Part shown: in pieces, positions 1 through 64,000 of the stretch
How positions within the stretch are numbered: the stretch's first letter is position 1
Layout of the letters: every line of letters starts with the position of its first letter
Assembly: GCA_028279405.1 (NCBI GenBank)
Contig: JANQNU010000088.1
Span: forward strand, 62,001 to 126,000
From: Phycisphaerae bacterium
Lineage (GTDB): Bacteria > Planctomycetota > Phycisphaerae > UBA1845 > Fen-1342
Length of the DNA: 64,000 bases
Direction of reading: 5' to 3'
The notes under the pieces: generated by a model
Databases searched by the model: none
What the model saw: the letters and a program-made list of their open reading frames with translations, nothing else
Told to the model about the DNA's origin: nothing
Made by a program: the position numbers and the translations under genes

Positions 1-2
1 GC

Positions 3-971
3 TGCTTCTGGATCACGCTCCTGGACCTCACGTACCTCTTCGCGTGGCACAAGGTGTTGGCGGCGGTCTGCCTGATCGGAATCGGAACATCGGGTGCGGC
101 GCTGCTGGTCACGGTCATGGCGAGTCTGCAACGCTTTGTTCCCGACGCGCGACGCGGACGGGTCTTCGGGGTCTCGGACATGGCCACGATGCTGTCGCTG
201 GCGACCACGACGGGCATCATCGGCCTGGCGCCGATCCCCAACCTCGATCGCTATGTCGCGGCGCTGCTCGCGCTGGCCGCCATCGGGATGGGGCTGTCGG
301 CGATCTACGCATGGAGGCGCTATCGGCGCGGATCGCGCTACCGTTGGGACGTGCAACTCACGCTGTGGCTCGTCCACCTGCACGCGCGCTTCTGGTGCCG
401 GATGAAGCGCGTCGGGCATTGCACGATCCCCGCGGAGGGCCCGGTGATCGTCGCGGCGAACCATGGCGCCGGCATCGATCCACTGATAATCGTCACGACA
501 TCGCCGTACCGACCGCCGGGCTATTTAGTGGAGAAGAAATACTACGAGACGCCCATCGCGAAATACTTCATGGACATGATCGGGTGCATCCCGGTCGACC
601 GTGAGAACCCGGGTCGCTCGTTCTTCACCAATTGCATGAAGCGTCTGAAGGAAGGCGGCGTCGTCGGTATCTTCCCGCAGGGCACATTCGAGGAACCGGG
701 CAAGCCGCGCCCGCCGGCCAAGGCCGGCATCGGCACGCTGGCACTCCGTAGCGGGGCAACCGTGATTCCAGTGCATATCGGCGGGACCCGCTACTACAAC
801 AACCCGTTCGCGTCCTTGTTCAGTCGCCACCACGTGCGCATCACGTGGGGCGCGCCGGTTGACTTGTCAAGCTTCGCCGGGCGCGAGCGCGACCCCGACG
901 CCCCGCAGCAGGTGGCCGACCGGATCATGGACGCCGTGTATGCCCTGGCGCCGACAGAAGCGTCCGACTAA
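3..971 (+). CDS. MFS transporter-acyltransferase (PlsC) fusion, 5' end outside window
   Basis: The reading frame is already open at the left edge, so only the last 322 residues are seen. The first ~100 visible residues are hydrophobic helices typical of the end of an MFS transporter, with an RRGRVFG loop. The rest is a 1-acyl-glycerol-3-phosphate/lysophospholipid acyltransferase domain with the H-x4-D motif (NHGAGIDP), an FPQGTFEEPG motif matching the family's acyl-acceptor block, and VIPVHIGG. Known fusions of this kind (LplT-Aas-like) flip lysophospholipids across the inner membrane and re-acylate them; that role is inferred here. It is convergent with the peptidase gene that follows. Confidence 0.85.
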   Translation, partial: CFWITLLDLTYLFAWHKVLAAVCLIGIGTSGAALLVTVMASLQRFVPDARRGRVFGVSDMATMLSLATTTGIIGLAPIPNLDRYVAALLALAAIGMGLSAIYAWRRYRRGSRYRWDVQLTLWLVHLHARFWCRMKRVGHCTIPAEGPVIVAANHGAGIDPLIIVTTSPYRPPGYLVEKKYYETPIAKYFMDMIGCIPVDRENPGRSFFTNCMKRLKEGGVVGIFPQGTFEEPGKPRPPAKAGIGTLALRSGATVIPVHIGGTRYYNNPFASLFSRHHVRITWGAPVDLSSFAGRERDPDAPQQVADRIMDAVYALAPTEASD

Positions 972-985
972 CCCGCCAGCCGCCA

Positions 986-2428
986 CTACTTCCGCGTCGG
1001 CGCGTCGAGTCGATCGGGCATTTCCGCCAACATGTAGGCCATCGCCGCCAGGCCGGCGACGTGCTCCGTCAGGGCATCCGGGTCGATCTTGTCGACCGTG
1101 TCGGCGTGCGTATGGTGATAGTCGAAGTACGTGTCATTCTGTGTGCTGACGCCGATGCAGGTCACGCCGTTGCCGATCAGCTGCCCGACATCGGCGCCGC
1201 TCCAGCCCGAGCGCACCCGCAACTCGCGGATCGGACGCAGGTGCTCGACCAGCTTGCGCAGACGCCGAGCCGCGAACGCCTCCTTCTGCGGGTAGAGGTG
1301 CTGCACCGAGAGCCCGCGGAGCGGGAACATCCCCGAGTCCGACTCGAGCGCCGCGATGTGTTTCGGCATCTCTTCGAGATGATCTTCCAGGTATTTCCGC
1401 GCGCCGCGCAATCCAGCCTCTTCATTGGTCCACAGAACGACCCGTATGGTGCGACGCGGTCGCAGGTCGAGCCGCTTGAGCAGGCTGACCGCTTCGATGC
1501 ACGCGATGCATGCGGCCCCGTCGTCGTGGGCCCCCTGCCCCACGTCCCATGAATCAAAGTGTCCGCTGATCAGCACGATCTCATCAGGCTTCTCGCGCCC
1601 GCGCAACTCGCCGACGACGTTCGCGGACGGAACCATCCCCTCGTCGCGAGCGCCCATCTTCAACGTCACGCGAACCGTTTCACCGCGGGCGCACATGCGC
1701 TCGATCATGTCCGCGTCTTCGAGCGTAACGGCTGCGGCCGGGATCCGCGGAATCGACGAATCGTCCGCATAGCGCATCGCTCCAGTGTGCGGCGATCGCA
1801 GACTGCGGGCCGTCGCCGACCGAACCAGGCACGCGACAGCTCCAGCCTTCGCGGCCCAGGTCGCGCCGCGCGTGCGGTAGCGCGAGCCGACGCCGTAATC
1901 GCTGCCGCGTTGCGGGTCGTAGGGCCGCATCGCCCTGTTGAACAGCACGATCTTACCCGCCGCCGCGTTCGGCCCCAGCTTCTCCAACGACTCGCGGTCG
2001 GGAAACGCCAGCACCTCGGCCGTGATGCCCTCGGGGGGCGTGCCTACCGAAAGCCCGAGGCCGAGCATCGGCAAGTCCGTTGCACGCGGAGTGTGCATCG
2101 TGAGCGATTCTTCACCGCGAACCCAGCGAGGCACCATCACCGGCTCCGCGACGACACGGTCGTAGCCGTCCTTCTTCATCTCCGCAATCGCCCACAGGAT
2201 CGCCTTTTCGAGGTTCTCGGAACCGCTCGCCCGCGGTCCGAACCGATCACAAAGCTCCACGAGCTTGCGCCACGCGTCGTTCTTCTCGCGCGCCCCGGAA
2301 ATGATCCGTTCGACCACCTTCGGCTCGAAGCCCATCTCCGCCGGCGGCTCGTCCGCGGCACGTGCGGTGTCCGTCGTGGTCAGAATTAGGGTGAAGATCG
2401 CGCCCGCTGAGAAGATCGCGCGGAACAT
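986..2428 (-). CDS. Secreted M28-family zinc metallopeptidase
   Basis: 480 aa. The N-terminus is a signal peptide (basic MFR, hydrophobic core, cleavage near ARA-AD). A PA-like insert follows (~130-270), then the M28 catalytic domain. Likely zinc and catalytic residues are H290 and D292 (GHFDSWDVG), D302 (AHDDGA), E336/E337 (TNEEAG), D364 (SDSG) and a His in DYHHTHAD near 440. The layout resembles carboxypeptidase Q/PGCP-type aminopeptidases that trim peptides outside the cytoplasm. The catalytic set looks complete. Exact specificity (amino- or dipeptidase) cannot be told from sequence. It appears to be transcribed alone. Confidence 0.9.
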   Translation of the reverse strand: MFRAIFSAGAIFTLILTTTDTARAADEPPAEMGFEPKVVERIISGAREKNDAWRKLVELCDRFGPRASGSENLEKAILWAIAEMKKDGYDRVVAEPVMVPRWVRGEESLTMHTPRATDLPMLGLGLSVGTPPEGITAEVLAFPDRESLEKLGPNAAAGKIVLFNRAMRPYDPQRGSDYGVGSRYRTRGATWAAKAGAVACLVRSATARSLRSPHTGAMRYADDSSIPRIPAAAVTLEDADMIERMCARGETVRVTLKMGARDEGMVPSANVVGELRGREKPDEIVLISGHFDSWDVGQGAHDDGAACIACIEAVSLLKRLDLRPRRTIRVVLWTNEEAGLRGARKYLEDHLEEMPKHIAALESDSGMFPLRGLSVQHLYPQKEAFAARRLRKLVEHLRPIRELRVRSGWSGADVGQLIGNGVTCIGVSTQNDTYFDYHHTHADTVDKIDPDALTEHVAGLAAMAYMLAEMPDRLDAPTRK

Positions 2429-2511
2429 AAGCCTGATTCTCCGATGCAGTTGGTGGTCGGCCCGTAGTCCATTGAGTATAGCCCGTCTCGGCGAAACCGC
2501 GAAAGCGGTCT

Positions 2512-2629
2512 GGTGGCACTGGTAGCTTGCTACCAGTGTTCAAAGGGTGCTGCAACCGAAAGCGCTACTCCACAAGCGCTATGTCAAACGCACGTTTCGA
2601 ACACTGGCGGACAAGCCGCCAGTGCCACC
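2512..2629. repeat. 118-bp element with terminal inverted repeats (family B copy 1)
   Basis: The ends are GGTGGCACTGG (2512-2522) and its exact complement CCAGTGCCACC (2619-2629). Inside the left end is a perfect hairpin with 10-bp arms CACTGGTAGC and a TT loop (2517-2538). Inside the right end is a 9-bp hairpin CACTGGCGG with loop ACAAG (2602-2624). The segment AACGCACGTT just before the right hairpin recurs in the copies near 56.6 and 61.7 kb. There is no coding capacity. It resembles a MITE- or REP-like palindromic element. Confidence 0.75.
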
Positions 2630-2682
2630 CTCCGTCGGTGCGTCCGAGCCCCGAGCGCTGGCGAAGGGATGAAGTGGCGGAC

Positions 2683-2844
2683 GGCGCCCCAGGGTTCTAC
2701 CCTGGGGGACACATTACTTGTGGCACGAACGCGTCCCCCCACACATTACTTGCCGCTGAAACACGTCCCCTACCCTAGAAGGGTGGGGCACCTTGGCAGG
2801 AGCGATCCCTGGGAACCCAGGGTGGGGCGGGCGTCTCGCCCGCC
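2683..2844. repeat. Hairpin cluster: family A element (2683-2792) and further palindromes
   Basis: Family A runs from GGCGCCCC to GGGGCACC. Its first hairpin is CCCCAGGG with loop TTCTA (2687-2707) and its second is ACCC with loop TAGAA plus flanking pairs (2767-2788). Similar composites lie at 29648-29723 and 49523-49603. Two more hairpins follow: CCCTGGG with an AA loop (2807-2822) and GGCGGGCG with loop TCT (2826-2844). The last recurs at 13984-14002 with loop AGA. The remainder of 2429-2910 holds no gene. Confidence 0.7.
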
Positions 2845-2910
2845 GTCGCCCCGTCGCTTGCGATCCGGGCTCGTCGTGTCGGTACTCGGGTCTGTGACGC
2901 CGACACTCCC

Positions 2911-3537
2911 CTACCCCTGCGTCAGTCCGCCGGTCGCTTCAAGCCAGTCGGCGATGCGTTCGCACGCTCCGGAAAGATCGTCGTCTGAGACATCGAGTTC
3001 GAACACCGATAGCCGCGATTCTGCGGCATATTGTCGGAGCAGTTCCTGCTCGCGGACGAAGGGCTCCAGATCGTCGTACTGGCGCGGGTTGCCGGAGACC
3101 TTCAAGCGCGCGTCACGCGCCGCCGGAAAGGTCTCGGGCCGGCGCGTGCAAAGGATGAGCCGAAAGTTGAGCGCCGCCAACCCCTCCTCCAACCAGTCGA
3201 ACCGATAGTCCTGCTGGTGGTGCGTCGTCTGGTAGGCGCGCGTCGAATGGTGGAACCGATCGACGATCCACGAGTAATAGCGCAGCGATTCGAACAGTGT
3301 CAGCCAAGTCCGGTAGGTATCGAGTGCCCGCTGTGCCTCGGTAGGCGCGAAGTTGATCAGCCCGCGGCCCCAGGGCTCATTCGTGAAACCGCACCATTCC
3401 GCCGAAACGATCGGCGAATGATAGCGATAGCGCCGCTCCCCCACGATGCGCGGATGCGCATTGAGCGCGAACGCCAGGTCGGTCTTATGCGTCAGCCGGG
3501 TACCTTCCAGAATAATGTGCGGGCAGAGTTTGGCCAT
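2911..3537 (-). CDS. P-loop kinase-like protein with degenerate Walker A motif
   Basis: 208 aa, weakly resembling thymidylate/deoxynucleoside kinases. The N-terminus has a hydrophobic strand then EGTRLTHKTDLA, which aligns with the nucleotide-binding loop but has His where the second Gly of G-x4-GK[ST] should be. IVDRFHHS near residue 92 resembles the DR-x-H-x-S motif of nucleoside kinases. LILCTRRPETF occupies the position of the LID/base region. It lies 65 bp downstream of the NrnA-like gene on the same strand, so co-transcription and a nucleotide-metabolism role are plausible. The substrate is unknown and it may be catalytically altered. Confidence 0.6.
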   Translation of the reverse strand: MAKLCPHIILEGTRLTHKTDLAFALNAHPRIVGERRYRYHSPIVSAEWCGFTNEPWGRGLINFAPTEAQRALDTYRTWLTLFESLRYYSWIVDRFHHSTRAYQTTHHQQDYRFDWLEEGLAALNFRLILCTRRPETFPAARDARLKVSGNPRQYDDLEPFVREQELLRQYAAESRLSVFELDVSDDDLSGACERIADWLEATGGLTQG

Positions 3538-3602
3538 CGAGCGATTCTTCGTCCCTCACGACTCGACGAGCAAGGAAAGACGCCTTCGCACTAAGGGACG
3601 AT

Positions 3603-4595
3603 CTAGGCGGATCCGAGCCCTTGGGCCGCCTCTTCGATGACGCGTGGGAGCGTCGCATCCCAGGCCCCGTGAAGACGTGCCCCGGCGGCGCGTGCGTGAC
3701 CGCCGCCGCCGTACCGCGTCGCAAGATCGGCGACATCCAGGGTATGCTTGCTGCGGAAGTTGGCGCGGATCGTGCCGTCTTCCTCCTCGGTGAACATGAT
3801 CGTGGCGACGACCCCCGCCAGCTTGCCCGGCTCGTTGACCAGGTCGTCCGTCATCGTCCGGTCCGCGCCCGTCGCTTCGAAGTCGGCCGGACGAAGCGAA
3901 AGTACGGCAAGTCGACCGTCGGCGTGCAATTGCATCCGATCGAGCATGCGGGCCGCAAGCCGAAGACGCGCCGGGTGCTCCCGCTCGTGAATGAGCGAAT
4001 ACAAGCGGTGCGGCGCGACGCCGAGCGAAACCAGCGCCGCAGCAGCCTCGAGCACGCGGGCATCCGTGTTCGAGAAACGAAACCAGCCGCAATCGGTCGC
4101 GATGCCGGCGAAAAGGGCCTGTGCAGTCGTCTCATCGACCGTCGCACCCAGATCACGCAGCAACTCGTGAACCATCAGGCACGTGGCGGCGGCCGTGTCG
4201 TCGAAAACCCGCAAATCTCCGGGACGCGTTCCGATGTCGTCGTACGTTTGATGGTGGTCGATCACCAATATGCGCGGCGCCTGGCGGAGAAATTCCAACG
4301 CCGACTCGAGTTGGTTGAGCGAGCAGGTGTCGGCGATGATCACCGCATCGCAATTGTGTGCTAGAACGTCGCGGCTGGTCTCCCAATCCAGCCACGGGAC
4401 CGCGTCCGCGAGCCAGTCGTAGCGCGCCGGGACGGGGTCGAACAGCGCCGTCTGAGGCTTTTTCCCCAGCGACGTCAGATAGCGATGCAGCGCGGCTGTC
4501 GCGCCGAGCGCATCGCCGTCCGGCCGACGGTGCGTCAGAACTATCGGCGTGTGGCACTCCTGCAACCATTCGGATACGCTTCGCGATTCGATCAT
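3603..4595 (-). CDS. DHH-family phosphoesterase, NrnA-like oligoribonuclease/pAp phosphatase
   Basis: 330 aa from the ATG at 4595, which opens MIESRSVSEWL. An upstream in-frame ATG (4646) would add residues unlike the family and run into the divergent gene. The DHH domain shows THRRPDGDALG (~22-30), DTC (~89), DHHQTYDD (~113) and later the DHHA1 motif GGGGHARAAG (~296-305), giving all the Mn-binding residues expected of NrnA. Such enzymes degrade 2-5 nt RNA fragments and dephosphorylate pAp. It heads a likely two-gene transcript with the kinase-like gene. Confidence 0.88.
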   Translation of the reverse strand: MIESRSVSEWLQECHTPIVLTHRRPDGDALGATAALHRYLTSLGKKPQTALFDPVPARYDWLADAVPWLDWETSRDVLAHNCDAVIIADTCSLNQLESALEFLRQAPRILVIDHHQTYDDIGTRPGDLRVFDDTAAATCLMVHELLRDLGATVDETTAQALFAGIATDCGWFRFSNTDARVLEAAAALVSLGVAPHRLYSLIHEREHPARLRLAARMLDRMQLHADGRLAVLSLRPADFEATGADRTMTDDLVNEPGKLAGVVATIMFTEEEDGTIRANFRSKHTLDVADLATRYGGGGHARAAGARLHGAWDATLPRVIEEAAQGLGSA

Positions 4596-4668
4596 GGGGC
4601 GGATTGTAGCGGTAATGGCCGCCGCTGACCCACGGCTGTCAGCCAAATGTTCCGGAGTCGATCACGCG

Positions 4669-5721
4669 ATGCCCGCACTGCCGCAACTCGCAGACCTCGC
4701 TTCGTACCGGCCATGTGACTGGGACCTGAAGCAGGATGAACGCGGTCGACAAGGATGGGTGACGCTCTTCCGCACGAGTCTGGAACGAAAGCGCTCGCTC
4801 TACTTCGCCGAGTTCCCCGATCTGAGCACGGCGCAGTTCGAGGCGTTCCAGCAGGATCATGATGCCGCGTTCGCCGAAATCCAGGACCATCCCGAACGCT
4901 TCGAACGCGTCGACGTCCTGGCCCTTACGCGGCTTGGCTATCAGTTGCGGGCGAAACACGGCCTCGCCGACCCCTACCTTCACATTCGCGAGCGGGAGAA
5001 CGCCGTCGCGCTCGATCTCCTGCCGCGCCTGCTGGCATCGCTCGATCGACTGCCGCTGGAGCAACAGGCACCACAACTGGCCGAGGGCCTGCTCGCCGGC
5101 AATATGTTCGACCTGGGATCGCCGGAGACGATCAAGCGCTACTTCGCTAACCAAACCGGGTTCGCCGAAGCGCGGGCCGCGTTGCCGGCGCGCCCGTGGT
5201 GGATCGATGAGGTCGAACCCTGGCAGCGAGACTGGAACCGGGAGCGGTTCCGGCATGTGGCTTTCTTCGTCGACAACGCGGGTTCGGACTTGATCCTGGG
5301 CGCCATCCCGATGACGCGCTGGATGTTGGCCCAGGGGGCCCGCGTGACGCTGGTGGCGAACAGCGAGCCGGCGCTCAATGACATTACGGCGGAAGAGCTG
5401 ACGGCCTTAATGCCGGCACTGACCGCGGCGGCGCCCGAGCTGGCGACGGCGTGGTCCGCGGATCGTCTGGCGGTGGTGGCCAGCGGGGCGGCCCAGCCGT
5501 TGCTCGATCTGTCCGACTTGTCGGCGGCGTGTGTTTCCGCGATATCGGACGCCGACCTCATCATGTTGCACGGTATGGGGAGGAGCATCGAGAGCAACTT
5601 CGGCGCGCGGTTTCGGACAGCGTCGCTGAAGACCGCGGTCGTCAAGGACGCCAACGTGGCCCAATGGCTGGGCTGTCGACTGTTGGATTGCCGGTTCGCG
5701 TTCGCACCGGGTGCGGGTTGA
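4669..5721 (+). CDS. DUF89-family damage-control phosphatase
   Basis: 350 aa if the ATG at 4669 is used (GGAG 12 nt upstream). ATG 4615 is an alternative. An N-terminal helical region is followed by the DUF89 core: FFVDNAGSDLILG, where Asp binds metal, and TLVANSEPALNDIT. The later stretches LIMLHGMGRSIESNFG and LKTAVVKDANVAQWLG correspond to the metal-binding GMGR...N and VxK blocks of the C-terminal half of human PANK4. The family removes phosphate from damaged or excess phosphometabolites (4'-phosphopantetheine, sugar phosphates). The gene is divergent from the NrnA-like gene. Confidence 0.82.
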   Translation: MPALPQLADLASYRPCDWDLKQDERGRQGWVTLFRTSLERKRSLYFAEFPDLSTAQFEAFQQDHDAAFAEIQDHPERFERVDVLALTRLGYQLRAKHGLADPYLHIRERENAVALDLLPRLLASLDRLPLEQQAPQLAEGLLAGNMFDLGSPETIKRYFANQTGFAEARAALPARPWWIDEVEPWQRDWNRERFRHVAFFVDNAGSDLILGAIPMTRWMLAQGARVTLVANSEPALNDITAEELTALMPALTAAAPELATAWSADRLAVVASGAAQPLLDLSDLSAACVSAISDADLIMLHGMGRSIESNFGARFRTASLKTAVVKDANVAQWLGCRLLDCRFAFAPGAG

Positions 5722-5732
5722 CGATTCGGCGC

Positions 5733-5762
5733 TTGCAAGCTCACCGAGAATTGACGTAAACT
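5733..5762 (+). promoter_or_regulatory. Possible sigma-70-type promoter for tssB
   Basis: TTGCAA (5733-5738) and TAAACT (5757-5762) are separated by 18 bp, each matching 4 of 6 consensus bases, about 90 bp before the tssB start. This is a weak call. No sigma-54 pattern (GG-N10-GC) was found here, unlike upstream of hcp. Confidence 0.3.
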
Positions 5763-5850
5763 ACAGGCTCATGTACCCGTTACGAGATCGGTAGCCCGCC
5801 GGCTCCACGGGCCGATCTGCACGTGCGTCCGCAATTACAGGAACGAAAAC

Positions 5851-6357
5851 ATGGCCGACCAGTCCAGAGCCCCCAAGGAACGCGTCAACATCACGTACCG
5901 CCCGGCGACCAACACCAAGGAGCAGAAAGAGCTGCCCCTGCGGATGGCCATGCTCGGCGATTACACGCTGCGGCCGGACGACACCCCGCTCGAGGAGCGG
6001 AAGATGATCCGGGTCGACAAGGACAGCTTCAATGACGTGATGAAGAGCCAGAAGCTCGGCGTCACGGTCAATGTCGGCAACAAGCTGACCGGCCAGGAAG
6101 GCGACGAGATGGGCGTGAAGCTGGACTTCGCGACCCTCAAGGACTTCGAGCCGGAGCAGATCGCGCGGCAGGTTCCGGAGCTGAATCAACTGCTCGAGAC
6201 GCGCGAGGCGCTGACGGCGCTGAAGGCCCCGCTCTCCAACAAGCGCGACTTCCAGAAGAAGATCCAGGAGATCGTCAAGGACGAGGAGACGCGCAAGAAG
6301 CTGATGGACGTCTTCAAGCAGGCCGGCGCAGAAGGTGGAGATGGTGGCGGAGAATAG
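5851..6357 (+). CDS. tssB: Type VI secretion contractile sheath small subunit TssB (VipA)
   Basis: 168 aa, the usual TssB length. Family hallmarks are RVNITY near the start, LPLRMAMLGDY, the segment LEERKMIRVDKDSFNDVMKSQ, and a C-terminal helix KKIQEIVKDEETRKKLM, which in known sheaths contributes to TssB-TssC packing. With TssC it builds the cytoplasmic sheath whose contraction fires the Hcp tube. It precedes tssC by 84 bp on the same strand. The acidic/Gly tail (GGDGGGE) is unremarkable. Confidence 0.96.
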   Translation: MADQSRAPKERVNITYRPATNTKEQKELPLRMAMLGDYTLRPDDTPLEERKMIRVDKDSFNDVMKSQKLGVTVNVGNKLTGQEGDEMGVKLDFATLKDFEPEQIARQVPELNQLLETREALTALKAPLSNKRDFQKKIQEIVKDEETRKKLMDVFKQAGAEGGDGGGE

Positions 6358-6441
6358 CGGCCCGGCGCGCCGCGTAACGGATCAAAGTGTACCAGTGGCG
6401 GCTGGGACGCCACGCAGCGTGAATCGATAGCGGAGTTAGCC

Positions 6442-7914
6442 ATGGCCGACGCCCCACAGGCAGCACAGCAGGAACAACAGCTTCCCGACGACGTCTCGTC
6501 GCTGCTCGACGAGATTACGGTCGCGACCGGCATCAAGGACGAGCAGGCCAAACGCGTCGCGCGGCGCGGCGTGCAGGAGCTGCTGGCAAATCTCGTCAGT
6601 TCACCAGCCGAGAAGATCGACAAGGCGCTGATCGACGCGTACATCGCTGAGATCGACAACAAGCTCAGCGCCCAGATCGACGAGATCCTGCATCATGAGG
6701 AGGTGCAGAAACTCGAGTCCGCGTGGCGCGGACTGAAGTTCGTGATCGATCAGACGGACTTCCGTGAGAACGTTCGCATCGACATCCTCAACGTCTCGAA
6801 GGACGAGTTGCTCGAGGATTTCGAGAATTCGCCGGAAATTACCAAGTCGGGCCTGTACCAGCACATTTACACCGCGGAATTCGGTCAGGCCGGCGGCGAG
6901 CCGATCGGCGCCATGGTCTCGAACTACGAGTTCGGCCCGGGCCCACGCGACATCGCGCTGGCACAGAAGGTCTCCGCCGTCGGCGCCATGGCACACTGCC
7001 CGTTCGTTGCGGCGGCGGGTGCCGAAATGTTCGGCGTCGACGATTTCCAGGAGCTTCCCAAGCTCAAGGACCTCGAGAGCGTGTTCGAGGGCCCGCAATA
7101 CACGAAGTGGAACTCGTTCCGCGACAGTCCCGATGCACGTTACTTCGCGCTGACCATGCCACGTTTCCTGTTGCGTCATCCGTACGATCCCTCGGCCAAT
7201 CCGGTCAAGGCGTTCAACTACGAAGAGAAGGTCACGGACGACCACCACAAGTACTTGTGGGGCAATGCTTCGTTCGCGTTCGCGACGCGTCTGACGGACA
7301 GCTTCGCGAAGTCGCGCTGGACGATGAACTGCACCGGCCCGCAGGCGGGCGGAATGGTCGAAAACCTGGTGCTGCATCAGTACAAGACGATGGAAGGGAT
7401 CGAAACCAAGATCCCGACCGAGGTGTTGATCTCCGATCGTCGCGAGTTCGAACTGGCCGAATGTGGCTTCATCGGACTGACGATGTACAAGAACACCGAC
7501 AAGGCCTGTTTCTTCAGCGCCAACTCGGTACAGAAGCCCAAGACCTTCGCGGACACCGAAGAAGGTCGGCGGGACCAGACGAACTACAAGCTCGGAACGC
7601 GGTTGCCGTACATGATGATGATCTCGCGGCTGGCCCATTACCTGAAGGTGATCCAGCGCGACAACATCCAGACCTGGCAGACGCCGACGAAGATGCAGAC
7701 CGAGCTCAACGACTGGATGCGGCAGTACGCCGCCGACATGGACAATCCGACCGCCGAGGTCGCGAATCGCCGACCGATCCGCAAGTTCGACGTCAAGGTC
7801 GAGGAGATCGAAGGCGACGTCGGCTTCTACAAGGTCGACTTGCAGGTGATGCCGCACATCAAGTTCGAGGGCGCGAACTTCTCGCTCTCGCTGGTGGGCA
7901 AGCTGGACAAGTAG
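6442..7914 (+). CDS. tssC: Type VI secretion contractile sheath large subunit TssC (VipB)
   Basis: 490 aa, full family length. The N-terminal helix region ends in the diagnostic LESAWRGLKFVIDQTDF. Then come GAMVSNYEFGPGP, FGVDDFQELP, the conserved RFLLRHPYDPSANPVKAFNYEE block, the TKIPTEVLISDRREFEL core and the C-terminal FDVKVEEIEGDVGFYKV...FSLSLVGKLDK. It forms heterodimers with TssB in the contractile sheath. A strong intrinsic terminator follows within 50 bp, so the sheath pair is a transcription unit separate from hcp. Confidence 0.97.
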   Translation: MADAPQAAQQEQQLPDDVSSLLDEITVATGIKDEQAKRVARRGVQELLANLVSSPAEKIDKALIDAYIAEIDNKLSAQIDEILHHEEVQKLESAWRGLKFVIDQTDFRENVRIDILNVSKDELLEDFENSPEITKSGLYQHIYTAEFGQAGGEPIGAMVSNYEFGPGPRDIALAQKVSAVGAMAHCPFVAAAGAEMFGVDDFQELPKLKDLESVFEGPQYTKWNSFRDSPDARYFALTMPRFLLRHPYDPSANPVKAFNYEEKVTDDHHKYLWGNASFAFATRLTDSFAKSRWTMNCTGPQAGGMVENLVLHQYKTMEGIETKIPTEVLISDRREFELAECGFIGLTMYKNTDKACFFSANSVQKPKTFADTEEGRRDQTNYKLGTRLPYMMMISRLAHYLKVIQRDNIQTWQTPTKMQTELNDWMRQYAADMDNPTAEVANRRPIRKFDVKVEEIEGDVGFYKVDLQVMPHIKFEGANFSLSLVGKLDK

Positions 7915-7933
7915 CCGACTGATGGCAGGGTGA

Positions 7934-7964
7934 GGCCGCCCCATAGTCGCGGGGCGGCCCTTTT
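7934..7964 (+). terminator. Intrinsic terminator after tssC
   Basis: The 9-bp stem GGCCGCCCC / GGGGCGGCC (7934-7942 and 7951-7959) is perfect, with an 8-nt loop, and is followed by C and TTTT. It separates tssBC from hcp. Confidence 0.85.
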
Positions 7965-8047
7965 CGTTCTTCGCGGTCGAATTCGAGGCGCCTCTCGATG
8001 CCCGAACCGACCGTTGCTCCCAAGGATGGGGACTCGGTGGGACCCGT

Positions 8048-8156
8048 TGGGGAATCGATTCCCCACCCAGTGCCCGGCACACCTGCGGGCACCGGACGCG
8101 CGGCGTTGTTCTCGCCGACAGAAGCTATTTCTAACCTTATTATTTTCAATGAGTTG
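8048..8156 (+). promoter_or_regulatory. Upstream palindromes and IHF-like site of the hcp control region
   Basis: The perfect 18-bp palindrome TGGGGAATCGATTCCCCA lies at 8048-8065. The inverted repeat GTGCCCG (8070-8076) / CGGGCAC (8086-8092) follows. In the only AT-rich part of the gap, TTTCAATGAGTTG (8144-8156) matches the IHF consensus WATCAANNNNTTR at 12 of 13 positions. This order, activator-like palindrome, bend site, then sigma-54 promoter about 130-150 bp downstream, is what enhancer-dependent promoters use. The activator itself is not in the window. The match is seen directly; function is inferred. Confidence 0.55.
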
Positions 8157-8196
8157 CGGTGTTTTCGCACGAGCCGGACCAGGCTCGGCGAACGTC

Positions 8197-8211
8197 TGGC
8201 ACGGGTCTTGT
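8197..8211 (+). promoter_or_regulatory. Candidate sigma-54 promoter for hcp
   Basis: TGGCACGGGTCTTGT places a consensus -24 element (TGGCAC) and a -12 element (TTGT, consensus TTGC) at the required spacing. It lies ~108 bp before the hcp ATG and downstream of the tssC terminator. Sigma-54 control of hcp operons is established in Vibrio cholerae and pseudomonads. The single departure is T for C in the -12 GC. Confidence 0.7.
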
Positions 8212-8318
8212 ATATAGGACACGCGTGCAAACAGTTTGGAGAACGCGGCTGACGGAAAGCCGATCGCGAGTTTGCGTAAACAATCAACACTCTGGAAGGA
8301 CCAGAAGGAGTCACAGCC

Positions 8319-8804
8319 ATGCCGATGCCAGCCCATATGACGATGGAAGGCGAACAGCAAGGAAACATCGAGGGTTCGTGCGAGATGCAAGGCCGCGAGG
8401 GCACGATGCTCGTCGAAGCGTTCAATCATGAGGTGCGGATCCCGCGTGACTTGCAGTCGGGTCTCTCGACCGGCAAGCGCGTCCACAACGCCCTTTCGGT
8501 GGTGAAGGTGTTCGACAAGGCGTCGCCGAAGATCTACCAGGCGATGTGCACCGGCGAGCACCTCAAGAACGTCACCATCAAGTGGTACCGAATCGATCCG
8601 AACGGCCAGGAGCAGCATTACTTCACCCATACGCTCGAGGACGCGATCGTCGTCAGCGTACGTCCGTGGATGCCGAACTGCCTCGATCCGAAGACCGAAG
8701 GCTACACGCACATGGAAGAGGTTTCCTACACCTACAAGAAGATTCGCTGGACCTGGGAAGTCGACGGCGTCGAGTCCGAGGATAGCTGGATCGTGCCGAA
8801 GTAG
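8319..8804 (+). CDS. hcp: Type VI secretion tube protein Hcp (TssD)
   Basis: 161 aa. The beta-rich Hcp fold is recognised by EGSCEMQGREGTMLVEAFNHEV, the central block RVHNALSVVKVFDKASPKIYQAM, the IKWYRIDPNGQEQHYFTHTLEDAIVVSV run and the terminal MEEVSYTYKKIRWTWEVDG. Hexamers stack into the tube expelled by sheath contraction and can carry effectors. An SD-like GGAAGGACCAGAAGGAG precedes the ATG. It is followed after 89 bp by an unknown small gene in the same unit. Confidence 0.96.
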   Translation: MPMPAHMTMEGEQQGNIEGSCEMQGREGTMLVEAFNHEVRIPRDLQSGLSTGKRVHNALSVVKVFDKASPKIYQAMCTGEHLKNVTIKWYRIDPNGQEQHYFTHTLEDAIVVSVRPWMPNCLDPKTEGYTHMEEVSYTYKKIRWTWEVDGVESEDSWIVPK

Positions 8805-8893
8805 GTTGCCGGGTCATAAACGCAGACGATGGGGCCGGTTGAGGCTGACGGCCGCGACCGCCCTGTCCAGGATTCGAAAGCGAGGAAACACCC

Positions 8894-9226
8894 ATGGCAG
8901 CCGTAACCGAGAGCCGTCCGGGACGACCGGGCGAGATCCACTTCGGTGACAACTACGCCCAGCCCAACGTCAGTGTGCACGCACTCTGGCAGGGGCAATG
9001 GACGCGCCAGCTGGAATGGGCCGGCGAACGCAATGCCGGTCAGCCGGTGTATCTATCCGGCGGGTCGGCCGACAATCAGAGCGAGATCGAGTCGCGCTTC
9101 CGTCAGGAGGCAGGCGAAGCCTACGACCAGTTGATGCGAGAGAAGACGCTGTTCGGCAAGGATCTCGACAACGCCCGGCGAAATGAGCTGATGCTGCAAT
9201 TGCTGGCGATGGCGCAAGGCGAATAG
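8894..9226 (+). CDS. Unknown 110-aa protein in the hcp transcription unit
   Basis: 110 aa, not recognised as any core Tss protein. It has no signal peptide or membrane segment. Residues ~1-60 are polar with Trp (HALWQGQWTRQLEW). Residues ~60-110 are predicted helical and charged (SEIESRFRQEAGEAYDQL and DNARRNELMLQLLAM). It sits between hcp and an intrinsic terminator, so it should be made with Hcp. A chaperone, adaptor or baseplate-associated role is possible but only inferred from position. GCGAGGAAACACCC before the ATG serves as a ribosome-binding region. Confidence 0.7.
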   Translation: MAAVTESRPGRPGEIHFGDNYAQPNVSVHALWQGQWTRQLEWAGERNAGQPVYLSGGSADNQSEIESRFRQEAGEAYDQLMREKTLFGKDLDNARRNELMLQLLAMAQGE

Positions 9227-9287
9227 GCGTCGACCGACCCGAAGTCGACGGCGTCCCGCTGGTCGACAACCACGACACGCATTCCGA

Positions 9288-9324
9288 CCCGGCGGACTCT
9301 TCGAGGGCCCGCCGGGCTTTTTTT
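9288..9324 (+). terminator. Intrinsic terminator closing the hcp unit
   Basis: The perfect 8-bp stem CCCGGCGG / CCGCCGGG (9288-9295 and 9309-9316) is followed by C and seven T. It is one of the clearest terminators in the window. Confidence 0.88.
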
Positions 9325-9408
9325 CGCGGCCTCGGCCGAGCCGAGCGAACTCTCAGGCAAGCTGCGAAGAATCGAAGGTCCGATGCCTTCACATCAACAG
9401 TAAAGTTT

Positions 9409-9993
9409 TCAGCCCCACATTTCGGACATGCCGGCGGGTTCGGGCTGTGATCCGAGCCACTCGAGAGCGGTCGGCACGTCGTTGGTCGTGTGAAACAGGT
9501 CACGATACACCGGGCGGATGAATCCCTCGGAGATGGCGTGATCCACCTGTTGCAGTAGCGGGTCGAAGAAGCCGGCAAAGTTGATCAGAGCGATCGGCTT
9601 GTCGTGGATGTGAAGCTGCCGCCAGGTGACGATCTCGATGAACTCGTCGTAGGTACCGAATCCGCCGGGCAGAACGAGAAAGGCGTCCGCGCGCGCCGCC
9701 ATGATCGCTTTCCGCTCGTGCATTGACTGGACGACGATTGTCTCCGAGAGCCCTGCGTGCATCACCTCCGCGGTGGCGAGTGCCCGGGGGATCACGCCGA
9801 CCACAGCCCCTTCGCGCGCCAAGGCACCATCTGCGAGGCAGCCCATGAGCCCAACCGACCCGCCGCCGTAAACCAGTGTCGCGCCGCACGCAGCGATGGC
9901 GCGTCCGACCTCGTCGGCGAGTTCGGCATACGCGGGACGGGTGCCGGGACTCGAGCCGCAGAAGACGGCCACGCCGCGATCCTTGAGTTCCAT
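9409..9993 (-). CDS. LOG-family (TIGR00730) nucleotide phosphoribohydrolase
   Basis: 194 aa from the ATG at 9993, chosen because GGAGGAGG lies 8 nt upstream and the length matches the family. The longer in-frame ATG at 10095 adds unrelated residues. Motifs are GVAVFCGSSPG, LVYGGGSVGLMG, MHERKAIM and the signature PGGFGTYDEFIEI with the catalytic Arg/Glu region. Relatives cleave the N-glycosidic bond of nucleoside 5'-monophosphates (the cytokinin-activating LOG reaction). They are often misnamed lysine decarboxylase. It faces away from the next gene. Confidence 0.9.
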   Translation of the reverse strand: MELKDRGVAVFCGSSPGTRPAYAELADEVGRAIAACGATLVYGGGSVGLMGCLADGALAREGAVVGVIPRALATAEVMHAGLSETIVVQSMHERKAIMAARADAFLVLPGGFGTYDEFIEIVTWRQLHIHDKPIALINFAGFFDPLLQQVDHAISEGFIRPVYRDLFHTTNDVPTALEWLGSQPEPAGMSEMWG

Positions 9994-10230
9994 GGGTTCT
10001 TTCCTCCTCCGGGCCGGAGCGTTTTCGAACATGGTAGCGATCGGGCCCTGGACTGGCGCTTCGACGGCGTGTTTTTTTGGTTCCGTCTCCGACAATCACG
10101 TCGCTCGCGCGTCGGCAAACCCGGCCCGGCGTTATCGCCCGTCACATTCGAGGATCGCAACGGCCCCGCTTGGCCGCTGCACGGAGCAGCTGTCGAAAGT
10201 CGTCCACCGGCCGCTCCGAAGGCAAAGATC

Positions 10231-10261
10231 TTGTCTTGGCCAGTTTGGGACGGTGTATACT
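10231..10261 (+). promoter_or_regulatory. Possible promoter of the 464-aa unknown gene
   Basis: TTGTCT (10231-10236) and TATACT (10256-10261, 5 of 6 matches) are spaced by 19 bp and end ~38 bp before the GTG start. The rest of the 9994-10298 gap holds the SD of the divergent LOG gene and nothing else recognisable. Confidence 0.4.
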
Positions 10262-10298
10262 GTGTGGAGATCTGGACGATGCAGCGTGAGGCGACGAA

Positions 10299-11693
10299 GT
10301 GCTCAAGCCGAGCTGCCCGAATCCCAACCCCCCGGCCGATCAGCCGTTGGCGGCTGACTGGGGCCTTTTCTACCGGAATTCAATCACGGCGCTGCGGCGG
10401 CACTACGATGCCACTGACTCGAGCGCTCCAGCCACGATCGCCCGGATCGTGGCCCGAGAGTTGCCTGCGCGATTCGCCGGTCCGTTCCTGGATGCGCTGC
10501 GGACCAATGGTTGGCTGGCTGACCGGGCGCGGATACCGGCGGATATTCTGGAGCGCGGTGCCATGCAGTCGACCGTGCTCGATGGACCATTGCGACCGTT
10601 TGCTCGCTTGGCGCTGTTCGGGCTTCCGGGGCAGGGACTTCCAAGCGAAAAGAAGAACCGCGAAGCGGTCTACCAGCATCTGGCGGCGGAGATCCTGCGT
10701 GAGGGGAGCGACGTGGCGTCGCTCTCGCGCGTCGCGGCGCGTGCGTTTTGCCACCCGGACGTTTGCCAAGACGCCGGGCTGGCCGCCCAGCTGCGCGCGA
10801 TCGTCGCCGGGCGCGAAGCGGAGCTAGTTCGCCAACAGCGCGATCGCGAGCGGGACCGGGATCAGGCCTCACAGCCGAATCCGGACGCGCCCGGTCCGGG
10901 TACCGGCGTTTCCGTAAAAGGATCGCTACGCGGCCGGGGCATGGTACGCCGGACGATCCTGGAGTTCGAAGACCACGTGGCGCACTTCGACGAGGCCGGG
11001 GCCGATCGCGCTCGGCGGGAGTTAGAGCGCCTCTGCCGACTCTATCCCGAGCAGGTGCCGCGCAAGCTGGTTGACCGCGTCTACGCCGCCTTCGACGCGT
11101 TCCGGCAGCGTTGCAGCACCTGGACGCGGCAAATCGACGAACTCGCCCGACGCGGTGTCGCTGCGGCCGAATCCGGCGATCACCGGGTGTCGGCCTGGAT
11201 CATCCGTCGGCTACACGCGATTCACGCCCTGCGCGGCGAACTGCTATCGAGTGAGCACCTCGACGAATTGGTCCAGGCAATCTCGACGGCGTCGCAAAGC
11301 TTCGAGGCGCGCGAGGCGGCAACGGAGTTGATCGATCGCGAACGGGAGGTCGCCAACGACGTCAAGAAGCTCGCGGCCGGCATCCGACGGTTTCATGCGA
11401 TCGTTCGGCGGCATCCTACCGACGACGCGGTGTTTCGGCACGCGGAGGCCGAGTATCGAGAGCTGGTACGCGCCGCGCGGCACTACGATCAAGGCTGGCT
11501 GACCGGGTTGTTCATGGAACTGGAGGACATGGTGGGCGAGCTCCAGGACAGCACCGGCCAGGCCGAACGTCAGATCAACCGATTCATCGAGAGCGTGCGA
11601 CGGGCGCTCCTGGCCATTCGCAGGGAAATCGAGGAGATCCATACCGAGCGGCAAGGCTCGCCGACGAGCCCACCGCCGAGCGGTTCAGCGTGA
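10299..11693 (+). CDS. Hypothetical, mostly helical protein
   Basis: 464 aa from a GTG start (GTGAGG ~9 nt upstream). No known family was recognised. Residues ~15-170 form one globular helical region (AADWGLFYRNSITALRRHY...). A charged Arg/Gln linker around 175-195 (REAELVRQQRDRERDRDQ) precedes a second region of long amphipathic helices to ~450 that looks like coiled coil (REVANDVKKLAAGIRRFHAI, LIDRE). The tail is Pro/Ser-rich. There is no signal peptide or transmembrane helix, so it is probably a cytoplasmic structural or scaffold protein. Proximity to the T6SS module is suggestive only. Confidence 0.7.
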   Translation: MLKPSCPNPNPPADQPLAADWGLFYRNSITALRRHYDATDSSAPATIARIVARELPARFAGPFLDALRTNGWLADRARIPADILERGAMQSTVLDGPLRPFARLALFGLPGQGLPSEKKNREAVYQHLAAEILREGSDVASLSRVAARAFCHPDVCQDAGLAAQLRAIVAGREAELVRQQRDRERDRDQASQPNPDAPGPGTGVSVKGSLRGRGMVRRTILEFEDHVAHFDEAGADRARRELERLCRLYPEQVPRKLVDRVYAAFDAFRQRCSTWTRQIDELARRGVAAAESGDHRVSAWIIRRLHAIHALRGELLSSEHLDELVQAISTASQSFEAREAATELIDREREVANDVKKLAAGIRRFHAIVRRHPTDDAVFRHAEAEYRELVRAARHYDQGWLTGLFMELEDMVGELQDSTGQAERQINRFIESVRRALLAIRREIEEIHTERQGSPTSPPPSGSA

Positions 11694-11878
11694 AACCGCA
11701 CGACGCCCCGCTACAATACGACGATCGGGTGGCATCTGACGAGGGGGGATGGTGACGCCCCCGACGAATCGGTTAGGATTCGAACTGGAAACTCGCTCTT
11801 GACGAGATGCGGACCGGCCTCGGGCGCTAGCCAGGGGTATGTGTAACCGCCGATCGTTGGATCGTGAGCGCGGAGACG

Positions 11879-12880
11879 ATGGCCAACGGAGCACTCGAAC
11901 AAACCAAGACGATCGACGAACCTCGGCTCGAGCCGGAAGGTTCAACGACACCCGCTCGGCCACCGACGACGAGCGAGAAGACAATCGGTGTTTACGACCG
12001 GTTCAAATTCGAGTTGGTCCGTTGGTTCCTCTGGGCCTGGGCACGGACGTTCAGCTTGCGAGGCTTGTATCTGCTTGGCCAGTTCTTCGGTTCGATCGAA
12101 TACATGCTCGACTTCCACCGCCGCGGACGCTATCGCAAGGAACTGCGGCGCATGTTCGGGGACCGCAATTCCCCCAAACGCGAACGGAAGATCATCCGCA
12201 AGTACTTCCAACGAACCCGTTGCGACAAACTGTTCTACCTCGTGTTCGATCGCCTGCCGCGTGAGAAGATCCTCAAGCGCATTCGCTTTCACGGACAGGA
12301 ACACCTGGACGGCGGACTGGCGCACAACAACGGCGTGTACGTGATGATCAGCCACAACGGCTCGCACCATGTTGCCGGCCTGCTGATGGCGCTGATGGGC
12401 TACAAGTGTGCGGGCGTGCGTGATCGGAACGAGGGTCCGCTACGGCGTTTCGTTCAGGAACTCTACTCGAAGACCTTTCCGGAGATCGCGGCGATTCGCG
12501 TGCTTTATGCCGACAGCTTTCCCCGCGACATTTACCGCTGCTTTCAGGAGAACCGCGTCGTCGCCAGCGCGTTGGACGTTAATCGCGTGCGGGGGCTGAA
12601 GCTCAAGACCTGTCCGGTCGAGATCTTCGGCGAACGGCGCGAGTTTCTGACGGGCACGCTGCAAGTCGCGCTGCGCAGCGGCGCGACGATCTGCCAGGGA
12701 TTCGTCGTCTCGCGCAAGAACTTTTATTTTCGGCTGATCGTGAACCCGCCACTCCATCAGCCGGACCCCCAGGCGCGACGCGGCGAGTCGGCCGCGCAGC
12801 TGAGCGAACTCATGCAACGCTACGCTGACGGCATCGCCGCCCACCTGCGAAAGTACCCCGACCATCTCAGCCGAATCTGA
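11879..12880 (+). CDS. LpxL/HtrB-like lipid A acyltransferase homologue
   Basis: 333 aa from ATG 11879 (GGAG just upstream). GTG 11864 is an alternative. After a low-complexity Pro/Thr N-terminus, a hydrophobic helix (FLWAWARTFSLRGLYLLGQFFG) is followed by the acyltransferase fold: GVYVMISHNGSHHVAGLLM, CAGVRDRN, VVASALDVNRV and FLTGTLQVALRSGATICQGFVV. This is the LpxL order. The canonical H-x4-[DE] has His at the acidic position (SHNGSHH), so catalysis may differ. It should be an inner-membrane-associated enzyme adding acyl chains to lipid A or another lipid. Confidence 0.75.
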   Translation: MANGALEQTKTIDEPRLEPEGSTTPARPPTTSEKTIGVYDRFKFELVRWFLWAWARTFSLRGLYLLGQFFGSIEYMLDFHRRGRYRKELRRMFGDRNSPKRERKIIRKYFQRTRCDKLFYLVFDRLPREKILKRIRFHGQEHLDGGLAHNNGVYVMISHNGSHHVAGLLMALMGYKCAGVRDRNEGPLRRFVQELYSKTFPEIAAIRVLYADSFPRDIYRCFQENRVVASALDVNRVRGLKLKTCPVEIFGERREFLTGTLQVALRSGATICQGFVVSRKNFYFRLIVNPPLHQPDPQARRGESAAQLSELMQRYADGIAAHLRKYPDHLSRI

Positions 12881-12935
12881 CCGCTCGACCGAATCCGTTC
12901 ACGCATCGGGGGAGCTGAGTCGAAGGGTTGTTTGT

Positions 12936-13706
12936 ATGCCAACCAATACACAAGTGTTCGAGGAATCCATCAACGGCATCCAGATGCACGGACGCATTCG
13001 CGGCACCGGGCGGCCGCTGTTGCTCTTGCACGGGGGTACCGGGACGGGAGCGGATTGGGACCACATTTTTCCCGAGCCGCCGGCCGGAAAGCGCCTGGTG
13101 ATCCCGGACCTGCGGGGACATGGTCGTTCGACCAACCCCGACGGTGGCTTCACAATCCGGCAGTTGGCGCAGGATGTGGACGCACTGCTTGACCGACTCT
13201 CGATCGCAACGTGCGATGCGATCGGCATGAGCCTGGGAGCCAAGACGTTGCTGCACCTGAGCCTGCTGTCACCTGATCGCGTCGGCGCGATGGTGCTGGT
13301 GAGTGCTGCGCCCTATTTTCCGCAGGAGGCGCGTGCGATCATGGCGCATATGACGCCGAACCGCTACGGCGCCGACGACTGGGCCGAGATGCGCCAGAAA
13401 CACGCTTTTGGCGATAAGCAGATCACGATGCTGTGGCAACAGATGCACGCGTTCAAGGATAGCTACGACGATCTGAATTTCACGCCGCCGATGCTGTCCC
13501 TGATTCGTGCTCGCACGTTGATCGTCCATGGCGACAGCGATCCGCTGTACCCGGTGTCGCTCGCGCTGGAGCTGCACGGCGCGATTCCGGACGCCAGCTT
13601 GTGGGTGGTCCCGGGCGCCGGCCACGTCCCGATCTTCGGAGCCTGCACCCTGCCGTTTGTCACGACGGTGCAGTCGTTTTTGCATGGCCCAAAGGAGACG
13701 GGGTAA
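12936..13706 (+). CDS. Alpha/beta-fold hydrolase
   Basis: 256 aa. The HGG oxyanion region (LLLLHGGTGTG), the nucleophile elbow GMSLGA (Ser near residue 92), the acid in HGDSDPLYP and the His in GAGHVPIFG give a full catalytic triad. It has no signal peptide. Family members range from esterases to lactonases and C-C bond hydrolases, and nothing here fixes the substrate. It follows the acyltransferase gene by 55 bp on the same strand. Confidence 0.85.
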   Translation: MPTNTQVFEESINGIQMHGRIRGTGRPLLLLHGGTGTGADWDHIFPEPPAGKRLVIPDLRGHGRSTNPDGGFTIRQLAQDVDALLDRLSIATCDAIGMSLGAKTLLHLSLLSPDRVGAMVLVSAAPYFPQEARAIMAHMTPNRYGADDWAEMRQKHAFGDKQITMLWQQMHAFKDSYDDLNFTPPMLSLIRARTLIVHGDSDPLYPVSLALELHGAIPDASLWVVPGAGHVPIFGACTLPFVTTVQSFLHGPKETG

Positions 13707-14055
13707 CCGGGGCGTCCGCAGGGTGCCCCCTCCCTTCCAGGGATAGAGGGCTGACGAAACATCCCTTCCGTCCCCCCACCCCAAGATGGGGTGGGGCACC
13801 GAAATCCGACCACGAATCAGACACCAAACCCAACGAGCCCCGAGCCCAAGCGAGGGGATCTGACGGCGTCCGGAGTCGATGGACCGCCGGTGCCCGTCGC
13901 TTGCGCTCCGGGCTCGCATTGGCGCTGCGGGCTCTGATATGGGCGGCCAAGACGAGCCGCGAGCGCGAGCGAGCGGTCACAACGGCGGGCGAGACGCCCG
14001 CCCTACCCCTGGCTGACGAACACTGGCTGAAGGGAGGACCAGCGGGCGGGTAGCT
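13707..14055. repeat. Repeat island 2 (hairpins, no gene)
   Basis: Hairpin CCCCACCCC with loop AAGAT (13774-13796) is a variant of the TAGAA-loop type and ends in the same GGGGCACC. Hairpin GGCGGGCG with loop AGA lies at 13984-14002. The 25-bp GC motif (complement of GACCGCTCGCTCGCGCTCG...) lies at 13953-13977. A variant, GCCCGTCGCTTGCGCTCCGG, lies near 13890. No ORF with family features was seen. Confidence 0.6.
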
Positions 14056-14060
14056 TGCGC

Positions 14061-15008
14061 CTATCCCACCACCTGTCCGTCGCTGGTCAACTCGACGAAG
14101 GGCGGCAAGTTGAACACGACGCCTTCGTCCGGGGCGTCGACCTCGTCGAGCGACTGCACGCCGTGCTCGCGCAGGAATCGCACGACGGCCTGCACGATCT
14201 CTTCCGGCGCGCTGGCGCCGGAGGAAACGCCGACCCGTTTACGGCCGTTCAGCCATTCGCGGTCGATATCGTCGGGGCCGTCGATGAGGTACGCCGGTAC
14301 GCCGCGCGATTTCGCGACCTCGGTCAGTCGTCGGGAGTTGGACGAGTTCTGCGAACCGACCACCAGCAGCAAATCGATCTCGTCCGTGATGGCCTTGACC
14401 GCATTCTGGCGGTTTTGCGTCGCGTAGCAGATGTCATCACTGGGCGGCAACTCGAGATGCGGAAACCGCTCCTGAAGGACGCGGACGATCGCCGCCGTGT
14501 CGTCCTGGCTCAAGGTCGTCTGCGTCAGTATCACCCCGGGCCGATCCGCCGAGAATTGCAGTGCCGACGCGTCCGCGACCGTTTCGATCAACGTGGTCTG
14601 CTCCGGCGCCTGGCCCATTGTCCCGATCACCTCGTCATGGCCGGCATGTCCGATAAACAGGATCTGGTATCCCTTGCGAACGTAGCGTTTGACCTCTGCG
14701 TGGACCTTCGTCACCAGCGGGCAGGTGGCATCGATCAGTCGGAGTTCGCGTTTCGCAGCTTCGGCGTAGACCTCGGGCGGCGAGCCGTGCGCTGAGAGGA
14801 TGGTGATCGAGCCGCTAGGAACCTCGTCGAGCTGATCGACGAAGATGGCGCCATCGCGTCGCAGGCGTTCGACGACGGCACGGTTGTGCACGATCTCTTT
14901 GCGAACGTAGATCGGCGGCCCGTACGCCTCGATCGCGAGTTCGACAACCCGCACGGCTCGTTCGACACCGGCACAAAAGCCGCGAGGTTTCGCCAATATT
15001 GCCTGCAT
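14061..15008 (-). CDS. ispH: 4-hydroxy-3-methylbut-2-enyl diphosphate reductase
   Basis: 315 aa from ATG 15008 (opens MQAILAKPRGFCAGV like E. coli IspH, with GGAGAGG 9 nt upstream). An ATG six codons earlier is less likely. The three cluster cysteines are present in PRGFCAGV, DATCPLV and DDICYATQNRQ, with the proton-relay Glu in that last block region and SSNSRRL for substrate. It makes IPP and DMAPP in the last step of the MEP isoprenoid pathway using a [4Fe-4S] centre. It lies 120 bp downstream of the sugar transferase gene. Confidence 0.97.
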   Translation of the reverse strand: MQAILAKPRGFCAGVERAVRVVELAIEAYGPPIYVRKEIVHNRAVVERLRRDGAIFVDQLDEVPSGSITILSAHGSPPEVYAEAAKRELRLIDATCPLVTKVHAEVKRYVRKGYQILFIGHAGHDEVIGTMGQAPEQTTLIETVADASALQFSADRPGVILTQTTLSQDDTAAIVRVLQERFPHLELPPSDDICYATQNRQNAVKAITDEIDLLLVVGSQNSSNSRRLTEVAKSRGVPAYLIDGPDDIDREWLNGRKRVGVSSGASAPEEIVQAVVRFLREHGVQSLDEVDAPDEGVVFNLPPFVELTSDGQVVG

Positions 15009-15128
15009 TCCAGTCATCCTCTCCATGGTAGCGATTCGCGCACCCGACGCTGTTGGTACGATTCTATGCTCCGTCGGTTTGCGCCGAAATGGGAGAGCCG
15101 ACCTCGGGAGGGCCGAGCAGCAGCGCGA

Positions 15129-16535
15129 TCAGGTCTCGTGTCGGCTGAACCAGACGCCGAAGACGGTTTGCAGCAGGATCCGAATATCGAGCAGCAGGCT
15201 CCAGTTGCGGATGTAGTGGACGTCGTGCTGGATGCGTTTGCGGAGCGAGGTATCGGCACCGCGGAGGCCCTTGATCTGGGCGTATCCGGTCATTCCGGCC
15301 TTCATTTTGTGCCGTAACATGTATCGTGGGATCTCGTCTTTGAATTGCTCGATGAGCTCGGGGCGCTCGGGGCGCGGGCCGACGAGGGACATCTCGCCGC
15401 GCAGCACGTTGAATAGCTGAGGCAACTCGTCCAGGCTGGTCCGGCGCAGGAATCCGCCGATGGACGTTCGGCGCGGATCGTCCCGCACCGCCATCACCGG
15501 CCCGGTCTCCTGCTCGGCGTCGGTACGCATGGTGCGGAACTTGATCATCTCGAACTCCGAGCCGTCGAGGCCCATTCGGCGCTGGCGATAGAAGACGGGG
15601 CCGGAACTGGTCAACTTCACGAGTGCCGCGATCACGATCATGGGGATCGCCGCGATCAGCAGACAGACCAGGCCGACGATCACGTCGAACGCGCGTTTGA
15701 CCACCGCGTTCCAACCATACAACGGCGTTTGGCGCAACGAGAGAATCGGAACGCCATCGAGCTGCGACACGTTGGGCCGCATCGTATGCGCCGGGTCGAT
15801 CTGCGGCACCAGCCGAACGTCCGCCGTGCAGGTCTCGAGCCCGTGGATCACGTCGCGCGTGCGGTGGGCGCGCTCGGTCGGGAGTGCGATGAAAACCGAG
15901 TCGACCGGGTTCGCTTCCACGATGGTTCGTAGCGCGTCGAGCGGCCCGTGCACCGGGACGTCGCGAAGCTGGGTACGACCGCTCACGTCCGCATCATCGA
16001 CGAAGTAGGCAACGTGGACTCCAGCCCAGCTGTTGCGCTCGAGCGCGTGCATCAATCGCTGGGCGTTCCGACCGCTGCCGACAATCGCCGCGTAGCGCTG
16101 GTTCCAGCCGCGCCGGCGCAATACGTTGAGCACCACCCGCACGGTCCCGCGAAACGCCGCGAAACAGATCGTCCCGATGACGGCGTAGGTCGCAACGAAC
16201 TGCCGCGAGATCTTGTTGGAGGCCGGCAAGGCGTAGTCGATCAGCACCACGACAACGACCGCCACGACGAAAGCCTTGATCACGTCGCGGGTTTCGCGAA
16301 CCAGCCACTCCGCCCGTCGCGGACGATACAGCCCCACTCGATAGAAAATGATGAGATGCGCGACAACGACGAGCGGCAGCATCGGCAGGAACTTGTCCCC
16401 CAATGCGGGGATTCCCTTCTCGGCGGGCAGCCACGAGAATCGCACCCAGTAGCTCACCAGCCAGGCCACAGCGATCGCGACCGCGTCCGCTACGGCCAAC
16501 GCCGTGATCATCCACTGACTGTGCTGCTTCAACAT
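15129..16535 (-). CDS. Polyprenyl-phosphate sugar-1-phosphate transferase (WcaJ/PssY type)
   Basis: 468 aa. Four N-terminal transmembrane helices (~10-120) and a Rossmann-like CoA-binding domain (~145-270, AAIVGSGRNAQRL) precede another membrane helix (AFDVIVGLVCLLIAAIPMIVIAALV). The catalytic bacterial sugar transferase domain follows (GPVFYRQRRMGLDG, FEMIKFRTM, RRTSLDELPQLFNVLRGEMSLVGPRPE, GMTGYAQIKGLRG). It loads the first sugar phosphate onto undecaprenyl phosphate to start exopolysaccharide or O-antigen synthesis. No other polysaccharide genes adjoin it. Confidence 0.93.
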   Translation of the reverse strand: MLKQHSQWMITALAVADAVAIAVAWLVSYWVRFSWLPAEKGIPALGDKFLPMLPLVVVAHLIIFYRVGLYRPRRAEWLVRETRDVIKAFVVAVVVVVLIDYALPASNKISRQFVATYAVIGTICFAAFRGTVRVVLNVLRRRGWNQRYAAIVGSGRNAQRLMHALERNSWAGVHVAYFVDDADVSGRTQLRDVPVHGPLDALRTIVEANPVDSVFIALPTERAHRTRDVIHGLETCTADVRLVPQIDPAHTMRPNVSQLDGVPILSLRQTPLYGWNAVVKRAFDVIVGLVCLLIAAIPMIVIAALVKLTSSGPVFYRQRRMGLDGSEFEMIKFRTMRTDAEQETGPVMAVRDDPRRTSIGGFLRRTSLDELPQLFNVLRGEMSLVGPRPERPELIEQFKDEIPRYMLRHKMKAGMTGYAQIKGLRGADTSLRKRIQHDVHYIRNWSLLLDIRILLQTVFGVWFSRHET

Positions 16536-16651
16536 CGCTTACCGTCGGTACCCATGAACGGTCGACCGTCACCTTTCCCTGATTTCGGTATTATCGGCGC
16601 GCGTCCCGGCTGTCGGCAAGCCCGGACCGGCAGATGATGTACAATGCGATC

Positions 16652-17158
16652 ATGAAGACGCCCCACGAAAAAAAGACGCAGTCCCTGGCCCGCGACCGAC
16701 GGAACACCTTCGGGCAAAACGACAAGGCGTCGCGCAAGCTGATCCCGCGGCGGAAGCGGTGGGTAAATCGGACGTTCCGGCATCAATGGAAGCTGGCGCT
16801 GGGTACATCTGCGGCCTCGCTCGACGAGATTCACGAACGCATCTCGGCCACCAAGCGGCCCCGTTGGACGAAGCAGCCGGATAGGCCGCTCGAAGACATC
16901 CTGCGCGCCGATGTGTTACGAACGATCGTGGAGTTGATCGGCGCCGGGACGAGCGCCGACGAGCGATTCCTGGACCGAGTCGAGCGCGCCCTCGTCGAAA
17001 CGACCCTGCACCCGCATGGCGTGCAGATGATCATGGGCAGACTGGCGTGGATTACGGAGACGGCCCGGCACGAAGAACCGATATCAGAATCACTCGATTA
17101 CCAGACAGCCCGGATCGTCCTGCGCGCCGTTCGGCACGCCCACACCGCAAGTCGTTAG
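16652..17158 (+). CDS. Conserved-looking hypothetical protein, 168 aa
   Basis: Start taken as ATG 16652 (MKTPHEKKT); ATG 16634 is possible. It is strongly basic at the N-terminus (KASRKLIPRRKRWVNRTFRHQWKLAL), then has a helical acidic half. There is no signal peptide, membrane segment or known motif. The basic half could bind nucleic acid. It ends in a 4-bp tail-to-tail overlap with pyrD. Codon use matches its neighbours, which supports it being real. Confidence 0.6.
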   Translation: MKTPHEKKTQSLARDRRNTFGQNDKASRKLIPRRKRWVNRTFRHQWKLALGTSAASLDEIHERISATKRPRWTKQPDRPLEDILRADVLRTIVELIGAGTSADERFLDRVERALVETTLHPHGVQMIMGRLAWITETARHEEPISESLDYQTARIVLRAVRHAHTASR

Positions 17159-18114
17159 GCCTCCGGCAACTCGAGGGCACCGACCAACTCCGAAACATGC
17201 CGCGTTCCGGTCTCTGCAAGATACTGCTCGATCTCGCGCGCGATCTTGACTGGTAGCGTCGGGTCTACGAAGAGTGCCGTCCCGACCGCGACGGCCGTTG
17301 CACCTGCCAGAATGAACTCGAGCGCATCGCTCGCCGACTGCACGCCGCCCATCCCGACGATGGGAATCCCGGCCGACCGCGTAACCTGCCGGTACACACG
17401 GTGCACGTTGAACAGCGCCAACGGCTTGATCGCGGGCCCGCTGAGCCCGCCGGTGACGTTCGCGATGTGCGGCCGGCGCGTGCCCGCGTCGATCGACATC
17501 CCCACGTAAGTGTTGATCAAACTCAAGGCGTCCGCCCCGCCGGCGAGCGCCGCGCGAGCCATCACCGCAATATCCGTCACGTTCGGCGACAACTTCACGA
17601 TCAACCGCCCGCGCGTGACAACGGCGCGAACCGCCGAGACCACGGTCTCGAGCAGTGCCGGGTCCGTGCCGAACATCAGCCCGTCCTTGACGTTGGGGCA
17701 CGATACGTTGAGCTCGATCCCGGCGATGCAATCGAGCGCGTCGATCCGCTCCGCGACGTAGACGTAGTCCTCGATCGTGTAGCCCGCGACATTGACGAAC
17801 ACCGGGGTCGGCATCGTCTCGATGAACGGCACCTTCTCCGCTAAAAAGCGATCGATCCCGACATTCGCCAGGCCAATCGCGTTCAACATCCCCGCCCGGA
17901 CCTCCACGATCCGCTCGGGCGCATTGCCCGGTCGTTCGTGGCGGGTGACACTCTTTGTCGTAAACGCCCCCAACATCCGATAATCCAAGGCGTCGGCGTA
18001 CTCGGGACCGTAGCCGCACGTACCGGAAGCGGTGAGCATCGGCGTCACCAGCGGAACACCGGCCAGATCCACCCGCAGCGCGCTACTGGTTATCGGTCCT
18101 GAAGCAGTACTCAT
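17155..18114 (-). CDS. pyrD: Dihydroorotate dehydrogenase, class 1B catalytic subunit
   Basis: 319 aa from ATG 18114; GTG 18141 would add nine residues. TIM-barrel motifs are LTASGTCGYG, FTTKSVT, GLANVGIDRF, GIELNVSCPNV with the catalytic Cys typical of class 1, LIVKLSPNVTDI, SLINTYVGM, GGLSGPAIKP and GMGGVQSASDALEFI with the FMN phosphate site. It oxidises dihydroorotate to orotate in pyrimidine synthesis. The class 1B form normally works with a PyrK Fe-S/FAD subunit, which is not in the window. Confidence 0.94.
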   Translation of the reverse strand: MSTASGPITSSALRVDLAGVPLVTPMLTASGTCGYGPEYADALDYRMLGAFTTKSVTRHERPGNAPERIVEVRAGMLNAIGLANVGIDRFLAEKVPFIETMPTPVFVNVAGYTIEDYVYVAERIDALDCIAGIELNVSCPNVKDGLMFGTDPALLETVVSAVRAVVTRGRLIVKLSPNVTDIAVMARAALAGGADALSLINTYVGMSIDAGTRRPHIANVTGGLSGPAIKPLALFNVHRVYRQVTRSAGIPIVGMGGVQSASDALEFILAGATAVAVGTALFVDPTLPVKIAREIEQYLAETGTRHVSELVGALELPEA

Positions 18115-18222
18115 AGGCTTGCCTACATCCGAAAGAGCCACAACCGTTTCTCATAATAACGCGTTCGATTCAAGCGTCCGATGCTCGACATTACGGAAAA
18201 GTGTATTCCTGTCGAGGGCGGT

Positions 18223-19686
18223 ATGCAGCGGATCGACGCATTTTATGACCTGCTCAGTCGGGATGCGTCCCCGGTCTGCGATCAGATCCTGGCCGCGGGG
18301 CTCGAGCTGGCGGACGCGGACTATGCGGACCGGATCATCGACATGCTCGTTCGGCGTGATTCCGATTCGTCCTGGGCGGGCCTGCTCGCGAACCACGACC
18401 GGCTTCCGCTCGCGATTCGCGAATCGCTGGGCGCCCACCCGGAGCGGATCAAGACCTGCCTGTCGATCGCGGCGCGCTGGCAGAGCCCGGAAGCGCGTAA
18501 GAATGTCTACGAGGTCCTGGCCGAACGGCCGTTTCCGCACCTCGCGTACCTCCTTCCCGACGGGCTGCGCGACGGCTCCAGTGCCGTCCGCGACGCCGCC
18601 GTTCGGGCATTGCGACGTATGGCCGAGGAGTACCTCGACCGCTCCAATCCCGCCGTCGACGGCGAGCACTATCGACAGGATCTGCCGGCGGTCCGACGGT
18701 TGTTCGCCGAGGCGATCTGGGTCTGTTTCCGCAGCTTCGATCGTCATTTGCGGCTCGAGGTGTTCGAGGTCGGGCTATGGTTTGCCCGACTGTTCGACCG
18801 CGAGTTGTGGGACGTGCTCGACGAGCCGCGTTCGCGCGGCGGATTCGTGGTCCGCGAGCACCTGCGCTACTGGGACAACCCTCGGCTTGCTCCCTTCCTG
18901 CTGCTGGCGTTACGCCATAATGCATGGCGTCGCCACGCGCTGCGCGCGCTGCGCGAGTGGAGTTCGACGGAGTGTTTACGCGCGTTGCTGCAACATTCCG
19001 ACCTGCTGGCGGATGCCGAGATTCGCCGACAGGTGGGCGTGATCCGACACCCGGCCTGGATGGCTCAGGTCGACGTGAAGACGGGGGGTTGGTCCGAGGC
19101 CGAACTGGCGCTACTGCCCCGCTGGGTGTGCGCTTTGGGATACACCGACACCGAGCGGATCTCGATGTTGCAGCGCTGGCGCATGGCGCCCTCGGCACGA
19201 CTGCGCCGTGCCGCCACCTATGCGCTGGCGACGATCACGAGTACCGACGCCCTGTTGGCCATCCAGGAACAGATCCACGCCGACGATGCAGACCTCAAGC
19301 CGTTCATCCGCTGGGTACGTAACGGGCGCGGTGCGAACGTGCTGCGGGAGCGTGAGGGGACGACAGGCAACGAGTTGATGGCCGGGGATGCGCCGTCGCT
19401 CGCCGCTCACCATAGCGAGTTCGGCTGCCTGGCGCTGCTGCTCGAAGATCCGCGCGCGGTTGGTGACGACCCCGCGTTCGAAGCAGTCTGCGTCGCGATC
19501 GACGAATGGGCACCGAAGATTCGCCGGGGTCTGGCCGGACGCGACCCGCGGGACCGAATCCTGGCCCTCCGGGTTGCGAAGAAACACACGCTTCAGGACC
19601 AGTTCGCGGACGAGATCGCCAAGCTCCGCGACGATGTGCATCCTGGCGTCCGTCGCGAGGCCTGGTCCGCGGGGGAACTACGATGA
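18223..19686 (+). CDS. HEAT-repeat-like helical protein
   Basis: 487 aa from ATG 18223 (GAGG 5 nt upstream); ATG 18181 is an alternative. The sequence is a run of paired helices with HEAT-like units, for example GSSAVRDAAVRALRRMAEE, ALRHNAWRRHALRALREW, PSARLRRAATYALATI and DDVHPGVRREAW. There is no enzyme motif. Such solenoids usually scaffold other proteins. Its stop overlaps the start of the next gene (ATGA), so the two are translationally coupled and probably act together. It is divergent from pyrD. Confidence 0.75.
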   Translation: MQRIDAFYDLLSRDASPVCDQILAAGLELADADYADRIIDMLVRRDSDSSWAGLLANHDRLPLAIRESLGAHPERIKTCLSIAARWQSPEARKNVYEVLAERPFPHLAYLLPDGLRDGSSAVRDAAVRALRRMAEEYLDRSNPAVDGEHYRQDLPAVRRLFAEAIWVCFRSFDRHLRLEVFEVGLWFARLFDRELWDVLDEPRSRGGFVVREHLRYWDNPRLAPFLLLALRHNAWRRHALRALREWSSTECLRALLQHSDLLADAEIRRQVGVIRHPAWMAQVDVKTGGWSEAELALLPRWVCALGYTDTERISMLQRWRMAPSARLRRAATYALATITSTDALLAIQEQIHADDADLKPFIRWVRNGRGANVLREREGTTGNELMAGDAPSLAAHHSEFGCLALLLEDPRAVGDDPAFEAVCVAIDEWAPKIRRGLAGRDPRDRILALRVAKKHTLQDQFADEIAKLRDDVHPGVRREAWSAGELR

Positions 19687-20135
19687 GTTGGGTGCTGCAT
19701 CGCTGGGGATCGACGCTCATCCTGGCCCAGGACGAGCAACTGCTCCGCTCGCTTCGGCTGAGCGATCAGATCAACTGGCTCAGCGTACTGATGCTCGTGC
19801 TCGGGATAACGTTGTTCGGCGCCCTACTGTACTACTGTCGACGCTGGTTTCGCGAGACGCCGCCCGAGCCCGAGGGGCCACGGGACTATCTTGTCGCCGC
19901 TTGCGAGTCGATGAGTCTGAGCACCCAGGAACGGAACGATCTCTCGGAAATCGCCCGCTACGCACGGCTCCCTCACCCGGCGTCACTGATGCTGTCGCCC
20001 GCGAATCTCGCCGCCGCACTGCGACGGGCACAACCCCATATCGCTGACCCCGGCGTCGGCAAACGAGCGCGCGGCCTGGCGGTCAAGCTCTTTGGCCGCC
20101 CCCTTCCCGAAACGCCGGAACAACCCCCACACTGA
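19683..20135 (+). CDS. Small single-pass membrane protein coupled to the HEAT protein
   Basis: 150 aa from ATG 19683, which shares four bases with the preceding stop. One transmembrane helix lies at ~31-52 (INWLSVLMLVLGITLFGALLYYC). The C-terminal ~95 residues are cytoplasmic or periplasmic, helical and basic (ESMSLSTQERNDLSEIARYA, then LMLSPANLAAALRRA). The family was not recognised. It may anchor the HEAT-repeat partner to the membrane, inferred from coupling only. Confidence 0.7.
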   Translation: MSWVLHRWGSTLILAQDEQLLRSLRLSDQINWLSVLMLVLGITLFGALLYYCRRWFRETPPEPEGPRDYLVAACESMSLSTQERNDLSEIARYARLPHPASLMLSPANLAAALRRAQPHIADPGVGKRARGLAVKLFGRPLPETPEQPPH

Positions 20136-20283
20136 TGCTCGGGCCCTCCGGGCGCCCGCTCGCAATCGTACCCCCGGCCCCGCGACGAGCGACCAGCGTG
20201 GCGGGTATCATGGCATGGGTACGCGATAGTGAATTCGGGAACTCAGGACGCCGAGTTGCGTCCAACCGGAGGTCGTGATAATC

Positions 20284-20877
20284 GTGGATCGGTCCCGATC
20301 GCAGCCAGATCCGGATGACCTGGAGCTGGTGCAACGTGCGCAGCAAGGCGATCCGAACGCGTTCGGTCTGCTCGTCCAGCGTTATCAGGACCGGGTCTAT
20401 AATACGATTTATCGGATGTGCCACCATTCGGCGGATGCGCTGGACCTGACGCAGACGACGTTTATGAGAGCGCTCGAGGCGCTGCCGCGGTTCGAAGCCC
20501 GTGCCGGTGTGTTCACCTGGCTCTACCGGATCGCGGTGAATCTGACCATCTCGCATCGACGATCGCAAATGCGCAAAGCGACCCTGTCGATCGACGATCA
20601 TGACGACGAAGCGCCCCGGCGTGAGCCACAGGACCGTTCGGCGGTCGGGCCCGGCGAAGCACTCGAGACGCGTGAAGATGTGGGCCGACTGGAAACGGCG
20701 CTCGCGATGCTCGATGAGGAGTTTCGGTCGGCGGTGGTGTTGAAAGATATCGAAGGGCTCGACTATGCCACGATCAGCGACGTGCTCGGCGTTCCCGTCG
20801 GGACGGTCAAGAGCCGGATCCATCGCGGGCGCAGCACGCTGCGCGAGATCCTGATCGGAATGGAGAAGACCGCGTGA
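20284..20877 (+). CDS. ECF RNA polymerase sigma factor (RpoE-like)
   Basis: 197 aa from GTG 20284, chosen over GTG 20275 because GGAGG is 11 nt upstream rather than 2. Region 2 spans ~17-85 (LVQRAQQGDPNAFGLLVQRYQDRVYNTIYRM, DLTQTTFMRALEAL, FTWLYRIAVNLTI). Region 4 lies near the end (LDEEFRSAVVLKDIEGLDYATISDVLGVPVGTVKSRIHRGRSTLRE) with a clear helix-turn-helix. An acidic/Pro linker joins them. The stop overlaps the anti-sigma-like gene (GTGA), the usual ECF arrangement. Confidence 0.94.
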   Translation: MDRSRSQPDPDDLELVQRAQQGDPNAFGLLVQRYQDRVYNTIYRMCHHSADALDLTQTTFMRALEALPRFEARAGVFTWLYRIAVNLTISHRRSQMRKATLSIDDHDDEAPRREPQDRSAVGPGEALETREDVGRLETALAMLDEEFRSAVVLKDIEGLDYATISDVLGVPVGTVKSRIHRGRSTLREILIGMEKTA

Positions 20878-22337
20878 ACGCGGACCGTGAACAACTGCGA
20901 GAAGCGCTTTCGAGCTACCTCGACGGCGAGCTGGATACGGCTGCCGCCGATCGGGTTCGTGCCGCGTTGCAGTCCGACGCGACGCTCCGCGAGGAGTTCG
21001 ACGCACTTCGATCGGTCTCGCAACAGTTGCAAACGCTGCCGCGCCACACCTGCCCGCAGGACCTCTCGACCGCCTTCGCCAACCAGCAAGTCGACTCCCA
21101 CGCGACCGCATCGCCGCAAGTGCTGCGGTTGCACCACGTTTCGCGCTGGGTCGCGGCGGCTGCCGTAATGGCCTTGTGCACGTTCGCGGGCTGGGAACTC
21201 AAAACGCTGACACTCCAACGCACGGCCAGCCAACAAGCGCAGATCGAACGTACCGTCGACGGCCTCGAGGGCATCGACGACGTGTTCGCGAAGCGCGAAA
21301 CGACGACAGCGCCGCAGATCTTCAACAAAGACATTGCGCACGCGCTCCCCGCAACGCCGACCGAGAAACGCGCAGCTCCGAGCGCGACGCCACCCGTACC
21401 CGGGACGGCGGGCACGACCATCACGCGCTCTCCGGCGCCCCAGCTCGAGAACCAACAAGTCGGTGAGTTGTTGCACACGGACAGCGACGTTGCCAGGCGT
21501 GCGTCGCCGCAGGCGCGCGCCCGTGGAACGACAGCTCCACAACCGAGCGCAGCCGCAGACCAAGTGCTTGGTGAAAAACTCGATCGAGTTGCCGGTGCGC
21601 CACCAACGGAGTTCCGTAAGTCGCGATTCGCCGTCGGCGGGCGGATGGACGAAACGGCGCAAGAAGCGGAGCCCGATGCAGTTCGTTACCAGATCACGGT
21701 GGCGCCACAAGACGCGGAACAGTTCTCCCGGTCGACCGCTATGCTGGGCCGCGTCATGCACACGCCGACGGACGCCACCTGGAAGGCCGCGCGCGCTTTC
21801 GGCTACGAGAAATACACCGGGATCACCACGGCCGGGTCACCGACTACGCAGGAGGTCGTTGTTGAGGTCGCGACCACTCAACTGGGTGCGCTCGTTGCAT
21901 TGCTCGATCATCACGCGCCGCGGCAAGTGCAGTTGCGGGACGTGGGCGCTGCTCGAGGCCAAGAACGACAAGAGGCCGAGTCCACACAGCTCGGTTCCTA
22001 CGGCTTCGGCGTCAAGAGCCCTCTTCCCGCGGCGGAGCTCGACGTCGTCCGAAACAAGATGACGGAAGCGAAGCAGGCGCCCGCTACCGACAGGTTATCA
22101 GCAGGTGCTGTGTGGCGCAGCCGTCCATTGACGCCGGCGTTTGGCCAGTTCGCAGCGCAACAGCAGGCATTTCTCGGCCTTTACATCGACGAGTTGCTCG
22201 AGGCCCCGTTCTCGACGCCGTTGAACTTCCGCGGGTCCGGTCCGACCGTTCCGGTGCTGATCACGATCCTTCCGCCGGGGACGCCGACTTCCGCTCCCGC
22301 CGCAACGCAGCCGACAAGCGCCAGCAGCCCCAACTGA
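20874..22337 (+). CDS. Anti-sigma factor-like membrane protein
   Basis: 487 aa from GTG 20874, overlapping the sigma gene stop by four bases. Residues 1-60 resemble the anti-sigma domain (LREALSSYLDGELDTAAADRVRAALQSD) but lack the H-x3-C-x2-C zinc motif. One transmembrane helix lies near 91-107 (WVAAAAVMALCTFAGW). The rest would be periplasmic: a low-complexity Ala/Thr/Pro stretch (~120-235), then a folded region (~265-390, YQITVAPQDAEQFSRSTAML...). It probably holds the sigma factor at the membrane until an envelope signal triggers release. Confidence 0.8.
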   Translation: MNADREQLREALSSYLDGELDTAAADRVRAALQSDATLREEFDALRSVSQQLQTLPRHTCPQDLSTAFANQQVDSHATASPQVLRLHHVSRWVAAAAVMALCTFAGWELKTLTLQRTASQQAQIERTVDGLEGIDDVFAKRETTTAPQIFNKDIAHALPATPTEKRAAPSATPPVPGTAGTTITRSPAPQLENQQVGELLHTDSDVARRASPQARARGTTAPQPSAAADQVLGEKLDRVAGAPPTEFRKSRFAVGGRMDETAQEAEPDAVRYQITVAPQDAEQFSRSTAMLGRVMHTPTDATWKAARAFGYEKYTGITTAGSPTTQEVVVEVATTQLGALVALLDHHAPRQVQLRDVGAARGQERQEAESTQLGSYGFGVKSPLPAAELDVVRNKMTEAKQAPATDRLSAGAVWRSRPLTPAFGQFAAQQQAFLGLYIDELLEAPFSTPLNFRGSGPTVPVLITILPPGTPTSAPAATQPTSASSPN

Positions 22338-22367
22338 GCATGTCCGGACGAATCGTCGCCCGGCGCG

Positions 22368-25300
22368 CTATAGACTCTCGAGCGAACGTTCGAGTCCGAG
22401 CAACTCCTCCAGCGACGTGATTGGCGGGACGTCGGCAATGGCTCGTCGAGCAGTGAAGCAGAGGATCGCTCGGCGAACCGGGCGCTGAAGAATGCGTCCC
22501 GCGGCAAGTGCGTACGCTTTCATCTGGACGGTGTACGCGGAACGGCGACGCTCGAAGTCACTCTCCGAAGTGGGACGATCGGTCTTATAGTCGATCAAGA
22601 TGACGTCCTGCTCCGTGGTGATGAGTACGTCGATGACGCCGCGCAGCAACTGCACGTCGGCCGACGTTTCATGAGGGATGGAATAGACGAAGGGGACCTC
22701 GCGGCGCAGCCCGGACTCAAACGTGGCCAGCATTTCGCCGACCTCCGATGCCGCGAGCCATTGCAGATCCTCCAGCGGGAGTAGCGCCGCGCCTTGGGGG
22801 TCGAGCACGCCAGCCGCGAGCAGCCGATCGCGCTCCGCAACGACGCCGTCGGTCGCCCGAAATGCAACGGGAGCGACGTGTTCCAGGTACCGGTGCACAT
22901 TGGTACCGATGGTGCGCCCGTCGACGGTCTGCTCGGATATGAACGTCGGCGTCCCCAGCACGTCTGCGCCCGGACCGAGTGTTGCCGGCGCGTCGGCGTC
23001 TTCCAGGGCGCGCGCCTTCAGCGCACTCACCGACATCACCGCGGGTAGTTGTGATGCCGAGGGATCGAGGCGGGCGAGCAGTCGTGCCTCGACGCGCGCC
23101 ACCCACGAGCGGTCCGCGGTCGTCAGCGGACCACTCCGGGTCGCGTCCGAGCGATCTGCAGCGGCTGTGGGCGGTGCATCGCCAACCGCAGGTCGCACAT
23201 CGGGCCGCGGCGCTCGATCGGTCTCCGCCTCGGTTGTATCGAACTCGACTCGGAGTGCGCCGTTGACGTCATCGTGACCGAGGGCCGCGTGTGCCCGGAG
23301 CAACCACTCGAGCATGCATGTTGCACCGACCAGGTCGATGGGTAAGGGCCGACCCTGGACAACGAGTGCCGCGCCCCAGCGCTGCGATCGGCGTGCGTCG
23401 ACCGTGCCCACCACGTACAACAGCTCGCGGGCGCGGGTCGTCGCGACGTATAGCAGTCGCAGGTTTTCCTCGCACTCGCGCAGCCGCACTTGTCGGCGAA
23501 CGACAAAATGAATGGCCGAGGTCTGTTTGCGGCACCGCTCGCGATTGTCGAAGCGGACGCCGAGCCCGTCTTCCGTGTCGAGTTGCAACGCCTCGTTCGA
23601 GCTGCGCTTGTTGAACGCGGCGCCCGCGTTCAGGACGAATACGACCGGAAATTCGAGGCCCTTGGCGGCATGGATCGTCATGATCCGCACACTGTCCGGC
23701 ACAGCTGCAATCGGCGTGTCGGCCGCCAGATTCTGCTCGGTCAGGTCGTCCAGGTAAGCAACGAACGATGCGAGGCTGGCTCCAGGCCGACGGCCGAAGT
23801 CCACCGCTGTCGACACCAATGCCTGTATGGCGGCCACGCGCTGCACACCCCGGCGTAGTCCGCGAGCATGGGCCAGAATGCCGCTCTCGCGCACGATCTG
23901 GCGCAACACGTCCGCCAGCTCGCGATGCCGTGCAGCCTGTCGCCACCGTCGAAGCTGCGCGGTTAGCCGCAGGAGACGCCCCGTCAGCGGATCGTTCGGG
24001 TGCAGTCGGCAGAAATGCCCGAGCGCATCCCACAAGCTTGCCTGCGGGGCACTGTGCCGAATTGCGAGCAATTCCGCCGACGCAAGGCGAATCGCCGGGC
24101 CGCGGAGCACCGCCGCCAATGCGATGGCATCGTACCGGTTGGCGAGCAGTGCCAGCACGTTTCGCACATCGATTACCTCGACGTACTCGAAGAGGGACTC
24201 GCGGCCGTTGATCGAGCAGGCGATACCGGCGTCTCGCAGTATCCCCGCGACATTGAACGCGTTGCCCCTCGCGGCCCGTAGCAGGATCGTGATATCGTCC
24301 GGCACGAGCGGACGCAGGCTCGTCGAACCGTCGGGATTGCGCTGCGGCACCTGTGTCCCGCGCTCGAGCAGGCGTTTGATCTCCCTCGCCGTCCACACGG
24401 CCTCGTGCTCGATTCGCTCGAGGGCCCGATCGTCCCCGGCCCCGTCGTCCGGCTCCAGCACGCGCAGCACGACCCGCGCCGTATTGCGCAACGACGCGTT
24501 GTCGGGTTCGGCCCGACGAGCTGTGAGCCGCTCGTCCGGACCGTAGTCCGAACCGCCGAAGGGGAGTGAAAAGAGCGTTTCGAATAGCGCGTTGACGACG
24601 GCCAGCACGTCCGGATGGCTGCGGAAGTTGTCGGCCAGCGGGAGGAGCCGTCCGTCACGCCGTCCGGCGCGCAACGACTCGGCCAGTGCGGTGAAGAGTC
24701 GCGCGTCCGCCTCGCGGAAGCCATAGATGCTCTGCTTGACATCGCCGACCATGAAACGGTTTCCCGGACTCGACCGGGTGACGGCTTCGAGCAGGGCCAC
24801 CTGCAACGGGCTCGTGTCCTGGTACTCGTCGACCAGGATATGGTCGTAGCGTCGGCGCAGGCGTTCGACGACGTCGTTGTCGGGCGTCTGTACGAGCCGC
24901 AGCGCGCGGAACAGGATGTCCGCGAACTCGTAGGCTCCCGCTCGGCGTTTGGCCGCTTCGAGCCGTTCCTGGTAATCGCGCTCCAAGGCAAGCAGAAAAC
25001 GCGTGAACGCGGCCGTCTCCGGGCCGTCTTCGATCGCGTCTCGTACGCGACCTACGTCCCACCGCGTCCTCAGGTAGCGCTTGTACCACCCGTCCTTCAC
25101 TTCCCGAGCAGTATCCGTAAGCTGCCCGCGCGGTGCGAACGAGTACTCGTGAATATCCGCGAGCACCTGCTCGAGTGAAGTTCCCTCTGCGAGCAACTGC
25201 TCCCAAACGCGCAGTTGTTGCGCATAGACCGATACCCAGCGATCCGGTCGGCGCTCGAGCAAGGCGTCGACCTGCACGACCTGCGTGCGAAGGTCAGTGC

Positions 25301-25964
25301 GGACCGCGGTCGCCAGGCGACGCTCGGCGTCCATCCGCAACGCTTCGTCGTCGGCGTCGTGAGCTGTTCTTACAGCAGCGAACCAAGCGTCCGGATCGCT
25401 CAGGTTGGCTCGGAAGCGATTCAGACGCTCGACCATCGCGCGCAGGAACTGAGCGTGAGGCGGACGATGCCGCGCGATCCAGTCATACGCGGCGGCGGAA
25501 AGTGGGTGGGTCCGCGCGAACAGCGCGGTCATCAAGCCCTCGAGCACGTCCCGACGAAACAGTGCCGACTCTTCGTCGTTCAGGATGCGAAACGCCGGAT
25601 CGATGTTGGCAGCATCGAAGTGTTCGCGGACGATCCGTCCGCACCAGGCATCGATCGTGCCGATGTCCGCCGCGTCGAGCAACAAACCCTGCAGACGCAA
25701 ATGCGCCCTCAGCCGCTCATCACCGCACACCTCCGATTCTGTCCGCAACATCTGTGCGATCCGCAAGCGCAGCTCGGCCGCGGCCGCCTTCGTAAAGGTC
25801 AATACGAGAACGCGCTCGATCGTGCACGGGTTGGGCAAGTCGCTCAGTAGCGAGACGACGCGTCGCGTCAGGACTTCGGTCTTGCCGGACCCAGCGGAGG
25901 CCGATACCAGGAGATTCCCGCCGCGGGTCTCGATCGCGTCACGTTGTGACGGGGTCAGGTCCAT
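22368..25964 (-). CDS. addA: AddA helicase-nuclease subunit
   Basis: 1198 aa from ATG 25964 (opens MDLTPSQRDAIET, with AGGGGAG just upstream, overlapping the end of addB by 10 bp). UvrD-type helicase motifs are SASAGSGKTEVLTRR (Walker A), VLTFTKAAAAELR, DHILVDEYQDTSPLQ (Walker B), VGDVKQSIYGFREAD, VRIMTIHAAKGLEFPVVF and LLYVATTRAR. The C-terminal RecB-like nuclease has ILIDYKTDRPTSE. With AddB it resects double-strand breaks to load RecA, replacing RecBCD. Confidence 0.95.
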   Translation of the reverse strand: MDLTPSQRDAIETRGGNLLVSASAGSGKTEVLTRRVVSLLSDLPNPCTIERVLVLTFTKAAAAELRLRIAQMLRTESEVCGDERLRAHLRLQGLLLDAADIGTIDAWCGRIVREHFDAANIDPAFRILNDEESALFRRDVLEGLMTALFARTHPLSAAAYDWIARHRPPHAQFLRAMVERLNRFRANLSDPDAWFAAVRTAHDADDEALRMDAERRLATAVRTDLRTQVVQVDALLERRPDRWVSVYAQQLRVWEQLLAEGTSLEQVLADIHEYSFAPRGQLTDTAREVKDGWYKRYLRTRWDVGRVRDAIEDGPETAAFTRFLLALERDYQERLEAAKRRAGAYEFADILFRALRLVQTPDNDVVERLRRRYDHILVDEYQDTSPLQVALLEAVTRSSPGNRFMVGDVKQSIYGFREADARLFTALAESLRAGRRDGRLLPLADNFRSHPDVLAVVNALFETLFSLPFGGSDYGPDERLTARRAEPDNASLRNTARVVLRVLEPDDGAGDDRALERIEHEAVWTAREIKRLLERGTQVPQRNPDGSTSLRPLVPDDITILLRAARGNAFNVAGILRDAGIACSINGRESLFEYVEVIDVRNVLALLANRYDAIALAAVLRGPAIRLASAELLAIRHSAPQASLWDALGHFCRLHPNDPLTGRLLRLTAQLRRWRQAARHRELADVLRQIVRESGILAHARGLRRGVQRVAAIQALVSTAVDFGRRPGASLASFVAYLDDLTEQNLAADTPIAAVPDSVRIMTIHAAKGLEFPVVFVLNAGAAFNKRSSNEALQLDTEDGLGVRFDNRERCRKQTSAIHFVVRRQVRLRECEENLRLLYVATTRARELLYVVGTVDARRSQRWGAALVVQGRPLPIDLVGATCMLEWLLRAHAALGHDDVNGALRVEFDTTEAETDRAPRPDVRPAVGDAPPTAAADRSDATRSGPLTTADRSWVARVEARLLARLDPSASQLPAVMSVSALKARALEDADAPATLGPGADVLGTPTFISEQTVDGRTIGTNVHRYLEHVAPVAFRATDGVVAERDRLLAAGVLDPQGAALLPLEDLQWLAASEVGEMLATFESGLRREVPFVYSIPHETSADVQLLRGVIDVLITTEQDVILIDYKTDRPTSESDFERRRSAYTVQMKAYALAAGRILQRPVRRAILCFTARRAIADVPPITSLEELLGLERSLESL

Positions 25965-28900
25965 GCACTCCCCTCGGCTGTCGACGCCGACGTATCGTCG
26001 GTGGTGATCGCCGGCAACGTCAGCTCGACCGGACGAATACGGTTGTAGGCGCGGTCGAATCGACAAACCGGCCGATAGGAGCACGTCCGACACGCAAGGG
26101 TTCGATCCTCGCGCAGCGGAGCGACATCGATCGCTCCCTCGACAATCCCCGCAGCGGCTTGTCGTAGCGTCGCATCGACCTGCGCCAGTCGCTGGCGCAG
26201 CACGTGGTCGGGCACGACGTCGCCGCGCTTCTCGAAGGTACCCTTCTGGGTCAGACGGGCATTCAGGACCGGCGACACCAGCCCCCCAAGATCACGATCG
26301 AGCCGCGGAACGATCGACTCGACTGCAATCCCGGTTGGACGGTAAGGCATGAGGCGGAGCTTTTCCTCATACGCTGCCGGAACGCGCTTCCGCGATTTGC
26401 TGTCGGCGAGTGCGGGGAACAACGGTACGAGAAACATCCCGTCGAGACGATACCGCCGACCCTCCAACGGGCTGGCCTCGAGCGCAAGCGCATACAGGAA
26501 CAGTTGCAGTTGCTCCTGCGTCATGTAGTCCCGGTTCAGCTTTCGTGTTCGGGTCTTGTAGTCGAACAGCAGTGCGCTGGGCGTGTCGGCAACCGCGTCC
26601 AGCCGATCGATCCGCCCGTGGAGTTGGACGAACCGACCACCATCGACCGGAACGCGCGCCGTCAACACAGCGCTCAATTCCAGCTCAGTCGCGATCGGCC
26701 CGGTATCCCCTGCCTGCCAGCGTGCAGCCTGCATCCGAATCGTCGGCTTGACCCCCTCCGCGGCAAACGCGACCAGTGCGGCCAGTTCCGGACGCCTTCG
26801 ACGTACAGCGGTCGGCAGCGATTCCAGCATCGTCGCGGCCTCCGCATCGACCCATTCCAGCCAATCCGACGCCGCGATCTCACGAAGCGTCCGGCCGCGG
26901 GCCCGTTCGACGACGGCCGCGAGTAGCGCATGCGAAAAGCTGCCCAACTCCCGTCCCGGGACGACCGCCCGCTCGCTCGACGGCAAACCGAGCCCGTAGG
27001 CCGCGAAATGTCGGAAAGGACACTGAATGTACTCGTTCACCTCGCGCGGCGACGGTGTCCAGCAGACGTCAGGTGCCTCGCTCCGAACCGCCACGTAGGC
27101 GCCGACCGCGGACGGCGTGTTGGCATAGGTCTCCCCGGCAAACAGCGGCCGCATCTCCGATTCGAGATACAGGTTTCGCTCCAGACGCTGCCGTAACGCG
27201 ACCAGTCGCGCCAGGTCGCCCGGCGGCGCCTCGGGCGGAGCGCTGCGCGCCGCGAAGTACTGCTCAGCGACTTCTTCGAGCACGACAGGCTCATCCGCAT
27301 CGGACTGCCCCGGTGCCATCGCGTCGGTCCGCAGCCCGGGACGCGCCGCGAAGAAGTCGGCCAGCAAGAGCGAGGGTTGAAGCGGTTCGCCGAGTTCGTC
27401 GGCTGCCGCGTAACTGACCACCAGCGATTGCGACGGCCGCGTGCACGCGACGTATGCCAGAAGCCGTTCGCCGGCGATCTCATCGGCCGCCGCGCGGGCC
27501 TGCGGGAGGCCCAACTCCTGGAGCATCGGCGCGTCCTCGCGCGCGAACAGCGCGGACTCGGTCGGCGGTGGCGGGAAAATCCCATCGTTGAACGCCAGGA
27601 GCCAAGTGTGGCGGATGTCGGGGTGTCGACTGCGTTCGATCGAGCCGACCAGCACTTCGTCGAGCGTGGGCGGCGCTACGCCGACCGTCCGTGACTCGAG
27701 CGCGTCGACAACCAGCCGTGCCGCTTCCGCAGCCGAGAGCGATACGTCCGCAAGGACGACCGCGATCTCATCCAGCGTTTCGCAAAACGCGTCCCACGCC
27801 AGACGGTGCACCTCCGCCGACTCCCAGTCTCCTGCGGCGCGCGCCCTGCGAATCCACGAGCGGAGCCGCTCCGGAACCCGCAGCGACGATACCGTCTCGT
27901 ACAGCTGGACCACCCATTCGCGACCCGAGCGTGAGAGACCCGCGGCGCTTGGACCGACCCATTGCTGGAGGCACGCAAAAAGCTGGAATCGCAAGCGATC
28001 GAGCCGTTCGAACTCTTTTTGGCGAACACGTCTCAGGCGCCGCCGATCCATTTCACCGAGTGCGGCTGCCGCACCGCTCATCCAATCTTCGCGGCCCGCA
28101 AAGCCCGCCTGCAGCACAACCAAGCGCAACAACTCCGCGTCCCGATCAGGCATCGGCGTCAGACCCGTTTGTAGCAGGTCGGCCATGCTCCCGGCCGAGA
28201 CGTGTTCGACGGCTGCGTCGAACAGCGCGCGCACCAACCGCACCAGCGCATGCGCCCCCAACGGTCGACGCCGATCGATGAAGTGTGGAATTTCGTACGC
28301 GTCGAGAACCTCGCTCACCAAATGCGCGATTGGTTCCAGGTCGCGCGCAACGAGTGCGAAGTCCCGGAACCGTAGCGCCCCCGCGCAGTCGATCATCATC
28401 CTGCGAATCCAACGCGCCGCCGCGCGCAACTCGGCGCGGTGGGAGGGGCACGCGACGACCCGAACACTGCCGTCGTCGGGTGCTGCCGGACCCGATCCTG
28501 CCGGCGTCGACTGCGGCGCTGCCAGCGCCACCTCGAGTTGGGCCAGGCCCGCGGCCCGAAATCGCGGGTTGGAAGCAGGCGTTAGCACTCGTTCGGCGAG
28601 CGGCGCGACATGTGCCGCACGCAACGCGCGGCGCAGCCGGTAGTAGGTCTGCTCGATCGGCGAGAACAAGTCGATCGATGTCGGCGAGAGGTCGTCGCGG
28701 ACCGCGGAACGATCGGGATCGAGTAGCAGGGTGATGTGCAGCTCTCGAACACGCTGGGCCAGCGCAACGACAGTCGCCTGTTCCTCTCCGGTGAAACCGG
28801 CGAACCCGTCGAGCCAGACACGCGCCTGTGGCAGCCAATCCAGCGCGTCCAGCGCGTCGCGCACCGCCGGAAGGACCGCGTCCGGATCGATCCGCTCCGG

Positions 28901-29404
28901 ACCAAGCCATGTTTCATAGGCGGCGAACAGACGGGCAAGGTCATCGAGCCGCGCGCCCGCGCCCGCCGACGCTGCCGTGGACGCAGCCCGCAATCGTTCG
29001 GAGGTGAGGCCCTCGCGAACCAGTTGCGTGAACAGCGCATCCAACTCGCGAACCAGACCGGCGGTGTCAGCCGTACGACGAAGCGTCGGCAGCTCATCGC
29101 GGAGCGTACGGAGCAAGTGATGCAACGCTAAACGCCGCGCGGTCCGGGGTAGGAATGTGGGGTTTTTTCCGGCCTGGGCGAAGATCCGCCGGGCGAGCCG
29201 CGAAAAGCTCAGCACCTCGGCGTTCATGTAGCCACCCCGCGGCGCGACGCCGGCCAGCGCCCGCTCGGTCGCGGCACTGGCCTGCTCGGGGACGATCAGG
29301 AGTAGCGGCCCCGGCGTGCTTTCCGTCAACGCCGACCCGACCGCCGCGAGGCACGCGTGCGTCTTTCCCACCCCGGCACGACCGAGGATGAATTGAACTC
29401 CCAT
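25955..29404 (-). CDS. addB: AddB helicase/nuclease subunit with Fe-S cluster
   Basis: 1149 aa from ATG 29404 (MGVQFILGRAGVGKT); ATG 29443 is a less likely start. It has an AddB-type Walker A, a long helicase-like body (LLIVPEQASAATERAL, DPDRSAV, WLLAFNDGIFPPP, LAYVACTRPSQSLVVSY) and a C-terminal nuclease (SALLFDYKTRTRKL). One cluster Cys is in EYIQCPFRHFAAYG and the other three are in LACRTCSYRPVC, so the [4Fe-4S] site looks complete. It forms the heterodimeric break-repair nuclease with AddA, which overlaps it downstream. Confidence 0.94.
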   Translation of the reverse strand: MGVQFILGRAGVGKTHACLAAVGSALTESTPGPLLLIVPEQASAATERALAGVAPRGGYMNAEVLSFSRLARRIFAQAGKNPTFLPRTARRLALHHLLRTLRDELPTLRRTADTAGLVRELDALFTQLVREGLTSERLRAASTAASAGAGARLDDLARLFAAYETWLGPERIDPDAVLPAVRDALDALDWLPQARVWLDGFAGFTGEEQATVVALAQRVRELHITLLLDPDRSAVRDDLSPTSIDLFSPIEQTYYRLRRALRAAHVAPLAERVLTPASNPRFRAAGLAQLEVALAAPQSTPAGSGPAAPDDGSVRVVACPSHRAELRAAARWIRRMMIDCAGALRFRDFALVARDLEPIAHLVSEVLDAYEIPHFIDRRRPLGAHALVRLVRALFDAAVEHVSAGSMADLLQTGLTPMPDRDAELLRLVVLQAGFAGREDWMSGAAAALGEMDRRRLRRVRQKEFERLDRLRFQLFACLQQWVGPSAAGLSRSGREWVVQLYETVSSLRVPERLRSWIRRARAAGDWESAEVHRLAWDAFCETLDEIAVVLADVSLSAAEAARLVVDALESRTVGVAPPTLDEVLVGSIERSRHPDIRHTWLLAFNDGIFPPPPTESALFAREDAPMLQELGLPQARAAADEIAGERLLAYVACTRPSQSLVVSYAAADELGEPLQPSLLLADFFAARPGLRTDAMAPGQSDADEPVVLEEVAEQYFAARSAPPEAPPGDLARLVALRQRLERNLYLESEMRPLFAGETYANTPSAVGAYVAVRSEAPDVCWTPSPREVNEYIQCPFRHFAAYGLGLPSSERAVVPGRELGSFSHALLAAVVERARGRTLREIAASDWLEWVDAEAATMLESLPTAVRRRRPELAALVAFAAEGVKPTIRMQAARWQAGDTGPIATELELSAVLTARVPVDGGRFVQLHGRIDRLDAVADTPSALLFDYKTRTRKLNRDYMTQEQLQLFLYALALEASPLEGRRYRLDGMFLVPLFPALADSKSRKRVPAAYEEKLRLMPYRPTGIAVESIVPRLDRDLGGLVSPVLNARLTQKGTFEKRGDVVPDHVLRQRLAQVDATLRQAAAGIVEGAIDVAPLREDRTLACRTCSYRPVCRFDRAYNRIRPVELTLPAITTDDTSASTAEGSAWT

Positions 29405-29559
29405 TTTGGTCCGTCCTGGAAGCGTCTCCTGAAACCATGCCAATGATCCGGGACGGATGTGCGATCGTCAAAGCGAAACCGTTAGCGCCGACGATGGTGC
29501 CAGCGTTGGGCCTCACATGCCCGCTGACGCCGCCTGATCCCCTCGCTTGCGAAGAAGGC

Positions 29560-29735
29560 GCACGTCCCCCACCCTAGAAGGGTGGGGCACCTTGCCGCCC
29601 TAGTGGGTGGGGCACCTTGGCGATGCGAAGGCGCGATGCCCGCGTTTGGTGCCCCAGGGTCTACCCTGGGGGACACAATCACCTGCTGCGCGAAACGCGT
29701 CCGCCGCCCTAGAAGGGTGGGGCACCTCGTCGTCC
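29560..29735. repeat. Repeat island 3, with a family A element at 29648-29723
   Basis: Hairpin CCCCACCC with loop TAGAA (29567-29587, perfect 8-bp stem) is followed by a half copy (CCCTAGTGGGTGGGGCACC, ~29598-29616). The full element has termini GGTGCCCC and GGGGCACC, hairpin CCCCAGGG with loop TCTA (29652-29671) and a final TAGAA hairpin (29704-29721). The remaining parts of 29405-29872 hold no gene. A promoter for the following CBS gene was not confidently identified. Confidence 0.7.
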
Positions 29736-29872
29736 CAGTTTGGAGGTTACCGGTACTGAAATTTCGGTCGGCGGGCGAATGCTCGGGGCGTGATCCGTGT
29801 TAAGATTTGGCTGAGGCGATGGCTCCGGAGCGGCCACGTCGTACCGCGAATCCTAACAATCGGTGACCAGTC

Positions 29873-31258
29873 ATGTACGGGATGTACAACAATGCTTTGG
29901 AGACGATCGGCCGTACGCCGATGATCCGTTTGGCCAAGGCCGGGGAGGGGCTTCCCTGTCCGGTCTACGGCAAGGTCGAGATGTTCAACCCGGGCCAGAG
30001 CATCAAAGATCGCGTCGCGAAAGCGATGGTCGAGAAAGCGGAACGCGAGGGGCTGATCAAGCCCGGCGTCACAACAATCGTCGAACCGACCGCAGGCAAT
30101 ACCGGGGTCGGTCTGGCGCTGGTCGCCGCGATCAAGGGATACCGCTGCATCTTCGTCATGCCCGACAAGATGAGCGATGAGAAGATCAACCTGCTGCGGG
30201 CCTACGGGGCCGAGGTGGTCGTTGTGCCGACGAACGTGCCGCCGGACTCGCCGGACAGCTACGGCGGCGTCGCCAAGCGGCTGCAGCACGAAATCCCCAA
30301 CGCGTGGAACCCAAACCAGTTCACGAACATGGCGAATCCGGACGTCCACTACCTGTCGACCGGGCCGGAGATCTGGGAACAAACCCACGGCCGGATCACC
30401 TGCTTCGTTGCCGGCATCGGCACCGGCGGCACGATCTCGGGCGTCGGCAAGTACCTCAAGGAGCGCAACCCCAATATCCGGATCGTGGGGGCTGACCCGG
30501 AGGGCTCGGTCCTTTCCGGCGGAAGCGGTACCGGCTGGAAGGTCGAAGGCATCGGCGAGGACTACGTCCCCAAGACATTCAACAGCCAGATGGTTGACGA
30601 GTGGGTGCGGGTGACGGATCGCGAATCGTTCCTGACCGCGCGACGCGTCGCGCGTTGTGAGGGGCTGCTCATCGGCGGGTCGTGCGGAACGGTGGTCGCC
30701 GCGGCGCTACGGTACGCGGAGCGGTTGACGCCGAACGATTTGATGGTGGCGATTCTGCCGGACACGGGCCGTAACTACATCAGCAAGTGCTACAACGACG
30801 AGTGGATGCGCGCCAACGGCTTCCTCGACGAGGACACCAAGCCGGTAACGGTCGGTGAGCTGATCGAGTCGCAGGGGCCACGCGAACTGTTGTTCCTCAC
30901 GCCGGATCATACGATGCAGGACGCGATCGACCTGTTTCGCGATCAGGGCATCTCGCAGATCCCGATTCTGGAAGGAGACCGCGTCGAAGGCGGGTTGCAG
31001 GAAGTGACGCTGGCCCGACTGTTGCACGAGGGTCACGACCCGAAGAAAGTCCGGCTACGCGATATGAACTCCCGTCCGCTGCCGGAGGTCGACGTCAACA
31101 CCTCAGTCGACGAGGTCTATCGTCGCCTGATGTCCGGTTATACGGGCGTCATCGTCCGCCGGAGCGGGCAGATCGTCGGAATTGTCACGCGGATCGATCT
31201 GGTAAACTTCTGGGATGCGGCCGCGCTGCAGCGCGGCACCGCCGCCCAATCCGTCTGA
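29873..31258 (+). CDS. Cystathionine beta-synthase (PLP domain plus CBS pair)
   Basis: 461 aa. The N-terminal fold-type II PLP domain carries the Schiff-base Lys in GQSIKDRVAKAM, the Asn/PLP loop EPTAGNTGVGLALVA and the phosphate cup GIGTGGTISGVGKYL. Residues ~335-450 contain two CBS domains (MQDAIDLFRDQGISQIPIL and DEVYRRLMSGYTGVIVRRSGQIVGIVTRIDLV). It condenses homocysteine and serine (or O-acetylserine) to cystathionine. The CBS pair suggests nucleotide or SAM regulation. It is followed after 10 bp by its pathway partner. A cysteine-synthase activity cannot be excluded. Confidence 0.9.
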   Translation: MYGMYNNALETIGRTPMIRLAKAGEGLPCPVYGKVEMFNPGQSIKDRVAKAMVEKAEREGLIKPGVTTIVEPTAGNTGVGLALVAAIKGYRCIFVMPDKMSDEKINLLRAYGAEVVVVPTNVPPDSPDSYGGVAKRLQHEIPNAWNPNQFTNMANPDVHYLSTGPEIWEQTHGRITCFVAGIGTGGTISGVGKYLKERNPNIRIVGADPEGSVLSGGSGTGWKVEGIGEDYVPKTFNSQMVDEWVRVTDRESFLTARRVARCEGLLIGGSCGTVVAAALRYAERLTPNDLMVAILPDTGRNYISKCYNDEWMRANGFLDEDTKPVTVGELIESQGPRELLFLTPDHTMQDAIDLFRDQGISQIPILEGDRVEGGLQEVTLARLLHEGHDPKKVRLRDMNSRPLPEVDVNTSVDEVYRRLMSGYTGVIVRRSGQIVGIVTRIDLVNFWDAAALQRGTAAQSV

Positions 31259-31268
31259 CGAGGGCTTG

Positions 31269-32450
31269 ATGAAATTCTCGACCAGCGCGATTCACGTCGG
31301 CCAGGCGCCGGACCCCACAACCGGCGCCACCGTGCCGCCCATCTACGCGACCAGCACCTACACCCAGCGTGCGCCCGGCGAACACCAGGGCTTCGAGTAC
31401 TCCCGCACGCACAACCCGACGCGCAACAATCTTGAAGCATGTCTCGCGGCACTCGAGGGCGGGGAGGCTGGGGCGGCGTTTGCCTCGGGCCTTGCCGGCA
31501 CGAGCGCGATCGTCCAGGCGCTGTTGCGCCCCGGCGACTCGGTCGTCGCCTTCAGCGATCTCTACGGCGGCACGTATCGGCTCTTCGAGCGGGTGTTTCG
31601 TCCGTGGGGGCTCGAAACGCGATACACGGACGACACGGATCCGCAAGCGATCGCAGCGCTGGTCGACGAGACGACCCGGCTGGTCTGGCTGGAAACGCCG
31701 ACCAATCCGATGCTGCACCTGCTCGACATCGCCGAGGTCGCTACGGCGATTCGCGGCAAGGGCCGCCTGCCCGCAACACTTGGCGACGGCTCCGGGCCCC
31801 TGCTCTGCGTCGACAACACGTTCGCTTCGCCGGCGCTGCAACAACCCATCACACTCGGTGCCGACCTGGTGCTGCACAGCACGACCAAGTACCTCGGCGG
31901 GCATTCGGACGTCGTGGGTGGTGCGGTGGTGACGCGTACGGCGGCCATGATGGAGCCGTTGCGCTTCCACCAGAACGCAGCAGGCGCGGTTCCCGGCCCG
32001 TTCGACTGTTTCCTGACGCATCGCGGAATCAAAACGCTCGCCATCCGGATGAAAGCCCACAGCGAAAACGCACTCACGATCGCGCGTTGGGCAGCGGAAC
32101 AGTCGGCGTTCGAGCGCGTGATCTATCCCGGCCTGGACAGTCATCCTCAGCACACGCTCGCGCGTCAGCAGATGTCCGGCTTCGGTGGAATCGTCACCTG
32201 CGTGCTGGAGGGTGGGTTCGATGCGGCCAGCCGATTCATGTCCGCCACCAAGCTCTTCTCCTGCGCTGAAAGTCTTGGAGGCGTCGAGTCGCTCGTGAAC
32301 CATCCGGCCGTGATGACACACGCATCGATCCCGCGCGAAATCCGCGAGCGAATCGGCGTCGTCGACGGACTGGTGCGCCTGAGTGTGGGGATCGAGGACC
32401 CGGCGGACTTGATCGCTGACCTGGAACAGGCGCTCGCCGCGGCGCGGTAA
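31269..32450 (+). CDS. Cystathionine gamma-lyase/gamma-synthase family PLP enzyme
   Basis: 393 aa from ATG 31269 (GAGG 6 nt upstream, opening MKFSTSAIHVGQ). Motifs are PPIYATSTY, FEYSRTHNPTRNNLE, FASGLAGTSAI, LVWLETPTNPML and the PLP Lys in HSTTKYLGGHSDVVGGAV. The C-terminal SLGGVESLVNHPAVMTHASI is family-typical. A ~12-residue insert (GRLPATLGDGSG) precedes the CVDNTFASP block. Next to cystathionine beta-synthase, a gamma-lyase role (homocysteine to cysteine, reverse transsulfuration) is favoured over methionine synthesis. Confidence 0.9.
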   Translation: MKFSTSAIHVGQAPDPTTGATVPPIYATSTYTQRAPGEHQGFEYSRTHNPTRNNLEACLAALEGGEAGAAFASGLAGTSAIVQALLRPGDSVVAFSDLYGGTYRLFERVFRPWGLETRYTDDTDPQAIAALVDETTRLVWLETPTNPMLHLLDIAEVATAIRGKGRLPATLGDGSGPLLCVDNTFASPALQQPITLGADLVLHSTTKYLGGHSDVVGGAVVTRTAAMMEPLRFHQNAAGAVPGPFDCFLTHRGIKTLAIRMKAHSENALTIARWAAEQSAFERVIYPGLDSHPQHTLARQQMSGFGGIVTCVLEGGFDAASRFMSATKLFSCAESLGGVESLVNHPAVMTHASIPREIRERIGVVDGLVRLSVGIEDPADLIADLEQALAAAR

Positions 32451-32464
32451 GCGGGTCAAACCCC

Positions 32465-35257
32465 CTACGACTCGCCGACAATCGGTTCTGCGGGCTCAGC
32501 CGACGAGGATGCAGCCGACAACGCCAGCTTCTCGCGAGCGGCACGCAACTCTCCTTTACCATCCACGAACGATGAGACGGAGAGTGTCTCGTCAATCATC
32601 GAAAGGACGACGGCAAGGTCTTCGTTCGTCAGCTGCCCGGAATCTGCCAGCTTTTCGCACTCCTGCACCATCCGGCGTCCATACTGCTCGACCGCCGGTG
32701 CATCCTCCAGACCGTTCGCGGCAATCAATGCATAGTGCGCCAAACGCAGCGGCCGCAGGCGCATCGAGCGGTACAAGGTGGCTCTATTGGCCCGCACGCG
32801 ATCCAGGTATCGAATGCCCTCGGTCAGAAGATCGAGTGCATCCTGGAACTCGTCGCGCGTGAGTGCGATCACCGCCAGTTCGTCACACACATTGATCGAC
32901 TCTCGCAAGGTGCGCAACGTCGCTTGTTTCCCCAAGACGTACCGATGCGCTTCCAGCGATCGTTTAAGAAAACGTTCCGTTGCCGAATGGTCTCCTTCCT
33001 TACCGGCAACGGCCGCCTGGCTGTGAAGCGATGTGGCCAAGTCCTGTCGATAACGCAGCTCGCCTGGATCAGCCGACACCAACGCCTCATAGGTCTTGAA
33101 GGCCTCACGCTCGAGTCTCATCCAGTCCTCAAACTGCTCTTCCAGGAAAAGCAGCCGCCCCAATCGCGTCTTGGCGATTGCCAGATCGTGTTGGAAAATC
33201 GGATTGGCAGGCTCAAGGGCGACGAGTCGCGTCTTGATCTCATACATGCGCTCCGTCCAGCGACGCTCATCTTCCCGCTGGCCGTGAATGCGCGCCAACT
33301 CCGCCATGTCCTCGTAGTTGTTCGATAACGTTCGGAGGTACTTGGGGTGCTGCGGTTCCGCTGCGACCAGCGCTTCGGCGATCGGCTGCGCCTCAACGGC
33401 CATTCGCTCGGATTTCTCATAATCTTCTAGCGCCCGTGCGAGCTTCGACTGGGCCTCGAGCGCGACGGCCAGATCACGCTGATACCGTCGATTCTCCGGC
33501 TCACCGGCAACGAGCTGCCGCTTCGCGGCCAGCATCTTGTCCAGCCACATGCCGCGTTCCTCGTGGTCCCCGCGCTGTCTCGCCGCATAGGCCAGTCGTT
33601 CGAATGCCAGCGACTCCTCCCGCAGAAAAGCCAGATTGTCCGGTTCGATGGTGCGTAGCTGTCCGGCAATCTCGAGGTAGCGACGCAGCCGCATCTGCTT
33701 CTCGTCACGATCGCGCGTGTTGTGACCGATCCAACCGTTCGCCGAGCCAAGCATGAGCAGGTAGCGCAAGTCGTCAGGATGTTCCTGCACCAGCATCTCC
33801 AGCGACGCCAGCGCCTCCTGCGGATACTGCTGTGCCTCATCGCGTTTGCCCAGCCGGAACGCAATGCGAGACATCTTGAGTCGCAACCGTGCGAGGTGGT
33901 ATCGTAACTCGGGATCCTCGCTGTGTTCCTTCATTAACGGTCGAAAACGCTCATAAGCGGCCGTCAGCAGCTCGCGGTGCAACTCGTGCGCCCCGAGCAC
34001 GCGGTCCATCTTCGTCGCCACTTCGTCCATCAGGAACGTGACGGTCTCGATCGCCATTTCGAATTTGCGCCGGGCATCGGCGGCGTAGTCGCGCGCCCGA
34101 TCCCGTTCGCGGGCAACGACCTCGGTCTGCTCCTCGGCCAGCGCGCGCAGCGCCGCCTGCTGACGGTACTGAATCCCGAGCGTGATCGCGGCCGCGGTCA
34201 CCACCAGTACAAACGCCGCTGCAACCCCCAGCCCCAGCCGGTAACGCCGCAACGACTTGCGAATGACATAGAATGTGCTGTCGCGCTTGGCTTCGATCGG
34301 CTCGTTCCGCAGGTAACGGTCGATATCCCGCGCCAGTTCGCCCGCGTTCTGATAACGCCGATCGGGCGACTTCTGCAGGCACTTGTGAACGATCGTGCCG
34401 ACTTCGTGGCTGATCCCCGGCTGGTGCGCCGCGAGCGGTCGTGGCTCCTGACGAACGATGTTTTCGGTGACCACGCGCACGCCGCCACTGACCGAATAGG
34501 GAAACTCGCCGGCCAGCATCTGATATAGCATGACCCCCAACGAATAGACGTCGGTTCGCACATCGAGCGCCTCGCGGTGCCCTTCCACCTGCTCCGGACT
34601 CGCCCACGGCAACGAACCGACGAACTGTCCGGTCTGCGTTGCCTGATGCTCCGACTGGTCATCCACGATCTGCCGTGCCAAACCGAAGTCCAGCACGGAA
34701 GGATGACCGCGCATGTCGACCAGCACGTTGGAGGGCTTGAGGTCGCGGTGGATTACGCCGCGCAAGTGGGCCGCGTTGACCGCGTCGGCGATTCGGGCGA
34801 ACAGCCGCAACACCTCCCGCACCGACGGCCGCTGCGTGCGGATGTACTCGTCCAGCCGCTGGCCGTTGATCAGGTCCATCACGAGGTAGTGCAGACCGTC
34901 GGCCATCCCGCGATCGTGTACGGTGACGATCGACGGGTGGCGCAGCGTCGCGAGAATCTCGACCTCGCGTTCGAACCGCAACCGATCGGCCGGTCCCGAG
35001 AATGGCCCCTCGTGCATGACCTTCAACGCGACTTCGCGCTTGGTCGATTTCTGCAACGCCCGGTAAACGACCCCCTGTCCGCCACGGTACAGCTCATTCA
35101 GCAGATCGTACTCGGGAAGCGCGGCCCGCAACGGTGACTGGGGTCCCAGGGCTCCGCCGCCGGCACTGGAGGTGAATGAGGGCATCCCCCGCGCCCGTAC
35201 CTCACCGACTTGGGCACGTGCCCGGCGAATCAACTCGATGTCATGCGGCTCGGGCAT
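32465..35257 (-). CDS. Membrane Ser/Thr protein kinase with long TPR-like C-terminus
   Basis: 930 aa. The kinase domain (~50-320) has a Gly-loop YRGGQGVVYRAL, Lys79 (VALKVM), catalytic HRDLKPSN (170-177), DFG (190-192) and the APE-like SPEQ. One transmembrane helix lies at ~340-362. Residues ~400-900 are helical TPR-like repeats (for example AQQYPQEALASLEMLVQEHPDD, AVEAQPIAEALVAAEPQHPKYLRTLSNNYEDMAELA). Planctomycetes carry many such receptors paired with ECF sigma factors, as here (gene 102 bp upstream). The TPR part likely senses or binds partners across the membrane. Confidence 0.93.
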   Translation of the reverse strand: MPEPHDIELIRRARAQVGEVRARGMPSFTSSAGGGALGPQSPLRAALPEYDLLNELYRGGQGVVYRALQKSTKREVALKVMHEGPFSGPADRLRFEREVEILATLRHPSIVTVHDRGMADGLHYLVMDLINGQRLDEYIRTQRPSVREVLRLFARIADAVNAAHLRGVIHRDLKPSNVLVDMRGHPSVLDFGLARQIVDDQSEHQATQTGQFVGSLPWASPEQVEGHREALDVRTDVYSLGVMLYQMLAGEFPYSVSGGVRVVTENIVRQEPRPLAAHQPGISHEVGTIVHKCLQKSPDRRYQNAGELARDIDRYLRNEPIEAKRDSTFYVIRKSLRRYRLGLGVAAAFVLVVTAAAITLGIQYRQQAALRALAEEQTEVVARERDRARDYAADARRKFEMAIETVTFLMDEVATKMDRVLGAHELHRELLTAAYERFRPLMKEHSEDPELRYHLARLRLKMSRIAFRLGKRDEAQQYPQEALASLEMLVQEHPDDLRYLLMLGSANGWIGHNTRDRDEKQMRLRRYLEIAGQLRTIEPDNLAFLREESLAFERLAYAARQRGDHEERGMWLDKMLAAKRQLVAGEPENRRYQRDLAVALEAQSKLARALEDYEKSERMAVEAQPIAEALVAAEPQHPKYLRTLSNNYEDMAELARIHGQREDERRWTERMYEIKTRLVALEPANPIFQHDLAIAKTRLGRLLFLEEQFEDWMRLEREAFKTYEALVSADPGELRYRQDLATSLHSQAAVAGKEGDHSATERFLKRSLEAHRYVLGKQATLRTLRESINVCDELAVIALTRDEFQDALDLLTEGIRYLDRVRANRATLYRSMRLRPLRLAHYALIAANGLEDAPAVEQYGRRMVQECEKLADSGQLTNEDLAVVLSMIDETLSVSSFVDGKGELRAAREKLALSAASSSAEPAEPIVGES

Positions 35258-35359
35258 AGATCACCCTGAGGGGCATCGCCGCGGTTCGTCGCTGACGTGA
35301 CCCACACCATACAGCGGCCGGATGCCTCCAAGGCTCCAGCGACAAGACCAGCTGCTCAC

Positions 35360-36025
35360 TCACGCCTTTCGGCTGAAAAAAATCGGATCGCGTCCGAGCA
35401 GGTCCCGTAACCGATCGACCGCCCGCGCCCGCAGCATGTATACCGCACCGACGGTCCGCTGCAGGCGCTCGGCGACCTCCGCCGCCGACCGCTCCATGAG
35501 ATCGTACTCCCGCAGCACGACCGCGTAGTCGCCCGGCAGCAACCGGATCGCCTCGTCGAGCGCCTGGCGCAACTCGTTGCGGCCGAGATGTTGACTGGGC
35601 GTAGTCGTCGTGAATCCGATCGATTCGAGGAACCCGACGTACGACTCGTCACTACCGGCGCCATGCACGCGGCGCTGCGGGTTGGGCCGCTTCTGGCGCT
35701 CGAGTTCCTTGACCGCATCACGCAGGTTGTTCTCGGCGATGCGTTCGAGCCAGCGCTGAAAGGCACCCGTCCCTTGCGGCGAAAACTGCTGGATCCGCAA
35801 GAACGCCTCGAGGTATGTAACCTGCATCACGTCGTCGGCTTCAATCTGCGCATTCCACCGCGCGCTGATACGACTCGCGACGCGCCGCGAAACGATGGGG
35901 CCATGCTCCGCAAGCAACGCAACGAGCGCTTCCTCGTCGCCGGCGACCGCGCGTTGAATCATTTGTTCGGCTTCGTTCGTCACGCTACTCATCCGCGTCC
36001 AAGAGTCATTCATTCTACCCGACAT
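35360..36025 (-). CDS. ECF-type sigma factor paired with Ser/Thr kinase
   Basis: Up to 221 aa; ATG 35992 (MSSVTNEAEQ) and ATG 36013 are alternative starts, none with a strong SD. Region 2 is EEALVALLAEHGPIVSRRV... IEADDVMQVTYLEAFLRIQQF and FQRWLERIAENNLRDAVKE. Region 4 is LRQALDEAIRLLPGDYAVVLREYDLMERSAAEVAERLQRTVGAVYMLRARAVDRLRDLL. It belongs to the planctomycete ECF group encoded next to kinases, where phosphorylation is thought to control the sigma factor. It is transcribed ahead of the kinase gene. Confidence 0.88.
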   Translation of the reverse strand: MSGRMNDSWTRMSSVTNEAEQMIQRAVAGDEEALVALLAEHGPIVSRRVASRISARWNAQIEADDVMQVTYLEAFLRIQQFSPQGTGAFQRWLERIAENNLRDAVKELERQKRPNPQRRVHGAGSDESYVGFLESIGFTTTTPSQHLGRNELRQALDEAIRLLPGDYAVVLREYDLMERSAAEVAERLQRTVGAVYMLRARAVDRLRDLLGRDPIFFSRKA

Positions 36026-36150
36026 ACGCGTCGAAGCGCAGCGTAGATTCGCGCTTCAACGCATGGTTCGTACTCCGTCACCGACCGGACCGCATACGAT
36101 GACCCACAAGCGACCCGAAAGTTTTTTAAAAAAAGTTGCCGATCAGTGGT

Positions 36151-36179
36151 TTAATTCTTCTGCGCGCGCTGCTAATAAT
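36151..36179 (+). promoter_or_regulatory. Possible promoter of the 36.2 kb small RNA
   Basis: TTAATT (36151-36156) and AATAAT (36174-36179, 5 of 6 to the -10 consensus) are 17 bp apart. TG one base before TAATAAT gives an extended -10. An A/T tract (36122-36134) lies just upstream like an UP element. Confidence 0.4.
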
Positions 36180-36185
36180 GTAGAC

Positions 36186-36276
36186 AGCACAAACGACATC
36201 GCATGGCGAAACGCCGTGCCCATACTGATGGAAGGTTGAACCAAGCGCCACGGCTAGACCTTCCATCTTTTTTTTT
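36186..36276 (+). ncRNA. Candidate small structured RNA (~90 nt)
   Basis: Two hairpins are separated by seven bases and nothing downstream on this strand could be its reading frame. Hairpin 1 is GCATGGCG / CGCCGTGC with loop AAA (36201-36219, one G-U pair). Hairpin 2 is GATGGAAGGT / ACCTTCCATC (36227-36236 and 36258-36267) followed by nine T. The next gene beyond the terminator is on the other strand, so this is neither a leader nor a gene's 3' end. The 5' end is estimated from the promoter. No known RNA family was recognised. Confidence 0.5.
36227..36276 (+). terminator. Strong intrinsic terminator of the candidate small RNA
   Basis: A perfect 10-bp stem with a 21-nt loop is followed by TTTTTTTTT (36268-36276). 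The left flank has no A run, so it acts for the + strand only. Confidence 0.85.
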
Positions 36277-36408
36277 GCGCCTCACGCGGCGTTCACAAAC
36301 GAAGCATCAAGCGCGTCGTTGCCGGCTCAAAGCTGCACTGCATGATTCGCAGGCAGGCGCGAACAACTCAAGAAACAGAAGACCACGGTGCGTTGGAGCG
36401 TGTCAGGC

Positions 36409-38094
36409 TTATGCGGGTGGACCGAGCGTAGCGCCCGACTCCGAATCGGACCGGGGAACGGCCGGAAGGCGTACATGAAACTCCGCGCCGCCTTCCCTCG
36501 GGCAGACCAGTTCGATTTCGCCGCCCATCTCGGTGACGATCTTACGCGCCACCGCCAGACCGAGCCCGGTTCCGCCGTGCCCCTTCGTGGAGTGAAACGG
36601 TTCGAATATCCGGCTGCGTTCAGCCTCCGGCACACCTGGCCCGTTGTCCACGACAACGATCTCCGCCATTCGCCGACCGGCATCATAGCGCGTGCGGACG
36701 TTGATCACGCCGCTGCCGACGTTTACTGCATCGATCGCGTTTTCGAGCAGGTTGAGCACGACCTGGTGCACGCCGTTGGAATCCAGTGGGATCGGCGGCA
36801 TCGCGTCATCGAGCTCCGCCAGCAGCACGGCCTGGGCGTCGTCCGCGGGCTTCTGCATCAACTCCACGACATCGTCCACGAGCTTGTTGATCTGCATCAT
36901 CACCAGCCGCGGCTCGCGCTGTTTGCTGAACGCGAGCATGTTCAGCATCAGGTTGTAGCAGCGGTTGAGGTTGCGTTCGACGATTCGCCAGCCTTGGGTG
37001 GTCACGGCGAAATCGCGACGATCGAGACCGCGTTCGATCAGGTCGGCGCCGCTGCGCATTCCCTGAAGGATGTTCTTGATGTAGTGCGAAAGATATGCGA
37101 CTGTCTCCCCGGCCGCCGCGAGCCGCTCGCGCTCCAGGTGCGATTGCACGAGCCGTGCGTTCTCGATCGCCAGTCCCGTCTGATACCCGATCGCGGTCAG
37201 CAACCGCAGCTCGTACTCGTTGTACGTGTGTCGCGTGACGGTCGAGTCCAGATGGATCACGCCGAGAATCTGCTCACGAGCAACGATCGGCGCGACGATC
37301 ACCGAGCGCATGCCGAGATTCTGCACGCTCTTGCCACTGCGGAACCGCTCGTCGGCAACGACATTCGAGCAGAGCACGCCCTCTCGTGACTCGATGACAT
37401 GGTTGATGATTGTCCGCGACGTCATGATCGACGTCGGCTTGTCCTCTGACTCCTCATCATCCGCGCCCTGCCGCCGACGAAATCGTACGACATCGGGCAG
37501 CAGTTCCTGCGTCGCCTCGTCCCGAACGAAGATCACCCCGCGATCCACATCGAGCTCTTCAAAGATGATGTCCATCACCCGCGCCAACAGCTGCTCCGGC
37601 TGCAACAGCGTTCCGATGACGTCGGTCAGCTCGCGCATCACCTTCCAGGCCTTGACCGCGTAGGCCGTCTCGGGCGCCGCCATGATCACGCTGTCCTCGT
37701 TCGACGGCACACTCGCCATGATCGAGGAATCCACCGCCAGCTGCCCCGCGTCGAGCGAGACGAGATCCATCGGAATGCTCTTGCCCGTCAACTGGTGCAC
37801 CGACTCGTCGCCGGCATAGACCATCAGCGTGCTACCGACACGAATCTGATCGCCATGTTTGAGCCGGGCGTTCTTCTGCAGACGTACGCCGTTGAGGTAG
37901 GTGCCGTTCGCGCTATGCAGGTCGGCGATGATCCAGGTCCCCTCCTCGTCACGGCGCAGCTCGGCGTGCCGTCTACTTACAGTCTGGTCGGTCAGCGGGA
38001 CCTGCTCGCTCCCGCGCCCGATCAACACGACATCGTCCGGTGTCTTGAGGGTACGACCCTTGTCCGGGCCTTGTAGCACCATCAGAGTGGCCAA
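36409..38094 (-). CDS. FHA-GAF sensor histidine kinase
   Basis: 561 aa from TTG 38094 (GGAG 6 nt upstream); ATG 38082, four codons in, is the alternative. An FHA domain at ~5-95 (VLIGRGSEQVPLTDQTVSRRHAEL, SANGTYLNG) is followed by a GAF domain at ~150-320 (LLARVMDIIFEELDVDRGVIFVRDE, LGVIHLDST). The kinase core has the H-box AYLSHYIKNILQGM, N-box LLENAIDAV, VDNGPGVP, FEPFHSTKGHGGTGLGLAVARKI. No receiver domain or transmembrane helix is present, so it is a cytoplasmic sensor. FHA suggests that it reads phosphothreonine, perhaps from the neighbouring kinase. Confidence 0.92.
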   Translation of the reverse strand: MATLMVLQGPDKGRTLKTPDDVVLIGRGSEQVPLTDQTVSRRHAELRRDEEGTWIIADLHSANGTYLNGVRLQKNARLKHGDQIRVGSTLMVYAGDESVHQLTGKSIPMDLVSLDAGQLAVDSSIMASVPSNEDSVIMAAPETAYAVKAWKVMRELTDVIGTLLQPEQLLARVMDIIFEELDVDRGVIFVRDEATQELLPDVVRFRRRQGADDEESEDKPTSIMTSRTIINHVIESREGVLCSNVVADERFRSGKSVQNLGMRSVIVAPIVAREQILGVIHLDSTVTRHTYNEYELRLLTAIGYQTGLAIENARLVQSHLERERLAAAGETVAYLSHYIKNILQGMRSGADLIERGLDRRDFAVTTQGWRIVERNLNRCYNLMLNMLAFSKQREPRLVMMQINKLVDDVVELMQKPADDAQAVLLAELDDAMPPIPLDSNGVHQVVLNLLENAIDAVNVGSGVINVRTRYDAGRRMAEIVVVDNGPGVPEAERSRIFEPFHSTKGHGGTGLGLAVARKIVTEMGGEIELVCPREGGAEFHVRLPAVPRSDSESGATLGPPA

Positions 38095-38234
38095 GCGGGG
38101 CTCCGATTCGAGGACTCATTCGCAGCGAGGCGCAGCCGCACCCGATCCGGCATTCCAAGCCCGAACCAGGCGTCGACATCATCGAAACTGCGCCATCCAA
38201 CGACTCCCGGCGGTACGATGACAACGCGGCTCAT
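38082..38234 (-). CDS. Possible 50-aa ORF overlapping the histidine kinase start
   Basis: It opens MSRVVIVPPGVVGW and ends 13 bp inside the start of the kinase gene, an overlap typical of coupled genes. The hydrophobic start then becomes basic (FGLGMPDRVRLRL). The ribosome-binding site is poor and the frame stays open upstream to 38357. It may be a real small gene or chance. The remaining 38235-38397 shows nothing recognisable. Confidence 0.3.
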   Translation of the reverse strand: MSRVVIVPPGVVGWRSFDDVDAWFGLGMPDRVRLRLAANESSNRSPAWPL

Positions 38235-38397
38235 TATACCGCATTCCGCCGCGGACTCCGACGCAGGACAGCGAAACCGCACCGCAACGGCCGCGTGCCC
38301 GGCACGCCCCTTTTCCTGAGTCGTGAAATCCGGCGCCATCCAATCGTTGAACCACATCAGCAGACGTGTTGCAGCGTCGCCCGCGAGGGGACCGTCG

Positions 38398-39528
38398 TCA
38401 ATTCGGCGCCTCTCCGACCGGGTACATCGGCCGCGGCGTGGAAGTCGGCTGAACCGGGGCGGGCCGGCCGGTCGCCGGACGGATCTCCGCCGATCGTGGC
38501 GTGCGCGACTCGGCGGTCTGAATCAGGTTGATCGAGCGAATGAGCACGCTCCGTACCGGACGGTTCGCGCGGTCCGTCTGAACCCGCGCAATCTGCTCCA
38601 GTGTCTGTAGCCCGCCGGCGTCCCGCACGCGGCCGATCACCGTGTACTGCCCGTCGAGCTCCGGCAAGCGCGCCAGCGCGATGAAGAACTGGCAACTCGC
38701 CGAATCGGGATCGTCCTGACGATGCGACATGCAAAGCGTCCCGGCCTCGACCGGGGTATCTGTAAACTCGCCCACGACGGTTCGCCCGTCCGGCCGGGTT
38801 CCCTGCCCGTTGGACAATGGACAACCGCCGGAGATCACGAAATTGGGGATCACGCGGTGCAGCGAAAGTCCGTTATAGAACCCCTCACGCACCAACTCGA
38901 GGAAGTTCTCGACATTCCGTGGCGCCGCCTCGTACTGCAGCGCAAAGGTCACCTTGCCATAGTCGGTGACGAACACGGCATCCCGAGGCGCATCCACGCG
39001 AAAACGCGTCTCCGCCTGCGGCCCGCCCTCGCCGAACGGCCGCCATACCAGTCGGTATACACCCGGATAACGCGCCCCGCTCCAAACCTGCGCCAATGCC
39101 AGCTCGGCGCCCAACACGCCGTTGGGCGCAATCCGGACCTCTGCTCGGACCGGATCCCCGGACGTCGTTTGCGAGCCGATGGGCTTCAGTCGCTCATTTT
39201 CGTACGCCACCCACAGCGTTGGTTGTTCCCGCGTCCCTAACAGCCACTCGACCGGAAGCGCAACGCCGTCCGTGATCGCGTCGGCGCTACGCCGCGCATA
39301 CTGCAAGGTCTGATCGGAATCGGTGCGATTGATCACGAAAAAGCGGATACGAATCGAATCCTGGCGGAAAAAGATGCCGCGCGCCGCCTGTAGATCGACC
39401 GCGAGCGCTCCGGACGCCTGCGCCGCGTCCGGTGGCTCCGCCGCCGAACCACGTGTGTCGGCGAAGCATATGACGCTAGCGATTGCGAACAAATACCGTA
39501 CAAACGAACTGCAGCGTATAGATCGCAT
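38398..39528 (-). CDS. Secreted cyclophilin-type peptidyl-prolyl isomerase
   Basis: 376 aa. A signal peptide (MRSIRCSSFVRYLFAIASVICFADTRG region, cut near SAAE) precedes a beta-rich domain (~40-185) of unknown role. A cyclophilin domain (~188-335) follows with AAPRNVENFLELVREGFYNGLSLHRVIPNFVISGG, SASCQFFIAL and LDGQYTVIGRV. The tail is Pro-rich. It would catalyse proline isomerisation during folding of exported proteins. His/Arg in LHRVIPNF and the QFFI block are conserved, so it should be active. It lies 81 bp after the SerA-like gene on the same strand. Confidence 0.9.
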   Translation of the reverse strand: MRSIRCSSFVRYLFAIASVICFADTRGSAAEPPDAAQASGALAVDLQAARGIFFRQDSIRIRFFVINRTDSDQTLQYARRSADAITDGVALPVEWLLGTREQPTLWVAYENERLKPIGSQTTSGDPVRAEVRIAPNGVLGAELALAQVWSGARYPGVYRLVWRPFGEGGPQAETRFRVDAPRDAVFVTDYGKVTFALQYEAAPRNVENFLELVREGFYNGLSLHRVIPNFVISGGCPLSNGQGTRPDGRTVVGEFTDTPVEAGTLCMSHRQDDPDSASCQFFIALARLPELDGQYTVIGRVRDAGGLQTLEQIARVQTDRANRPVRSVLIRSINLIQTAESRTPRSAEIRPATGRPAPVQPTSTPRPMYPVGEAPN

Positions 39529-39609
39529 GTTATCCGGTTATACACGGCCCATCGCAGGTCGGTTTCAGCGTTTCCGTTCGATCGGCTACGCGTGGGAAAC
39601 GACCCGTTG

Positions 39610-40806
39610 TCAAACTACCGCTCGAAGCTCCAAGTGTAGCACATCCCCGAGGCCACGAATAGCGTCGACCGCCTCGCGGCTCGGTCGCTCGTCGAGCGCG
39701 ATGGTGCACCAGGCCGCCTTTGCCCCCTTGAAGACGCGGCTGGTGATCTCCTCGGCGTTGATCCCGTCGGCTCGGATCGCGTCCAGGATCGAGGCCATCA
39801 CGCCGACCTGATCCTTGACGCGCAGCACCAATTGCCACGTAGCGGGGCTGCGATCCATCAGATTGAGGCAATTTACCAGCTCCCCGGTGATCAGGAACGC
39901 CCGGATAATGCGCACCACCTCGGCGGCTGTCGCCTCGCGCGCCTGCGCGGTGAGCGCGCCAAGGTGCGGCGTCGCTACCACCCCGGGAGCCGAGAGCAGA
40001 TCACAACGAAACCGGCCCGACTCGCCGACCGGTTCCGAATCGAAGATGTCGATCCCGACGCGCAACTGCCGCTGTTCGATCGCGAGCCGAAGCGCGTCCT
40101 CATCGATCGCACCGGCGTCACCGAGGTGCACAAGCGTGGCCCCCGGCGCGAGGCACTCGAGAAACGAACCGTCAACGATGCGTGTGGCGTCGCCCTCGAA
40201 CGGAAGCAGCACGACAACATCACTGAGCCGCGCCAGCTCGCGCGGGTAGCTGCAGAACTCGACGCCGTCGTCCGGCTCGTGAAACTCGCCCGCCAGCGTC
40301 GGCATCCACCCGACGACGTGCATCCGATAAGCTTGTGCCAACTCGGCGACGCGCTGCCCCAGCCCCGCGTATCCCAGGATGCCCAACGTCCGCCCGGCCA
40401 ACCCGCGGGCCGCGTACTTTCCAGGATGCCATTGTCCATCGCGGAGAGCCAGGGTGTGCTCGACGATCCGCCGATCGAGCGCCACCACCAATCCCATAAC
40501 CAACTCCGCGACCGCGTCCGCGTGTCGGTTTGGGCAGTGCATCACGAACACACCTTGCCCGGACGCATCCTCTAGTGCGATGTCGCCGACCCCCTCGCCG
40601 GCCCGCACGATCATTTGCAGGATCTGGCCGCGCTCGATCACGTCGCCCGCAACCCGTTGGCTTCCCACGACCAGGATGCCGACATCCGTGATCGCCTCTG
40701 CCAGCTCGCCCGCCGGGCAGTCGGGCCGATAGTCAACCTCGGATCCGAGGGCCCGCAGCTGCTGCAGCGCCGCATCGGAGAGTTCGCATGCCACGAAGAT
40801 TCTCAT
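39610..40806 (-). CDS. SerA-like D-2-hydroxyacid dehydrogenase with ACT domain, atypical active site
   Basis: 398 aa. The N-terminal substrate half has IVRAGEGVGDIAL. The NAD domain opens TLGILGYAGLGQRVAELA, with an extra residue pair in the glycine loop. E258 (DIFDSEP) and H281 (TPHLGA) are in place. The position of the catalytic Arg (ARGG in SerA) reads LGDAGAIDEDAL, with Asp230. The C-terminus (~326-398) is an ACT domain (LVLRVKDQVGVMASILDAI). It resembles 3-phosphoglycerate dehydrogenase, but the missing Arg makes that reaction uncertain. Confidence 0.8.
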   Translation of the reverse strand: MRIFVACELSDAALQQLRALGSEVDYRPDCPAGELAEAITDVGILVVGSQRVAGDVIERGQILQMIVRAGEGVGDIALEDASGQGVFVMHCPNRHADAVAELVMGLVVALDRRIVEHTLALRDGQWHPGKYAARGLAGRTLGILGYAGLGQRVAELAQAYRMHVVGWMPTLAGEFHEPDDGVEFCSYPRELARLSDVVVLLPFEGDATRIVDGSFLECLAPGATLVHLGDAGAIDEDALRLAIEQRQLRVGIDIFDSEPVGESGRFRCDLLSAPGVVATPHLGALTAQAREATAAEVVRIIRAFLITGELVNCLNLMDRSPATWQLVLRVKDQVGVMASILDAIRADGINAEEITSRVFKGAKAAWCTIALDERPSREAVDAIRGLGDVLHLELRAVV

Positions 40807-40972
40807 GTCACCATCTCAGGTTCGCTCGGCATCGGCCCCGCCGACAAGAATACCATACTCGTCCGGCATACTCGGATTACAATCCAAATCGATCGCCGCG
40901 CCTATACTCCCCGTACGTTTGATCGGCGGCCGGCGGCGGCGGTCCGAAACACATCCTGCACAAGGCACCGAT

Positions 40973-42622
40973 ATGAAAGCATCCGATCTGTTCGTACAAG
41001 CACTCGAGAACGAGGGCGTCGAGTATATCTTCGGCATCCCCGGCGAGGAGAACCTCGACCTGCTCGAATCGCTGGCAGAGAGCCGCATTCGGCTCGTCTT
41101 GACCCGACACGAACAGGCCGCGGGTTTCATGGCCGCTACGTACGGACGCTTGACCGGCAAGGCCGGCGTTTGTCTCTCGACCCTCGGCCCTGGGGCGACG
41201 AACTTCGTCACCGCGGCTGCCTATGCGCAACTCGGCGCCATGCCGATGGTGATGATCACCGGACAAAAACCGATCAAGACCAGCAAACAAGGACATTTCC
41301 AGGTACTCGACGTGGTCGAGATGATGCGTCCGATCACCAAGTTCTCGAAGCAGATCGTCAGCGGCGACCGAATTCCATCGTTCGTCCGCGAGGCGTTCCG
41401 ACTCGTCGAGGAAGAACGGCCCGGAGCGGCGCTGCTCGAGCTTCCGGAGGACATCGCGCGCGAACAGACCGACGCGCAGCCCATCGCCGCCAGCGTCGTT
41501 CGCCGACCCACCGTCGAAGAGAAGGCCCTGCGCCGCGCCGTCGAGTTGATCGAATCCGCTCAGCATCCACTCCTGCTGGTCGGGGCGGGCGCCAACCGCA
41601 AGGTCACCTGTCGTATGCTGCGCCGATTCGTGGACAAACTCAGCATCCCGTTCTTCACGACGCAGATGGGCAAGGGCGTGGTTCCGGACGACCACGACCT
41701 ATGCCTCGGCAACGCCGCGCTCTCAACCGGCGATTTCGTGCATCGCGCGATCGATGCCGCGGACCTGATCCTCAATGTCGGACACGACGTGGTCGAGAAA
41801 CCGCCGTTCTTCATGCACCAGAACGGCCGGCAAGTAATCCACGTTAACTTCACCCCAGCGATCGTCGACCCCGTCTACTTTCCACAGACCGAGTTGGTCG
41901 GCGACGTCGCGAACAGCATCTGGCAGCTCTGCGAAGCACTCGAGCCCCAAGCACACTGGGATTTCACCTTCTTCCGTGAGGCGCAGCGCGCGATGCGCGC
42001 GCACGTCGAGACCGGAACGTCGGACGATCGTTTCCCGATCTATCCGCAACGGCTGGTGGCCGACCTGCGACGGGTTCTGCCCGAGAGCGGAATCATCGCG
42101 CTCGACAACGGCGTCTACAAGATCTGGTTCGCACGCAACTACCGCGCCTTCCAGCCCAACACCGTTCTGCTCGACAACGCGCTGGCCACGATGGGCGCAG
42201 GCCTGCCCTCCGCGATGGCGGCGAAGATCGTGCACCCGGATCGCAAGGTCGTCGCCGTCTGCGGCGACGGTGGCTTCATGATGAACGCGCAGGAAATCGA
42301 GACCGCCGTTCGGCTCAAACTCGATCTCGTGGTGCTCATATTGCGGGATGACGCGTACGGTATGATCAAATGGAAACAGAGCGACATGGGATTCCGCGAC
42401 TACGGTCTGGACTTCGGCAACCCGGACTTCGTCGCGTATGCGGCCGCGTACGGCGCGCACGGGCATCGGGTCGAGCAAGCCGCCGCACTCGCCCCGACGC
42501 TCACGCGTTGCCTCGAGAGCACCGGCGTTCACGTTATCGACGCCCCGGTCGACTATTCGGAGAACCACCAGATCCTCAATGAGCAACTGCCGCGGGCCGC
42601 TGATGCCCTGCAACCGTCGTAG
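40973..42622 (+). CDS. Acetolactate synthase-like TPP enzyme, large subunit
   Basis: 549 aa from ATG 40973 (AAGG 8 nt upstream). Pyrimidine-binding domain: GVEYIFGIPGEENLDLLESL and LTRHEQAAGFMAATYGRLTGKAG with the activating Glu. Central domain: PLLLVGAGANRK. Pyrophosphate domain: CGDGGFMMNAQEIETAVRL... LRDDAYGMIKW, the GDG...motif for Mg-TPP. It would condense pyruvate to acetolactate. No regulatory small subunit is adjacent. The 80-bp spacing to an aldehyde dehydrogenase suggests a joint keto-acid/aldehyde pathway instead of standard valine synthesis. Confidence 0.85.
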   Translation: MKASDLFVQALENEGVEYIFGIPGEENLDLLESLAESRIRLVLTRHEQAAGFMAATYGRLTGKAGVCLSTLGPGATNFVTAAAYAQLGAMPMVMITGQKPIKTSKQGHFQVLDVVEMMRPITKFSKQIVSGDRIPSFVREAFRLVEEERPGAALLELPEDIAREQTDAQPIAASVVRRPTVEEKALRRAVELIESAQHPLLLVGAGANRKVTCRMLRRFVDKLSIPFFTTQMGKGVVPDDHDLCLGNAALSTGDFVHRAIDAADLILNVGHDVVEKPPFFMHQNGRQVIHVNFTPAIVDPVYFPQTELVGDVANSIWQLCEALEPQAHWDFTFFREAQRAMRAHVETGTSDDRFPIYPQRLVADLRRVLPESGIIALDNGVYKIWFARNYRAFQPNTVLLDNALATMGAGLPSAMAAKIVHPDRKVVAVCGDGGFMMNAQEIETAVRLKLDLVVLILRDDAYGMIKWKQSDMGFRDYGLDFGNPDFVAYAAAYGAHGHRVEQAAALAPTLTRCLESTGVHVIDAPVDYSENHQILNEQLPRAADALQPS

Positions 42623-42702
42623 TCAACCACACGCGTGTTGCGACGACGGACGAAGGAAACTCGGACTCGTTCACCTGGCCATCGTTTGACGATCGGAACC
42701 CC

Positions 42703-44127
42703 ATGCGAGAAACGTACCCTTACTACCTCGGGAACAAGCCGCTGGCACCCAACGCGGATCTCCCGGTCATCGACAAGTACACGCAGGAAGTCGCGACCCG
42801 CGTCGCGCTGGCGGACGCCGACGCGATCGACCGCGGCATCGCTGCGGCTGTCGAGGCGACCGAGCCGATGCGCCGCCAGAAACCATACGAGCGACAAGCG
42901 GTGCTCAACCATTGCGTGAGCGCCTTCCAGGAGCGGTTCGACGAACTCGCGCAGGCACTGTGCATTGAAGCCGGGAAGCCGATCAAGGACAGCCGGGGCG
43001 AGGTGACCCGTCTGATCGACACGTTCCGCATCGCGGCCGAGGAAGCGGTGCGCATCGACGGTGAGGTGCTCAACCTCGAGGTCTCGGCCCGGGCGCGGGG
43101 CTACCGCGGAATGTACAAACGGGTCCCGATCGGCCCTTGCTCCTTTATCTCGCCGTTCAACTTCCCGCTCAATCTCGCGGCACACAAAGTGGCTCCCGCG
43201 CTCGCGGTCGGATGCCCGTTCGTGCTCAAGCCGGCCAGCCGCACCCCGATCGGCGCCCTGATCATCGGCGAGGTCCTGGCGGAGACCGATTTGCCACCCG
43301 GCGCGTTCTCGATCCTGCCCTGCCGCCGCGACGGTGCCGATCTGTTCACGGTCGACGAACGGCTCAAGCTCTTGAGCTTCACGGGTTCACCGGCCGTCGG
43401 CTGGGATCTGAAGGCGCGCGCCGGGAAGAAGAAGGTCGTGCTCGAACTGGGAGGCAACGCGGCCTGCCTCGTGGACGAGGACGCCGACATCCCGCAAGTG
43501 ATCGAACGGCTCATCGTCGGCGCGTTCTACCAGTCGGGGCAAAGCTGTATCAGCGTCCAGCGTATCCTCGTGCACGAACGCCTCTATGATGCATTTCGCG
43601 ACCAGTTCGTCGAAGCAACCCGGGCGCTGCACGCCGGCGATCCCAAGGACGAGTCCACGTTCATCGGCCCGATGATTGCCGAGAGCGAAGCGAAGCGGCT
43701 CGAAGGCTGGATCGACGCCGCCGTCCAGGCTGGCGGGCGACTGCTTTGTGGCGGAACGCGTGAGGGCACGCTCCTGGCGGCCACCCTTCTCGAGGATGTA
43801 CCGGCCGACACGAAGGTCTGCACGGAGGAGGCCTTCGGGCCCGTAGCAGTTCTTTCCCGGTTCGATGACTTCGACGCCGCGCTGGCGACGATCAATGACA
43901 GCGCGTTCGGCCTGCAAGCCGGCATCTTTACGCGGGACCTGCACAAGGCGCTGCGCGCCTGGGACACACTCGACGTCGGCGGCGTACTGATCAACGACGT
44001 CCCCTCGTGGCGGGTCGACAATATGCCCTACGGCGGGGTCAAGGACAGCGGCCTCGGCCGCGAGGGCATCCGTTACGCGATCGAGGATATGAGCGAGATC
44101 CGCCTGCTCGTGATTCGCGACGCCTGA
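42703..44127 (+). CDS. Aldehyde dehydrogenase family protein
   Basis: 474 aa, full ALDH length. Cofactor-binding motifs are SPFNFPLNLAAHKVAPALAVG and FVLKPAS. Catalytic motifs are LSFTGSPAVGWDLK, VVLELGGNAACLV (general base Glu) and FYQSGQSCISVQR (nucleophile Cys), with EEAFGPVAVL near the C-terminus. The sequence resembles NADP-type glyceraldehyde-3-phosphate or lactaldehyde dehydrogenases. The actual aldehyde is unknown. It follows the acetolactate-synthase-like gene on the same strand and is likely co-transcribed. Confidence 0.92.
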   Translation: MRETYPYYLGNKPLAPNADLPVIDKYTQEVATRVALADADAIDRGIAAAVEATEPMRRQKPYERQAVLNHCVSAFQERFDELAQALCIEAGKPIKDSRGEVTRLIDTFRIAAEEAVRIDGEVLNLEVSARARGYRGMYKRVPIGPCSFISPFNFPLNLAAHKVAPALAVGCPFVLKPASRTPIGALIIGEVLAETDLPPGAFSILPCRRDGADLFTVDERLKLLSFTGSPAVGWDLKARAGKKKVVLELGGNAACLVDEDADIPQVIERLIVGAFYQSGQSCISVQRILVHERLYDAFRDQFVEATRALHAGDPKDESTFIGPMIAESEAKRLEGWIDAAVQAGGRLLCGGTREGTLLAATLLEDVPADTKVCTEEAFGPVAVLSRFDDFDAALATINDSAFGLQAGIFTRDLHKALRAWDTLDVGGVLINDVPSWRVDNMPYGGVKDSGLGREGIRYAIEDMSEIRLLVIRDA

Positions 44128-44155
44128 CCGACCGTGTATGACCGATAAATTACAG

Positions 44156-44184
44156 TTGACAGTCGCACTCGCGGCGGCGATACT
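44156..44184 (+). promoter_or_regulatory. Predicted sigma-70-type promoter for the RRM gene
   Basis: TTGACA (44156-44161, perfect) and GATACT (44179-44184, 4 of 6) are spaced 17 bp. Initiation near 44191 would give a 5' leader of about 345 nt. Confidence 0.55.
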
Positions 44185-44190
44185 TCGCCC

Positions 44191-44535
44191 TGTACTTCTC
44201 TGATCACTCCTCTTCCCGAGGCGGGCCTTCTCGATACGGGTGCCCGTTCCTGAACCGGACTGGTCACTGAGGCTCATTCAGTTGATGGGCAGTGCTGTGC
44301 CCGGAGTGGTTCCGGTCGCCGCATCGCCAAACGGAAGTGCGGAACGCCGCACGATTATGAGAGCCCAACGATCCAGCTCGGCCTCTACGATGCGATACTC
44401 GGGTGTTTGCAATGGTCCACTTAGGAACCTGGCGCACGCGATGCAGACAATGGGGGTCTGCGACTGACGGTCGAATGATCATTCGATCCCAGCGCAGTTC
44501 GAGCAAATTCACCGGGCGCAAGAAGGAGATCCACG
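44191..44535 (+). ncRNA. Hairpin-rich leader of the RRM gene, or independent structured RNA
   Basis: There is no ORF. Successive local hairpins are ACTGA/TCAGT (44266-44282), GGGCA/TGCCC (44287-44302), the mutually exclusive CCGGA/TCCGG (44301-44315), GTGCGG with loop AACG (44337-44352), and GCAGAC/GTCTGC (44443-44461). The overlap of the second and third by two bases allows a switch between folds. The ribosome-binding site AGAAGGAG lies just before the gene. Long structured leaders are known for cold-induced RNA-binding protein genes; that use here is inference. Confidence 0.5.
44471..44486 (+). promoter_or_regulatory. Perfect 16-bp palindrome upstream of the RRM gene
   Basis: TCGAATGATCATTCGA is its own complement and ends 49 bp before the start codon. 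It could be a dimeric repressor operator or form a hairpin in the leader. Confidence 0.4.
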
Positions 44536-44823
44536 ATGGGTCGCAAGTTGTATGTTGGTAATCTGAGCTTTGACGTCAACGATGGCACGCTGCAGCAAAT
44601 CTTTGCAGAATACGGCACCGTGGACAGCGCGAGCGTTATCATCGACCGTGACAGCGGACGCAGCAAGGGCTTTGGCTTCGTCGAGATGAGCTCCGACGAT
44701 GAAGCACAAGCTGCGGCAAGCGCGCTCGACGGAACCGAGCACAGCGGCCGTACGATCAAGGTCAACGAAGCGAAGCCGCGCACCGGCGGTGGCGGCGGCG
44801 GCGGCGGCTTTCGGCGACGCTAG
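44536..44823 (+). CDS. RRM-domain RNA-binding protein
   Basis: 95 aa. A single RRM has RNP2 LYVGNL (~5-10) and RNP1 KGFGFVEM (~44-51), both with the aromatic residues that stack on RNA. The tail is a short glycine run ending FRRR, like cyanobacterial and planctomycete Rbp proteins linked to cold adaptation and mRNA handling. AAGGAG lies 8 nt before ATG. A terminator-like hairpin follows at 44855. Its long leader suggests post-transcriptional control. Confidence 0.95.
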   Translation: MGRKLYVGNLSFDVNDGTLQQIFAEYGTVDSASVIIDRDSGRSKGFGFVEMSSDDEAQAAASALDGTEHSGRTIKVNEAKPRTGGGGGGGGFRRR

Positions 44824-44854
44824 GCGGCGCCTCGTCGCTCGCGAGTAGCGGGCC

Positions 44855-44896
44855 GCGCGATCCCGGCAGGGTGATGTTGGGATCGCGCCCGTTTGT
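44855..44896 (+). terminator. Terminator-like hairpin after the RRM gene
   Basis: The 10-bp stem GCGCGATCCC / GGGATCGCGC (44855-44864 and 44879-44888) has a 14-nt loop. The T tract is weak (CCGTTTGTT), so termination may be partial, with some read-through into the radical SAM gene. Confidence 0.6.
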
Positions 44897-44934
44897 TGCG
44901 CGATTGTGTCCTTCACCACATGTTGGGAGAGCGA

Positions 44935-46815
44935 ATGGAGCTTCCACGACGCCCGCGCGACGATGTTTTCCTGCCGGACGGCACACTGCGCCAAACGATT
45001 ACCGAGCTCGCTTCGGATCGTGCAGCGCATGATCTGCGCATCGGTATCGTCTACGCGTTCGACTTTCGGACGCGAATGCTGCCCTATTGGTACGCCGACA
45101 AACATATGGCGCCCTGCGCGGTGCGGACGCTTGCTGATGTCCTGCACGCGGCCGGGTTTAAGCATCTCCGCGTCGTCCTCCAACAGTGGACGCCGAACTT
45201 CCGCCCGAGCATGGCGACACTGGACGGTCGACCGCTCGACATCCTGCTGGTCTCCGCGATGCAGGTTCACGCAGAGCCTTCCTACGAGCTAGTTCGGGAC
45301 GCTCATCGGCTCGGCAGCGCCCGGCCGTTGATCCTGGCCGGCGGCCCCAAAGCGATCTACGAACCAACGGACTACTTCGAGCTGGGCCCGGAACCTGGTA
45401 TCGGCGCCGACTGCGTCGTGACCGGCGAAGCGTTCGTGCTGCTCGACTTGCTCCGTACGGTGCTTGCCCAACGAAACGGCGACGAATCGGTTCGCTCGGC
45501 ATTCGAGCGCGCCCGACGCACGGCCAGCCTGAATGCGGTCCCCGGGCTGGTGTATTGCCCGACGAGGGATAACGGCGCTCCAACGACCGCCGTCCATACT
45601 GGCGTCCAACGGCTCGTGCGCGACCTGGACGAGCTGCCCATGCCCGATGCGGGCTACCGATTGCTCGAGCCGCCGCACCGTGGCCGGCGTCTGCGCCCCG
45701 CACCGCTATCCGCCAAACGCGTGCGACGCCGATCGCCGATCGCTTCCTTGATCAGCACGCAAGGGTGTAAGTTCAATTGTTCGTATTGCCCGATCCCGGC
45801 CGCGAACCAGCGTAGCTGGCGACACAAGAGCCCCGAGCGTTTCGCCGCCGAGATCCGACACATCCACGAAACATTCGGCATCCGCTCCTTTTTCGGCACT
45901 GACGACAACTTCTTCAACAACCGCGAAACGGTCGTGGCGTTGATGACGGCGATCGCAAACACGCCGAGCGGCAACAAGTCGCTTGGCGACAAGATCCGCT
46001 TCTATACGGAAGCCACCGAATTCGATGTGCACAAGAATATCGACATCCTTCCCCTGTGCCGCAAAGGCGGGCTGCGTGCGATCTGGTTCGGGCTCGAAGA
46101 CCTGACCGCCAAACTCGTCAACAAGGGCCAGTCGGTCGGCAAAACGGAACAGCTCTTCGCCCGGATGCACGAGATCGGCGTCATGCCGATGGTCATGTTG
46201 ATGCACAACGATGACCAACCCTTGCGCGCTCCCCGCGGCGATCTCAGCGGCCTGCTCAACCAGGCCCGCTACCTGTTCCAAAAAGGAGCCGTCTCGTACC
46301 AGTGCACCTATCTCGGACCCGCGATCGGAACGCGCAGCTTCGAAACAGCGGTGGAAGGCGGCACGCTCTACTCCAGCGTCGGCGGCAAGCCCATTCCGCA
46401 GGCGTTCTTCGATGGCAACCACGTGGTCGCGTCCGCGGATCCGAAGCCCTGGCAGCGACAACTCAACGTACTCCGCGCCTACGCGACTTTCTACAACCCG
46501 CTCAACCTGGCAAAGACACTCATCGGGCTACGAAAAGGATCCGTGTCACCGAAGCGCGTCGTTTTCCAGATCATTGGGCAGATCGGGTTGCTGATGACGA
46601 TCCCCAAGCTCGGGATGTGGGCATGGCAGCTCCGGCGCGGCGCGATAACGACCTACAACGCCCTCGCTCCCGCGCGGATTCCACTGCGCGACACGAGCGG
46701 CCAACCGATGAAATGGACGATCGACTACCCCGAGCCGACCAACGAACCCGGACCCGTTGACGCCACGAACGGCGTAACGCTCCCTGTCATGGAGGCCGTC
46801 CCCGTCGCACCGTGA
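44935..46815 (+). CDS. B12-binding-domain-like radical SAM protein
   Basis: 626 aa from ATG 44935 (GGGAGAG 4 nt upstream); TTG 44893 and ATG 44920 are less well placed. Residues ~30-230 resemble a cobalamin-binding/Rossmann region (LRIGIVYAFDFRTRM, RPLDILLVSAMQVH, LILAGGPKAIYEP). The radical SAM core follows with the cluster motif CKFNCSYC and FFGTDDNFFNN, IWFGLEDLTAKLVNKGQS. A C-terminal ~150-residue region of long helices may be membrane-associated (VVFQIIGQIGLLMTIPKLGMW). The substrate is unknown. Relatives modify lipids, hopanoids or natural products. Confidence 0.85.
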   Translation: MELPRRPRDDVFLPDGTLRQTITELASDRAAHDLRIGIVYAFDFRTRMLPYWYADKHMAPCAVRTLADVLHAAGFKHLRVVLQQWTPNFRPSMATLDGRPLDILLVSAMQVHAEPSYELVRDAHRLGSARPLILAGGPKAIYEPTDYFELGPEPGIGADCVVTGEAFVLLDLLRTVLAQRNGDESVRSAFERARRTASLNAVPGLVYCPTRDNGAPTTAVHTGVQRLVRDLDELPMPDAGYRLLEPPHRGRRLRPAPLSAKRVRRRSPIASLISTQGCKFNCSYCPIPAANQRSWRHKSPERFAAEIRHIHETFGIRSFFGTDDNFFNNRETVVALMTAIANTPSGNKSLGDKIRFYTEATEFDVHKNIDILPLCRKGGLRAIWFGLEDLTAKLVNKGQSVGKTEQLFARMHEIGVMPMVMLMHNDDQPLRAPRGDLSGLLNQARYLFQKGAVSYQCTYLGPAIGTRSFETAVEGGTLYSSVGGKPIPQAFFDGNHVVASADPKPWQRQLNVLRAYATFYNPLNLAKTLIGLRKGSVSPKRVVFQIIGQIGLLMTIPKLGMWAWQLRRGAITTYNALAPARIPLRDTSGQPMKWTIDYPEPTNEPGPVDATNGVTLPVMEAVPVAP

Positions 46816-46908
46816 CGACCGCGGGCCCAACCCGCGCGCGTATCCGGCAACGCTCGCGGTGCGACAAAGACCGTGCTCTTAGAGCCCCCTCTCCGGTGAA
46901 TCCGAAAA

Positions 46909-46981
<73 letters not shown>

Positions 46982-47047
46982 GTTGCAAGCACAGCAGTGT
47001 AGCCGCTCGGCGCCCCGATTCAAGCAGGCATCGTGAGTTGCCGTACG

Positions 47048-48259
47048 TTACTTACGCAACGCCTGAATCTCAGCCGGCACCGGCAATGGTGTCTTGGCCG
47101 TTTCTTTGCGCTGTGCGCGCGTCGGGAGTCGTCCAAGTCGACGTTCCATCTGCGAGAACAGTCGCTCGAGCAGCGCCTGATGCTTGATCCGCAGGCTGGT
47201 GGCAGCATCGGACGCGACCCCGCCCCGTTTCACCACTCCCCCAAGCTGCTTCTCATGCCGTTTGTTCAACTGGTCCCGGCGATTCAACACGTCCTTATGG
47301 ATCAGCCAGGCGCGTGTCCGCTGACCGTCGTTCAGCTTGTACCGTTCGATGAACGCGCGAACATAGACCGTCCAGGCGTCGGTGTCGCCCTTCGGCTGGA
47401 CCGGCCCTTTCGAGCGCACCGCCGGCTTCGAATCCCCAACTCGCGGATTCGCGTCAGGCGGCGTACGCTTGGGGTTGCGGGCCTGTTCGGCGACGGCTGC
47501 GGCACGATCCTTGGCCGCATCCTCTTCGATTCGACGACTCTCTGCCGCCAACTGGATGGGATCGTTCTCCATTCCCCAATCCGCCGGCTTCCAGTTCCCG
47601 CGCTTCCACTCCTCACTCAGCTTCTCGATCGTCCCCATGCGGTGATTGGCGGCCGCAAGGTCGCGTGACAGGATCTCACGCTGCTCGGGATCCAGCTCCT
47701 GCATCAGTTCCGCCGCCGACTCGTTCAGGCGCAGTCGCGCGTCCTGAAACACCGGCTCGGCGAGCCGAACCCAACGCTGCACCTGCTCCGGCGTGAACTC
47801 ATCCCCCATCGCGCGCGTCTGGATCGCCTCGGTCGCATACTGCATGATCCGGCCGCTGTGCTTCTGAAACATCGAGTTCGACATCCGGATGAACTTACGC
47901 CGCATCATCCGCTCCTGCCCTTCGTCGAGCAGGTAACGGTCACTGAAGACCTCCATCATGGTGTCGAACCGTCGTCGAACCTCCCACGGCGGAATCGACT
48001 CGACAGTCCGAACGAGATCCAGCGAGAACATGTCGGATTCGCTGTCCCAGCCCTGCCGGTCGTAGACCGATTCGACCGAATCCATCATGTAGCCATAGTG
48101 CTCGTCCCAGTTGCCGAGCGACTGAAACGCGCCGATGATCTTGCCGACGCGCTCGTACAATTGCCCGCGCGACTCCGGCTCCTGCTCGTCCGTGTTCTGC
48201 GCCTGGACCGTGCTCGCCAGCAACATGGCCACGAGCATCCACCGCACCAAAGCCTGCAT
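47048..48259 (-). CDS. Secreted helical hypothetical protein
   Basis: 403 aa from ATG 48259 (AGGAG 6 nt upstream; an adjacent ATG precedes it). The signal peptide is MQALVRWMLVAMLLASTVQAQ. The mature part is helical, acidic then basic, with LTXXQ/CpxP-like features (EFTPEQVQRWVRLAEPVF, ELDPEQREILSRDL), a Pro/Lys linker (~290-320) and a C-terminal coiled coil (HKDVLNRRDQLNKRHEKQL, ALLERLFSQMERRL). It is probably a periplasmic structural or chaperone-like protein; no family was confirmed. It diverges from purQ. Confidence 0.75.
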   Translation of the reverse strand: MQALVRWMLVAMLLASTVQAQNTDEQEPESRGQLYERVGKIIGAFQSLGNWDEHYGYMMDSVESVYDRQGWDSESDMFSLDLVRTVESIPPWEVRRRFDTMMEVFSDRYLLDEGQERMMRRKFIRMSNSMFQKHSGRIMQYATEAIQTRAMGDEFTPEQVQRWVRLAEPVFQDARLRLNESAAELMQELDPEQREILSRDLAAANHRMGTIEKLSEEWKRGNWKPADWGMENDPIQLAAESRRIEEDAAKDRAAAVAEQARNPKRTPPDANPRVGDSKPAVRSKGPVQPKGDTDAWTVYVRAFIERYKLNDGQRTRAWLIHKDVLNRRDQLNKRHEKQLGGVVKRGGVASDAATSLRIKHQALLERLFSQMERRLGRLPTRAQRKETAKTPLPVPAEIQALRK

Positions 48260-48392
48260 CATTGACTCCTGCCTGCGACGGGACCGCGATCCCGTGGTAT
48301 CATCCGGCTCGACGCTTTGCGAACAATGCGTCGGAACAGTCGCTGCGAGACGTCTGCAGCCACTATCCTGATAATCGGAAAACCGAGCCGGC

Positions 48393-49169
48393 ATGCCGAT
48401 CATTCGCGTACTCATTTTACGAGCCCCGGGAACCAATTGCGACCGCGAGACCGCCCATGCCTGGCGGAGTGCCGGAGCAACACCGACAACACTGCCGCTC
48501 CAGGCCTACCTCGAATCGCCGCGGCTCGAAGATTACCGGATTTTGACGATTCCCGGCGGATTCAGCTACGGTGATGATATCTCTGCCGGCCGCATCTTCG
48601 CCTCGCAACTTTCCCGGCATGTTCGCGACCGCTTGTATGATTTTGTCGATCGCGGCGGACTAGTGCTCGGAATCTGCAACGGGTTCCAGGTCCTGGTCAA
48701 GCTGGGCCTGCTTCCTTACCCCGCGACTGCCGATGCCCCCCCGATGGCCTCGATCACTTACAATCGCCCGGAAGGTTACCAGGACCGCTGGGTCCACCTG
48801 CGGGCGGAAACGGATCATTGCCCGTTCCTCGAGCGCAACCGAACCTACGAGATGCCAATGGCGCACGGCGAAGGCCGGGTGGTCTTCGATCGACCGGAAA
48901 CGGCAAACGACGTTCGCTCGCGCAACCTGGCGGCCCTGACGTTCGTCGCGGGGACTCCGTGCACGGTCGCCGACGGGCCCGACACGCCAAACGGTAGCGA
49001 ACTGAATGTCGCGGGCTTGTGTGACCCGACCGGCCGCGTGCTCGGCCTGATGCCGCATCCGGAGCGATTCCTGGCATTCACCCAGCACCCATGCTGGACG
49101 GCGCTGTCGCCGCGGCCGCACGGCGACGGCTTCGCGCTGTTTCGGCGCGCTGTCGAACAACTCTCGTAG
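48393..49169 (+). CDS. purQ: Phosphoribosylformylglycinamidine synthase, glutaminase subunit
   Basis: 258 aa. Class I glutaminase fold: LRAPGTNCDRETAHAW, LTIPGGFSYGDDISAGRIFA, nucleophile Cys in GICNGFQVLVKLGLLP, and His/Glu in GLMPHPERF, all matching PurQ. It supplies ammonia to PurL for the fourth step of purine synthesis. PurL and PurS are not nearby. At 258 aa it is slightly longer than Bacillus-type PurQ. No strong SD was seen before ATG 48393. Confidence 0.94.
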   Translation: MPIIRVLILRAPGTNCDRETAHAWRSAGATPTTLPLQAYLESPRLEDYRILTIPGGFSYGDDISAGRIFASQLSRHVRDRLYDFVDRGGLVLGICNGFQVLVKLGLLPYPATADAPPMASITYNRPEGYQDRWVHLRAETDHCPFLERNRTYEMPMAHGEGRVVFDRPETANDVRSRNLAALTFVAGTPCTVADGPDTPNGSELNVAGLCDPTGRVLGLMPHPERFLAFTQHPCWTALSPRPHGDGFALFRRAVEQLS

Positions 49170-49194
49170 CCCCCACGTCCGAGAGCGCTCGCCA

Positions 49195-49620
49195 ACAGCG
49201 ACCGGGACCGCTCGCTCGCGCTCGCGGCTCGTTGTGGTGGTACCGGGTGCTTATCGGGGCCCGCAGCGTAGATGCGGGCCTCATCAAGGGAGCTTGCTCC
49301 CCGCTCGCTCGCGCTTGCGGCTCGTTGTGGTCGCCAGACCTCGCAACGGGGATTGCTCCCCCACTAGCGAAACAAGGGGACACTGCCCCATTGCGTTACC
49401 AGTACCATCCGACCGCCCTACCCAACCGTTGTCAGACACCGAACACCACGAGCCCGGACGCGGGAAGATAGCGCATGAAGACCGCGACCGACGAGCGTTC
49501 TGGAAACGAAGGTGGAGATTTTGGTGCCCCAGGGTTCTACCCTGGGGGACACCCTTGATTTGCTGCGCGAAACACGTCCCCCGCACTAGAAGGGTGGGGC
49601 ACCACGCGAGAGCGATCTTA
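49195..49620. repeat. Repeat island 4, with a family A element at 49523-49603
   Basis: The GACCGCTCGCTC-type GC motif occurs twice (about 49206-49231 and 49302-49324). Hairpin GCCCGCA with loop GCGTAGA (49259-49279) and GGGAGC with loop TT (49288-49301) adjoin each other in the same order as in islands 5 and 6. The family A copy has CCCCAGGG/loop TTCTA (49527-49547) and ends at GGGGCACC (49596-49603). It lies just downstream of the peptide operon terminator. No gene is seen. Confidence 0.7.
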
Positions 49621-49644
49621 ACCAACACAGTGTGCGAGCGCACG

Positions 49645-49677
49645 AAAAAAGGGCGCCTCACGAATGAGGGGCCCTTT
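49645..49677 (-). terminator. Intrinsic terminator of the small-peptide operon
   Basis: On the minus strand the 9-bp arms GGGCCCCTC / GAGGCGCCC (one C-C mismatch) flank a 6-nt loop and are followed by six T. It lies 32 bp after the last peptide stop. Confidence 0.82.
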
Positions 49678-49708
49678 CTGATGATTGCCGATGTCGGAGA
49701 CCGTGCCC

Positions 49709-49828
49709 TTACGTGGCGAGGGCGAAGGTCGGGCCGACGTTGGCGATGTTCGGCAGGCAGTTGAACGCACCGAGGGCCAGCGTGCAGCCGACGGTGAAGA
49801 TCACCAGCAAGGTAGCCTTACGATTCAT
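49709..49828 (-). CDS. Small hydrophobic Cys peptide 4 (39 aa)
   Basis: It opens MNRKATLLVIFTVGCTLALG and continues AFNCLPNIANVGPTFALAT. GGAG lies 8 nt before ATG 49828. It shares with its three neighbours the basic start, an ~18-residue hydrophobic stretch and a Cys-Leu near residue 24. It has an extra Cys in the hydrophobic part and the shortest tail, so it is the most divergent member. It could be a lipoprotein precursor or a membrane peptide. It is the last gene of the operon. Confidence 0.7.
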   Translation of the reverse strand: MNRKATLLVIFTVGCTLALGAFNCLPNIANVGPTFALAT

Positions 49829-49943
49829 GTTTCTTACTCCGTCTTGACTCCGACGACGAGTCGTCGAAGCGAGTGGTTCTATGCCGTGACACAACCCGGA
49901 CTACCCGGCCAAGCCGGGCCGCCGGGGATCTCTCAGATTGTTC

Positions 49944-50114
49944 TTAGCCGAAGAGCTCTTCCTGCAGAACGTCGAGCGCGACGTTGAGCACGCGGTTTTC
50001 CGCCGGGAAGCCGCTGTTGAAGAGGCCTTGCCAGAAGCTGCCGAGGCAACCGTTCTGAAAGAGGGTCGCGCCGCCGAACGCCATCGCGCCCAAAGTGAGC
50101 CATTTCTTATTCAT
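49944..50114 (-). CDS. Small hydrophobic Cys peptide 3 (56 aa)
   Basis: It opens MNKKWLTLGAMAFGGATLFQ then NGCLGSFWQGLFNSG and a longer amphipathic tail (RVLNVALDVLQEELFG). GAGGAG lies 6 nt before ATG 50114. It is the clearest family member: Lys-Lys-Trp-Leu start, LFQ before Gly-Cys-Leu. The tail resembles short planctomycete proteins predicted as lipoproteins, but the residue at -3 from Cys (Gln) is not a good lipobox. The start could extend to 50171 only with residues unlike the other copies. Confidence 0.75.
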   Translation of the reverse strand: MNKKWLTLGAMAFGGATLFQNGCLGSFWQGLFNSGFPAENRVLNVALDVLQEELFG

Positions 50115-50194
50115 TTGCTTCTCCTCAAGCCGTTGCGTTGCAAAGCCGGTCCATGAGACGGAACCGAGCAACCGTTACGGTGTTTGTCGAACGA

Positions 50195-50350
50195 TTAGTC
50201 AATGCCCGTCAGGACCAGGGTCGTGCCGACCGCGTCGCCGAGGAAGCGGAGGAACGCATTCGCACCGCCACCGTCGCCGCAGCCGAAGAACTGGAACAAC
50301 GCAGCGCCCGAGACAGCACTCAGGAGCCAGAGCTTTGCTTTGGTCTTCAT
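50195..50350 (-). CDS. Small hydrophobic Cys peptide 2 (51 aa)
   Basis: Start at ATG 50350 (MKTKAKLWLLSAVSGAALFQ) with GGAG 9 nt upstream; ATG 50365 is possible. After LFQFFGCGDGGGANAF comes a helical tail (LRFLGDAVGTTLVLTGID). It shares LW-L near the start and LFQ...GC with peptide 3. The Gly-rich segment after Cys could be a flexible linker. Confidence 0.75.
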   Translation of the reverse strand: MKTKAKLWLLSAVSGAALFQFFGCGDGGGANAFLRFLGDAVGTTLVLTGID

Positions 50351-50404
50351 CTTCAGAATCTCCATCGATTTACTTGTTTCCACTACGCTACGCCCGGGGG
50401 CACC

Positions 50405-50533
50405 TTAGTCGAACAGGACGGCGACCAGGGCGCGCTGCACCCAGGCGTTCAGGCAGCCGGAATCAAGACCGAACTGCATCACCATACCAGTCGTCAGGAA
50501 CAAAGCGCCCTTCATCCAGAGCTTCTTGCTCAT
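50405..50533 (-). CDS. Small hydrophobic Cys peptide 1 (42 aa), first gene of the operon
   Basis: It opens MSKKLWMKGALFLTTGMVMQ then FGLDSGCLNAWVQRALVAVLFD. A near-perfect AAGGAGG lies 7 nt before ATG 50533, stronger than for most large genes here, so heavy translation is expected. It shares the KK-LW start and Gly-Cys-Leu with the others. The gap to the next gene is 54 bp; later gaps are 80 and 115 bp. Confidence 0.78.
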   Translation of the reverse strand: MSKKLWMKGALFLTTGMVMQFGLDSGCLNAWVQRALVAVLFD

Positions 50534-50625
50534 TCTGAGCCTCCTTCAAGAGAAACTCACCTTTGACCTCGTTCGGCCGTTGAACGACTGGCATCGCGCC
50601 AACCCATGCCGAACACCCAACCAAA

Positions 50626-50654
50626 ATTCAAACGGCCAAAACATCGTTTGTAAA
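50626..50654 (-). promoter_or_regulatory. Predicted promoter of the small-peptide operon
   Basis: On the minus strand TTTACA (50654-50649, 5 of 6) and TTGAAT (50631-50626, 4 of 6) are 17 bp apart, 93 bp before the first peptide start and beyond the end of mtnA. The rest of 50534-50738 shows nothing else. Confidence 0.5.
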
Positions 50655-50738
50655 GCGTGTGCTGTGCGCAGACCGAACACAAACGAAATTGACCGCGCCA
50701 AAATTTGTCGTGGCAGTGTACGGGTTCCGACCTCGGTT

Positions 50739-51824
50739 TCAAGGGGCATTCCGGAAAATTTCCCCGATCTCTGCCTCCGAAACCGCTCCCGAGACCCCTT
50801 TTTCCGTGATTATTCCGCGAATCAAGCGGGCCGGGGTCACGTCAAATGCCGGATTGAAGCAGCTCACGCCGTCCGGAACGGTCGTCCGTCCACACCCCGC
50901 GGCAACCTCGTCGCGGCCGCGCTCCTCGATCGGAATGCCGCTGCCGCTCGCGAGCGACAGGTCGAATGTGCTGCGCGGTGCGGCAACATAGAACGGAATA
51001 TCGTGATGGTGCGCAAGCACGGCGAGCCCGTACGTGCCGATTTTGTTGGCCGTGTCGCCGTTGGCGGCGATCCGATCCGCACCGACGATCACCAAATCCA
51101 CGCGACCAGCCGCCATCAGGGCGCCGGCGGCGTTGTCGCAAAGAACGTGGACGTCGATACCGGCCGCCTGCAATTCGAACGCCGTCAGCCGGGCACCCTG
51201 TAACAGCGGGCGCGTCTCGTCGGCATAGACCCGAAACCGTTTCCCCTGCTCGTGCGCCACATACATCGCCGACAGCGCTGTCCCGTAGGCGCTGGTCGCG
51301 AGCGCGCCGGCGTTGCAGTGCGTCAGCACCGTGCCGCCGTCTGGAATGAGGGTCGCCCCGTGCTCGCCAATCCGCCGACACGTCGCGGCGTCTTCATCCG
51401 CAATCTGCCGAGCCTCCGCCAGCAACGCGTCCCAGACCGCTTCCGAATCGCGATCAGGCTCTTCCGACGCCGCGCGCTGAAGACGATTCACGGCCCAGGC
51501 CAGGTTCACGGCGGTGGGTCGCGACCCGATCAGGTAAGCGGCAACCCGCTCGGCAGCCGCATCGAACTCGCTTCGATCGGATTGGCGCTGATCGCGTAAC
51601 CCGATGCAGAATCCGTACGCCGCCGCAACGCCGATCGCCGGCGCCCCGCGCACCCGCAACACCTTGATCGCTTCCCAAACCGTCTCCACGTCATCGCAGT
51701 CGATATACTCGACCCGCGTGGGCAACAATGTCTGATCCAGCAATCGCAGGCAACCGTCAGCCCCCCCAACCCACTCGATCGCCTTCGGAACCGCTCCCGC
51801 AACAGAGTCGGTCGTTAGCGGCAT
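50739..51824 (-). CDS. mtnA: S-methyl-5-thioribose-1-phosphate isomerase
   Basis: 361 aa. Family motifs are VLRVRGAPAIGVAAAYG, the catalytic Cys in VLTHCNAGALATSAYG, VYADETRPLLQGARLTAFEL and the catalytic Asp in VIVGADRIAANGDTANKIGTY. It isomerises methylthioribose-1-phosphate to the ribulose form in methionine salvage. Other salvage genes are absent here; it is the last gene of a run with pgmB-like, GH65 and archease genes. The C-terminal extension past PARLIRGIITE is slightly long. Confidence 0.95.
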   Translation of the reverse strand: MPLTTDSVAGAVPKAIEWVGGADGCLRLLDQTLLPTRVEYIDCDDVETVWEAIKVLRVRGAPAIGVAAAYGFCIGLRDQRQSDRSEFDAAAERVAAYLIGSRPTAVNLAWAVNRLQRAASEEPDRDSEAVWDALLAEARQIADEDAATCRRIGEHGATLIPDGGTVLTHCNAGALATSAYGTALSAMYVAHEQGKRFRVYADETRPLLQGARLTAFELQAAGIDVHVLCDNAAGALMAAGRVDLVIVGADRIAANGDTANKIGTYGLAVLAHHHDIPFYVAAPRSTFDLSLASGSGIPIEERGRDEVAAGCGRTTVPDGVSCFNPAFDVTPARLIRGIITEKGVSGAVSEAEIGEIFRNAP

Positions 51825-51881
51825 TGTATTCTCCTATTTTTAGCGCCGACTCGTTTCGATTCACGGCCGGCGGACAACGGC

Positions 51882-52550
51882 CTAGGGAGCGGCCGGCGCG
51901 AGCCCAAACCACTCATCGAGATCGTCGACCGACGCGTCTGCCAGCGACGGTACCTGCCGATCCGGACCGTTCAGATTGTAATGGGGATTGACGCCGAGCA
52001 CATTCATGCCGGCACTTCGGCCGGCGTCGACTCCGGCCTGCGCGTCTTCGATGACGAGACAATTCGCGGCAGGCACGTCCACCCGAGCCGCCGCGAGTAG
52101 GAAGATATCCGGCGCCGGCTTGGAGCGCGGAACGTCGTTCCCGTCCACGATCGCGTCGAACCAGTTGCGAATCCCGAGCCGGTCGACGATCGTCGGTGTA
52201 TTCCGGCTGGACGACCCGATGGCCGTTCGGACCCCCCGCGCGCGCAGCCCACGCAGCATCACGGCCGATCCAGCGAGCAGATCCGTCGGCGAAAGCCCCT
52301 CCAGCGACGCCCGGTAGAAGGAATTCTTGCGATCCGCCAGCGCCCGCTTCTCCGGCTCGGTATACTCCCGCGGCGCCCGCTCGAGCAAGATCTCCAGACT
52401 TTCCATCCGACTCACCCCTCGCAAGCGTTGGTTGATCGTCCGATCGAAGGGGATTCCGGCCTCACTCGCGACCCGCTGCCACGCGAGGTAGTGCCCCTCG
52501 TCGGTCGTCACCAGCACTCCGTCCAGATCGAAGATGACCGCTTGAATCAC
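51882..52550 (-). CDS. pgmB: Beta-phosphoglucomutase
   Basis: 222 aa HAD enzyme: nucleophile Asp in VIFDLDGVLVTTDEGHYLAW, the cap region RLRGVSRMESLEILL, GSSSRNTPTIV, Lys in PRSKPAPDIFLLAA and VIEDAQAGVDAGRSAGM. It converts beta-glucose-1-phosphate to glucose-6-phosphate. Its ATG overlaps the stop of the GH65 gene by four bases, the expected partner that releases beta-glucose-1-phosphate. The name rests on motifs plus context. Confidence 0.9.
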   Translation of the reverse strand: MIQAVIFDLDGVLVTTDEGHYLAWQRVASEAGIPFDRTINQRLRGVSRMESLEILLERAPREYTEPEKRALADRKNSFYRASLEGLSPTDLLAGSAVMLRGLRARGVRTAIGSSSRNTPTIVDRLGIRNWFDAIVDGNDVPRSKPAPDIFLLAAARVDVPAANCLVIEDAQAGVDAGRSAGMNVLGVNPHYNLNGPDRQVPSLADASVDDLDEWFGLAPAAP

Positions 52551-54856
52551 GACGGCTGCTCCCAGGTCTGAACGCCTCGCGCCGGGACCGTATCGCGTCT
52601 GCCGAAGACACTGACTGGCAGCTCAGCGCCGCTACGGTTCTGCACGGATACCTGCCGACTGTCGATTTCCACAAACGCGTGCTGCCGCTTCCAGACGACC
52701 GGAAACGCCAGCCGCGACCATTGTGCAGGCAGGCGCGGCTCAAGCGTCAGTACGTCTGCCTGCAACGCGGTGCGCATCCCTGCGAAGCCGAAGATCGCCA
52801 TCATCCAGGTGGCCGCCGCGTTCGCGATATGAATGCCCTCCGCGGCGCCGCCGTCGAGATCGAGGTAGGCCGCGCGCGACCAACAGCGCTGCGCCTCGTC
52901 TTGCAGGCCCAGGCGCAGCGCCACCATCGCGTGCACGCTCGCGGACAATGACGAATCGTGGGTTGTGTACGGAAGGTAGTAGTCCCACGCCTGACGCACT
53001 TGGGCATCGCTGAACTCCTGGGGAAAGAGCCACATGAGCATCAGGACGTCCGCCTGCTTCAACGCCTTCGTGCGATAGAGTCGCTCCTGCGATACCTGCG
53101 CCGCGTATGTCCGGGTACGGTCGAGCCAGGTACGTTCGAAGTCCGGCTCAGCGAGTCGCTCGAACTCTTCGCACTGCAGCACGAGTCCGTCGGACCGTTC
53201 GAGAATCGGCAGATCGTTCGCGATCCGTGTGAACCGGGCTCGCTCCTCGTCGGACGTCGCCAGGCCCAGCGTTACCGCCTGCTGGACCGCAAATCGCACG
53301 AGCCGGTTGGTGTACGCATTGTTGCCGGCCAAGGGAACGAACTCGTCCGGGCCCATCACGCCGAGCAGGCTCGGATGATCGTCGCCGACCCGCTGGTCGA
53401 CCCGCGCCGCCCAATACCGCGCGGTTTCGCCCACGACGGACGCAGCCGTGCTCGCCAACCAGTCCGTTTCGTTGGTTGCTGCTGCGTAGTGGGCCAGTCC
53501 GTACACGACATCGGCCGTGACGTGCAGTTCGTGGTCAGCGTATTGCCAGTTCGGGCAACACTCATTTCCGCGATCGTCTGACTCCCAAGCGTACTTGGCA
53601 CCGGGGTAGCCATAGCGAGCTGCATTCTGTTGCGCGCCGGGAAGCGACTGCACGCGGAACGAAACGAGCGTCCTGGCGCGATCGGGATCGGTGTACAGAT
53701 AGACCGGGAGCAGGTACATCTCCGTATCCCAGAAGAACCGGCCCCAATAGGCCTCACCGGCGTACCCCTTGGCGTCGATCGCCACGCGGGTGTCAGCCGG
53801 GACATGTGCCCGTTGAAGATGGTAGAGCGCAGTGCGCAGCGCACGCTGGTCCCGGGGTTCCCCGTCGACGATCACATCGCACGCGGACCACCGTTGCTCC
53901 CAGGTTTGCGTGTTCGCGGCCAGCGCTTCATCCCACGATTGATCGGATACATCCGCCAACCACTCATCCGCGGATCGCTGCTCCGGATCGCGCGAGGTGG
54001 CAAGCGACGTGCGCTTCTCGAGGGTCACCGTCGCACCGGCCGTCACGCTGATCGATGCGATCAGCCGCGCGCGTCGATCTTCCGCCGCGAAACGCCAGGA
54101 CGCTTCGGATGTGCACGTGACGCGTGACCGGATACCGACACCGTCCCCGACATCCGTCTCGAGCAGGCACTCGAGCATGTCGCGCTCGGGCATGTGGAAC
54201 TCGAGCGAAGCGAAATGGTCGTATCCGTTCGTCGTCACATCGCCGTCGATCGTCGCGGCGAGTTCCAGCGTCACGTCCGCAGACGGCGTGAGCGTCAGCC
54301 GTTGGAAAAAGATGTGCGGGTGAGCGGCACTGGCAAACCGCTCGTAGGTAAGCTCCAGGTCGACACCCTGGACCCGCCATCGCAACGAGCGCGTAAGCAC
54401 GCCGGTTCGGAGATCGAGCGTCCGTTGATGCCCGCTAACGTTCCCGGACACGACATCGAGCGGCGTGCCGCCGACGATCGGCGCCAGCCCGAGAAAACAC
54501 GGCAGATTGACCAACTCCCGCCCGAGCAACGGGTGCTCCCCGAACACGCCGGGAATGTACGTTCCCCATTTCGAGAGCGACTCGCGAAAACGCTCACTCG
54601 TAACGTTCGTCGGCATCCGCCAGTAGCGCAGGTTCTGCGGAGCGTCGGGCAACGGCTCTTCGAGCGCCCCCCGGACGTGATAGTAACCGCTGCCCTGCGC
54701 AAACAACCCTTCGTATGACTTGCATCGATCGAGCTCGAAGCGCTCCTCGACCAGTGACCAGCCGCAATCGTTCGTCACCCGCAATCTCCCGCATCCCGAC
54801 ATCATAGGCCGCGCGCCTTCAGCACGCAGCGTCACGGGCGGCCCCGGCCGTCGCAT
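52547..54856 (-). CDS. GH65 disaccharide phosphorylase (kojibiose/maltose phosphorylase family)
   Basis: Up to 769 aa; ATG 54805/54802 (MMSGCGRLRV) are alternative starts. An N-terminal beta-sandwich is followed by an (alpha/alpha)6 barrel with GEAYWGRFFWDTEM (~367-380), catalytic acid E505 in VMGPDEFVP, and KALKQADVLML for phosphate. Inverting GH65 phosphorylases split alpha-glucosides such as maltose, trehalose or kojibiose with phosphate to beta-glucose-1-phosphate. The specific sugar is not evident. It is coupled to pgmB. Confidence 0.92.
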   Translation of the reverse strand: MRRPGPPVTLRAEGARPMMSGCGRLRVTNDCGWSLVEERFELDRCKSYEGLFAQGSGYYHVRGALEEPLPDAPQNLRYWRMPTNVTSERFRESLSKWGTYIPGVFGEHPLLGRELVNLPCFLGLAPIVGGTPLDVVSGNVSGHQRTLDLRTGVLTRSLRWRVQGVDLELTYERFASAAHPHIFFQRLTLTPSADVTLELAATIDGDVTTNGYDHFASLEFHMPERDMLECLLETDVGDGVGIRSRVTCTSEASWRFAAEDRRARLIASISVTAGATVTLEKRTSLATSRDPEQRSADEWLADVSDQSWDEALAANTQTWEQRWSACDVIVDGEPRDQRALRTALYHLQRAHVPADTRVAIDAKGYAGEAYWGRFFWDTEMYLLPVYLYTDPDRARTLVSFRVQSLPGAQQNAARYGYPGAKYAWESDDRGNECCPNWQYADHELHVTADVVYGLAHYAAATNETDWLASTAASVVGETARYWAARVDQRVGDDHPSLLGVMGPDEFVPLAGNNAYTNRLVRFAVQQAVTLGLATSDEERARFTRIANDLPILERSDGLVLQCEEFERLAEPDFERTWLDRTRTYAAQVSQERLYRTKALKQADVLMLMWLFPQEFSDAQVRQAWDYYLPYTTHDSSLSASVHAMVALRLGLQDEAQRCWSRAAYLDLDGGAAEGIHIANAAATWMMAIFGFAGMRTALQADVLTLEPRLPAQWSRLAFPVVWKRQHAFVEIDSRQVSVQNRSGAELPVSVFGRRDTVPARGVQTWEQPS

Positions 54857-54874
54857 CGGCGAGTCCGTCGGTTG

Positions 54875-55297
54875 TCAGATATCCACAATGAACGTGGCGG
54901 TCCAACCCTCGACCACCTTCTCGACTGTGAGCTCGTGATACGTCACGGCCTTCACCTCACGCTGAAGCTCGCTACGGCCGAGGTCCAACGGCGCCAAACT
55001 GACCCGTGCTTCCAATCCAGACTCTTCGAAGCGAATCAGGGCCACGTCGGCTGCGACTCGTTGTCGCAACTCGAACTCATCGAGGAGGCGTGCCAGCAAA
55101 TCGCGCAACGCATCAGCTCGCGAATCCGCGTCGATGATCCACAGATCGTCCGCAACGGTCGCGCTCCCGGCTGCGACCGTCCCGATCGTTGCATAGAAGC
55201 CCTGGACGGCCTGCGTCACCAGTTCGCCGAGGTCGGGCGCCGTCGCGCGGACGCCGAGGTCGGCAGTGTGATCGAACAGCACGAACTTATTCGTCAT
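54875..55297 (-). CDS. Archease
   Basis: 140 aa. It opens NKFVLFDHTADLGVRA (the Asp-His-Thr-Ala-Asp block binds metal), continues LLARLLDEFELRQRV and ends AVTYHELTVEKVVEGWTATFIVDI, the family C-terminus. Archease speeds guanylylation of the RNA ligase RtcB and lets it turn over. No rtcB is in the window. It heads the minus-strand run, 18 bp before the GH65 gene. Confidence 0.93.
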   Translation of the reverse strand: MTNKFVLFDHTADLGVRATAPDLGELVTQAVQGFYATIGTVAAGSATVADDLWIIDADSRADALRDLLARLLDEFELRQRVAADVALIRFEESGLEARVSLAPLDLGRSELQREVKAVTYHELTVEKVVEGWTATFIVDI

Positions 55298-55633
55298 CGA
55301 AGCCGCTCAGGATGATTGGCGTGCGAACGAGCAGTCGCACGTCGCGCCCGCTCCGCAAGCATCGCCGGGTCCATGAAACGCACGCGGATGGTAAGCGCAC
55401 AACCGCCCCTTGAGAAGGATCAAATCCCTGTAATTCCAGCACAAAATCGCGATTGCAAGCAGTCGTTCTCTGGAGGAACGGCCATCGGCCAGCCGCTGAT
55501 ACGATCGCTACCGTTACCTACCGATAACGAACGATGCAGCAATACGGACCGTTGCGAAGAAGCGACTGAGCGCAATCAGACAAGGCCGACCCGTACACGG
55601 TTGGGCGTCATCGCGTCGGTTTGAAAGCCATCG
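55298..55633. other. Intergenic region between archease and GT2 genes
   Basis: 336 bp between divergent genes, so it must hold both promoters. No convincing -35/-10 pair, repeat of the island type or ORF with family features was found. It is somewhat less GC-rich than its surroundings. Confidence 0.5.
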
Positions 55634-56449
55634 ATGAAATCGCTACATTCGCGTGGCTCGGCAGAATCCTCACCAACCGGAGACGCACGCGTGGTCGATC
55701 TCACATCGAATGTTCCACGACCACCGCTGGAGCCGTTATCCCTGACGATCTTCTTCCCTTGCTACAACGAGGAGGCCAACGTCGAACGCGTTACGCGCCA
55801 GGCGGTCGACGTGGGTCGCACGATCGCGCCCGAACTCGAGGTCATCATCGTCAACGATGGAAGCAAGGACCGCACGGCCGAGCGGGCCGACGCGCTCGCC
55901 GACGAGATTCCCGAGGTGCGAGCCGTCCACAACAACCCAAACCGGGGGTACGGCGGCGCCCTGCAACGCGGGTTTCGTGAGGCAACAAAGAACTGGGTTT
56001 TCTACACCGATGGTGACGGCCAGTTTGACATGACCGAGATCGATAAGCTCCTGCCGCTACTGGAAACGCACGACATCGTGTCATGCTACCGGATGAACCG
56101 CCAGGACCCGCTCATTCGCAAGCTGAACGCCGGCGCATGGTGTGCGCTGGTCAATCGACTGTTCAGGTTCCGGCTGCGCGACGTGGATTGCGCGTTCAAA
56201 ATCTATCCCCGCTCGTTGTTCGACCGGATCACGATGAAGAGCACCGGGGCGCTGATCGACACCGAGATCCTGGCCAAAGCGCATAACCTGGGCTACCGCA
56301 TCGGCCAACTCGGCGTGCACCACTATCCCCGCACGGCGGGAACGCAGACGGGTGCCAACTTACGGGTGATCCTGCGTGCCTTTCGCGAGTTGTTCAGCCT
56401 GTACCGCAACATCCGCAACGAAGGCAACAGCGACGCGCTGCCCTCGTGA
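55634..56449 (+). CDS. Family 2 glycosyltransferase (DPM1/polyprenyl-phosphate type)
   Basis: 271 aa. The GT-A fold has LTIFFPCYNEEANVERV, VIIVNDGSKDRTAERAD, NRGYGGALQRGF, the metal site FYTDGDGQFDMTEI and YRMNRQDPLIRK. No C-terminal transmembrane pair was seen, though the end (VILRAFRELFSLYRNI) is amphipathic. It likely transfers a hexose from a nucleotide sugar to a polyprenyl phosphate or a growing glycan. The first ~35 residues are low complexity, so a later start is possible. Confidence 0.88.
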   Translation: MKSLHSRGSAESSPTGDARVVDLTSNVPRPPLEPLSLTIFFPCYNEEANVERVTRQAVDVGRTIAPELEVIIVNDGSKDRTAERADALADEIPEVRAVHNNPNRGYGGALQRGFREATKNWVFYTDGDGQFDMTEIDKLLPLLETHDIVSCYRMNRQDPLIRKLNAGAWCALVNRLFRFRLRDVDCAFKIYPRSLFDRITMKSTGALIDTEILAKAHNLGYRIGQLGVHHYPRTAGTQTGANLRVILRAFRELFSLYRNIRNEGNSDALPS

Positions 56450-56479
56450 CGGCGCAAGCGGAGCTGGGCGTTCCTTGAA

Positions 56480-56870
56480 AGGAGCGCACCCGACCACTGG
56501 CGCGCACGCCGCCCCGGGCGCCAGTGCGAGCCGCGAGCGCAAGCGAGCGGTCGAGTGGTAGCTTGCGACCAGTGTTCTGGGGGTGCTTGTGCTGGATTCG
56601 CTAAATCCACTAAGCAACTTGACTAAACGCACGTTCCAACCACTGGCGGACAAGCCGCCAGTGCCACCCGGAGAGTGAGCGTCTTGCAAGGACAGGCGGC
56701 GTAGACGCCTGCCTCATCCTGGCAGCTTGCTGCCAGGGCGAGATGCCAGTAGCACCGGACCGCTCGCTTGCGCTCGCGGCTCGCTGTGCTTGGTGTTTGG
56801 TTCGCGCAAGGGCCGGTGGCGTAGACACGGGCCTCGCAAAGGGAGCTTGCTCCCCCCCGGGGAGCGCAAG
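56480..56870. repeat. Repeat island 5 (family B copy and covarying hairpins)
   Basis: A partial family B element spans ~56555-56669 with hairpin CACTGGCGG/loop ACAAG (56641-56663). Hairpins with loop GCGTAGA lie at 56693-56711 (stem CAGGCG) and 56812-56832 (stem GCCGGTG/CACGGGC, one mismatch). TT-loop hairpins follow each: CCTGGCAGC (56718-56736) and GGGAGC (56841-56854). The GC motif occurs at 56528-56553 and, in the opposite sense, 56757-56785. No gene lies in 56450-56898. Confidence 0.7.
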
Positions 56871-56898
56871 CGACGGGATCACGACGCGCCCCGTAAAG

Positions 56899-58677
56899 CT
56901 ACCCGCCGATGACCAGTGCGACGAACCCGTTGATGTCGCCGACAGTGACGACACCGTCGTCGTTGATGTCGCCGTTGAAGGACGAGCAGTCGGGGAACTG
57001 CTGACGGTATGCGTCCGGGTCGGTCAGCGCGAGTACGAACGGGTTGATGTCGCCGACACTGACGGCACCGTCACAGTTCAGGTCGCCAGGCAGGGCCAGA
57101 ATGCGATCGAGCGCGGCCAGCACGTCGAGCTTTCCGAACCCCCATACCGGATTCGGCACCGCACCGGTGAACGCATCGTTGCGGGCCGTTGCGCGCAGCA
57201 CGCTACGCACATCGTCGGCGGTGAGATTCGGGTCCGCCTCAAGCATGAGCGCTACCGCCCCGACGACGATCGGCGCCGCCCCACTCGTCGCACCGAACCG
57301 CCCGTACCAGCCGCTGCCGTCCTGGATCAGGTTGAACTCGAACGTCCGCCACCACGACTGCTGCCCGAACGCAGCGAAGACGTTGTGCCCGGGCGCAGCG
57401 ATGTCGACCCCGGGCGTGCGCCCGTCGCGCGTCGGCCCGTCCGACGAGAACGCCCAGCTCTCTCCAATTCCGCCCTCGTTTCCCACGAACCGCTCGATAC
57501 CGCTCAAGTCGCGGTAGCGATCGTTCAGCACGTAGGCCCCGACCACGATCGCGGAGCGAGTGGCCGAATAGTCGGTCAGTCGGCCCGGTGCAAGGTGACT
57601 GGTCAACGCGAGCACGTTCGGCAACTGGCCGTGGTAGAGATCGAAGCGCCCTGCGGTCGGCGTCGTGCCTCGGAGCGTGACTGTACCGGGACCAATATGG
57701 CCCGTGATCCGAATCCAGATCGCACGGTCTGGTCCGTTGGACCGCCAAGGATAGAACGCCGACCCGGGCGCATACTGAATGATGAATATTCCATCCTGGT
57801 TGCGGGAGCCGCTCGGACCAACAGGCCCCACACTCGTTCCATCGTTGAATGCGACGGTTACCTCGGCGGGTGCCGCGCCCGTATACCAGACGGACAGAAA
57901 CGCGGTGGCGGCGCTCGTCTTCGTGAACGCGACGGTGGTGTCGTTGACGTCGTAATCGGCCGCGGCGTGGGTGGGCAGGTTGCCCTCATCGCCAGAAGGA
58001 CTGACGTAGATCCGCCCGGGGCGGTCCGCGCCGAACACTTGGTCGATCTTTCGGCTCACGGCGGATGTGCCGTCGATCGGGCCCCACTGCGTACCACTAT
58101 TGATGATGCCGACGCAGGGCCGATCAAGCAGGTTCAGCTTGGCGTCGAGCCAATCGAGCGCATCGTCGATGCAACCCTGGAAGGCGGCCTCCGCCGACTG
58201 GTCCCCGTGTGCCGGCGCGCCTTCGGAGACCATTTTGACGACGATCAGGTCCGCTTCCGGTGCCAGGCCGGCGTATCGCCCGTTTGCGAAAGCGCGCCCG
58301 TTACCCGCAGCCGCCCCCGCAGTAGGCGTACCGTGTCCGACGGCGTCGCGAAATGGGAGGTCGGTGCCGTTCTCAAGGGCCTGGTCGATTTGGGCCGCGC
58401 TGTACTCGACTGGTGCGGGATTGCCGGGGCAGCCGTTCTGGCCCGTCATGTCGAGCATCCAGAGGATCCGCGTGGTGCCATCGGGGTGCCGAAAGTCGGG
58501 ATGTCGCCAATCGATGCCGCGATCCAGGACCGCAACAACGACGCCTGCCCCGCTGACGCCGTATCGCTGCATGGCGAGGTCGGCGCGGGTCTCCTCCCAG
58601 AGCGGGTTCTGTCCACGACCGAACCCGACCGCGCCCAAACCGATCCACAACGCCAATATAACATACAAATGGCGCAT
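56899..58677 (-). CDS. Secreted subtilisin-like (S8) peptidase with C-terminal dockerin-like module
   Basis: 592 aa from ATG 58677 (GAGGAGG 6 nt upstream). A signal peptide (MRHLYVILALWIGLGAVGFG) is followed by the S8 domain with Asp in VAVLDRGIDWRHPDF, His in DAVGHGTPTAGAAAG and Ser in GATSGAAPIVVGAVALM, interrupted by a ~200-residue insert. The last ~65 residues form two Ca-binding dockerin-like repeats (GDLNCDGAVSVGDINPFVLA and GDINDDGVVTVGDINGFVAL). The dockerin probably anchors the protease to a cell-surface partner, inferred from the family. Confidence 0.92.
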   Translation of the reverse strand: MRHLYVILALWIGLGAVGFGRGQNPLWEETRADLAMQRYGVSGAGVVVAVLDRGIDWRHPDFRHPDGTTRILWMLDMTGQNGCPGNPAPVEYSAAQIDQALENGTDLPFRDAVGHGTPTAGAAAGNGRAFANGRYAGLAPEADLIVVKMVSEGAPAHGDQSAEAAFQGCIDDALDWLDAKLNLLDRPCVGIINSGTQWGPIDGTSAVSRKIDQVFGADRPGRIYVSPSGDEGNLPTHAAADYDVNDTTVAFTKTSAATAFLSVWYTGAAPAEVTVAFNDGTSVGPVGPSGSRNQDGIFIIQYAPGSAFYPWRSNGPDRAIWIRITGHIGPGTVTLRGTTPTAGRFDLYHGQLPNVLALTSHLAPGRLTDYSATRSAIVVGAYVLNDRYRDLSGIERFVGNEGGIGESWAFSSDGPTRDGRTPGVDIAAPGHNVFAAFGQQSWWRTFEFNLIQDGSGWYGRFGATSGAAPIVVGAVALMLEADPNLTADDVRSVLRATARNDAFTGAVPNPVWGFGKLDVLAALDRILALPGDLNCDGAVSVGDINPFVLALTDPDAYRQQFPDCSSFNGDINDDGVVTVGDINGFVALVIGG

Positions 58678-58807
58678 CCGTCGCCTCCTCGGATCTACTT
58701 CGTTGCCCGCGTTGTTCAGCATACCCAGGGACAAGCGGATCGATCCAGCCATTCCGCATGGAACCCGCTTAACGTCCGAGAAATGATGGAGTGATTGGTC
58801 GGCGCGC

Positions 58808-59335
58808 TTAGTTCGGCTCGTCGCCGAGTTGTACGGGCTCGGCAGACTCGCGCCACTTGTACTGGAACTCTTCGGCCCGCGCCAGGATGCCGAGGAATTG
58901 GCCGCCGGGAACGTAGCCGTACTCGGAGAGCGGGCTTGCGATCTCGAGGTAGTTCAGTTCACGCCACGCATAGCGGCCCATCCCGGTCAACAACCAGTTG
59001 GCGCCGCCGCGAATGTCGCACGCACGGCAGATCATATGGCCGACCGCCGATCGATTCAGCGCGTCGTCCGGCCCATAGTCCCAGTCGCCAATGACCTTGC
59101 CCTCACGCAGGGTTGCGGTGAGCGCATCGAAGTCGCCTTCGAACACTTGCTTCTTCCAGAGAATATGAGTTGCCCGGTACCCCGCTTCGGCGGTGATGAA
59201 CGGCAATTGCTGGATATAGACCATCAGCGGCGCGTTCCCGTCCGCCGGCGGCGGTTCGGCAACCTGCACCGTCACGCGCTGGCAACCGCTCAGCAGCAGG
59301 AAAACACACGGGACGATCAGCAGCCGTGAATTCAT
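58808..59335 (-). CDS. Outer-membrane/periplasmic lipoprotein, unknown function
   Basis: 175 aa. The N-terminus MNSRLLIVPCVFLLLSGC has a good lipobox (LLSGC, Cys18). The mature domain has no known motif; two Cys (HMICRACDIRGG) may form a disulfide or bind metal. It begins one base after the beta-barrel gene ends, so the pair is one transcript, suggesting that the lipoprotein works with the barrel. Confidence 0.8.
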   Translation of the reverse strand: MNSRLLIVPCVFLLLSGCQRVTVQVAEPPPADGNAPLMVYIQQLPFITAEAGYRATHILWKKQVFEGDFDALTATLREGKVIGDWDYGPDDALNRSAVGHMICRACDIRGGANWLLTGMGRYAWRELNYLEIASPLSEYGYVPGGQFLGILARAEEFQYKWRESAEPVQLGDEPN

Positions 59336-59336
59336 A

Positions 59337-60740
59337 TCAGAAGCTCCACGTCAACCCGGTGAACAGGAAGTGCCGCGAGTCGTCGTCGGTGTAGGCGCTC
59401 CCAGGGAAGAAGGTGCCCCAGCGGAACGTCCACGATAGGTCGGACGCGAACCGCCAGTTCAGGTAGTAGTCCATCTCCCAGCCGACATAGCCGTTTCGCC
59501 GGTCGGCGGTGAAGTCGCTGATGGCGCCGCCGCTCTGGTTCTTGTGATACACGAAGAAATCCGCCCCCACTTCGAAATCCTTGAACAACTCGTGCTCGGC
59601 GAACGGCACACACGAGCCTGACAGCTTGAGGATGTGGATGTTGCTGAGCGCGGGAGCGAGCGCGAGGCCCGTGTTGCGGAAACCAAAGGCATTGAAGCTG
59701 GAGTCATGCCGGTCGCCGCGATTGCCGCCGGCAGCGTTGGTCGGGCTGAAGCGCCGATTGCCGTCGCCGCTGGCAAACATGTACTCGAACGCCGCCCGCG
59801 GTCGGGTGGGTGCGTCCCACAGATACTCGACGCCCGCATCCCAGCCGTAAGCCTCCACAACATTTCGGCGGAGGAACATGCCGTCGCCGAAGCTACGCCC
59901 CGACTCCCAGACACCCTCGACCCAATAGTTGAGGTTGCGGGCAATCTCGCCGCGCGAACCCGCACCAAAATAGAACGTGTCGTACGAGTAGTTCTGGAAC
60001 AGGTCCTTTGGCCGCTCGTCGGTCTTATCGTTGTTCCATAGAGCGTACACGAACGGCTCATGCCGCGCGAGTCCGGCGTACGAAAGCTGAACGCCGTAGA
60101 AGTGCCGGTGGCTGTGCGTGTCGACGGCGTCGCTGCGATCGATGTTGGGGAAACTGGGGATCGATTTGCCGAAGACGCCCATGATCCGCAAGTCGTCGAG
60201 CCGGCCGTGCAGCGTGACGGCGTCGATCGGACGGTCAAACGCGTAACCGGTACCGAAGATTACCGGCTGGCGCCCGGCACGAATGATGAGGTTGTTCGGG
60301 TTACCGTCGTCGCTGTCGCCGCCGAATGCCTTCCGAAAGTCGATCTGATACCAGACGCGGTCGAAATCGGGCCCGTCCCAATCCTGTCGGCGATCGATCT
60401 CGTCACCGAACTCGAACTCGGTGTATCGCAAACGCGTCCGAGCAAAGATCTCGTGCGCGCCGTTGTCGATACTGAGTCGCGTCCAAAGGGAGATCGCTGG
60501 CCGCTGGACCTGCCGCGATCCCTGGATCCCGTCGTCGAAGTTGAAGTAGTAGTACTCCAGCCACCCGCCCCACTGCCAATCGAGGATCGACTCGACGGGA
60601 GCCAGATCCAGCCGATCGGTGGCCAGCTTGTCATCGATCACGCGTTGCTGCTGGAGCAGGCTGTCGGGGGTGATCTGTCCGAAGGCGGCGCCGCTGAGCG
60701 CAACGATCGAAACGCCGATGGTCGCCAGTCGCTGTCGCAT
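59337..60740 (-). CDS. AlgE-like outer-membrane beta-barrel (alginate-export family)
   Basis: 467 aa from ATG 60740 (AGGA 7 nt upstream). A signal peptide (MRQRLATIGVSIVALSGAAF) is followed by alternating aromatic strands (GGWLEYYYFNFD, YFGAGSRGEIARNLNYWVEGVWE, GWEMDYYLNWRFASDLSWTF). The protein ends in Phe (LFTGLTWSF), the sorting signal for barrel insertion. The pattern fits the alginate-export/OprE-type porins. The substrate is unknown. Confidence 0.82.
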   Translation of the reverse strand: MRQRLATIGVSIVALSGAAFGQITPDSLLQQQRVIDDKLATDRLDLAPVESILDWQWGGWLEYYYFNFDDGIQGSRQVQRPAISLWTRLSIDNGAHEIFARTRLRYTEFEFGDEIDRRQDWDGPDFDRVWYQIDFRKAFGGDSDDGNPNNLIIRAGRQPVIFGTGYAFDRPIDAVTLHGRLDDLRIMGVFGKSIPSFPNIDRSDAVDTHSHRHFYGVQLSYAGLARHEPFVYALWNNDKTDERPKDLFQNYSYDTFYFGAGSRGEIARNLNYWVEGVWESGRSFGDGMFLRRNVVEAYGWDAGVEYLWDAPTRPRAAFEYMFASGDGNRRFSPTNAAGGNRGDRHDSSFNAFGFRNTGLALAPALSNIHILKLSGSCVPFAEHELFKDFEVGADFFVYHKNQSGGAISDFTADRRNGYVGWEMDYYLNWRFASDLSWTFRWGTFFPGSAYTDDDSRHFLFTGLTWSF

Positions 60741-60907
60741 GAGGTGTCCTGATTCGTCCGAATCGTGTCCGTGGCGACGGTGCGGGACCGCACGCACCAT
60801 CCGCCGCGCCGGGCGAGCGGCCCGGTCGCAACCAGGCACGGCGTCGTTAGAATGATCGCGGCGCGTCCTGCTGTCAATTGTGCTCTAGGCCCTTTCGGAG
60901 GCCCACG

Positions 60908-61519
60908 GTGCTCGAGATCGAATTGAAGTTCCGGATTGACGACCCCGCCGCGTTGCGCGACGCGCTCCGTCGCCGAAGTGGAACGGACGCGCCGACGGTC
61001 GCCGAAGAGAACTGGATTCTCGACGATGCCCAGGGGTCGTTGTGGCGCAGCGATCGCGGACTACGCGTTCGGCGAACGCGCGCCGCCAGCGGCGACACGA
61101 TCGTCACCCTCACCGTTAAAGGCGCGCGTGAACGGTTGGGCGCGTTGAAGAAGCGCGAGGAACGGGAGGTGGCAGTCTCGAGCAAAGAAACCGAGCCGAT
61201 GCTCGCGCTGCTGGCGCTGCTTGGGTATCAACCGCGCGTCATCTTCGAGAAACGCCGGGCAACATACGAGTTCGATGACTGCACCGTCTGCCTGGACGAG
61301 ATCCCGCGACTGGGACACTGGCTCGAGATCGAAGGGCCGTCGGAATCTGCCGTGCGCGCGTTGCAGGAGCAGCTCGAACTACCAAACACGGCCATCGAGT
61401 CAGAGACGTACGTCGGCCTGGCCACAGGCGCGGTCGCCCCGAACGCAGACGGTTGCCACGTGCTGCGGTTCGACGATCGTGACCCATCATTGATGCGCGA
61501 GACTCCCACCCCGCCCTAG
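60908..61519 (+). CDS. CYTH-domain protein (CyaB/ThTPase-like)
   Basis: 203 aa from GTG 60908 (GGAGG 6 nt upstream). It opens VLEIELKFRID with the EXEXK signature that binds metal and triphosphate. Supporting charged strands are LRVRRTRAASGDTIVTLTVKG, KREEREVAV, RVIFEKRRATYEF and CLDEIPRLGHWLEIEGP. CYTH enzymes act on triphosphates (class IV adenylyl cyclase, thiamine or inorganic triphosphatase); a triphosphatase is likely. It is divergent from the barrel gene. Confidence 0.9.
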   Translation: MLEIELKFRIDDPAALRDALRRRSGTDAPTVAEENWILDDAQGSLWRSDRGLRVRRTRAASGDTIVTLTVKGARERLGALKKREEREVAVSSKETEPMLALLALLGYQPRVIFEKRRATYEFDDCTVCLDEIPRLGHWLEIEGPSESAVRALQEQLELPNTAIESETYVGLATGAVAPNADGCHVLRFDDRDPSLMRETPTPP

Positions 61520-61539
61520 ATTTGGGGGCGCTCTTGCCG

Positions 61540-61756
61540 GGGCAGGCCGCGCAGACGCCTGCCTCATCCTGGCAGCTTGCTGCCCAGACGAGACGCCCGC
61601 TCCATCCTGGTTTGTTGGACGTCATAGCGGATTGACCGCTCGCTCGCGCTCGCGGCTCGCCGTGGCCGGTGTCTGACCCATTCCAAGGAACGCACCCTAC
61701 AGACACTTGATGAACGCACGTTCCCAACACTGGCGGACAAGCCGCCAGTGCCACCC
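61540..61756. repeat. Repeat island 6 (hairpins and family B right end)
   Basis: In order: stem CAGGC with loop region GCGCAGA (61543-61561), GGCAGC with a TT loop (61571-61584), the GC motif (~61636-61660), then AACGCACGTTCC and the family B right hairpin CACTGGCGG/ACAAG (61728-61750) ending CCAGTGCCACC. The rest of 61520-61877 has only the SD of the next gene. Confidence 0.65.
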
Positions 61757-61877
61757 AAGCCGTCCCGCCCCGGTTCTACTTCCGGATATTCTGGCGTATC
61801 ATCGCGCCGTGCGGGACGATTCCTGCAAACGGCGCTCGGCGCATCACAGACCTGAACAAAATCCCGAGGGAGGCGAA

Positions 61878-62471
61878 ATGAACGGGCAGCGTTCCATCCT
61901 GATCGGCATCGCGACGTTGACGATCGCGGCTACGGCACAGGCACAGGGCAATCGCGTCGCCTGTATCGACGTGGTGTATGTATTCAACGAGTACAAGCTC
62001 CAGAAAGACCTCAATACGCAGCTCCGCGACGAGCAGACGCGCCTGGAGCAGGAAGCCCAGCAGCGCCAGCAGAAGATCGAACAGCTCGAAGCGACGCTGC
62101 GCGCGATGGACCCGCGCGATCCCACATACGAAAGCCGGATCAGCGACCTGACGCGCATGCGCATCGAGCTGCGCGCGTGGGGCGAGACGACGCAGGCCAT
62201 GATCACGCGTCGGCTCGGCACCTGGTCCAACCAGATCTACAAGGAGATTCTGCGCACGGTCGAAACCGTCGCGCGCGAGCGCGGCTACGACATGGTCGTC
62301 TACCGCGACGCCTACGAGGAAACAAACGATCCCGAACTGGTCAAGCAGCGCATCCGTCTCCGGAAGGTGCTCTACTTCAACCCGTCGATCGACATCAGCA
62401 ACGAAGTGCTCTCGCGGCTCAACAAGGAGTACGATGCCCAGGCGAACAAGCCGAAGCTCTCGATCCCGTAA
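61878..62471 (+). CDS. OmpH/Skp-like periplasmic chaperone
   Basis: 197 aa from ATG 61878 (GGAGG 4 nt upstream). Signal peptide MNGQRSILIGIATLTIAATAQAQ. The mature part starts RVACIDVVYVFNEYKLQKDL, as in OmpH, then a long coiled coil (RLEQEAQQRQQKIEQLEATL, TRMRIELRAWGETT) and a basic tail. Skp trimers hold unfolded outer-membrane proteins. It stands 64 bp before lpxD, the classical order bamA-skp-lpxD. Confidence 0.88.
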   Translation: MNGQRSILIGIATLTIAATAQAQGNRVACIDVVYVFNEYKLQKDLNTQLRDEQTRLEQEAQQRQQKIEQLEATLRAMDPRDPTYESRISDLTRMRIELRAWGETTQAMITRRLGTWSNQIYKEILRTVETVARERGYDMVVYRDAYEETNDPELVKQRIRLRKVLYFNPSIDISNEVLSRLNKEYDAQANKPKLSIP

Positions 62472-62535
62472 CACACCGTTTCACAGGATCAGCCGACGAG
62501 TGTCGTTCGGACCGCGCCGATAACCAGGAAAGACC

Positions 62536-63579
62536 ATGCCTCCATCCATCACGGTCGCAGACCTCGCCAAGCGCCTCGGCGCCGAAAGTGTCGGCGACAC
62601 AACGCGTACCATCGATGACATCAAGACGCTCGACCGAGCCGGGCCGACCGATCTGAGCTGGTTCGGCGACGATCGCTACCGGGCCCAGTTCGAATCAACG
62701 GGCGCCGGCGCCGTGCTTGTCCCGACCGGCTGCGAAATCCCTGGATCGAAGACCGTCATCGTCGTGGAGGATCCCGATCTCGCGCTCTGCGACATCCTCA
62801 AGCTGCTCGGCCCACCACCCGATCGCGTCCCGCCGGGTGTCCACGCATCCGCGATCATCGCACCCGACGTCACACTCGCCGACAATGCCGCGATCGGCGC
62901 GCACGTCTCGGTCGGAGCCGGCGCTCGGATCGGCACCAATACGCAAGTGCATCCCGGCGTCCGCATCGGAAGTGACGTAACGATCGGCGACGATTGCGTG
63001 ATCTGGCCCAACGTGGTCGTACGCGAACGCGTCACGGTCGGCGATCGCGTCATCATCCATCCGAACTGCACCTTCGGGGCGGACGGTTTCGGCTACTTGC
63101 AACGTGGCGGGCGGCACGTGCGTGTGCCGCAGGTCGGGGCGATCGTCATCGAGGACGACGTGGAGATCGGCGCCAATTGCTGCATCGACCGCGCGCGCAG
63201 CGGCGTGACCCGTATCCACCGCGGAACCAAGATTGATAACCTGGTCCAGGTTGGCCATAATTGCGAAATTGGCGAGGATGCCGTAATCGTCGCCCAGACC
63301 GGGATTTCCGGCTCGGTCCGCATCGGCGACCGCGTCATGATCGGCGGCCACGCGGGTATTAGCGACCACGTTACCATCGGCGCTGATGCCCGAATTATCG
63401 GGATGTCCGGAGTCCAGAGTGACGTGCCGGCCGGCAAGACGATGCGCGGCCAGCCGGTCGTCGACAACAATGATTTTCGGCGTCAGTTCGCCGCCCAGCG
63501 AAAACTCCCGCAACTGCTCGCACAGTTCCGGGAGCTGCAAAAAAGAGTGGAGCGCCTTGAGTCGGCAGCAAACGATTGA
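62536..63579 (+). CDS. lpxD: UDP-3-O-acylglucosamine N-acyltransferase
   Basis: 347 aa. The N-terminal uridine-binding domain is followed by a left-handed beta-helix of hexapeptide repeats from ~100 to 310 (GVHASAIIAPDVTLADNAAIG, VGAGARIG, GVRIGSDVTIG), with the catalytic His in VQVGHNCEIGEDAVIVAQTGISGS and FGADGFGYLQ contacting substrate. It adds the second acyl chain in lipid A synthesis. A C-terminal helix (RELQKRVERLES) is family-typical. Confidence 0.96.
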   Translation: MPPSITVADLAKRLGAESVGDTTRTIDDIKTLDRAGPTDLSWFGDDRYRAQFESTGAGAVLVPTGCEIPGSKTVIVVEDPDLALCDILKLLGPPPDRVPPGVHASAIIAPDVTLADNAAIGAHVSVGAGARIGTNTQVHPGVRIGSDVTIGDDCVIWPNVVVRERVTVGDRVIIHPNCTFGADGFGYLQRGGRHVRVPQVGAIVIEDDVEIGANCCIDRARSGVTRIHRGTKIDNLVQVGHNCEIGEDAVIVAQTGISGSVRIGDRVMIGGHAGISDHVTIGADARIIGMSGVQSDVPAGKTMRGQPVVDNNDFRRQFAAQRKLPQLLAQFRELQKRVERLESAAND

Positions 63580-64000
63580 AAATGAGATCGAGATCACGGG
63601 CCGCGGCCTGTTCACCGGCGAGCCGGTCACGCTGCGCTTTCGGCCCGCACCACCCGGAAACGGAATCACCTTCGTTCGCGGCGACCAAACGCGACCGATC
63701 CGCATTCCTGTGCGGGTCGATAACCTCGCAAAGCGAAACCGGCGCAGCGCCGTCAAGAACGGTACGGTCTCGATCGAGACCGTCGAGCACTGCCTGGCGG
63801 CGGTCCGCGGACTGGAGATCGACAACCTCGAAATCGAGTTGGACAACCTGGAACTGCCGGCGTGCGACGGCAGCTCAATGCCATTCGTCGAGGCGCTGGA
63901 GTCCGCCGGCATCACGCCGCAGGAAGCCGACCGGCACGTGTTCGAGATTCCCGAGACCATCCGCGTCTCGGACGGCGACGCCGAACTGATCGCCTGGCCC
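63557..64000 (+). CDS. lpxC: UDP-3-O-acyl-N-acetylglucosamine deacetylase, 3' end outside window
   Basis: The first 148 codons from TTG 63557 (GGAG 4 nt upstream), overlapping the end of lpxD by 23 bp. It opens LSRQQTIENEIEITGRGLFTG; GLFTGEPVTLRFRPA and the zinc-ligand block VSIETVEHCLAAVRGLEIDN are LpxC hallmarks, with LPACDGSSMPFVEAL later. It catalyses the committed deacetylation of lipid A. Being cut by the edge, a fusion to FabZ, known in some phyla, cannot be excluded. Confidence 0.93.
   Translation, partial: MSRQQTIENEIEITGRGLFTGEPVTLRFRPAPPGNGITFVRGDQTRPIRIPVRVDNLAKRNRRSAVKNGTVSIETVEHCLAAVRGLEIDNLEIELDNLELPACDGSSMPFVEALESAGITPQEADRHVFEIPETIRVSDGDAELIAWP

Follow-up and report, generated by a model that had tools for sequence, protein, structure and literature searches.

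Small lipoproteins of the Sec/SPII pathway include Lpp and entericidin. Lineage-specific families of unknown proteins with conserved neighbourhoods also form a known category, the FESNov families (PMC10849945), and in the GMSC small-protein catalogue (PMC11364881) most conserved families are without annotation; the main text of the GMSC paper does not contain the word Planctomycetes. The set of small proteins described here (p1 to p6) gave no match at gathering or curated cut-off in Pfam, NCBIfam or Rfam, its array had no match in a plasmid collection, and our literature search found no description of this ordered multi-family island.

The first four genes of this set lie in the window, by which we mean the whole 64-kb stretch of DNA that was analysed, where they follow mtnA on the minus strand. 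The features are as follows, in the direction of transcription:

50739..51824, minus strand: mtnA, S-methyl-5-thioribose-1-phosphate isomerase / IF-2B family (Pfam PF01008, E=6e-89), the conserved gene upstream of the island
50715..50742, minus strand: unit 1 promoter TTGAAA-16-TACACT from the promoter scan, overlapping the mtnA end
50691..50699, minus strand: conserved leader block GGCGCGGTC, lying about 15 nt past the -10 element
50405-50533, minus strand: p1, 42 aa, MSKKLWMKGALFLTTGMVMQFGLDSGCLNAWVQRALVAVLFD; consensus ...GGGCLxAVVQRILVAVxFD
50195-50350, minus strand: p2, 51 aa; consensus ...C...RFLGDLxGDAxxLxxID
49944-50114, minus strand: p3, 56 aa; consensus ...GGATLFxxGCLGxFWxGFxNTGWPxxNRWLNxAIDVLxEELFG
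49709-49828, minus strand: p4, 39 aa; consensus ...LxxGxxxALGxNCxPNIG; the least conserved of the set
49650..49674 (49669-49656 in the scan), minus strand: unit 1 intrinsic terminator, a CCTCATTCGTGAGG stem and then a T-run

An earlier note on this DNA had described four minus-strand ORFs of 42, 51, 56 and 39 aa, and all were found at these lengths, each with the Shine-Dalgarno sequence, basic N-terminus, hydrophobic stretch and Cys attributed to it. Gly at -1 of the Cys in p1-p3 and Leu at +1 in p1, p3 and p4 were likewise as described. When the 64-kb window was scanned for Shine-Dalgarno-led ORFs combining a basic N-terminus, a hydrophobic stretch and a Cys, the only hits under the strict filters were array ORFs, three of the four (p2-p4), with p1 failing the strict hydrophobicity filter. 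Shuffled controls (n=40) of the same scan gave a mean of 0.025 hits and a maximum of 1, so the three hits in the window are not a matter of chance. p1-p4 are real genes.

The terminator proposed to follow p4 was found both by the scan and in the sequence. The promoter-like pair proposed upstream corresponds to a conserved promoter, but this lies at 50742-50715, outside the range 49645-50654 to which the pair had been assigned; when 21 mtnA-p1 spacers are aligned, most keep it as TTGNAA/TANACT. With their own promoter and terminator, p1-p4 make up one four-gene transcription unit (unit 1), as had been supposed, and the promoter position gives this unit a 5' leader of about 170-180 nt. The core of the leader block is nearly invariant across 21 loci (the window and 20 others) from four families, reading GCGCGGCC in f3 and f4. 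The block may base-pair with a GRCCG motif that follows some 60 nt later. A structured RNA leader was considered and not adopted: the leader shows six consistent pairs, with practically no covariation. A regulon search with the promoter plus the block in 8 genomes gave non-array hits no commoner than those of a reversed-pattern control, and the block alone showed no enrichment within the window. It is possible that the block is an RNA element or a regulator site.

In relatives the genes are arranged as mtnA, p1, p2, p3, p4, p5, p6 and sometimes p7, the order p1-p6 being fixed across different genera and families. Their lengths are about 70 aa for p5 and 90 aa for p6. A second conserved promoter (CTTGAT-like/TATACT) precedes p5 in about 25 loci and is retained at two loci where p5-p6 sit apart from p1-p4, and the p4-p5 gap has a T-rich terminator-like stretch in several loci; the island thus consists of two transcription units. 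The genomes G000 (that of the window), G001 and G026 have p5-p6 apart from p1-p4. Since in G000 they are located on another contig, the window contains half of what is a complete island in most relatives, and the earlier description of a self-contained operon does not hold: in most relatives p1-p4 are part of mtnA-p1-p4-p5-p6(-p7). Outside the window's family, some f6 and f3 genomes carry mtnA-p1-p4-p5-p6, and f7 and f8 have mtnA-p5-p6, the loci examined in these two families showing no p1-p4. Several genomes carry a reduced p1-p4 set; all that stands for unit 1 in G008 and G009 is one 47-aa peptide, encoded between mtnA and p5 (L148 5931-6074 and L129 5368-5511). In G026, a UPF0236 protein (PF06782) is encoded directly behind p4 (L141 3449-4777, minus strand), and this gene is possibly related to the separation of p1-p4 from p5-p6 there.

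The p7 gene codes for a signal-plus-Cys peptide of 50-60 aa behind p6 in families f2, f6 and f7 (frequent in the last two); its consensus resembles LLQxxGCxxxxxPxLLSxxESxxLSxLLGG. In family f1, genes for a secreted PQQ_2/TPR protein of 1400-1500 aa and a squalene-cyclase-like (SQHop_cyclase-like) protein are often found behind p6. A functional tie to this pair was considered and set aside because the pair was seen behind p6 only in f1 and is unlinked in G000, where it is on another contig (C23). Examples of both are:

L137 6422-6583, L216 5592-5753, L234 5600-5761 and others: p7
L157 931-6506, L144 8020-13596, L168 10356-15770: PQQ_2/TPR and cyclase-like pair behind p6

Conservation of the island genes extends to individual residues. 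p3 is present in about 20 of the 27 genomes of the window's family, with clear matches at 48-75% identity, and also occurs in families f3, f4 and f6. K8, G26, C27, L28, Q33 and R34 are invariant in the p1 alignment (16 loci), as are C24, G38 and D39 in that of p2 (18 loci); in the p4 alignment (16 loci) the Cys position is shifted in some members. The tails are conserved position by position, for example QR...(F/I)D in p1, GD..GD in p2 and D..xEELFG in p3. The synonymous-biased conservation that was looked for across relatives is present, with pN below pS in each of p1-p4: between the window and its nearest relative (L003) pS/pN is 0.43/0.15 for p1 and 0.53/0.15 for p3, and the medians are 0.58/0.39 for p2 and 0.58/0.44 for p4, the weakest of the six families. 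pN lies below pS throughout p1-p6 (medians pS 0.57-0.69, pN 0.32-0.44), a codon pattern which indicates that purifying selection acts on all six families. This pattern and the conserved C-terminal residues run against the reading of the array as a non-coding transcript, or as leader peptides without protein function, which the long spacers and a possibly structured leader might otherwise suggest; we consider that reading extremely improbable, p4 being the weakest case against it.

p6 was found in 97 of the 114 genomes of the order, in one copy each and in all 8 families, with a profile that included distant members and among MAGs of mixed completeness; a second p6 piece in G006 is a contig-end fragment. 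The p6-matched loci are from Phycisphaerae / Planctomycetota MAGs, and in a 392-genome sample of the phylum, in which fewer candidates were scored per genome, G000 was the sole match. By tblastn, 48 of 65 loci from the order have mtnA upstream of p6, in the same orientation and no more than 3.2 kb away; the figure is 48 of the 60 testable ones once contig-end-cut loci without a hit are excluded. This linkage, together with the conserved Cys and with mtnA genes of other orders lacking such neighbours, could be explained if the peptides were redox, thiol or metal-handling accessories tied to MtnA and hence to sulfur salvage. However, units 1 and 2 are each under their own promoter, the exported look of the peptides is at odds with the cytosolic location expected of MtnA, and the other orders have mtnA without the peptides (at ten loci sampled from the class outside this order, no comparable small genes stand behind mtnA), making such a role quite unlikely.

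The same distribution bears on two further readings. Tiny hydrophobic peptides in series could form a multi-component bacteriocin or toxin set, as the earlier note had proposed among other candidates, and the small size, exported appearance, diverse tails and conserved C-terminal ends would also suit secreted signalling peptides, several small messages being released from one array. For the former we identified mtnA, the PQQ_2/TPR protein, the SQHop_cyclase-like protein and others as neighbours, and no transporter, modification or immunity gene was recognised beside the island among the profiled flanking ORFs. This, the lack of a match in the plasmid collection and the near-universal single-copy inheritance across the order make a toxin or bacteriocin set very improbable. 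For the latter, one weak Phr_nterm match (E=0.057) is confined to residues 1-19, and at 13.9 bits TIGR04429 stays below its cut-off of 25, so the peptides do not qualify as Phr-type. Their tails are conserved across genera, unlike varying pherotypes, their Cys is conserved and no adjoining receptor or sensor gene was recognised among those profiled ORFs; taken with the single-copy, order-wide conservation, this leaves signalling improbable as well.

At the sequence level, the members of the island share only an export-signal-like N-terminus and the Cys, and their products differ. In hhalign comparisons the N-terminal segments matched with probabilities of mostly 68-95% among p1, p2, p3 and p5, the p4-p5 and p4-p6 similarities being weak, whereas every pair of post-Cys parts gave a probability below 4%. 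That the tails beyond the Cys differ, as the note had remarked, was therefore borne out, but its picture of repeated duplication of one gene was not, because the likeness is confined to the signal-like segment. Short hydrophobic signals readily look alike, so this shared segment does not prove common ancestry. The end-of-signal Cys is kept in 57 of 57 p6 and 41 of 42 p5 sequences in the order-wide alignment, and exactly four further Cys are present in 35 of the 42 p5 and 36 of the 57 p6; four Cys can pair with one another, which would leave the signal Cys free for anchoring. Of the small signal-plus-Cys ORFs in about 0.9 Mb of sequence from G000 and G007, 5 of 7 and 5 of 5, respectively, belong to the island, so this style is not common across these genomes. 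A possible exception was noticed by eye in G026, where two tiny ORFs that are not linked to the island form a pair of much the same style (MNYKTKVRKLLAYAVSGGVLLQTATCDTNQ... and MRRQHRLWFRLYASAAAAMALGGCVTDPQ...):

L188 ~960-1352 (G026:C1 near 3211122), minus strand: second tiny-ORF pair of G026, near a chance-like promoter-pattern hit

Very small lipoproteins were among the candidates of the note. The array proteins have the basic n-region, hydrophobic h-region and Cys of Sec/SPII lipoproteins, and LspA (PF01252 over cut-off) is encoded in 6 of 6 genomes tested. The lipobox, tested as [LVI][ASTVIG][GAS]C, is as weak as had been noted: the canonical form occurs in just 12 of 114 array proteins (p1 1/17, p3 1/19, p4 0/17, p5 0/21, with uncertain counts for p6, some of whose members carry another Cys ahead of this one), compared with 7 of 14 in a small set of long lipoprotein-like ORFs from two genomes. 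The array proteins are thus not canonical lipoproteins, judging by this motif, and may still work like them. The main rival explanation is that they are uncleaved single-pass membrane mini-proteins, whose hydrophobic stretch stays in the membrane and whose outer-edge Cys is disulfide-bonded to another subunit or to a partner protein and carries no lipid. The poor lipobox and the residue before the Cys of p4, usually Asn, would fit this, as would the N-terminal helix predicted by AlphaFold2 with low confidence at residues 4-20 of p3 and 4-24 of p6. But Gly directly at -1 of the Cys in 17/17 p1, 18/19 p3 and 16/21 p5 resembles a processing site, LspA is present, and the first Cys of p5 and p6 is, by Cys parity, the one left over, so that we regard uncleaved mini-proteins as rather unlikely.

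Our proposed explanation is that p1-p4 represent unit 1 of an island that is inherited vertically and encodes exported mini-proteins. Each precursor would be targeted by a short N-terminal signal, basic and hydrophobic, which runs up to the conserved Cys, and the Cys would most likely become a membrane anchor by being modified much as in lipoproteins, at a relaxed recognition site. Outside the inner membrane there would then remain a distinct tail in p1-p4, of about 10-35 residues, and a four-cysteine module of about 40-70 residues, probably disulfide-bonded, in p5 and p6, with p1-p6 acting as different subunits of a single small envelope assembly specific to the order. The tails are mutually unrelated, each has its own conserved positions, and the genes stay together in a fixed order; from this we infer different subunits and not gene copies. 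That the island encodes Cys-anchored exported subunits of a lineage-specific envelope assembly is, on these sequence features, a proposition for which we see the chances as evenly balanced. Counted against this explanation are the mostly absent canonical lipobox, the lack of a confident AlphaFold2 fold for p3 or p6 alone (pLDDT 60 and 54), and the p1-p4 genes being reduced or unseen in some genomes. Amphipathic-helix membrane binding by the C-termini was rejected, since p1 and p2 do not exceed shuffled sequences in hydrophobic moment and p3 does so only weakly, and one considered assembly mechanism is thereby removed. The two units are far apart in G000, G001 and G026, hence linkage is not needed if they contribute to a single complex. 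The families probably have a cell-envelope role particular to this Phycisphaerae group. The fuller version, an undescribed order-defining envelope system in which unlike Cys-anchored mini-proteins with a non-canonical lipobox form one assembled structure, is put forward tentatively, as somewhat less probable than not.

Four tiny ORFs have thus led to an island kept across a planctomycete order that is known here mainly from metagenome assemblies, with families absent from Pfam and NCBIfam. Lipidation of the proteins, if it occurs, would suggest that the lipobox is relaxed in this lineage; assembly, if it occurs, would make them a lineage-specific envelope component in a phylum known for its unusual cell envelopes. 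The link to mtnA and the single-copy, order-wide p6 offer testable handles, with p6 as a marker gene.

Compared with known systems, the island resembles bacterial Sec/SPII lipoproteins in its basic N-termini, hydrophobic stretches and Cys, in the -1 Gly of p1, p3 and p5 and in the presence of LspA, and differs from them in mostly being without a canonical lipobox, in its six unlike products and in having no detected sequence match. GMSC (PMC11364881) is a catalogue and not a system description, and may well include such smORFs. The island is similar to the FESNov families (PMC10849945) in consisting of unknown families that cover much of a single clade, are under purifying selection and sit in a conserved neighbourhood, although p6 coverage, at 85% (97/114) in MAGs of mixed completeness, lies below the FESNov criterion of at least 90% clade coverage with 100% specificity. 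Unlike those families, it is a whole ordered set of small families under two promoters.
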